Shown here in pieces: positions 1-33,169 of a stretch of DNA of 33,169 nucleotides. A program made the translations under genes and the position numbers. The notes under the pieces are model-generated. The model had not been told where the DNA came from and ran no database searches. It saw nothing but the letters and a program-made list of their open reading frames with translations. Within the stretch, counting starts at the first letter, position 1; every line of letters begins with the position of its first letter. This stretch comes from an uncultured Ferrovum sp. (GTDB lineage Bacteria > Pseudomonadota > Gammaproteobacteria > Burkholderiales > Ferrovaceae): contig CAIPTD010000076.1 of NCBI GenBank assembly GCA_903867885.1, positions 1 through 33,169 on the forward strand, read 5' to 3'.

Positions 1-39
1 AAATTTCATTTTTATATTATGAGTTTATTCAGTCAATAC

Positions 40-1086
40 TCATGGCAAGCTGTACCAAATTGAGCGTCCACCACCATGTCTCGCCAGTAGCCCTTTTTTA
101 ACAAGATTGCCGAACGTTGTTTTAAGGGTATTGGGGCTAGCGCCATATTCGCGGACCATATCCCTTGACGTTACCCGGCCATGATCTCGAACGTAATCCA
201 AAATTTGGACGGCTAACTCTGGCAATGCAGTCATCACTCCTTTTTCTCGCTCAACCTTGGCGGCAAGTCTGCGTTTTTGTTGTTGCAATGCCCGCATAAA
301 GAACAGTAGCCAAGGCTGCCAGTTTGGCGCTTCACTATGCAAGGATTGCTGGGTTTGGCGCAGAGCCAAGTAGTAACCCTCCTTGCTGTTCTCAATGACG
401 CTTTCTAGCGAGCTATAGGGCACATAGGCGTAACCCGCCTGGAGCAGTAAGAGCGTGGTCAATATTCGACTCAGTCGGCCATTGCCATCTTGAAAAGGAT
501 GGATTTCTAAAAAAGTGACTGTGAACACAGCGACGATCAAGAGTGGGTGCAGACGCCCAAGTTCGCGCGCATCCTTTAACCACTCAACCAGCTCAGTCAT
601 GCGTTGCGGCGTGTCAAACGGAGGGGCTGTCTCAAAAACGACGCCAACCATCTTGCCGTCGGCATCAAAGGCGACGACATTGTTTGATAATTTCTTGTAC
701 TCCCCCCTATGACGTTTATCCTTTTGGCTGAAACGCAAAAGGTCGCGGTGTAACTGCTTGAGATGGTTCTCGGTGACGTGGATGTCGTCAAAGGCGTTAA
801 AAATCATCTCCATCGTCTCGGCATAGCCTGCAACCTCTTGCTCATCGCGGCTATCAAATTTCTTAATTTCCAGCTTGGAGAGAAGTTTTTCGACCTCACG
901 GTCTGTTAGTTTGCTGCCTTCAATTCGGGTTGAGGAACCAATACTCTCAATGGTGGCCACATGCCGCAGCGCATTGAGTCGTTCCGGAGCAAGCGTTCCA
1001 AGGGCGCGCCAAGCCCCTTTGAACTCGTCAACCTCGCTCAGTAAGTTGAGCAATTCAGCCGTAATTTGGATAGTTTCGGTTTTCAT
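40..1086 (-). CDS. Fic family protein (AMP-transferase) with C-terminal winged helix
   Basis: 348 residues. Fic enzymes usually transfer AMP from ATP to a hydroxyl on a target protein. The full Fic motif HPFQDGNGR is present, with catalytic His near residue 196 and the GNGR anion-hole loop at 201-204, so the active site looks intact. An N-terminal (S/T)xxxE(G/N) inhibitory motif is visible as S52-xxx-E56-G57, which marks a self-inhibited class II Fic. Residues about 285-345 look like a winged helix-turn-helix (TSRDMVREYGASPNTLKTTF), so the protein may bind DNA. No separate antitoxin gene is seen, and none is expected for class II. The upstream DNA carries a 10-bp repeat array, and the nearest other gene traces are remnants of a restriction subunit and a transposase, so this is probably acquired DNA. 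The target protein is unknown. Confidence 0.93.
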   Translation of the reverse strand: MKTETIQITAELLNLLSEVDEFKGAWRALGTLAPERLNALRHVATIESIGSSTRIEGSKLTDREVEKLLSKLEIKKFDSRDEQEVAGYAETMEMIFNAFDDIHVTENHLKQLHRDLLRFSQKDKRHRGEYKKLSNNVVAFDADGKMVGVVFETAPPFDTPQRMTELVEWLKDARELGRLHPLLIVAVFTVTFLEIHPFQDGNGRLSRILTTLLLLQAGYAYVPYSSLESVIENSKEGYYLALRQTQQSLHSEAPNWQPWLLFFMRALQQQKRRLAAKVEREKGVMTALPELAVQILDYVRDHGRVTSRDMVREYGASPNTLKTTFGNLVKKGLLARHGGGRSIWYSLP

Positions 1087-1098
1087 CGTGTTGAAAGT

Positions 1099-1216
1099 AC
1101 GCCTGATTAGACCCGATTGTAAACCAGAATAGACCTGAATAGACCTGAATAGACCTGAATAGATGTTGAATGATTGCTTTACGACAACCCGAATGGAGGC
1201 CTGATTAAGCCCGAAT
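1099..1216. repeat. Array of degenerate 10-bp direct repeats upstream of fic
   Basis: Read on the plus strand, units fit the loose consensus A-(G/A)-(A/G)-C-C-(C/T)-G-A-(A/T)-T. Three perfect tandem copies of AGACCTGAAT occupy 1131-1160. Related units lie at 1099-1108, 1109-1118 and 1121-1130, with a 2-bp insertion before the last. A second cluster is at 1185-1194, 1197-1206 and 1207-1216, also with a 2-bp insertion. A period of one helical turn directly upstream of the fic start codon (1086) suggests a stacked protein-binding site. The winged helix of Fic itself is the obvious candidate binder, but this is inference. A simple-sequence expansion without function is the alternative. Confidence 0.75.
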
Positions 1217-1262
1217 AATGCGCCAGTTCTACTGTCATTTGCTTTGCTTAATCTGGGGATGA

Positions 1263-1517
1263 CATCTGCGGACTGGGGGAGTTTGCCCCGGCGGAAAGGT
1301 TCTTCCTGCCTACTATTTGGAAAGACTGTTCAATTCGGAGGAATACCATCGTTACATTCGACACTTCGCTTCCGGCACATTAGTTTTGCACTTGAATTTG
1401 AGCGGCTTGCCAGATGTAGATGTAATCTCCGCTTTTCATGCGGAGATTATGCGGCTTATTCACCGCAAATGCATTGCCTGTAATTGTTGCCACTCTGTCC
1501 TGGATTTCGGAGGGTGA
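1263..1517 (+). pseudogene. C-terminal remnant of type I restriction specificity subunit (HsdS)
   Basis: An open frame without a good start reads AYYLERLFNSEEYHRYIRHF, then ASGTLVLHLNLSGLPDVDVI, then an AFHAEIMRLIHRK-like stretch. This is the usual pattern of the end of an HsdS target-recognition domain (YYL..L.S.....I...A.GT...hLNLSgL..v.V) followed by the conserved helix that begins near '..F......I..KI..N'. HsdS subunits are about 400 residues and direct sequence recognition by type I restriction-modification enzymes. Here only about 60-70 codons survive, with no N-terminal half and no hsdM or hsdR nearby, so the piece is dead. Fic genes are often found inside type I restriction loci, which fits its position beside the fic gene. 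Confidence 0.6.
1423..1449. repeat. Perfect 10-bp inverted repeat (hairpin) inside the HsdS remnant
   Basis: TAATCTCCGC at 1423-1432 is followed by the 7-base loop TTTTCAT and GCGGAGATTA at 1440-1449. The stem is perfect. No T-run follows on either strand, so it is not an ordinary intrinsic terminator. It falls in the coding remnant of the restriction subunit. Function unknown. Confidence 0.6.
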
Positions 1518-1577
1518 ATGGCTACCGGTTGCCATATCGAACACCGCGAGCCGGACAGCTGCCTTCACTAAACACGA

Positions 1578-1680
1578 TTAAGGTTTTTACATTTGTTCGG
1601 TGGTACAACCCAGTGCATCGCCACAGCGGTATACAGTTTGTGACACCATCAACCCTGTCGCCACAAGAACGTGCCGGTTG
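1578..1680 (+). mobile_element. Fragment of IS3-family transposase (OrfB C-terminus)
   Basis: One frame reads FVRWYNPVHRHSGIQFVTP, followed by about 12 further codons. This matches the hallmark end of the IS3-family integrase-type transposase OrfB (F...YN..R.HS.l.y.TP). The DDE catalytic residues, OrfA and the terminal inverted repeats are all absent, so only a scar of about 100 bp remains. It ends directly against the stop codon of the cyclic-nucleotide-domain gene on the other strand (1682-1684). Together with the HsdS piece it fills the 595-bp gap between genes. No intact gene was seen in that gap. Confidence 0.65.
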
Positions 1681-1681
1681 G

Positions 1682-2302
1682 TCATTGTGGTTTATCTGGC
1701 ACATCACGTTTCAAATCAGTCTCATCATTGGTTAACCAAGTGGCTTCGCCTTCATGTGTTTCATGCGTTTCTACAGAGGGATCCACTGAGGCCACAATAG
1801 TTTGAACGTTAGCGGGTTCTTTTCCTTCTAACTTCATTAATTCCATCTTGGTTTTTGCCAGTTCCATATTGGCCAGACGCAAGCGTTCTTCAAGAATTCT
1901 CGCAATGTTCAAATATAGTTCTGAAACGAGTCCCGGGAACATCTTTAATTTAAATTGATGCACCTTTAACACCAAACTGTCTTTCGTTGCCGTTACGGTG
2001 GTGGGACGAGGGCGAGAAGAGGCAATAATCGTCATCTCTCCAACGCAATCACCGCTAGTGAGCATAGAAATTTGCACAGTCTCACTTTTGACGTGCTTCT
2101 CCACTTTGGCTTCACCGCTCAAAATAACAAAGAAGGAATCAGGTTTTTCGCCTTCAGAAGCTAATTTTTCGCCTTGCTTAATCAAAAGCATTGACCCACA
2201 ACGCATGAGGTCTTCTAGCACACCAATTCCCAAACCTTGAAATAGTGGAAGGCGGGGGGCAATTTTAAGGAGGAGTTCTTTTGGGCTTAAAGGGGGGGCC
2301 AT
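1682..2302 (-). CDS. Stand-alone cyclic nucleotide-binding domain protein
   Basis: 206 residues. Residues about 15-130 form one CAP/cNMP-binding beta-barrel domain: LPLFQGLGIGVLEDLMRCGS, then a GE-rich strand, FFVILSGEAKVEKH and the phosphate-binding-cassette-like GEMTIIASSRPRPTTVTA. Unlike Crp/Fnr regulators there is no helix-turn-helix. Instead there is a charged helix (about 130-165, rich in E, L, R and K, possibly coiled coil) and a polar tail. It may sense cAMP, c-di-GMP or another ligand, or just serve as a scaffold; the sequence does not decide. No clear Shine-Dalgarno precedes the ATG. The stop codon lies against the IS3 scar, so the natural C-terminus could have been altered by the insertion. 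Confidence 0.85.
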   Translation of the reverse strand: MAPPLSPKELLLKIAPRLPLFQGLGIGVLEDLMRCGSMLLIKQGEKLASEGEKPDSFFVILSGEAKVEKHVKSETVQISMLTSGDCVGEMTIIASSRPRPTTVTATKDSLVLKVHQFKLKMFPGLVSELYLNIARILEERLRLANMELAKTKMELMKLEGKEPANVQTIVASVDPSVETHETHEGEATWLTNDETDLKRDVPDKPQ

Positions 2303-2404
2303 AGCTTAATCAATTGAAGCAAAAAATAACAATGTATGAATGTATCAAAAAAGGAAGGGGCAATATCGAGTTTATCAATGAGGAAAAACTTAAAAGAGTA
2401 GTGG

Positions 2405-2806
2405 TCAGGGGAGGCTGACCTCTTTTACATCGCTTACGTAATATTGTGTTTCGCCAAAGCATGAGGTTGGTATGCCTCGATGTTGCTCATACTTCAGGGC
2501 TACACGGCGCCCGATTAAGGCATTCACCCTAGTCGCCACCGCATCATCAGGAATGGTGAAATAAAACTTCTCAGGGATGATCCCGGGAATTGGAGTGAGC
2601 ATCAATTCTCCCTCCCATGTTTTACATATCCATCCCTTGTAAGAGAGTTTTTGAAGGACTCCCGCGCGTTCACCCTCAGAGTAAACCAAGTGCAAGCAGA
2701 GCCAAGTATATCCAGCGAAGAGTGTACCCGTAATAATGAGCACCAAAATTAATGTGCGGCGTAAATGTTTCACCAGGTTATTTAACTGCATTGGTTGGCG
2801 TGTCAT
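2405..2806 (-). CDS. Conserved hypothetical protein with one N-terminal membrane segment
   Basis: 133 residues. One hydrophobic helix is visible at about 16-38 (TLILVLIITGTLFAGYTWLCL) preceded by basic residues (KHLRR), so the remainder is probably periplasmic. The soluble part has the recognisable YSEGERAGVLQKLSYKGWIC stretch followed by KTWEGEL, typical of a widely conserved uncharacterised family in Proteobacteria and Bacteroidetes. Two cysteines lie in the soluble part. No biochemical role is known to me. A stop codon (TGA) directly precedes the ATG in frame, which fixes the start. The best purine-rich sequence is about 30 bases upstream, too far to be a normal ribosome site, and the start lies within a long inverted repeat. 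Confidence 0.8.
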   Translation of the reverse strand: MTRQPMQLNNLVKHLRRTLILVLIITGTLFAGYTWLCLHLVYSEGERAGVLQKLSYKGWICKTWEGELMLTPIPGIIPEKFYFTIPDDAVATRVNALIGRRVALKYEQHRGIPTSCFGETQYYVSDVKEVSLP

Positions 2807-2888
2807 TCAAGTCAACGATTAAAAAATTGAGTTTACTCCCTCCATACGGTTGGAGCGTCCTCAAATTTATTGATTGAATGCAGTTAAA
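2781..2888 (-). promoter_or_regulatory. 12-bp inverted repeat around the start of the 133-residue protein
   Basis: TTTAACTGCATT (2781-2792, inside codons 5-9) and its exact complement AATGCAGTTAAA (2877-2888, upstream) would pair in the mRNA and enclose 84 bases containing the leader and start codon. Inside, CTCCA/TGGAG can form a small second stem. This could be a translational control structure or a chance repeat. Confidence 0.35.
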
Positions 2889-2910
2889 AAAACACTACTC
2901 GTTTAAAACA

Positions 2911-3573
2911 TTATTTTTTTAAGGAAGGGAGCAGGTTAAGTAATTCTTCTGGGTGGGCAATATAGTGCTTTGCAGGCCATTCTTCAGGGGGAGCGCCGTT
3001 ACCGAGATAACCATAACTCGCTACTACCCCTTTCATTCCAGCTGCTTCTGCGGCCACCATATCCCGCTCGTCATCGCCTACATACAAAATAGCTGAGGGG
3101 GAAAGCTTGAGCTGTTCAGCTGCCCCAATTAAGGGATCAGGATAAGGCTTGGGTCGTTCATAGGTGTCTCCGCAAATGAGACAAGCTGTTCGATCAAGAG
3201 GCGGCATCAGTGCAACGAGCGGTTCTGCATAGCGGGTAAATTTATTGGTGACTATTCCCCAAGGCAGTCCTAAGCTATCTAGAGATGCGAGCAAGCCTTT
3301 TACCCCTGGAAACAAAACAGATTCGCGCACAAGTCTTGCCGCATAGCATTCAAGGTACTCGTCGCGAAGTTCTTCAAAATAGGGATCAGAAGGCGTGACG
3401 CCAAACCCTTGCAGGATCATACCTCGCGCCCCTGAGGATGCTAGCGGCCTTAAAAGAGACTGGGGAAGGGCGGGGCGGTCATAACGCAGCAAAAGGTCGT
3501 TCAATGCCCCACCTAAATCAGGGGCGGTATCGGCTAGGGTGCCATCGAGGTCGAACAAAACGCCCTGAATCAT
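2911..3573 (-). CDS. gph: Phosphoglycolate phosphatase (HAD superfamily)
   Basis: 220 residues, the usual length. It hydrolyses 2-phosphoglycolate, formed by DNA repair or oxygenase side reactions, to glycolate; close relatives act on other small phosphates. HAD motif I is [10 protein letters not shown] with nucleophile Asp8 and acid Asp10. Motif II is IVTNK, motif III the lysine in [15 protein letters not shown], and motif [19 protein letters not shown] cap domain lies between motifs I and II. Its start codon overlaps the ubiG stop by 4 bp (ATGA), so the two are translated together. The ubiG-gph pair is common in Beta- and Gammaproteobacteria. Confidence 0.92.
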
Positions 3574-4277
3574 GGTGCGCGCGTCTCCAAAATATAATTC
3601 ACGCTCACGTCTTGATTGAGCTTGTAAACCTTCGTGAAGGGATTGTAGGTCATCCCGGTGAGATTTCTGCTGATCAAGCCTGCGTCTCTAACCATCCGGG
3701 AGAGTTCAGAAGGCTTGATAAAGCGCCCCCAATCATGGGTGCCTTTGGGCAGCATTCTCAAAATGTACTCGGCACCAATAATGGCAAAAAGATAGCTTTT
3801 AGGATTGCGATTTAAGGTAGAAAAAAATACAAGTCCTCCCGGTTTGACTAAACGAGCACAGGCTTGAATGGTTTGAGCCGGATCAGGTACATGTTCCAAC
3901 ATTTCCATGCAGGTCACCAGATCATAGGTTCTGGGTTCGCGTTCAGCGAGGGTTTCAGCTGATATCTCTTCATAATCTACTTTAATGCCACTTTCAAGCG
4001 AATGCAGACGGGCAACTTTAAGGGCTTTTTCTGCCAAATCGATCCCCTTGGTTGTTGCGCCCTTTCGGGCCATTGCTTCAGTAAGAATACCCCCACCGCA
4101 GCCCACATCCACAACCCGCTTGCCGTTTAAGCCTCCAACTGCTTTTTCAATGAGTTCAAGCCGTAGGGGGTTGATTTCATGAAGTGGGCGAAACTCGCTG
4201 CCAGGGTCCCACCATCTGTGAGCAAGGGCGCTAAATTTATCTAGTTCTGCGGGATCATGATTATGGGAGGAATGCAT
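3570..4277 (-). CDS. ubiG: Ubiquinone biosynthesis O-methyltransferase
   Basis: 235 residues, full length. UbiG performs both O-methylations in ubiquinone synthesis (on the polyprenyl-catechol and on demethylubiquinol) using S-adenosylmethionine. Visible are the SAM-binding glycine loop [16 protein letters not shown], the [10 protein letters not shown] motif, and the family-specific stretch [20 protein letters not shown] followed by the [12 protein letters not shown] membrane-contact region. The N-terminus ([24 protein letters not shown]) is also typical. It leads gph with a 4-bp overlap and follows the amidohydrolase gene with an 82-bp gap. Ubiquinone made here feeds the succinate dehydrogenase encoded at the other end of the window. 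Confidence 0.95.
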
Positions 4278-4359
4278 TCGAGGTACTCAAAAAAGTAATT
4301 GGCAGAAAGATACACTTCTTAGGTAAAGATAGGACAGAGGCAAATCATTAAATGTTGCT

Positions 4360-5676
4360 TTAAGTTTTAAGTTTTCTTCCCCATTGCTGGGCAAGATCCT
4401 GAATTTCTAGGAGTTGAATTTTTACTGGCTGACGTTGATTGAGTAGTAATTCCCCCGCCACCCATACGTGCTGGATTTGGCTATGTGAGGCGCTATAAAC
4501 AATCTGAGCGATGGGATCAAACACAGGTAGGGTGCTGATATCTTCAAGTTGTATCGAGATCAAATCTGCCTGTTTGCCCGGCTTGATTGAGCCTATTTGG
4601 TCCTGCAGGCCTAAAGCTTTGGCGCCACCCAGCGTGGCGAGTTCTAGTGCTTCAGCAGCAGGAAGCAGTGAGGAATTTCCTGAACAACCTTTAGCGAGCA
4701 ATGCTGCCGTGCGGAGTTCACTGAGTATGTCGAGTTGGTTATTGCTTGCCGCACTATCCGTTCCTATACCTATATTGACGCCGGCTTTAAGAAGTTCTGC
4801 AATGGGTGCAATTCCGCTGGCCAGTTTAAGATTGGAGTGCGGGCAATGTGCCACACTCACCCCCTCTCTAGCGAACAAATCGATTTCAAATGGATCCAGA
4901 TGAACCGAATGAACCGCAATTAAACGTGGGCCCACTAAACCTAGCTTAGCTAAACGTATTAAAGGCCTTGCCCCATATTGCTTAAGACTTTCTGTGATTT
5001 CATGCTCTGTTTCGTGGACATGCAAGTGAACAGGCAGATCCAGTTGCTCGGCAAAAGTGATGATTTTTTTAAAGCTGTCATCGCTTACGGTATAAGGGGC
5101 ATGGGGGGCCAATGCAAAACTGAGTCTGGCCTCATGCCTCAATGCATCCCGGGTAGCCAAACCCTTGTGCAAATAATCGGAAGCATCTGAAGCATAGTTG
5201 GTTGGGAATTCAAGAACTGTGAGGCCTAAAACGGCTCTGAGTCCCGAAGCCAAAATAGCTTCAGCACTGGCTTCGGGAAAAAAATACATTTCATTGAAAG
5301 TGGTAATGCCACGCAGCAAAAATTCCGCACAGGCCAGTTTTGTTCCGGCCTCAACAAAGGCTGCGCTTACCCATTTACCCTCAGTTGGCCAGATTTTTTC
5401 CTGAAGCCATTGCATCAGAGGTAAGTCATCCGCAAATCCGCGGAGTAAGGTCATTCCAGCATGGGTATGCAGGTTCACAAAGCCTGGGAGAAGGGCTTGG
5501 CCTTTTAGGTGTTGTATTGCTTTACCCGGGTAGCGCTTTTCAATTTCTGCTTCAGGGACAATATCGCCGATCGTTGTGCCATGGATCACAATGGCATGGC
5601 GATGAAGCACCTGCCCCCGCGGTTCAATGGTGATGACCCACTCAGGGAGAAGAATAGTTTCTGGCTGGCTTTGCAT
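4360..5676 (-). CDS. mtaD: Amidohydrolase, probable 5-methylthioadenosine/S-adenosylhomocysteine deaminase (TRZ/ATZ family)
   Basis: 438 residues. The metal-dependent amidohydrolase barrel is complete: HTH at residues 70-72 in PGFVNLHTHAGMTLLRG, the HLHVHETEHE strand, HSVHLD, and the GTDSAASNNQLDILSELR strand with the catalytic Asp. The ADDLPLMQWLQEKIWPTE segment is typical of the MTA/SAH deaminase branch. This branch deaminates methylthioadenosine or SAH to the inosine form; related members use other aminated rings, so the exact substrate is uncertain. It sits upstream of ubiG, a SAM-using enzyme that makes SAH, which suits the call. It is transcribed away from gyrA across a 212-bp intergenic region. 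Confidence 0.85.
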   Translation of the reverse strand: MQSQPETILLPEWVITIEPRGQVLHRHAIVIHGTTIGDIVPEAEIEKRYPGKAIQHLKGQALLPGFVNLHTHAGMTLLRGFADDLPLMQWLQEKIWPTEGKWVSAAFVEAGTKLACAEFLLRGITTFNEMYFFPEASAEAILASGLRAVLGLTVLEFPTNYASDASDYLHKGLATRDALRHEARLSFALAPHAPYTVSDDSFKKIITFAEQLDLPVHLHVHETEHEITESLKQYGARPLIRLAKLGLVGPRLIAVHSVHLDPFEIDLFAREGVSVAHCPHSNLKLASGIAPIAELLKAGVNIGIGTDSAASNNQLDILSELRTAALLAKGCSGNSSLLPAAEALELATLGGAKALGLQDQIGSIKPGKQADLISIQLEDISTLPVFDPIAQIVYSASHSQIQHVWVAGELLLNQRQPVKIQLLEIQDLAQQWGRKLKT

Positions 5677-5829
5677 GCTTGTCCTTAACGGAATGAGCCC
5701 GGATCGTCTCAGTTATTGAATAGATAAATCACTTTCATTGCGATTATAGGTGCTTTAGACGTTTGATTAATGATCTGCGTCACTCGGCTAATGGGGGAGC
5801 GAATTGGGGTGACGGGAGAGGGGGTAATG

Positions 5830-5838
5830 TGCTAATAT
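5830..5838 (+). promoter_or_regulatory. Possible extended -10 element for gyrA
   Basis: TGCTAATAT matches an extended -10 (TGn followed by a TATAAT-like hexamer) about 50 bases before the gyrA ATG. No good -35 is seen at the right spacing, which extended -10 promoters can tolerate. Weak evidence. Confidence 0.3.
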
Positions 5839-5888
5839 TATTGCAATTATGTAACACCTTCTAAGCATTCCTCCCGCCCTTATCATTG

Positions 5889-8513
5889 ATGAATTCCTTC
5901 GCTAAAGAAACACTTCCAGTCAGTTTGGAAGATGAAATGCGCCGATCCTATCTGGAATACGCGATGAGCGTGATTGTGGGCCGCGCCCTGCCAGATGTCC
6001 GAGATGGCCTTAAACCCGTTCATAGACGTGTGTTGTTTGCAATGCACGAGCTTTCCAATGACTGGAATAAAGCCTACAAAAAATCTGCGCGTATCGTTGG
6101 TGATGTAATTGGTAAATACCATCCGCATGGCGATACAGCTGTATATGACGCCATTGTTCGAATGGCTCAGCCCTTTTCCCTAAGGTATCCCTTAGTTGAT
6201 GGCCAGGGTAACTTTGGATCTGTAGACGGCGATAACCCTGCAGCAATGCGTTATACAGAAATTCGTATGGCCAAGATTACGCATGAGCTTTTGGCAGATA
6301 TTGAGAAAGAAACTGTCGACTTCGGGCCTAACTACGATGGTTCCGAGCAAGAACCTCTCATTTTACCGGCGCGCTTTCCCAATCTTTTAGTAAACGGATC
6401 TGCTGGGATTGCGGTGGGTATGGCTACCAATATCCCTCCTCATAATCTTAATGAAGTGATTTCAGCTTGTTTGAAGTTGCTGGAATATCCAGAAATCACG
6501 ATCGATGAGCTCATCGAGTTGGTGCCAGCTCCTGACTTCCCCACTCAAGGCATCATTTATGGGGTCAACGGGGTGCATGACGGTTATCGCACTGGCCGTG
6601 GGCGTATTCTGATTCGTGGACGAACCCATGTCGAAGATATGGAAAAGGGCTCTCGTAAGGCGCTGATCATTGATGAACTGCCTTATCAGGTCAACAAAGC
6701 TAACTTGCTGGTTAAGATTGCTGAACTGGTTCGCGAAAAGCGTGTAGAAGGTATTTCTGATCTTCGTGATGAATCCGATAAATCGGGTATGCGGGTGGTC
6801 ATTGAACTTAAAAAGGGTGAATTGCCTGAAGCGGTTCTGAATAATCTTTTCAAGCTCACACAGTTACAAGACTCATTTGGCATGAATATGGTGGCGCTGG
6901 TAGACAACCAGCCACGCTTGCTCAACCTCAAACAATTTCTTGAAGCCTTTTTGCGTCATCGCCGCGAGGTGGTTACCCGTCGTACCGTCTTTGAATTACG
7001 CAAAGCGCGCGAACGTGGCCACGTATTGGAAGGCCTAGCAGTAGCTTTATCTAACGTTGACGAAATGATTGAACTCATCAAGGCTTCTGCAAATCGCCAA
7101 GAAGCGCGTGCGGGATTGATGGGGCGCGCATGGCGTTCTAGTTTGGTTGAAGAAATGTTGGCGCGGACCTCACCCGAGGCTTCACGTCCGGTGACAGTAT
7201 TGCCCCACGAGGGCTTGCAAGCAGATGGATATCATCTATCTGAAACCCAAGCCCAAGCTATTCTAGAAATGCAGTTACAGCGCCTCACCGGTTTAGAACA
7301 AGACAAGATTCGTGATGAATATAAAGAGGTCATGGACCGTATCACCGATCTAATGGATATTTTGGCTAAGCCTCACCGCGTGACCGAGATCATCGTGAAT
7401 GAACTGACTGCGATTCGTGAGCAATTTGGTGATGCGCGCCGCAGTGAAATTGTCACCGATACTGCAGATATCAATCTTGAGGATTTGATCACCCCTGAAG
7501 AAATGATGGTCACCCTCTCAAGAGAGGGCTATATGAAGCGACAGTCCATTGCGGATTATCGTGCGCAACGTCGCGCTGGCCGCGGCAAGCAGGCTACCGC
7601 CACCAAAGAAGACGACTTTATCGAACAACTTTTCGTTGCGAATACACACGACCATATATTGTGCTTCTCTAATCAAGGGAGGGTTTACTGGTTGCGTGTG
7701 TTTGAAACGCCAGAAGGCAGTAGCCAATCACGCGGTAAACCCATTGTGAATCTTCTGACATTGCAAGCAGAAGAGAAAATCACAACGATTTTGCCGATTA
7801 AAGAGTTTGATCCTAATCATTATGTCTTCATGGCTACGGCTCGGGGCACAGTCAAGAAAACACCGTTGATTGATTTCTCTCGCCCTCGTTCCGCCGGCAT
7901 TATTGCGGTAGATCTGGATGAGGATGATGTGCTCATCGGAGCCGCTATTACCAATGGTGAAAGTCAGGTCATGCTGTTTACTGATGATGGCAAGGCCGTT
8001 CGCTTCCACGAAGAGGATGTTCGTCCTATGGGGCGTGTCTCCCGCGGGGTCCGGGGTATGCGCCTGAGTAAAAATCAGACCATTATTTCTCTGCTGGTCG
8101 CTGCAGATGAATCCCTTTCCGTACTCACCGCAACAGAGAATGGTTATGGTAAGCGAACATCGATTAGTGAATACACGCGCCATGGTCGCGGTGGCCAAGG
8201 CCTCATTGCAATTCAAACCACAGCGCGAAATGGCAAGGTGGTTTCTGCTTCTCTGGTTTCACCTGAAGACCACGCCATGCTCATCACCGATGGCGGTGTA
8301 TTGATTCGTATTCGTGTCAGCGAAATCTCGGAATTATCAAGGGCAACGCAGGGGGTGACGCTGATTAATCTGGATGAAGGTGAGAAGTTGATTGGCCTAT
8401 CCAGAATCCCTGAGGCTGATTTCGCACAAAACGAGTTGGATGAAGCGGTTATGTCAGATGAAGAACCAAGAACTGACCCCTCTCCTTCTGATGAAGATAC
8501 CGGGGAAGAATAA
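5889..8513 (+). CDS. gyrA: DNA gyrase subunit A
   Basis: 874 residues. It is the DNA-cleaving subunit of gyrase, which adds negative supercoils with GyrB. From the ATG at 5889 the numbering matches E. coli: catalytic Tyr122 (AMRYTEIRM) and quinolone-region residues 83 and 87 are Thr and Asp ([10 protein letters not shown]). Thr83 is a common natural variant in Betaproteobacteria and Pseudomonas. The GyrA-box for DNA wrapping reads QRRAGRG. The C-terminal beta-pinwheel repeats are present, with an acidic tail. A TTG codon lies just before the ATG (5886), but the ATG is preferred. It heads the long plus-strand gene run, and serC overlaps its end. Confidence 0.98.
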
Positions 8514-9621
8514 TTCTTTAGATGCGATCAACTTTAGTGCAGGGCCTGCCATGCTGCCAGGTCCTGTACAAGAGGCTATTCAGCAAGCCATTGTTGATTT
8601 TGAAGGGCAGGGTATATCCGTATTAGGATTAAGTCATCGCTCTCAGCGCTTTCAAGAGATGTTGCATTCCGCTCAAACTAGACTGCGCGCCTTATTGGGA
8701 ATTTCTGAAGATTATGCGGTGTTGTTTTGTGGTTACGGCGCCGCCCTGCATTTTTCGGCTCTTCCCCTCAATCTCATGCCCGAAAATGGCTTGGCTATTT
8801 ATGAGATGAGTGGCTACTGGTCAGATCGCGCTGCCGATGAGGCTGAACATTTTGGTCAAATCTGGCGTTTTCAATCCCCATTTCAAATGCAAGCCAAAGC
8901 AAGGCAAGAAGCGCATTCCATGCGTGAGCAGATGTTAGGAAAGGATATCCCCGCCTACATTTACTATTGCTCTAACGAAACCATTGACGGGATTGCATGG
9001 CCTAGCCTTCCTGATTGTTGGTACAGCGAGGTCCCTATTCCGCTGGTTGCGGATATGACTTCCACGATCCTCAGTAAACGAATTGATGTGAATGCCCATG
9101 GGGTCATCTGTGCCTCGGCCCAAAAAAATATGGGTATTACGGGTTTAAGTGTGCTGATTATTCGCAAAGATCTTCTGGGACAAGCACGCTCTCAAACACC
9201 ACGCTTGTTGAACTATGAGACCTTATTCGAAACAAACTCCATTCCGAATACGGCAAATGTTTTATCGATATTCGCCCTTGAGCACATGTTGATCTGGATC
9301 CAACAACAGGGTGGATTGCCAAAAATGGAGGAGCGTGCGCAGCTCAGGAGCGACCTGTTGTATAGTTTCATTGATGGATCAACACTGTACTTAAATGATG
9401 TCCCTGCAGAGCTTAGGTCGCGAACTAACGTACCCTTTGTCTTGCGCGATCCTGTCTTAACCACTGGGTTTCTTGCTGGAGCAGAGGAGAGAGGGTTATT
9501 GCAACTAGAAGGGCATCGCAGTCGGGGGGGAGTCAGGGCCTCACTTTATAATGCTATGCCACTTGATGGTGTAGTTCGTCTAACGGAATGGATGCGTGAA
9601 TTCGAACAAAAACAGCGTTGA
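8491..9621 (+). CDS. serC: Phosphoserine aminotransferase
   Basis: About 376 residues. This PLP enzyme converts 3-phosphohydroxypyruvate and glutamate to phosphoserine (serine synthesis) and also acts in PLP synthesis. The [11 protein letters not shown] start motif, the PLP lysine in [11 protein letters not shown], and the substrate-binding [16 protein letters not shown] are all visible. The frame is open further upstream, but starts before 8491 would lie deep in gyrA; the chosen ATG already overlaps gyrA by 23 bp and leaves 12 residues before INFSAGP. No Shine-Dalgarno is seen, so coupling to gyrA translation is likely. Confidence 0.95.
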
Positions 9622-10723
9622 GCGCTCTGCATCAAGCCATTCCTCACAAGAGGACGAGCGTCGTTTAAGCGAGCTTAGAAACTTGATTGATCGTGTAGAT
9701 CGTGAGGTTCTCGGTTTGCTCAATCAACGTGCTCAAGCCGCAGCTGAGATTGGAGTAATCAAGCACGGTGCGGTCTATCGCCCTGAACGCGAAGCCCAAG
9801 TATTGCGTGGGGTTCAGGATGCCAATACTGGCCCTTTGAGCAATGACACAGTGGTTTTTTTGTTTAGAGAAATCATGTCAGCCTGTCTTGCTCTCGAACA
9901 GTCACTCAAGATCGCTTATCTGGGTCCGCAAGGAACGTACAGCGAGCAAGCTGCGGTGAGACAGTTTGGGCATGCTGCAACTGTGATGCCTTTCCAATCG
10001 CTTGATGAGGTCTTTCATCAAGTAGAAAGCGGGCATTGCCAATATGCAGTGGTCCCTGTTGAGAACTCTTTAGGTGGGAGCGTTTCAACCACCCTGGATC
10101 TTTTACTCTCAACCCCTTTAAAGATTTGCGGTGAATCGCATCTGCGTATTCGCCATCAGTTGATGACACATTCCTCTACAGAAAATCTTGCAGCCATTCG
10201 TCGCGTGTATTCCCATGCCCAGTCCCTCAGTCAATGTCAGCAATGGTTATCAAGCCATTTGCCCCAAGTAGAGCGTATTCCTGTTGCCAGCAATGCGGAT
10301 GCCGCTTCACGTGCTGCATCGGATCCTGAGAGTGCTGCGATAGCAGGTGAATTGGCAGCCGAACGCTATGCACTTAAAATTCAAGCTAAGGATATTGAGG
10401 ACAGTGCGGATAACACCACCCGTTTTGTAGTGCTAGGCACACAGGAAGTAGGGCCTTCAGGCTCTGATAAAACTTCAATGGTTCTGAGTGCGCCCAATCG
10501 CCCTGGGGCGATTCATAAATTGTTGGAGCCACTCGCCAAACATGGTGTGAGCATGAGCCGGCTTGAATCCAGGCCATCAAGAACAGGTCTTTGGGAATAT
10601 GTTTTTTTTGTAGATATTGATGGACATACTTCTCAACCCGCATTACGAGATGCGCTAGATGAAATGCGAGCACAGGCCTCATTTTTGAAGATACTCGGTT
10701 CTTACCCGCTGTCTACCCTCTAA
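9596..10723 (+). CDS. pheA: Bifunctional chorismate mutase/prephenate dehydratase (P-protein)
   Basis: 375 residues. It makes phenylpyruvate from chorismate for phenylalanine synthesis. Domain order: AroQ chorismate mutase at about 22-100 (LRNLIDRVDREVLGLLNQRA), prephenate dehydratase at about 104-285 (IAYLGPQGTYSEQAA, the VVPVENSLGGSVSTTLDLLL stretch, and TTRF near its end), and an ACT domain at about 292-370 with the phenylalanine-binding ESRP motif. The only in-frame start that keeps the mutase domain is GTG at 9596, which overlaps serC by 26 bp. Feedback inhibition by phenylalanine is expected from the ACT domain. Confidence 0.95.
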   Translation: MNSNKNSVERSASSHSSQEDERRLSELRNLIDRVDREVLGLLNQRAQAAAEIGVIKHGAVYRPEREAQVLRGVQDANTGPLSNDTVVFLFREIMSACLALEQSLKIAYLGPQGTYSEQAAVRQFGHAATVMPFQSLDEVFHQVESGHCQYAVVPVENSLGGSVSTTLDLLLSTPLKICGESHLRIRHQLMTHSSTENLAAIRRVYSHAQSLSQCQQWLSSHLPQVERIPVASNADAASRAASDPESAAIAGELAAERYALKIQAKDIEDSADNTTRFVVLGTQEVGPSGSDKTSMVLSAPNRPGAIHKLLEPLAKHGVSMSRLESRPSRTGLWEYVFFVDIDGHTSQPALRDALDEMRAQASFLKILGSYPLSTL

Positions 10724-10754
10724 TTTTTTCTTCGATTGCAATCAGGTTTGACTT

Positions 10755-11855
10755 ATGTCTTTGTGTGATCTTACCCCCCCGTATATTCGGGCCATTGCGC
10801 CTTATCAGCCCGGTAAGCCTACTTCTGAACTACAAAGGGAGTTAGGCCTCAACCACATTATCAAGCTGGCCTCGAATGAGAATCCGCTTGGGCCAAGCCC
10901 TCACGCGATTGAGGCAATGGGGTCGCTGCTTGAAACCCTGGCGCTATACCCTGATGGAAATGGTTTTGATTTGCGTTCAGCTATTTCCAAGAAATTTTCA
11001 GTAGCGCTCCCTCAGATTATTCTGGGCAATGGTTCCAATGATATTTTGGAGTTTGCAGCCCGCGCCTTTTTGGGAAAGGGGACCAGTGCTGTCTATTCAA
11101 AGCATGCTTTTGCTGTGTATCCCCTCGCTACTCAAGCAGTAGGTGCTGAAGGCATTGAGGTTCCTGCCAAAGAGTTTGGCTGTGATCTTGAAGCGATGGT
11201 CGATGCGATTCGCTCGGATACACGCGTGCTCTTTATTGCCAATCCAAATAATCCTACGGGTACCTTTATCTCAGGCCCAGAACTGCGTGCAGCCTTTGAG
11301 CGTGTTCCCGATCATGTTTTGATTGTTTTGGACGAAGCTTATACGGAATATTTAAGTGCTGAAGATCGCTATGACGCGATTGCATGGCTGAATGATTTTC
11401 CAAATCTTCTCATTTCCAGAACCTTCTCCAAAGCTTACGGATTAGCGGGTCTGCGCGTGGGTTTTGGTCTGGCGGCTCCCAACGTGATTGATATGATGAA
11501 TCGCGTGCGTGCGCCATTTAATGTCAGTACATTGGGCTTGGCGGCAGCAGAAGCAGCATTGGGCGATAGTGAATTTTTGGCACGTTCCGTTGCGCTCAAT
11601 CAGGCAGGCATGATGCAAATTCTGCATGGTTTGAGGGCACTCAACTTACCCTACATCCCCTCATGGGGAAATTTTGTGGCATTCAAGGTGGGTGAGGGTT
11701 TAGCCATTTATCAAAAGCTTTTACACGCAGGAGTGATCGTTCGCCCTATTGCCAATTACGGAATGCCTGAATGGCTTCGCGTGAGTATTGGATTGGCAAA
11801 CGAAAATGCTCTATTTCTTGAAGTCCTTGGCAAGACGCTTAAACAGAATGCCTGA
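10755..11855 (+). CDS. hisC: Histidinol-phosphate aminotransferase (aromatic-cluster paralogue)
   Basis: 366 residues. It is a class II-type PLP aminotransferase acting on histidinol phosphate; copies in this position beside tyrA and aroA often also transaminate aromatic keto acids. Visible are the KLASNENPLGPSP substrate region, FIANPNNPTGT, DEAYTEY, and the PLP lysine in SRTFSKAYGLAGLRVG. It follows pheA by 31 bp, with an AGG about 8 bases before the ATG. A dedicated his operon would carry another copy, but none is in the window, so whether this is the only HisC cannot be said. Confidence 0.93.
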   Translation: MSLCDLTPPYIRAIAPYQPGKPTSELQRELGLNHIIKLASNENPLGPSPHAIEAMGSLLETLALYPDGNGFDLRSAISKKFSVALPQIILGNGSNDILEFAARAFLGKGTSAVYSKHAFAVYPLATQAVGAEGIEVPAKEFGCDLEAMVDAIRSDTRVLFIANPNNPTGTFISGPELRAAFERVPDHVLIVLDEAYTEYLSAEDRYDAIAWLNDFPNLLISRTFSKAYGLAGLRVGFGLAAPNVIDMMNRVRAPFNVSTLGLAAAEAALGDSEFLARSVALNQAGMMQILHGLRALNLPYIPSWGNFVAFKVGEGLAIYQKLLHAGVIVRPIANYGMPEWLRVSIGLANENALFLEVLGKTLKQNA

Positions 11856-12735
11856 AATGCATTCGCCGCCTTTTTCTGATGTGGCTTTAATTGGTGCTGG
11901 GCTGATTGGCGGATCATGGGCATTAGCCATTCGGGTCGCGTATCCTCAAGTTCGTATTCGGGTCTTTGACCAAAATGCCCAGCATCGCCTTGATGCGATA
12001 GCACGTGGGATCGCAGATGTAGCCTATGAAACCCTAGAAGATGCAGTCAGGGAAGCTGATCTCGTGATTTTAGCGGTTCCTGTTGGCGCGCTATCCCCTA
12101 CCTTTTTGAAATTGCGCCCTCTGCTTGGCCCCCAAACCGTGGTGACAGATGTGGGAAGTACAAAACAAGGTGTGATTGAGGCTGCACGGGTAAATCTGGG
12201 CGAGGCTTATTCACGATTTGTACCTGGCCATCCCATTTCAGGTGCTGAAAAAAGCGGGCCCACTGCTGCGCGTGGTGACTTGTTTCAAGGCAAACGTACC
12301 GTCCTCACACCGGTTAAAGAAACCAATCATGAAGCTCTATCAAAGGTGTCCTTGCTTTGGGAGAAGTGCGGTGCAGAAGTGCATATTCTGAATGCAGCGC
12401 TGCATGATGAAGTCTTTGCTGCTGTAAGTCATTTGCCCCATCTTCTGAGTTATGCGTTAGTGGGTGAATTGGCTACGCGTGCAAACGCAGACCTGTTTTT
12501 CTCTTATGCAGCGGGGGGATTTAGAGATTTCACGCGCATTGCGGGCAGCCATCCCACGATGTGGAGGGATATTAGCCTCGCTAATTCAGCAGCGCTTCTC
12601 AAAGAACTTGATGCCTATTCTTTAAAACTGCAGGAATTGCGCGTCGCGCTGGCTAAGCAAGATGGTGCTGCTTTACTTGATATGTTTGAGCGCGCCCAAA
12701 AAGCCCGAACGGATTGGGCTAATCGTCTTAATTAA
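11848..12735 (+). CDS. tyrA: Prephenate/arogenate dehydrogenase
   Basis: 295 residues from the ATG at 11848 (292 from the ATG at 11857). It oxidatively decarboxylates prephenate or arogenate in tyrosine synthesis. The NAD(P)-binding fold begins VALIGAGLIGGSWALAIR. The substrate region contains VPGHPISGAEKSGP and later AAVSHLPHLLSYAL with the conserved His, then FRDFTRIAGSHPTMWRDI. There is no chorismate mutase domain, so it is a monofunctional TyrA. It overlaps the hisC end by 8 bp, and aroA follows after 29 bp. In Pseudomonas tyrA is fused to aroA; here the two are separate. Confidence 0.94.
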   Translation: MPEMHSPPFSDVALIGAGLIGGSWALAIRVAYPQVRIRVFDQNAQHRLDAIARGIADVAYETLEDAVREADLVILAVPVGALSPTFLKLRPLLGPQTVVTDVGSTKQGVIEAARVNLGEAYSRFVPGHPISGAEKSGPTAARGDLFQGKRTVLTPVKETNHEALSKVSLLWEKCGAEVHILNAALHDEVFAAVSHLPHLLSYALVGELATRANADLFFSYAAGGFRDFTRIAGSHPTMWRDISLANSAALLKELDAYSLKLQELRVALAKQDGAALLDMFERAQKARTDWANRLN

Positions 12736-12764
12736 TCTATTCACGTTCTTACCTTAAAACCTCT

Positions 12765-14072
12765 ATGAGCCTGACCTTTCATATTCAACCTGGTGGTTCT
12801 CTTCATGGTGCTCTGCGTGTACCAGGAGATAAATCCATCTCCCATCGCAGCATCATGCTGGGGGCACTGGCAGATGGTGTCACTGAGGTGACTGGATTTT
12901 TAGAAGGGGAAGACGCCCTTGCTACCATGCGTGCATTTCGTACCATGGGGGTCAAAATAGAAGGTCCAGAAAATGGAAATGTTCATATTGAAGGCGTGGG
13001 TCGTGAAGGCTTAAAACAACCACAGGGATTGATCGATTGTGGTAATTCAGGCACAACCATGCGATTACTTACGGGGCTTCTTGCTGGGCAAGGGTTTGAT
13101 GTCACTCTGGATGGAGATGCTAGCTTGCGCAAACGCCCCATGGAGCGTGTGGCAAAGCCATTGCGCTTGATGGGCGCTGACATTGATACAGGAGAGCAGG
13201 GGCGTCCACCGGTTCATATCAAACCAGTCAAGAGTTTAAAAGCCATTCATTATGATTTACCGGTGGCGAGTGCCCAGATTAAGTCCGCTATCTTATTAGC
13301 AGGTTTGTTTGCAGAAGGTGTGACTTCAGTGACTGAACCCGAGCCTACGCGTGACCACAGTGAACGGATGTTGCAAGGTTTTGATGTGGCGGTTCAGCGC
13401 CTAGGGGCCACCGCAAGTATTCAAGGTGGGCAGCGGTTAAAGGGTACAAAAATTCAGGTTCCGGGCGATATTTCTTCCGCCGCTTTTTTCTTGGTGGCCG
13501 CAAGTATTGCCCCGGGGTCAGATTTGCTTTTAATCGATGTGGGAATGAACCCCACGCGCACGGGAGTTGTAGATATTCTCAGGCTCATGGGGGCCAATAT
13601 TTTGGTACAGAATGAACGCATTGAGGGCGGGGAACCGATTGCGGATTTGCGCGTTCGCTACGCCCCGCTCCATGGCATTGATGTTCCTGAAACGCTGGTT
13701 CCACTAGCGATTGACGAATTCCCTGTTTTATTTGTTGCCGCAGCGTGTGCTGAAGGCGTTACTAAAGTGACGGGTGCGGCAGAGTTGCGGGTTAAGGAAA
13801 GTGATCGGATTCAAGTGATGGCTGATGGACTTCATCTTTTAGGCATAGACGCACAACCCACTGAAGATGGCATGATCATTCAAGGTGGTCAGCCTTTTCA
13901 TGGTGCGGTGATTGAAAGCCATGGCGATCATCGTATTGCGATGTCCTTTGCGGTTGCGGCTTTAAGAGCAAGTAGCGAGATGACAGTGAAGGATGCTGAT
14001 AATGTGGCGACCTCATTTCCGGGTTTCGTTTCTCTGGCAGTGTTGGCAGGAATGGGAATCAGTGCTTCATGA
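12765..14072 (+). CDS. aroA: 3-phosphoshikimate 1-carboxyvinyltransferase (EPSP synthase), class II-like
   Basis: 435 residues. It joins shikimate 3-phosphate and PEP to form EPSP, the step blocked by glyphosate. Motifs include VPGDKSISHRS (Lys23), CGNSGTTMRL (residues 92-101), VASAQIKSAILLAGL, RDHSERML, MNPTRTG, VKESDRI and GDHRIAMSFAV. The set G-D-K, S-A-Q-x-K, R-x-H-x-E and N-x-T-R defines class II enzymes, unlike the E. coli class I type. Gly96 is kept, whereas the tolerant CP4 enzyme has Ala at the equivalent site, so glyphosate tolerance cannot be predicted. It overlaps cmk by 4 bp. Confidence 0.96.
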   Translation: MSLTFHIQPGGSLHGALRVPGDKSISHRSIMLGALADGVTEVTGFLEGEDALATMRAFRTMGVKIEGPENGNVHIEGVGREGLKQPQGLIDCGNSGTTMRLLTGLLAGQGFDVTLDGDASLRKRPMERVAKPLRLMGADIDTGEQGRPPVHIKPVKSLKAIHYDLPVASAQIKSAILLAGLFAEGVTSVTEPEPTRDHSERMLQGFDVAVQRLGATASIQGGQRLKGTKIQVPGDISSAAFFLVAASIAPGSDLLLIDVGMNPTRTGVVDILRLMGANILVQNERIEGGEPIADLRVRYAPLHGIDVPETLVPLAIDEFPVLFVAAACAEGVTKVTGAAELRVKESDRIQVMADGLHLLGIDAQPTEDGMIIQGGQPFHGAVIESHGDHRIAMSFAVAALRASSEMTVKDADNVATSFPGFVSLAVLAGMGISAS

Positions 14073-14761
14073 GTCCGAATATTCCTGTTATTGCGATTGA
14101 TGGTCCTTCAGCATCAGGGAAGGGAACCGTTGCATCTAGAGTGGCACTAACGCTAGGTTTTCATTATCTGGATAGCGGGGCGTTGTATCGTTTAACAGCG
14201 CTTGCATCAAGACAAAAGGGTATTCCTGTGTTGGAACAGGCTCAGCAGTATGAGCAGGACATCGCTGAATGCGCCGCCAAATTAGATGTTCGATTTGAGG
14301 GGGAATTGATATTCCTGCAAGAAGAGGATGTCAGTCTTGCCATTAGAGACGAACAAACCAGTCGCGAAGCATCACGGGTCGCGGCGCTGGGAGCGGTTCG
14401 TGCCGCGCTATTGCAGCGCCAAAGGGAGTTTTTACAAGCCCCTGGCTTAGTTACCGATGGGCGAGATATGGCCACAGTTGTATTTCCCGATGCCAATCTC
14501 AAGGTTTTTTTAACAGCCAGTGCTGAAGAACGGGCGCTACGTCGTTATAAGCAGTTGATCGGGAAAGGATTCACTGCTAATATGGTCGACTTGCTCAAAG
14601 ATATTTGTGAGCGAGATGAGCGTGATGCTTCTCGAGAGCACGCTCCTTTGGTGCAGGACTCCCGCGCCGGCCTTCTAGATACCACCTATCTATCTGCCGA
14701 TGCGGCCGTAGCTGAAGTGTTACGAAGATATCAAATCGTATCCAGCCACGACTGCGTGTGA
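14069..14761 (+). CDS. cmk: Cytidylate kinase
   Basis: 230 residues. It phosphorylates CMP and dCMP with ATP. The P-loop is AIDGPSASGKGTVASRVA near the N-terminus, followed by the YLDSGALYR CMP-binding motif, TDGRDMATVVFPDANLKVFL and the RRYKQL lid. Translation is coupled to aroA by an ATGA overlap. cmk upstream of rpsA is an old conserved arrangement in Proteobacteria. Confidence 0.96.
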   Translation: MSPNIPVIAIDGPSASGKGTVASRVALTLGFHYLDSGALYRLTALASRQKGIPVLEQAQQYEQDIAECAAKLDVRFEGELIFLQEEDVSLAIRDEQTSREASRVAALGAVRAALLQRQREFLQAPGLVTDGRDMATVVFPDANLKVFLTASAEERALRRYKQLIGKGFTANMVDLLKDICERDERDASREHAPLVQDSRAGLLDTTYLSADAAVAEVLRRYQIVSSHDCV

Positions 14762-14772
14762 TGAACTTAACC

Positions 14773-14802
14773 TCGCCGTAAGGCGAAAAGAGCCGTAAGG
14801 TT
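14773..14802 (+). promoter_or_regulatory. rpsA leader hairpin and repeated GCCGTAAGG
   Basis: The 52-bp cmk-rpsA gap has a small stem-loop TCGCC-GTAA-GGCGA (14773-14786) and a 9-bp direct repeat GCCGTAAGG at 14775-14783 and 14792-14800. The second copy supplies the only purine-rich ribosome site before the rpsA ATG. Ribosomal protein S1 controls its own synthesis through its mRNA leader in E. coli; this leader could do the same, but that is inference. Confidence 0.35.
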
Positions 14803-14813
14803 TTTGATACCCC

Positions 14814-16532
14814 ATGAATGCTATCCAAAAAGAAATACCGTCCTCGTTTGAATCCTTTGCCAGCCTCTTTGAAGAGAGCCTGTCACATCAAGAGATGCGA
14901 TCCGGCGAAGTCATTACCGCTGAAGTTGTCAGTATTGAAGGTAATGTTGTAGTTGTGAATGCGGGCCTCAAGTCTGAGAGCCTGATCCCAATTGAAGAAT
15001 TCCGTAACGATCGTGGCGAGCTTGAAGTCAGCGTAGGTGACTTCGTCAAAGTGGCGATTGATGCTGTTGAAGATGGTTATGGTTCTACCAAGCTATCTCG
15101 TGAAAAGGCCAAGCGTCTCGCAGCCTGGCTAGACTTGGATGAAGCTCTGGAAAAAAATGAGTTGGTCTCTGGTGTGGTGAGCGGCAAAGTAAAGGGCGGT
15201 CTAACTGTAATGGTTAACGGTATCCGTGCTTTCTTGCCAGGTTCCTTGGTGGATATCCGCCCAGTTAAAGATACCACTCCTTACGAAGGTAAGGAGATGG
15301 AGTTCCGTGTTGTGAAACTCGATCGCAAGCGCAATAACGTTGTGGTCTCACGCCGCGCCGTTCTTGAGGCTTCGGCTGGTGCTGAGCGCGCAAATCTTCT
15401 AGAAACCTTGCGCGAAGGTTCTATTGTTCGCGGTATCGTTAAGAACATCACGGACTACGGCGCATTTGTTGACTTGGGTGGTATTGACGGCTTGCTACAC
15501 ATCACTGATTTGGCATGGCGTCGTGTTAAGCATCCTTCAGAAGTTTTGAATGTTGGTGATGAAGTTGAAGCCAAAGTGCTGAAATTCGATCAAGACAAGA
15601 ATCGTGTTTCCTTGGGCCTGAAACAGTTGGGTGAGGATCCTTGGGTGGGTCTCTCACGTCGTTACCCCGAGCGTACTCGTTTGTTCGGCAAAGTCACCAA
15701 TCTCACCGACTACGGTGGGTTTGTTGAAATCGAGCAGGGTATTGAAGGTTTGGTTCACGTTTCAGAAATGGATTGGACTAACAAAAACGTGCATCCTTCT
15801 AAAGTCGTTCAATTAGGCGATGAAGTCGAAGTGATGATCCTGGAGATTGATGAAGAACGTCGTCGTATCTCCCTAGGCATGAAGCAGTGCCGCCCTAATC
15901 CATGGGAAGATTTTTCTACTGGTTTTAACAAAGGCGATAAAGTTTCTGGTCAGATCAAATCCATCACTGATTTTGGTGTTTTCCTAGGCTTGCCTGGCGG
16001 TATTGATGGTTTGGTTCACTTGTCCGATTTGTCTTGGAATCAAACCGGTGAGGAAGCAGTCCACAACTTCAAGAAAGGGGATGAAGTCGAAGCCGTTGTC
16101 CTTTCTATTGATGTTGAACGCGAACGTATTTCTTTGGGTATCAAGCAGCTTTCAGGGGATCCTTTTACTAACTTTGTAGCTACGAATGACAAAGGTAGTC
16201 ACGTGAAGGGCACTGTGGGCGCCATTGATCCCAAAGGTGCAGTAGTGATGCTTGAAGATGGCGTTGAAGCTTACTTACGCGCTTCTGAAGTTTCGCGTGA
16301 TCGTGTTGAAGATATCAGCAAGCATTTGTCTGAAGGTGATGTGATTGAAGCGGTTGTATTGAACGTAGACCGCAAAAATCGCACTATCAATTTGTCCATC
16401 AAAGCGAAGGACATGGTGGAAGAGAGCAATGCTGTGCAACGTACACAAGCTGAAGCGCCGACCAATGCCGGCACCACAAGTTTGGGCGCGCTGCTCAAAG
16501 CAAAGCTTGGAAATTCACCTGGCGATCAGTGA
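14814..16532 (+). CDS. rpsA: 30S ribosomal protein S1
   Basis: 572 residues, close to the usual 557-570. It contains six S1/OB-fold repeats: two degenerate N-terminal ones that anchor the protein to the ribosome, then four RNA-binding ones. The later repeats start with motifs like [40 protein letters not shown] and [21 protein letters not shown]1 helps mRNAs lacking strong Shine-Dalgarno sequences onto the ribosome, which suits this window, where many genes lack one. Start at the ATG at 14814. ihfB follows after 11 bp. Confidence 0.97.
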
Positions 16533-16543
16533 GTTCACCTGCT

Positions 16544-16825
16544 ATGACAAAGTCTGAACTGATTGCTTTGTTGACTTCGCGCTATCCGCAGCTTGTTTCA
16601 AAAGATACCGAGCTTGCAGTTAAGACGATACTCGATGCGATGACCCAAAATTTGGTAGATGGGGAACGCATCGAGATTCGCGGCTTTGGTAGTTTTGGGC
16701 TTAACCATCGTCCGCCGCGTCTGGGGCGTAATCCGAAGACGGGCGAGAAGGTACAAGTGGCGGAGAAGTATGTTCCCCACTTCAAAGCCGGCAAAGAATT
16801 GCGCGACCGCGTGGATAACAAGTAA
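16544..16825 (+). CDS. ihfB: Integration host factor subunit beta
   Basis: 93 residues. It is a DNA-bending HU/IHF-fold protein that pairs with IhfA. The ATG at 16544 gives the family start [10 protein letters not shown]; an in-frame GTG at 16529 inside the rpsA end would add five unneeded residues. The intercalating beta-arm region reads [20 protein letters not shown] followed by RNPKTGEKV, and the end [16 protein letters not shown] is typical of IhfB rather than HU. Confidence 0.96.
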
Positions 16826-16846
16826 ACAACAACGGACCTCCCTCTC

Positions 16847-17200
16847 ATGGCCTACCTGATCTGGGTCGTCCGCATACTCCTCTTTGTTCTGCTGTTTGGC
16901 TTGGCCGCTCGTAATACCGATGTTGTGCATGTGCGCGGTTATCTGGGTTATGAATGGCAAGCCCCTTTGGCGCTGGCTTTGTTTTCAGCCACATTGCTCG
17001 GTGTGGTGTTGGGGGTGATGGGAGCGGTGCGAACCATGCTTTATTTGCGCAAGATATCTACGGATAGCAATAAAGGTATCCCAGCAATCAATCTAGACCC
17101 GATAACAGATTCGGAAGTATTTCCGGTTGAGACCTCAAAGCGTGCCCCCATCTCTTATCGCAAAGCGGGTGAAAGCCTCGCAGGTGATGAAGGCGCCTGA
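16847..17200 (+). CDS. lapA: LapA family inner-membrane protein
   Basis: 117 residues with two membrane helices at about 4-22 and 40-65 (LALALFSATLLGVVLGVMGA), then a basic and polar cytoplasmic tail, as in LapA/DUF1049. In E. coli LapA and LapB form a small operon and LapB controls LpxC turnover, hence lipopolysaccharide amount; LapA's own role is less clear. lapB follows after 3 bp. Confidence 0.88.
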   Translation: MAYLIWVVRILLFVLLFGLAARNTDVVHVRGYLGYEWQAPLALALFSATLLGVVLGVMGAVRTMLYLRKISTDSNKGIPAINLDPITDSEVFPVETSKRAPISYRKAGESLAGDEGA

Positions 17201-17203
17201 AGC

Positions 17204-18445
17204 GTGGAGTTTCAATTTTATTGGCTTCTTTTGCTTCCCCTGTTTTTTGGCTTGGGGTGGCTTGCCGCGCGCATGGATCTGCGTCAGTTGCTGTCTGAGT
17301 CAAGGGCTCTTCCCAGCGCCTATTTTAAAGGGCTCAATTTCCTGATCAATGAACAACCTGATCAAGCGATTGAGGCCTTGTCTGAAGTTGCACAAAGCCA
17401 TCAGCAAACAACGGAATTGCATTTCACCTTGGGTAGCTTATTTCGCAGAAGGGGCGAATTAGACCGCGCTACACGCACGCATCAGATGTTGTTGGATAGA
17501 AGTGATTTACCCAATGATCAACGTGTTGCTGCGCTCCATGAATTGGCCCAAGACTATCTGAAGGCGGGCGTATTGGATCGAGCAGAGAGTTTATTCCTTG
17601 AACTTAAAGGAACAGATTTTGAAACCTCCGCAAGCCACTTTCTTCGGGAAATCTATGTTTCTGAAAAGGAGTGGGGTAAAGCCATTGAAGTGGCAAAGAA
17701 ACAAACGGGTTTGAATGCCTCAAAGCTTCTCAATCGTGATATTTCTCATTACTTGTGTGAGTTGGCCGCTTTAGATTATTCGCACGGTAAGGCAATGCAA
17801 GCAGACCAATACATTGACCAAGCTTTGGAGATGAATCCGCGCTGTGTTCGAGCAAGTATTTTGCGAGGAGAGAGCCATTTTAAAGAAGGTCGCGTCAAAG
17901 ATGCTCTGAAAGAATGGCTTCAAATAGAAAAGCAGAATCCAGATTATCTGTTTCTTATTACGCCCTCCGTGTTCTCAGCTTATAAAGAATTGGGTCAGCC
18001 TGATATTGGCCTTAAGCTTCTTCAAGACTGGCTAATCCAGTATCCGAGCCTAGAATTGCTCTCTCAGGTTTACCAGGCAACAATAGAACACCAAGGGCCC
18101 GACGCTGCTTTAGCCTTAGCCAAACACGAGTTTTATAACAGTCCTACACTGCCTGCACTGAGCAAATACCTTGAGGCGCAGATCAATGTATTGGGATCAG
18201 TCCATCACCTTGCAACTCACGACAGTGGACCGCTGGTTCACAATACAGATCGCTCTGATCTTGAATTGACTCAAAAACTTGTTCATGCCCAAGTGCAAAA
18301 ACAAGCGTTGTTTATATGTCACCATTGTGGCTTTAAGGCACGTCAATTTCATTGGAACTGTCCTGCGTGTGGGCATTGGGAGTCTTATTCCCCGCGCCGT
18401 GACACTGACTCAGAAGATATGGCATCTTCACTCGTGCGGATGTGA
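17204..18445 (+). CDS. lapB: Lipopolysaccharide assembly protein LapB (YciM)
   Basis: 413 residues, slightly longer than the E. coli protein (389). An N-terminal membrane anchor ([21 protein letters not shown]) is followed by TPR helices over about 40-340 and a C-terminal rubredoxin-like zinc site with two CxxC pairs ([21 protein letters not shown]). LapB adapts FtsH to LpxC and so balances LPS with phospholipid. The start is GTG at 17204, 3 bp after lapA. The gene sits directly upstream of the heptose and UDP-glucuronate genes for the LPS core, a sensible functional neighbourhood. Confidence 0.94.
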
Positions 18446-19149
18446 TGATGTCTGAATTCATTTCTCCCGTCATTGTTGCCCTTGATGCTTCAACTGCGTC
18501 TGAAGCGTATGTATTTGCTGATCGTCTTTCCCCCAGCTTGTGTCGGTTAAAAGTAGGTAAGGAACTTTTTACTGCAGCGGGGCCAATGGTTGTAGAAGGA
18601 TTGCAACAGCGGGGCTTTGACGTTTTTCTGGATTTAAAATTTCATGACATCCCAAATACTGTGGGTGCCGCTTGCAGGGTTGCTGCAGCCTTGGGAGTAT
18701 GGATGGTAGATGTGCATTGTTCAGGTGGGCCTGCGATGCTTGATGCAGCAAGAAATGCAATGGATACGGTTTCTAGGCCGCCATTGTTGGTGGGCATTAC
18801 TCTTCTCACAAGCTTGCAGTCTGGTGATCTTCAGCAGATTGGCATAGAAGGGCCCATCAACGATGCGGTTCTTAGACTGGCCCTTCTCGCTCATCAACAT
18901 GGCTTAGATGGAGTGGTGTGTTCTGCTGCTGAAGCTTTACTCTTGCGTTCGGCGCTACCGCATAGTTTTCAATTAGTGACACCCGGAATCCGTCCCGCAG
19001 GGGCGGCGCCAGATGATCAGGCTCGTGTGGTGACACCTGCGCAAGCAATGCGCCTTGGTTCAAATTATCTTGTTATTGGTCGCCCTATTACTCAATCAAT
19101 TGATCCCGTTTTAACTCTTCAACATATTCTCGATTCTTTACACTCATGA
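18445..19149 (+). CDS. pyrF: Orotidine 5'-phosphate decarboxylase
   Basis: 234 residues from the ATG at 18445; an adjacent ATG at 18448 is equally possible. It makes UMP from OMP, the last step of pyrimidine synthesis. The catalytic [12 protein letters not shown] motif (Asp-x-Lys-xx-Asp) is present, with IVALDAST at the N-terminus, the VTPGIRP loop, and a C-terminal [10 protein letters not shown] phosphate-binding loop. The start overlaps the lapB stop (TGATG), and the end overlaps ugd by 4 bp. Confidence 0.95.
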
Positions 19150-20468
19150 AAATTTCCATTATCGGAACAGGTTATGTAGGCTTAGTCAGCGGTGCATGTC
19201 TCGCAGAGGTAGGCAACGATGTGTTGTGCCTGGATCTGAACCCAGAAAAAATTCGCATTCTAAAATCAGGCGGTATTCCTATTCATGAACCTGGCTTAGA
19301 AGAAATGGTTCAACGGAATGTGGCCGCTGGCCGCTTGCATTTCACTACCGATGTGGCTGAGAGTGTAGCTTGGGGTAAGGTTCAATTCATTGCAGTGGGT
19401 ACCCCACCCGATGAAGATGGCTCGGCAGATTTGCAGCATGTCGTGTCGGCAGCTCGTGCCATTGGTCAATTCATGACGAAATCAAAAGTGGTAGTGGATA
19501 AATCTACCGTACCTGTTGGCACAGCGGATAAAGTCCGAGCCGCGATTTCAGATGAGTTAGCTAAACGCGGAAGCGATGTGACTTTCTCAGTTGTTTCTAA
19601 CCCTGAGTTCTTGAAAGAAGGTGCTGCGGTAGAGGATTTCATGCGTCCTGATCGCATTGTGATTGGAGCAGATGATCCTGACGCAATTCAGGTGATGCGA
19701 ACGCTGTACGCCCCCTTTCAGCGTAATCATGAACGCTTGATCGTGATGGATGTGAAGTCCGCTGAGCTCACTAAGTACGCAGCGAATGCGATGCTTGCCA
19801 CCCGAATTTCTTTCATGAATGAATTAGCGCTGCTTGCAGAACGATTGGGCGCTGATATTGAGCATGTTCGACAAGGTATAGGATCTGATCCCCGTATCGG
19901 ATATCAATTTTTATACCCTGGCTGTGGTTACGGTGGATCTTGTTTTCCTAAGGATGTGAAAGCAGTGATTCGTACCGCCTCGGAACATGGTATGGATCTT
20001 AAGATACTCAATGCAGTGGAATCAGTGAATGATAGGCAGAAATCCGTATTGCTTGACAAGATTGTGTTGCATTTCGGAGAAAACCTTCAGGGCCGTAAAT
20101 TTGCCGTGTGGGGGCTTGCATTTAAACCCAATACAGATGATATGCGTGAAGCGCCTGCGAGGGTGCTGATTGAGGGCCTCAGGGCAAGAGGGGCAGATGT
20201 GGTGGCCTATGATCCCGTTGCAATGGAAGAAGCGCGCCGCATCTATCCTGGCCAAAATGAGTTGACACTGGTGAGTGCACCGATGGAGGCTACTGAGGAC
20301 GCAGATGCCTTAGTCATCGTGACTGAGTGGAAGGCCTTCCGTAGCCCCGATTTTGAAGCACTCAAATCAAGACTAAAAGGTGCTGTCTTGTTTGATGGAC
20401 GAAATCTGTATGAGCCTCAAGTTGTGCGTGATGCGGGGCTGACTTATTACGGCATCGGTCGCCTTTAA
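19146..20468 (+). CDS. ugd: UDP-glucose 6-dehydrogenase
   Basis: 440 residues. It oxidises UDP-glucose twice to UDP-glucuronate, the precursor for acidic polysaccharides or aminoarabinose-type lipid A sugars. Visible are the NAD-binding [19 protein letters not shown], the [20 protein letters not shown] segment, and the catalytic Cys in [12 protein letters not shown] (around residue 265), then [16 protein letters not shown]. It overlaps pyrF by 4 bp and is followed 16 bp later by heptose genes, pointing to cell-envelope sugar supply. Confidence 0.96.
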
Positions 20469-20484
20469 TTGTTGAAATAATCCT

Positions 20485-21486
20485 ATGTCACTTTCCCCAC
20501 GTCCACCGGTGTCTCCTCTTTCTCCTAAGTTGGCATCGTCAATCATCGCTCAGTTTGGCGCTGCACGCGTTTTGGTGGCTGGAGATGTGATGTTAGACCG
20601 ATATTGGTTTGGGGAGGTCAGTCGTATTTCACCTGAGGCCCCCGTTCCCGTCGTTCAAGTAAAAAATACAGAGGAGCGACCTGGTGGGGCGGCGAACGTT
20701 GCACGCGGAGTGGCTGCGCTTGGCGCGTGGAGTCATCTTGTTTCTGTGGTGGGTGACGATGAGCCAGGTCGTAAGCTGGCCGAAATACTCAAACTGGAGC
20801 ACGTCGAAGCGGATCTCCATCTTGATCCTGAATTTTCAACTACGGTGAAACTCCGGGTGATTGGACGCCAGCAACAGTTGCTGAGAATTGACTTTGAAAG
20901 TAAGCCAACCCATGAAGTGCTAGCGAACAAACTCGAGGCCTTTCAAAGATTGTTGCCTGACATTGATATCGTGATTCTTTCGGATTATGGCAAAGGTGGA
21001 CTAACACATATTCGTCAGATGATTGATACGGCACGCGCAGCCGGTAAGCCTATTTTGGCTGATCCTAAGGGCGACGATTACGAACGCTATAGAGGAGTGA
21101 CATTGCTGACTCCCAACCTGAGCGAGTTTCGACAGGTAGTGGGGGCTTGGAAGGATGAAGAAGAAATGACATGCAAAGCGCAAGCCTTACGTATTTCACT
21201 TGATCTAGATGCCCTTCTTGTTACGCGCAGCGAAGAGGGGATGTCTTTGTATCGTGAAGAGGAAGTCGTGCATGAACCGGCTAAGGCGCAGGAAGTATTT
21301 GATGTGAGTGGGGCAGGGGATACCGTGATTGCCACCTTGGCGGTGATGATTGCAACAGGAGCTGGGCTTCCTTTGGCGATGCGCGTTGCAAATCTGGCGG
21401 CAGGTGTGGTCGTTGGTAAACTAGGGACTGCCACTGTGACCGCTGCTGAGTTAGCTCGGGAACTTGAACACTTCGACTTATCCTAA
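20485..21486 (+). CDS. rfaE1: D-glycero-beta-D-manno-heptose-7-phosphate kinase
   Basis: 333 residues, PfkB/ribokinase family. It phosphorylates heptose 7-phosphate at C1 in the route to ADP-heptose for the LPS inner core. Signatures: [40 protein letters not shown], and the catalytic [14 protein letters not shown] near the C-terminus. It corresponds only to the N-terminal half of E. coli HldE; the adenylyltransferase half (RfaE2/HldC) is not fused and not in the window. hldD follows after 8 bp. Confidence 0.93.
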
Positions 21487-21494
21487 AGGATCTC

Positions 21495-22466
21495 ATGTAC
21501 ACCATTGTTACTGGAGCGGCTGGATTTATTGGCTCCAACATGATTAAAGCACTGAATGCCCGCGGCGTGGATCGTATTATTGCCGTAGATAATCTTTCAC
21601 GCGGGGACAAGTTTCGCAATCTGGTGGATTGCCAGATTGCAGACTACATGGATAAACAAGAATTTTTGCGCTTGATTGAACAAGACGCTTTTGAAGGCGA
21701 GATTGATTTTATCAACCATCAAGGGGCGTGCTCCGACACCATGGAGCATGATGGTCGTTACATGATGGCGAATAATTATCGCTACACCGTTTCTCTGTTC
21801 CGATTTTGCCAAACACATGACATTCCACTGATTTATGCTTCTTCAGCAGCGGTCTATGGGGGGAGTGATACATTCCGCGAGGATCCTGCTTGTGAGTCTC
21901 CATTGAATGTATACGGCTATTCCAAGTTACTCTTCGATCAATATATTCGGCAGCATTGGGATAACATCGAGTCGCAAGTAGTGGGATTGCGCTACTTCAA
22001 TGTTTACGGACCGCGCGAACAACATAAAGAACGCATGGCATCCGTGGCTTTTCATCTTGCAAATCAATTTCGCGAGCATGGAAAAGTCAAGTTATTTGCT
22101 GGTTGCGATGGGTATGCTGATGGCGAGCAGCGACGCGATTTTATTTCTGTTGAAGATGTCGTAAAAGTGAACTTGTTTTTTATGGAGCATCCTGATCGTT
22201 CGGGTATTTTCAATTGTGGAACAGGGCGTAGCCAAAGTTTTAATGATGTTGCAGTTGCAACTTTAAATGCGGTGCAAGGTAAAAACCAAAGTCTTGCTGA
22301 TTATGTGGCACAAGGAACACTAGAATACATTCCTTTCCCAGTGGCCCTTGAAGGGAAATACCAAAGTTTTACTCAGGCGGATGTGAGTCAGTTGCGTAGT
22401 GCAGGTTATCGCGAGGAATTCCTCACTGTCGAACAAGGGGTGTCGCGTTATGTACAAAACGCTTGA
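21495..22466 (+). CDS. hldD: ADP-L-glycero-D-manno-heptose 6-epimerase
   Basis: 323 residues, extended SDR family. It makes the final L,D-heptose sugar nucleotide for LPS. The nucleotide loop [15 protein letters not shown] is at the N-terminus, the YxxxK catalytic pair is in [13 protein letters not shown], and the substrate loops include [20 protein letters not shown]. cysM begins 17 bp before its stop. Confidence 0.95.
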
Positions 22467-23337
22467 TCAGTGTATAGGTAATACGCCTTTGGTCAGGCTT
22501 CAGCGCCTGCCAGGCCAAACGACTAATCATTTGCTGGCCAAATTAGAGGGTAATAATCCTGCAGGTTCAGTGAAAGACCGCCCAGCGATGTCGATGATTA
22601 CACGCGCGGAAGCGCGGGGCGATATTAAACCGGGCGATACCCTCATTGAAGCTACAAGTGGAAATACGGGCATTGCTTTAGCGATGGCAGCGAGTATCAA
22701 AGGTTACCGCATGATCTTAATCATGCCCGAGCACCTTAGTATTGAGCGCAGGCAAACCATGCGCGCATTCGGCGCTGAATTGCTGCTGACTTCAGAGAGC
22801 ACTGGAATGGAAGGTGCGCGTGATTTGGCTGAGAAAATGCGGAATGCGGGCGAAGGTCTTATCCTGGATCAATTCGCAAATCCAGATAATCCCCAAGCAC
22901 ACTATGAAACTACCGGTCCAGAGATTTGGAGAGAGACCCAAGGTAAAGTGACACACTTTATCGCTACGATGGGGACGACGGGCACGATCATGGGCGTGTC
23001 ACGTTATCTGAAAGAGCAAAACCCCCATATCCAAATCATTGGGGTGCATCCTGCTGATGGTTCGCAGGTACCTGGGATTCGGAAATGGCCTGAAGCCTAT
23101 TTACCTAAAATTTTTGACCGCCAGCGAGTGGATCGGATCATAGAAGTGACCCAAGAAGATGCAGAAGAAACCACGCGCCGTTTGGCAGCAGAGGAAGGTA
23201 TTTTCGCAGGCGTTTCATCTGGTGGGGGAGCATGGGTCGCCCTGCAGATTTCGCGTGAGCTAGAAAACGCCACCATTGTTCATATCGTATGTGATCGCGG
23301 CGATCGTTATCTTTCTACCGGAGTTTTTCCAGCATGA
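22450..23337 (+). CDS. cysM: Cysteine synthase B
   Basis: 295 residues. This PLP enzyme makes cysteine from O-acetylserine and sulfide (or thiosulfate for CysM). The PLP lysine is in [13 protein letters not shown], the substrate loop is [14 protein letters not shown], and the phosphate-binding loop is [15 protein letters not shown]. The [20 protein letters not shown] region favours CysM over CysK. Start: the ATG at 22450 has a good AAGGGG site 9 bases upstream; the longer frame inside hldD lacks this. It overlaps the following exonuclease by 4 bp. Confidence 0.94.
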
Positions 23338-24113
23338 TGCCTGTTCTGTCGTTTGATATTGAAACTATTCCTGATTGTGCTGGGTTGATTCAAGTTCTGG
23401 GTTTGGCTGCAGATACGCCCCATGAGCACGTGGCTGAGATCGCTTTTCAAAACCGTCGCAAAAACACGGGTTCTGATTTTTTACAGCCCTATCTGCAACG
23501 CATTGTGGCTATTTCTTGCGCTTTACGTGATCGAGATGGTCTACGTGTCTGGACCTTGGGCGATGAAACTGAATCTGAAGCACAGCTTATTCACCGTTTT
23601 TTTGATGGATTGAATCGCTTCACTCCACAGTTGATTTCATGGAATGGAAGTGGGTTTGATCTTCCTGTATTGGTTCAACGGGGTTTGATTCATGGGGTTG
23701 CGGCCCACCGGTTTTGGGATCAGGGTGAAGATGACCGTGATTTCAAATGGAATAACTACCTTAGCCGCTACCATACCCGCCATCTTGATCTGATGGATGT
23801 GCTTTCTCTCTATCAAGGCCGTGCGCTCGCGCCATTAGATGACATGGCAAAGTTGTGCGGCTTTCCTGGTAAGTTAGGTATGGATGGTTCACAAGTATGG
23901 CCTGCATTTAGGCAAGGAAAATTGAAGGAAATTCGCGATTATTGCGAAACTGATGCGGCCAATACCTATCTGCTTTTTTTGAGATATCAGCTCATGCGTG
24001 GCGCAATGACCCAAAAGGCATATGAAGAAGAAATGGCTTTGGTTAAAGAAACCTTGGGGGCAAGCGATGAGACACATTGGAAAGAGTTTATGGCGGCTTG
24101 GAAAAGCGACTGA
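23334..24113 (+). CDS. Predicted 3'-5' exonuclease, PolB-proofreading type
   Basis: 259 residues. The DnaQ-like fold has exonuclease motif I in SFDIETIPD (DxE), motif II in SWNGSGFDLPVLVQRG (N..xxxFD), and motif III in RDYCETDAANTYLLFLRY (C-x-x-D). This is the uncharacterised family annotated as exonuclease related to the DNA polymerase B proofreading domain. It probably trims or degrades DNA or RNA 3' ends, but the substrate is unknown. An ATGATG start overlaps the cysM stop, and it closes the long plus-strand gene run. Confidence 0.85.
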   Translation: MMPVLSFDIETIPDCAGLIQVLGLAADTPHEHVAEIAFQNRRKNTGSDFLQPYLQRIVAISCALRDRDGLRVWTLGDETESEAQLIHRFFDGLNRFTPQLISWNGSGFDLPVLVQRGLIHGVAAHRFWDQGEDDRDFKWNNYLSRYHTRHLDLMDVLSLYQGRALAPLDDMAKLCGFPGKLGMDGSQVWPAFRQGKLKEIRDYCETDAANTYLLFLRYQLMRGAMTQKAYEEEMALVKETLGASDETHWKEFMAAWKSD

Positions 24114-24173
24114 AACTTGAAGCTTAATCCCTTAGGTAATATTGCCTTAATGTACTAAACAATTTATTGTGCC

Positions 24174-24202
24174 TTGCAGCAAAATCTTTGCAGAAGTATG
24201 AT
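24174..24202 (+). promoter_or_regulatory. Probable sigma-70 promoter of mdh
   Basis: TTGCAG (24174-24179) and TATGAT (24197-24202) are separated by exactly 17 bp, about 40 bases before the mdh start codon. Confidence 0.55.
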
Positions 24203-24243
24203 GGAAGTGTCGATATTAAAACTCAATGTCTAGGAAGAATAAG

Positions 24244-25227
24244 ATGAAAAAACCTGTTCGCGTGGCCGTGACTGGCTCTGGTGGTGCTATTGGTTATAGC
24301 CTGTTATTTAGAATTGCCAGTGGTGAAATGTTGGGCCCCGATCAGCCTGTTATTCTTCAATTGTTTGATATCACCGCTTCCTTAAAGGTGGTGAATGGCG
24401 TAGTCATGGAATTAGATGATTGCGCATTCCCCTTGTTGCAATCTGTGGTCGTCACCGATGATGTGCGCGTCGCGTTTAAAGATGCTGACGTAGCTTTGTT
24501 GGTTGGCAGCCGCCCTCGCACCGCTGGCATGGAGCGTAAAGATTTGCTCGAGATGAATGGCGCGATTTTTACTGATCAAGGCCGTGCTTTGTCCGAAGTG
24601 GCTTCGCGCGATGTAAAAGTGTTGGTCGTGGGCAATCCGGCCAATACGAATTCACTCATCGCAATGAAAAATGCGAAGGATTTAAAGCCAGAGCAATTCA
24701 CCGCCATGATGCGATTGGATCACAATCGTGCCTTGTCGCAGATTGCAGCCAAGGTATCCAAGCCTGTGAGCAGCGTAAAGAAGATGACCATCTGGGGTAA
24801 TCACTCTGCTACCCAGTATCCCGATTTATTCCATGCCGAAGTGGAAGGCCACAGTGTTTCCAAAATGATCAATGATCAGGCGTGGTTAGAAGGCCACTTC
24901 ATTCCTACCGTGCAGAAGCGTGGTGCTGCCATTATTGAAGCCCGAGGTTCTTCAAGTGCTGCCAGTGCTGCCAACGCAGCGATCGCCCATATTCGCGATT
25001 GGACATTGGGCACCCCAGAAGGGGATTGGGTCACTATGGGTATTCCTTCCGATGGTAGCTACGGCATTCCTGAGGGCGTGATCTTTGGTTATCCAGTGAC
25101 CTGTAAAGAGGGTAAGTACTCCATCGTTCAGGGTTTAGATCTAAGCGAATTTAGCCGTTCACGGATTGAAAAGACCCATACAGAATTGTTGGAAGAACGT
25201 GCTGCGGTAGGTCATTTATTGGGCTAA
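24244..25227 (+). CDS. mdh: Malate dehydrogenase (NAD)
   Basis: 327 residues, the length of the betaproteobacterial MDH group, which resembles eukaryotic cytosolic MDH more than E. coli MDH. It interconverts malate and oxaloacetate in the TCA cycle. Visible are the NAD loop [38 protein letters not shown] with substrate arginines, [25 protein letters not shown], and catalytic His in [11 protein letters not shown]. The ATG at 24244 is chosen over an in-frame ATG at 24226 because AGGAAG (24230-24235) lies just upstream and family N-termini begin here. Confidence 0.96.
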
Positions 25228-25363
25228 ATTTAGGTTCATTGAGTTGGGAAACGTTTTTCTGACTCGATGCAGTAAAAAGTCTCGCAAGATCACTTTTGCT
25301 GGTGTACGATTTCTGACCTTATCTACGGGTAGTCAAGATTGATTGGCACTTGAGAGAGTTAAT

Positions 25364-25786
25364 ATGCAAAGAACAATGCTTCAGGCTAAATTGCACCGGG
25401 TCACGACAACGCAGTCGGAACTGCACTATGAAGGCTCGTGCGCGATCGACCAAAATCTATTAGACGCTGCTGATATTCGTGAATATCAAGCCATTGATAT
25501 TTACAACGTGAATAATGGTGCGCGGTTCTCTACTTATGCAATCAGCGCAGAGCGGGGAAGCGGCACGATATCAGTCAATGGTGCGGCGGCTCGCAATGCA
25601 GCAGCGGGTGATTTATTGATTATTGCAGCCTATGCGGTTTACAGTGAAGCTGAGCTCGTCCATTACGCTCCTCGCTTGATTTATGTCGATGCTGAGAATC
25701 GCATCTTAGATCAGCGTAGTAAAATTCCTGTTCAAATGTTAAACACAGTGAGTGCTGAGATTCGCCCCTTTAACGCGAAGCGATAA
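25364..25786 (+). CDS. panD: Aspartate 1-decarboxylase
   Basis: 140 residues, about 14 longer at the C-terminus than E. coli PanD. It makes beta-alanine for pantothenate and coenzyme A. The proenzyme cuts itself between Gly24 and Ser25 (HYEGSCAID) to form the pyruvoyl group; both residues are present. Family motifs [29 protein letters not shown] and [21 protein letters not shown] follow. The start at 25364 has GAGAG upstream. It ends about 60 bp before a strong terminator. Confidence 0.95.
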
Positions 25787-25847
25787 ATTCCCTGATCTGG
25801 GTCGATAAGATTCGGGTATTGCGTTGAGGATGGTTGAGTGGAATTCC

Positions 25848-25888
25848 AAATAAAAAAACGGCCCCTTTTGAGGGCCGTTTTTTTATTT
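25848..25888. terminator. Bidirectional intrinsic terminator between panD and acnB
   Basis: A perfect 17-bp inverted repeat (25848-25864 and 25872-25888) has a GC core ACGGCCC/GGGCCGT, a 7-base loop, and A-rich/T-rich outer arms that give a T run on both strands. It lies between two convergent genes and can stop transcription from either side. Confidence 0.92.
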
Positions 25889-25904
25889 CCGCTCTGTTTA
25901 GCGT

Positions 25905-28487
25905 TTAGGCAACGCTGTCAGCCACCTCTTGATACTCGGCGATTTGGTCGAAATTCATATAGCGATAAATCTGGCTTCCATCGGCATTAATCACGCCCAT
26001 ATCAGCATGGTACTCAGCTACCGTTGGGATGCGACCTAGTCGCGCTGCAATCGCTGCTAACTCGGCAGAAGCAAGATACACATTAGAACCTTTGCCCAAA
26101 CGATTGGGGAAGTTTCTTGTGGATGTGGACACCACTGTGGCGCCCTCTTTAACCTGTGCTTGATTGCCCATGCATAATGAACAGCCTGGCATTTCCATTC
26201 TTGCGCCCGCTGTTCCAAAAGTGCCGTAATGGCCTTCTTTGGATAGCTCATCCTTATCCATCTTAGTAGGAGGGGCAACCCACAAACGCGTGGGGATATC
26301 GCGCTTGCCTTCAAGTAGCTTCGAAGCAGCACGGAAATGACCAATATTGGTCATACAAGATCCAATGAACACTTCGTCAATCGCTGTTCCCTGTACCTCG
26401 GAGAGTACTTTGGCGTCATCGGGATCGTTGGGGCAACACAAGATGGGTTCGGTAATTTCATTGAGATCGATTTCAATGATCTCCGCATACTCAGCGTCTT
26501 GGTCTGCTTCTAGTAGTTGCGGGTTAGCCAACCAGGCTTCCATACCGTGAATTCGACGCTCAAGGCTGCGACGATCTTCATAGCCATTCGCAATCATCCA
26601 TTTGAGTAAGGTGATATTGGATTGGAGATACTCAATGATAGGTTCTTTATTGAGGCGAACTGAACACCCTGCCGCAGAGCGTTCTGCTGAAGCATCGGAC
26701 AATTCAAAAGCTTGCTCTACTTTTAGATCGGGTAGGCCTTCAATTTCTAAAATACGACCTGAGAATGCATTGATCTTGCCTTGCTTGGCAACAGTCAACA
26801 GCCCCTTTTTAATCGCGTAAAGAGGGATGGCGTGCACGAGATCACGCAGGGTGATCCCTGTTTGCATTTTGCCTTTAAAACGCACCAGAATTGATTCGGG
26901 CATGTCCAGGGGCATCACACCCGTAGCTGCTGCAAAAGCTACTAGACCCGAGCCAGCAGGGAAGCTGATGCCAATGGGGAAGCGGGTATGACTATCGCCC
27001 CCTGTGCCGACGGTATCGGGGAGTAACATGCGATTGAGCCAAGAGTGAATGACCCCGTCACCGGGGCGTAAAGCAATGCCACCTCGGTTGGAGATGAATG
27101 CGGGCAGATCGCGGTGGGTTTTGACATCAACGGGTTTGGGGTAAGCGGCGGTGTGACAGAAGGACTGCATCACCAGATCGGCTGAAAAGCCCAGACAAGC
27201 CAAGTCTTTCAATTCATCACGCGTCATGGGCCCTGTCGTATCTTGTGAGCCCACAGAGGTCATGCGGGGCTCACAGTAAGTGCCGGGGCGTATACCTTTG
27301 CCTTCTGGCATTCCACATGCACGGCCCACCATTTTCTGAGCCAATGTAAAGCCTTTGCCGCTATCCACGGGTGCGGTTGGCAGGCGGAATAAAGTGCTGG
27401 CAGGTTGACCTAAGAAGTCCAATGCTTTGGCGGTCAGACTTCGGCCAATGATCAGATTGATACGGCCTCCCGCGCGAACTTCATCAAACAGCACATCAGA
27501 ACGAACCTTGAATTGCGCAACTACCTTACCTGCTTTCTCAATCTTGCCTTCATAGGGATACACATCCACCACATCCCCCATGTTGAGTGCAGAGACATCT
27601 ACTTCAATGGGCAGGGCGCCGGAATCTTCTTGGGTATTGAAGAAAATAGGAGCAATCTTGCCGCCCAAACACACTCCACCAAAACGTTTGTTAGGAACAA
27701 AGGGAATGTCTTCGCCGGTATACCAAACCACAGAATTCGTTGCAGATTTGCGAGATGAACCTGTTCCAACCACATCCCCCACATAGGCAACCAAGTGGCC
27801 CTTGGCTTTGAGATCGGCGATCAATTTGAGAGGGCCGATTTTTCCGGCTTCGTCAGGAACGATCCCTTCACGAGCGTTTTTGAGCATGGCCAAAGCATGC
27901 AATGGAATATCCGGGCGGCTCCAAGCATCAGGGGCAGGAGAGAGATCATCTGTATTGGTCTCACCACCAACCTTAAACACGGTGATAGTGATTTTTTGCG
28001 CTACTTCAGGGCGACTGGTAAACCATTCTGCAGCGGCCCATGAAGCGATCACGCCCCGTGCATGGGCGTTTCCGGCCTTGGCAAGCTCAGCCACATCATG
28101 AAAGAAATCGAACATCAGCAGTGTTTTTTTCAAGCCTTCCGCAGCAATTGATGCGGTGACTTCAACATTGAGTAGATCAATGAGGGGCTTCACGTTATAG
28201 CCGCCCACCATGGTGCCCAGTAATTCAGTGGCTTTTTCGCGTGAAATTAGAGTCACAGCAAAATCGCCATGCGCGACGGCTGAAAGGAAAGAGGCTTTGA
28301 CCTTTGCGGCATCATCCACACCGGGAGGAACACGATGTGTCAAAAGATCAAGTAAATAAGCATCTTCGCCCGTGGGAGGAGATTTGATCAATTCGATCAA
28401 TTCAGCAGTTTGTTCAGCGGTAAGAGGCAGCGGGGGGATGCCAAAGCTTGCGCGTTCGGCGACGTGTTGACGATAGGCTTGTAGCAT
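25905..28487 (-). CDS. acnB: Aconitate hydratase B
   Basis: 860 residues (E. coli 865). It isomerises citrate to isocitrate with a [4Fe-4S] cluster; AcnB in E. coli also binds RNA when the cluster is lost. The N-terminal HEAT-like domain precedes the swivel domain and then the catalytic domains, the AcnB order. The cluster cysteines are visible in [13 protein letters not shown] and [33 protein letters not shown] is also typical. The ATG at 28487 follows GAGGA at a good distance; an upstream in-frame TTG is less likely. It is transcribed toward panD and divergently from the GntR gene. Confidence 0.97.
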
Positions 28488-28588
28488 GGGAGTGGTCCTC
28501 AAGATCAAATGGCTGAAAGGTCGACGAACTCAATAGTAACGGATCATAGTGATAAATCTAGTTGTTGCAGAGCAGCGTAAAGTCGCGC

Positions 28589-28612
28589 CTAGGGATTTTG
28601 CTTTGTTATCAC
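28589..28612 (-). other. Possible seven-codon leader ORF in the acnB 5' region
   Basis: A perfect AGGAGG (28621-28626) stands 8 bases before GTG, which opens a frame reading V-I-T-K-Q-N-P then TAG. An in-frame TTG at 28618 could also serve. The start region can fold as TTTGTT/AACAAA. It lies downstream of the predicted acnB promoter and about 100 bases before the acnB ATG, so it could be a regulatory leader peptide or a chance match. Confidence 0.3.
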
Positions 28613-28640
28613 AAACAAATCCTCCTGACTCGGAACAAAG

Positions 28641-28669
28641 ATCATATGTTTCACGGTCTTGAGTGTCAA
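28641..28669 (-). promoter_or_regulatory. Strong sigma-70 promoter of acnB
   Basis: On the minus strand TTGACA (28669-28664) and TATGAT (28646-28641) are 17 bp apart, a near-consensus match. The predicted transcript starts near 28634, giving a leader of about 145 bases before the acnB ATG. Confidence 0.7.
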
Positions 28670-28675
28670 TCAAAC

Positions 28676-28697
28676 TTATAACTTATATAAGATATAA
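28676..28697. promoter_or_regulatory. 22-bp near-perfect palindrome, candidate GntR operator
   Basis: TTATAACTTAT (28676-28686) and ATAAGATATAA (28687-28697) form a dyad with one mismatched position per arm and a perfect core CTTATATAAG (28682-28691). It lies 6 bp upstream of the acnB -35 and about 60 bp before the GntR ATG, where it could control both divergent units. AT-rich dyads of this kind are usual for GntR/HutC regulators, but binding is inferred. Confidence 0.5.
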
Positions 28698-28757
28698 CAC
28701 GATAGATTTTCGTTTGAAACGCGTGTTACACTGCATTGCAAGATCAACGAAACGATC

Positions 28758-29489
28758 ATGACAATACTTACATCTCCTAGCTTTCGGCCGCTTTACGATC
28801 AAATCAAGATTCTGCTTACACAGAGTTTGATTGCGGGAGAGTGGCGCCCGGGAGAGTCCATCCCCAGTGAGATTGAACTGGCTCAGCGCTATAAGGTGAG
28901 TCAAGGAACGGTTCGCAAAGCTATTGACGCTTTGGCCGCTGACAATATCGTGGTGCGCCGTCAGGGTAAGGGCACGTTTGTGGCCTCGCATGCACAAGAG
29001 CGATCCACAACGCGCTTTCTTCGCATTGCCCCTGATCAAGATACGCATGAATATCCAGTGAGTGAATTGGTAGGGTTTGAGCGTGAGCGCGCGTCGGGTC
29101 CTTCTCAACGCCTGCTAGACCTCAGAGGCGGGGCCTCGGTCTATGTGATCCATCGCCTGCTCAAGTTTCATCACACCCCCGCTGTGCTGGATGAGATCCA
29201 TTTACCTAGCGCTCTTTTTAAGGGATTAGATGAAGCGCTCCTGAGAAAGCACAAAGGATCGATGTACGGATTTCTGGAATCGCATTTCGGCATCACCATG
29301 ATACGTGCAGAAGAACGGATCAAAGCGGTCTTGGCGGATCATCACTCTGCCCAACTTCTTAAGGTACCTGAGGGAACCCCTTTGCTGTGTGTGGATCGAA
29401 TTGCCTTCACCTATGGAGATCGCCCTGTGGAATGGCGGCGAGGCTTGTGCGTCACAAATTCATATTCTTATGTTAATGAAGTAAGCTAA
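28758..29489 (+). CDS. GntR-family (HutC type) transcriptional regulator
   Basis: 243 residues. The N-terminal winged helix at about 8-75 reads PLYDQIKILLTQSLIAGEWR then PGESIPSEIELAQRYKVSQG and TVRKAIDALAADNIVVRRQG, a textbook GntR start. A UTRA-type ligand domain follows at about 95-240 (the YVIHRLLKFHHTPAVLDEIH stretch). It would bind a small molecule and control nearby genes. Placed just before sdhC and divergent from acnB, it is probably a TCA-cycle regulator, as is common in Betaproteobacteria. The effector is unknown; it may repress itself through the palindrome upstream. Confidence 0.9.
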   Translation: MTILTSPSFRPLYDQIKILLTQSLIAGEWRPGESIPSEIELAQRYKVSQGTVRKAIDALAADNIVVRRQGKGTFVASHAQERSTTRFLRIAPDQDTHEYPVSELVGFERERASGPSQRLLDLRGGASVYVIHRLLKFHHTPAVLDEIHLPSALFKGLDEALLRKHKGSMYGFLESHFGITMIRAEERIKAVLADHHSAQLLKVPEGTPLLCVDRIAFTYGDRPVEWRRGLCVTNSYSYVNEVS

Positions 29490-29528
29490 TTCAAATAATT
29501 TAATATCCAATAGTTTAAGAGAGCTCTT

Positions 29529-29924
29529 ATGGCCTATCCCTCAGTTGCAACAAAGAAGCGCCCTAAACACCTTGAGTTGTGGAAAATTAGGCTTCCGATC
29601 CCGGGAGTGGTGTCAATACTTCACAGGATCACGGGATTTGGGATGTTTTTGGTCCTTATTCCTGTTCTTCTTGCCATTTTGGATCGCTCATTAGCTTCGC
29701 AAGAAAGTTTTGAGGACCTGCGTTTTCAATTGTCAGGGCCATTGCCCAAGCTGATTGTTTTGGCATTTAGCTGGGCTTTTCTGCATCACTTCTTTGCTGG
29801 CATTCGATACTTACTCCTGGATTTGCACTACGGTATTGATCTTCCTAGTACGCGTTTCTGGAGCAAAGCTGTCTTGGTGGCAGGTGGAATGGCAACTCTT
29901 CTTGTGGCGGTGGCGATATGGTGA
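29529..29924 (+). CDS. sdhC: Succinate dehydrogenase cytochrome b556 subunit
   Basis: 131 residues with three membrane helices. It anchors succinate dehydrogenase and helps bind haem b and ubiquinone. The N-terminal RPKHLELWKIRLPIPGVVSI followed by LHRITG is the family signature, and the haem-ligand region is AFLHHFFAGIRYLLLDLHYG. A GAGAG sequence precedes the ATG. It overlaps sdhD by 7 bp. Confidence 0.94.
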   Translation: MAYPSVATKKRPKHLELWKIRLPIPGVVSILHRITGFGMFLVLIPVLLAILDRSLASQESFEDLRFQLSGPLPKLIVLAFSWAFLHHFFAGIRYLLLDLHYGIDLPSTRFWSKAVLVAGGMATLLVAVAIW

Positions 29925-30265
29925 AAAGAATTGTAGTGGGGGCTCATTACGGCCTTCGTGATTGGTTAATGCAGCGGGTCACTGCGGTGATCATGGTGCT
30001 AGCAACCTTGGTGTTTGCGGCCTTTTTTGTAACGCACTTGTCGATGGAATTTGAAGATTGGCAAGGCTTTCTCTCGTTCCAGGCCATACGAGTCTTAACG
30101 CTTTTATTCTTCTTAAGTTTGTTCCTGCATGCCTGGGTGGGCATCAGGGATATCTTGATGGATTACGTTCAGCCCGTCGGCATTCGGCTTACGCTTCAGA
30201 TCGCAACCATCATTGCGCTGGTTTCGTATGCCTTATGGACGGTCTCTATTCTCTGGAGAGTATAA
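29918..30265 (+). CDS. sdhD: Succinate dehydrogenase membrane anchor subunit
   Basis: 115 residues, three membrane helices. The N-terminal AHYGLRDWLMQRVTAVIM and the second-helix FLHAWVGIRDILMDYVQP (haem-ligand His and quinone-site Asp/Tyr) are typical. Start at the ATG at 29918 overlapping sdhC; a GTG at 29921 is also possible. It follows sdhC as usual. Confidence 0.93.
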   Translation: MVKRIVVGAHYGLRDWLMQRVTAVIMVLATLVFAAFFVTHLSMEFEDWQGFLSFQAIRVLTLLFFLSLFLHAWVGIRDILMDYVQPVGIRLTLQIATIIALVSYALWTVSILWRV

Positions 30266-30268
30266 AAA

Positions 30269-32032
30269 ATGGCACTAGTTCACAGGCAGTTTGATGCAGT
30301 TATCGTGGGTGGTGGTGGCTCTGGTTTGCGATGCTCTTTGCAGCTTGCTGAAGCAGGTTTGAAAGTAGCAGTGTTTTCTAAGGTGTTTCCTACCCGTTCC
30401 CACACCGTAGCAGCGCAAGGTGGTATCGGTGCATCCTTGGGTAACATGTCAGAAGATCATTGGCTCTGGCATATGTACGACACCATTAAGGGTTCGGATT
30501 ATCTTGGCGATCAAGATGCCATTGAGTTCATGTGCCGTGAGGCATCGCAGTGTGTGTATGAGCTTGAGCATTTTGGTATGCCGTTTGACCGTAATCCTGA
30601 TGGCACAATTTATCAGCGTCCTTTCGGCGGTCACTCACAAAACTTTGGTGAGAAGCCCGTGCATCGCAGCTGCGCTGCGGCTGATCGAACAGGGCATGCG
30701 ATGTTGCATACCCTGTATCAACGCAATGTGCGCGCCAACTGTCAGTTCTTTGTGGAATGGATGGCCTTAGATCTGATTCGCGACAAAGAAGGCAATGTGC
30801 TGGGAATTGTTGCGTTAGAAATGGAAACCGGTGAACCCATGATTTTCCAAGCCAAAGCAACTGTGTTGGCTACGGGTGGAGCAGGTCGTATTTTCCAATC
30901 GAGTACGAATGCATTCATTAATACCGGTGATGGATTGGGCATGGCTGCGCGCGCAGGTATTCCTTTGGAAGACATGGAGTTTTGGCAATTCCATCCTACC
31001 GGTGTGGCTGGTGCTGGTGTGCTGATTACAGAGGGTGTGCGTGGTGAAGGCGGTTACCTTGTCAATTCAGAAGGTGAGCGTTTTATGGAGCGCTATGCGC
31101 CCACCATGAAAGATCTTGCAAGCCGCGATGTGGTTTCACGATCTATGGACCAGGAAATTAAAGAAGGTCGCGGTGTAGGCCCTGAAAAAGATCATGTGCT
31201 GTTGAAGTTGGATCACTTAGGCGCTGAGACCATCATGAAACGCTTGCCAGGTATTCATGAAATTGCGATGAAGTTTGCGAATGTGGATCCCATTAAAGAT
31301 CCCATCCCTGTCGTTCCTACTTGCCATTACATGATGGGAGGTATTCCTACCAATGTGCATGGTCAGGTGGTGGTTCCTAAGGGTGATCAGCATAACGCCA
31401 TTGTGAATGGTCTGTATGCCGTAGGAGAGTGCGCTTGCGTATCGGTTCATGGTGCAAACCGCTTGGGTACCAATTCCTTGCTCGACCTTGTGGTATTTGG
31501 TCGCGCTGCTGGTAACCATGTGACCAAGTTTATTCAAGCAGATCGTTCCCAGCCCGATTTGCCTGCAGATGCTGCTGATTTGTCGCTTTCTCGTTTGGCT
31601 CGAATTGACAGTACTAAAGGTGGGGAGAATGTTGCTGATGTGGGCTTAGATATGCGTAAGACGGTTCAAACGCATAGCGGAGTATTTCGCACCGGTAAGT
31701 TGCTCTCTGAGGGCGTAGATAGGATCAAAGACATTGCAAACCGTGCCCGTAACACCGCAATCAAAGATCATAGTAAAACTTTTAATACGGCGCGTATTGA
31801 GGCCTTGGAGCTTGAAAACTTGGCCTTGATTGCTGAAGCGACTTTGGTTTCGGGTAACGCCCGAAAAGAGAGCCGGGGAGCCCATGCACGCGAAGACTTT
31901 CAAGATCGCGATGATAAAAACTGGTTAAAGCATAGTTTGTGGCATATGGAAGGAAGCCAAATGACATACAAGCCAGTGAACCTTAAACCTATCACTGTTG
32001 AAGCCTTTGAACCTAAGGTTCGCGTGTACTAA
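30269..32032 (+). CDS. sdhA: Succinate dehydrogenase flavoprotein subunit
   Basis: 587 residues. It oxidises succinate to fumarate with covalently bound FAD. His45 in [10 protein letters not shown] matches the flavinylated His of E. coli SdhA. The nucleotide loop [20 protein letters not shown], the substrate region [20 protein letters not shown] followed by [12 protein letters not shown], and the [20 protein letters not shown] end are present. It is 3 bp after sdhD. SdhE, encoded downstream, is the factor that helps attach FAD to this subunit. Confidence 0.98.
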
Positions 32033-32061
32033 TACCGCGCCTAATCCAATCGGAGTGCATC

Positions 32062-32757
32062 ATGAAATTTAATATTTATCGTTATAACCCAGAGACCGAT
32101 GCCAAGCCCTACATGCAATCTTATGATGTCGAGCTGAAGTCTACCGACCGCATGTTGCTGGATGCCATCCTTAGGATTAAAGAAATGGATGACACCTTGA
32201 GTCTTCGCAAGTCCTGTCGTGAAGGGGTGTGTGGATCGGATGGGATGAATATCAATGGCAAGAATGGTCTTGCTTGCATTACGCCCATTTCAAGTTTGAA
32301 AGAGCCTGTTGAGTTACGTCCTCTCCCCGGCTTGCCTGTGATCCGCGATTTAATCGTCGATATGAGCCAGTTCTTTAAGCAATACCATTCGGTCACGCCC
32401 TACTTGGTAAACGACTCCGTTGCACCTGAAAAAGAGCGCTTGCAATCTCCTGAAGACCGCGAAGAATTGAATGGCTTGTATGAGTGCATCTTGTGCGCTT
32501 GCTGTAGCACCTCTTGCCCCTCCTTTTGGTGGAACCCCGATAAATTTGTGGGCCCTGCTGGTCTTTTGCAAGCCTATCGCTTTTTGGCCGATACGCGTGA
32601 TCAAGCCACCAATGAACGCCTGGATAATCTCGAAGATCCCTATCGTTTGTTCCGCTGCCACACGATTATGAATTGCGTGGATGTATGCCCGAAAGGGCTC
32701 AATCCTTCCCTAGCAATCGGCAAGATCAAAGAGATGTTGGTTAAGCGTGCTGTTTAA
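32062..32757 (+). CDS. sdhB: Succinate dehydrogenase iron-sulfur subunit
   Basis: 231 residues. It passes electrons from FAD to ubiquinone through three clusters. The [2Fe-2S] site is SCREGVCGSDGMNINGKNGL followed by a further Cys; the [4Fe-4S] and [3Fe-4S] ligands are in CILCACCSTSCPSFWW and CHTIMNCVDVCPKGLNP. GGAG precedes the ATG. Confidence 0.97.
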   Translation: MKFNIYRYNPETDAKPYMQSYDVELKSTDRMLLDAILRIKEMDDTLSLRKSCREGVCGSDGMNINGKNGLACITPISSLKEPVELRPLPGLPVIRDLIVDMSQFFKQYHSVTPYLVNDSVAPEKERLQSPEDREELNGLYECILCACCSTSCPSFWWNPDKFVGPAGLLQAYRFLADTRDQATNERLDNLEDPYRLFRCHTIMNCVDVCPKGLNPSLAIGKIKEMLVKRAV

Positions 32758-32808
32758 CCGTCATGCTTTTGTCGCTTATATCATGGATGCTATGGAAGAA
32801 GTCTCTGT

Positions 32809-33060
32809 GTGAATAAAAGTGAACTAGAGAAAGCGCGAGAGCGCTCCCGTTGGCGCAGTCGACGTGGATTGTTGGAATTAGATTTGCTCTTGGAGAAGTT
32901 CCTTGCCAAAAGGCTGGAACAGTTGGACGAGGAAGCGCTGCTCAGTTACGACGAGTTGCTGCTGCTTCCCGATAACGAGCTGCTAGATATTGCCATGGGA
33001 CGCAAACCAGCCCCTGATGATAGAACTGGCGCCATTATTTCGATGATTCTTGCCCTGTAA
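32809..33060 (+). CDS. sdhE: FAD assembly factor SdhE
   Basis: 83 residues, Sdh5/SdhE family. It helps FAD attach covalently to SdhA. The conserved RGxxE motif is RRGLLELD, followed by the helical LLLEKFLAKRLEQLDEEALL and the DNELLDIAMGRK segment. The start is GTG at 32809, about 10 bases after GGAAG. It sits between sdhB and gltA as in many Betaproteobacteria. Confidence 0.92.
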   Translation: MNKSELEKARERSRWRSRRGLLELDLLLEKFLAKRLEQLDEEALLSYDELLLLPDNELLDIAMGRKPAPDDRTGAIISMILAL

Positions 33061-33112
33061 TTTGGTAAGCGTCTCATGACTTTGACAAATTGATTGAATC
33101 GGGAGAATGAAC

Positions 33113-33169
33113 ATGCAAAGCAAAGGAAGCGCAACGCTCACGTGGGGAGAAGGAAAGAGCATTGATTTG
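33113..33169 (+). CDS. gltA: Citrate synthase, 5' end only
   Basis: The window ends after 19 codons, reading MQSKGSATLTWGEGKSIDL, which matches the short beta-strand N-terminus of type II citrate synthases (xxATLxxxxGxSxxL). GGGAGA lies 6 bases before the ATG; an in-frame ATG at 33107 is a second option. Position after sdhE supports the call. The catalytic part is outside the window. Confidence 0.7.
   Translation, partial: MQSKGSATLTWGEGKSIDL

What the first reader, a model, noticed from the sequence alone, without database searches (positions are those of the whole stretch)
1099..1216. Helically phased decamer array in front of a winged-helix Fic gene
Nine units of a degenerate 10-bp motif, three of them identical and tandem, sit within 130 bp of the fic start. 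The 10-bp period puts each unit on the same face of DNA, as expected for a cooperative binding site. Fic carries its own C-terminal winged helix, so a self-regulating Fic is plausible. I know of no described operator of this form for Fic proteins, but I cannot search for one.
Basis: partly seen in the sequence, partly recalled or inferred. Interest (0 to 1): 0.55.

Follow-up and report, generated by a model that had tools for sequence, protein, structure and literature searches.

The report
Fic enzyme's own direct-repeat operator
A bacterial AMP-transferring Fic enzyme with a built-in DNA-binding domain sits behind a row of 10-base repeats that this domain very probably reads to turn its own gene down, and the pairing of repeat and protein is found, with changing letters, in relatives from several bacterial phyla, plasmids and viral contigs.

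Summary
The array is real: nine decamers at 1099-1216, stepped 10 bp (two steps of 12), upstream of fic (1086-40, minus). Lag-10 identity of the upstream 130 bp was reached by 0 of 5000 dinucleotide shuffles. Relatives have it: 106 of 128 nonredundant upstreams carry a >=8/9 match at lag 10, against 0 of 128 coding and 0 of 124 distal controls. The grammar is 10+12 bp direct repeats. The unit's letters change between clades together with the Fic's winged helix: motif position 4 follows residue 318, position 9 residue 323 (recognition helix), position 2 residue 341 (wing); traits simulated on the Fic-domain tree reach these associations in 0, 0 and 3 of 300 runs. In 369 genomes one exact pair pattern has 8 hits, all just before a fic homologue. 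In 37 of 45 loci tested the pair ends on a TATAAT-like box near the start codon. Best reading: an autorepressor operator read by Fic itself. Fic autorepression is known (CccR, inverted repeats 26 bp apart); I found no print of the phased direct-repeat form or its recognition code. Binding and repression were not tested.

The parts
40..1086 (-). fic gene, 348 aa: class II-type Fic (S52-TRI-E56-G57 before the core, HPFQDGNGRLSR at 196-207) with C-terminal winged helix (293-346)
1207..1216 (-). decamer unit 1 (ATTCGGGCTT), distal triplet
1197..1206 (-). decamer unit 2 (AATCAGGCCT), distal triplet
1185..1194 (-). decamer unit 3 (ATTCGGGTTG), distal triplet, 12-bp step; read by eye, not listed by the scan
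1131..1160 (-). decamer units 4-6, three identical ATTCAGGTCT; about two of them are a local expansion relative to L058 and L002
1121..1130 (-). decamer unit 7 (ATTCTGGTTT); not listed by the scan, but part of an exact pair
1109..1118 (-). decamer unit 8 (AATCGGGTCT), 12-bp step from unit 7; first of the promoter-proximal pair
1099..1108 (-). decamer unit 9 (AATCAGGCGT); second of the promoter-proximal pair
1118..1123 (-). possible -35 hexamer TTTACA, 18 bp from the possible -10
   Evidence: the consensus scanner lists no promoter in 1050-1500
1094..1099 (-). possible -10 hexamer TACTTT (3 of 6 to TATAAT), 7 nt before the ATG (would give a leaderless mRNA)
   Evidence: weak in this window, stronger in relatives

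Best explanation
The array is the operator of fic, read by the C-terminal winged helix of the Fic protein itself. Each decamer is one half-site; Fic monomers (or one arm of each dimer) sit head to tail on direct repeats about one helical turn apart. The pair nearest the gene fills the space between the -35 and -10 regions, so bound Fic blocks RNA polymerase: a negative feedback loop that keeps a potentially toxic AMP-transferase scarce. The distal group (34 bp away in the window from unit 3 to unit 4; in relatives with two pairs the commonest pair-to-pair distance is 34-35 bp) would add cooperativity or bridging. Unit letters and wing/recognition-helix residues evolve together, so each lineage keeps its own operator. 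Shown by sequence: the array, its conservation, its grammar, its place next to the start codon, its uniqueness in the genomes searched, its covariation with the winged helix. Inferred: binding, cooperativity, repression, leaderless mRNA.
For: Conservation: 106 of 128 nonredundant upstreams with >=8/9 at lag 10, 0 of 128 and 0 of 124 in controls. Residue-base code in 95 loci nonredundant at 90% protein identity (a position is counted only where both copies of the pair agree): residue 318 R goes with T at motif position 4 (62 T, 1 C), P/Q/G/A with C (18 C, 1 T), n 82; residue 323 Q/E/D/G with G at position 9 (48 of 48), A/V/K/N/T mostly with A (21 A, 1 G, 1 T), L (2 G, 2 A) and R (1 G, 1 C) mixed, n 77; residue 341 K with T at position 2 (11 T, 1 A), R with A (69 A, 2 T), n 83. 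318 is the top-ranked protein column for positions 4 and 5, 323 for 9, 341 for 2 (267 columns vary, 59 of them in 286-348). Traits simulated on the Fic-domain-only tree match the observed association in 0, 0 and 3 of 300. L079 lies inside the window's 16-row branch by Fic domain (SH-aLRT 97, quick tree) but has the other clade's recognition helix and the other decamer; L072 is intermediate in both. AF2 model (mean pLDDT 86.4) has a helix at 318-330 and strands 335-337 and 344-346 that flank 339-341. Specificity: pattern ATGGGTGTWWWTGGGTGTA, 8 hits in 369 genomes, 8 of 8 just before and codirectional with a fic homologue, 1 hit for the reversed control; pattern ATYCGGYATAATCSGGYAT, 2 overlapping hits, both before fic of G151; own genome, all 5 exact pair hits are this array. 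Position: TATAAT-like (>=4 of 6) at the pair's 3' end in 37 of 45 loci against 0 of 45 at the pair's inner junction. Precedent: CccR, a Fic-HTH protein, represses its own promoter (passages).
Against: No binding or expression data. The -35 is weak (best TTGAC offset: 6 of 45 loci with >=4 of 5) and the consensus scan finds no promoter in the window's own stretch. The promoter test used only the 45 of 95 loci whose best pair ends 10-16 nt before the start; start codons are uncertain in others. Trait changes on the tree are few (4-8), so the paired sign test cannot reach 0.05 (no discordant pair in the three comparisons). Position 10 is best matched by a Fic-domain column (residue 30), not by the winged helix (6 of 67 differ from T). 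The Fic-HTH dimer CccR has its two DNA-binding patches about 70 A apart, which fits spaced inverted sites better than adjacent direct repeats. A 12-bp step is about 1.5 bp off a helical turn. Repression and activation cannot be told apart from sequence. Bare decamer pairs are not specific to fic in viral contigs.
Confidence: 0.82

Rival explanations
1. Fic binds the array, but the main effect is on the enzyme: occupancy of the operator switches AMP-transfer activity on or off, and gene control is secondary or even positive.
For: DNA binding stimulated the activity of a related wHTH Fic from Coxiella over 22-fold (passages). Arrays well beyond one promoter pair occur (up to seven plus-strand sites in a locus, 5 of 95 loci), and the near-identical viral loci L161, L162, L164-L167 (proteins at least 98% identical) carry 3 to 6 tandem copies.
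Against: The place of the pair on a -10-like box and its absence elsewhere in the genomes searched look like promoter control. The Coxiella enzyme was stimulated by random DNA.
Confidence: 0.1
2. A host regulator, not Fic, binds the decamers.
For: A conserved phased operator alone does not name its reader.
Against: The letters of the unit follow three residues of the Fic's own predicted DNA-contacting surface across hosts of several phyla; one pair pattern occurs in 369 genomes only before fic.
Confidence: 0.04
3. Tandem-repeat slippage without function (or a plasmid iteron-like repeat).
For: The three identical copies in the window are a local expansion; copy number varies in L161, L162, L164-L167; 63 plasmid records hold relatives.
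Against: Degenerate units keep their 10/12-bp phase and core across loci whose other upstream sequence has diverged, with covariation to the protein. Slippage explains only the copy number.
Confidence: 0.02

Closest known systems
CccR of Yersinia pseudotuberculosis (FIC-HTH protein, autorepressor; PMC9755527, passages read)
   Same: Fic domain plus C-terminal HTH; acts on its own promoter near -35/-10; 10-bp half-sites; enzyme and repressor in one chain.
   Different: CccR's operator is two inverted 10-bp repeats separated by 26 bp; here direct repeats stepped 10 and 12 bp, often in two groups. Low similarity: PDB 7xux, a 380-aa FIC protein that I take to be CccR (not stated in any call), E 5.6e-8 to the window protein. 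CccR is a type VI effector; secretion of the window's Fic was not examined.
SoFic and the Sofic anti-phage proteins (PDB 3eqx/3zcn; PMC12249575, passages read)
   Same: Class II Fic with C-terminal wHTH (for the wHTH); PADLOC SoFic model E 2e-49; fold match.
   Different: NCBIfam SoFic equivalog scores 66.5 against a cutoff of 550; no operator is described in the passages read; 19-20% identity in the fold alignments.
CbFic2 of Coxiella burnetii (PDB 8cil; PMC10628234, passages read)
   Same: Fic plus wHTH; DNA binding shown.
   Different: No specific DNA site known; tested with random DNA.
BldC of Streptomyces (PMC5859096, abstract read)
   Same: Works like: HTH protein that binds DNA direct repeats head to tail as cooperative oligomers, with sites of variable length.
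   Different: MerR-like, 68 aa, no enzyme; not a relative.

Membership tests
Class II Fic AMP-transferases | Canonical FIC motif HxFx(D/E)GNGRxxR (motif recalled) | tested here: met
   HPFQDGNGRLSR at 196-207; H196, P197, F198, G201-R204, R207 invariant in an alignment of 38
Class II Fic AMP-transferases | N-terminal inhibitory motif (S/T)xxxE(G/N) (recalled) | tested here: met
   S52-TRI-E56-G57; S52, R54, I55, E56, G57 invariant in an alignment of 38
Class II Fic AMP-transferases | AMP-transfer activity | not testable with these tools
   sequence only
CccR-type Fic autorepressors | Fic domain with C-terminal HTH/wHTH | tested here: met
CccR-type Fic autorepressors | Operator of inverted 10-bp repeats about 26 bp apart | tested here: not met
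   direct repeats, 10 and 12 bp steps; 70 of 95 loci, the window among them, have no minus-strand site in the 180 bp scanned
CccR-type Fic autorepressors | Represses its own promoter | not testable with these tools
   inferred from site position only
SoFic/Sofic anti-phage system | Match to the SoFic profile of PADLOC | tested here: met
   E 2e-49, residues 10-345
SoFic/Sofic anti-phage system | NCBIfam SoFic equivalog above its cutoff | tested here: not met
   66.5 bits against 550
SoFic/Sofic anti-phage system | Small antitoxin gene (AS1) downstream | not testable with these tools
   the contig ends 39 bases after the fic stop (the window is positions 1-33169 of its contig)
SoFic/Sofic anti-phage system | Protects against phage | not tested
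   needs an experiment

The most novel reading that the evidence does not exclude
A self-contained toxin switch: Fic toxin, repressor and private DNA address in one gene. Fic parked on its phased direct repeats is held in a defined activity state, and incoming plasmid or phage DNA that carries matching decamers draws Fic off its promoter, raising Fic output in the invaded cell. Because unit letters and recognition residues drift together, lineages would form compatibility groups like phage repressor immunity groups, and unit copy number (3 to 6 in sibling viral loci) would set the threshold.
Probability: 0.12. Interest if true: 0.82.

Novelty: new variant of a known kind. Interest (0 to 1): 0.62.

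Why it matters
Several Fic proteins carry a winged helix whose DNA target is unknown (for SoFic binding had not been shown and for CbFic2 no site was known). This gives a predicted, single-site operator for a large group found in several phyla, on plasmids and in viral contigs, with a testable three-residue recognition code, and suggests that at least two operator designs (inverted far-spaced in CccR, phased direct repeats here) serve Fic self-control. Anyone who expresses such a Fic can test binding with a 20-bp duplex.

Tried and rejected
Chance or simple tandem repeat: rejected by shuffles and controls and by conservation. Regulon beyond fic: exact pair pattern in the own genome only at the array; with up to one mismatch 31 hits (the 5 exact ones included) against 44 for the reversed control. 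DNA alone as a marker in viral contigs: rejected; ATGGGTGTAWWTGGGTGTA gave 55 stretches, 2 with a fic behind the pair by an ORF check of 200 bp, about 50 of the rest sharing one unrelated repeated element; ATTCAGGTCTATTCAGGTCT gave 0 stretches; ATCCGGTATAATCCGGTAT gave 1, a 21-bp-period repeat with no convincing Fic (E 0.078) in the 4,192 bases held. Extension to remote Fics (<36% identity): 3 of 16 listed show a 9/9 lag-10 match (L007, L011, L018). In L007 the pair (TATCTGCGAG) stands just before the start and may be a further variant; in L011 and L018 the units point away from the Fic and look like leftovers. I do not extend the claim to this group. Independent-pair sign tests were run and are too small to be significant; a fourth one (residue 323 D/N against position 7) was run, its output was cut, and the visible tail shows 0 to 2 pairs going the same way, none the other way. 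A second -10 register (offset 17 of the pair) also scores, 29 of 45 loci with >=4 of 6.

Rows dropped: loci with under 35% identity were left out of the upstream set, 4 more lacked the start (152 remained, some of them partial or broken genes); 2 of 152 had under 120 bp upstream and 22 more were near-duplicates. For the protein-motif set, 154 full-length proteins, of which 152 had 100 bp upstream; 4 failed the site model (L160, L173, L055, L176), of which L173, L055 and in part L176 visibly carry another decamer; 95 remained after 90% dereplication. For the promoter anchoring only the 45 of 95 loci whose best pair ends 10-16 nt before the start were used.

Papers: only listings, abstracts or passages were seen; none in full; subscription papers are mostly not in that library.

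Full report
What is there. The fic gene runs from 1086 to 40 on the minus strand (348 aa). Pfam finds a Fic domain (104-214) and a winged helix (293-346, best to Penicillinase_R, also HTH_DeoR). Tandem Repeats Finder reports the core. None of 5000 dinucleotide shuffles of the 130 bp upstream reaches the observed lag-10 identity.

Conservation. Homologues were taken from whole genomes, one genome each of 84,980 species (best 80 of 540 confirmed), viral contigs (39) and plasmids (63 records; 10 fetched). Record titles include Beta-, Gamma-, Alpha- and Deltaproteobacteria, Verrucomicrobia, Armatimonadetes, Obscuribacterales and candidate division FCPU426 and plasmids of Cyanobacteria. The upstream stretches were printed (the middle of the output was cut). 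In 128 nonredundant upstreams, 106 have an 8-of-9 or better match at lag 10 within 100 bp of the start; the same test gives 0 of 128 inside the coding sequence and 0 of 124 at -300 to -200; lags 12 and 22 follow with 31 and 32, lag 20 with 21. Site mapping in 95 loci gives 154 intervals of 10 bp and 64 of 12 between neighbouring plus-strand sites; no other interval exceeds 10. Of 44 loci with two pairs, 17 have them 34-35 bp apart. 70 of 95 loci have no minus-strand site; a minority carry inverted distal sites.

The window's three identical copies. Against L058 (93% identity) and L002 (84%) the window has about 20 extra bases, two units. Copy number also varies among the viral loci L161, L162, L164-L167 (proteins at least 98% identical; 3 to 6 tandem copies). 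So slippage seems to set the number of copies, on top of a conserved array.

The unit changes with the protein. In register, units read AATCCGGTAT in the window's clade, AAATGGGTGT in the large clade of about 65-72% identity, AAATGGATGG in a viral clade, AATTGGATAT, TATCGGGTAT and others elsewhere. For each motif position I ranked the variable protein columns by mutual information (267 columns vary, 59 of them in 286-348). Residue 318 tops positions 4 and 5, residue 323 tops position 9, residue 341 tops position 2, residue 339 position 1, residue 335 position 3, residue 307 position 7: all in the winged-helix part, though weak for positions 1 and 3. Position 10 (6 of 67 not T) is topped by residue 30, against the pattern; positions 6 and 8 hardly vary. 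At position 4: R318 with T 62 and C 1; P, Q, G or A with C 18 and T 1. At position 9: Q, E, D or G at 323 with G 48 of 48; A, V, K, N or T with A 21, G 1, T 1; L 2 and 2; R with G 1 and C 1. At position 2: K341 with T 11 and A 1; R341 with A 69 and T 2.

Phylogeny as a confounder. On a tree of residues 1-280 only, traits simulated with similar numbers of changes reached the observed association (best of 17 candidate contact columns) in 0, 0 and 3 of 300 runs for positions 4, 9 and 2. Independent-pair tests show no discordant pair, but have only 3 to 5 pairs each, too few for significance. L079 falls in the window's 16-row branch by its Fic domain (SH-aLRT 97 in a quick tree; inner forks weak), yet has the other clade's helix (SRNTLKEHF, wing GKAT) and the other unit (TTATGGGTGA/ATATGGGTGT); L072 is intermediate in both (SGNTLKEHF; AATCGGGTGG). 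The AF2 model of the window protein (38 rows, mean pLDDT 86.4, pTM 0.77) has helix 318-330 as the last helix of the winged helix and strands 335-337 and 344-346 around the wing.

Uniqueness. In the window's genome the degenerate pair pattern has 5 exact hits, all in this array; hits with one mismatch are not above the reversed control. In 369 genomes of the class, ATGGGTGTWWWTGGGTGTA has 8 hits in 8 genomes; each lies 13 to 16 bases before, and in the direction of, the fic homologue found independently (G082, G086, G146, G267, G322, G337, G390, G417); the reversed control has 1 hit. ATYCGGYATAATCSGGYAT has 2 overlapping hits, both before fic of G151. In viral contigs the bare pattern is not specific: 2 of 55 stretches have a fic behind them.

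Place at the promoter. In the 45 of 95 loci whose best pair ends 10-16 nt before the start codon, the pair's last base begins a TATAAT-like hexamer: >=4 of 6 in 37 of 45, against 0 of 45 at the junction inside the pair, a control with the same decamer letters; a register two bases earlier scores 29 of 45. The best -10 match in these 45 loci ends 5-13 nt before the start codon, and an SD-like 4-mer is found in only 15 of 95 loci, so a leaderless mRNA is likely. The -35 is weak: TTGAC fits best at offset -5, but only 6 of 45 have >=4 of 5. In the window itself TTTACA-18-TACTTT is 7 nt from the ATG, and the consensus scanner lists nothing.

Mechanism. The most economical reading is that Fic's winged helix binds the decamers as direct half-sites on the promoter and so represses fic. 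Direct-repeat, head-to-tail binding by an HTH protein is known for BldC (abstract). Repression by a Fic-HTH protein of its own promoter is known for CccR, through inverted decamers 26 bp apart (passages). Stimulation of the enzyme by DNA is known for CbFic2 (passages). Which of these features combine here needs the bench.

Relation to known families. The protein keeps the FIC motif and the class II inhibitory motif. It hits PADLOC's SoFic profile (2e-49) but fails NCBIfam's SoFic equivalog cutoff (66.5 against 550). Nearest solved sequence: 8uqu, E 2.5e-37, a Bordetella bronchiseptica Fic N-terminal domain. It is not a CccR-type operator, because the inverted far-spaced repeat is absent.

Print. 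The searches listed no paper whose title or abstract start reports a direct-repeat operator of a Fic protein; the library holds open-licence PMC papers only.

Noticed in passing
window 1401-1439 (minus strand): The DNA reads HNLRMKSGDYIYIWQA in the fic direction (the start lies a few bases above 1439), resembling the first residues of a second, SoFic-like Fic family (L018; 13 aa, 77% identity, E 0.32, weak): probably a remnant of a second fic gene upstream.
   Followed up: partly
L011 873-891 and L018 2677-2695: Upstream of that second Fic type, a lone decamer pair (AATGGGTGTAAATGGGTGT) points away from the gene, as if left over from a lost decamer-type fic. On Agrobacterium plasmid L182 a Fic 51% identical to the second type stands in tandem with the first type, and L122 has both.
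   Followed up: partly
L161, L162, L164-L167 upstream regions: Near-identical viral loci differ in the number of tandem AAATGGATGG units (3 to 6), a possible length-variable operator.
   Followed up: partly
L007 1421-1439: A remote Fic (about 32% identity) has its own decamer pair, TATCTGCGAG, just before its start (1453): perhaps the same design with another letter code.
   Followed up: no
L198-L252 (viral contigs): About 50 of 55 contigs carry variants of CCGACTCCATTCCATACTATA-GGTTTGTAGTCCATAATAATGGGTGTATATGGGTGTATTATA, a repeated element unrelated to fic that happens to contain a similar pair.
   Followed up: no
L002, L006, L009: Fic homologues with broken reading frames; L002 and L006 still have decamers upstream.
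   Followed up: no
window 1-33169: The contig ends 39 bases after the fic stop; the fic promoter stretch has no match in the 4 congeneric genomes searched, so the gene is probably acquired.
   Followed up: partly
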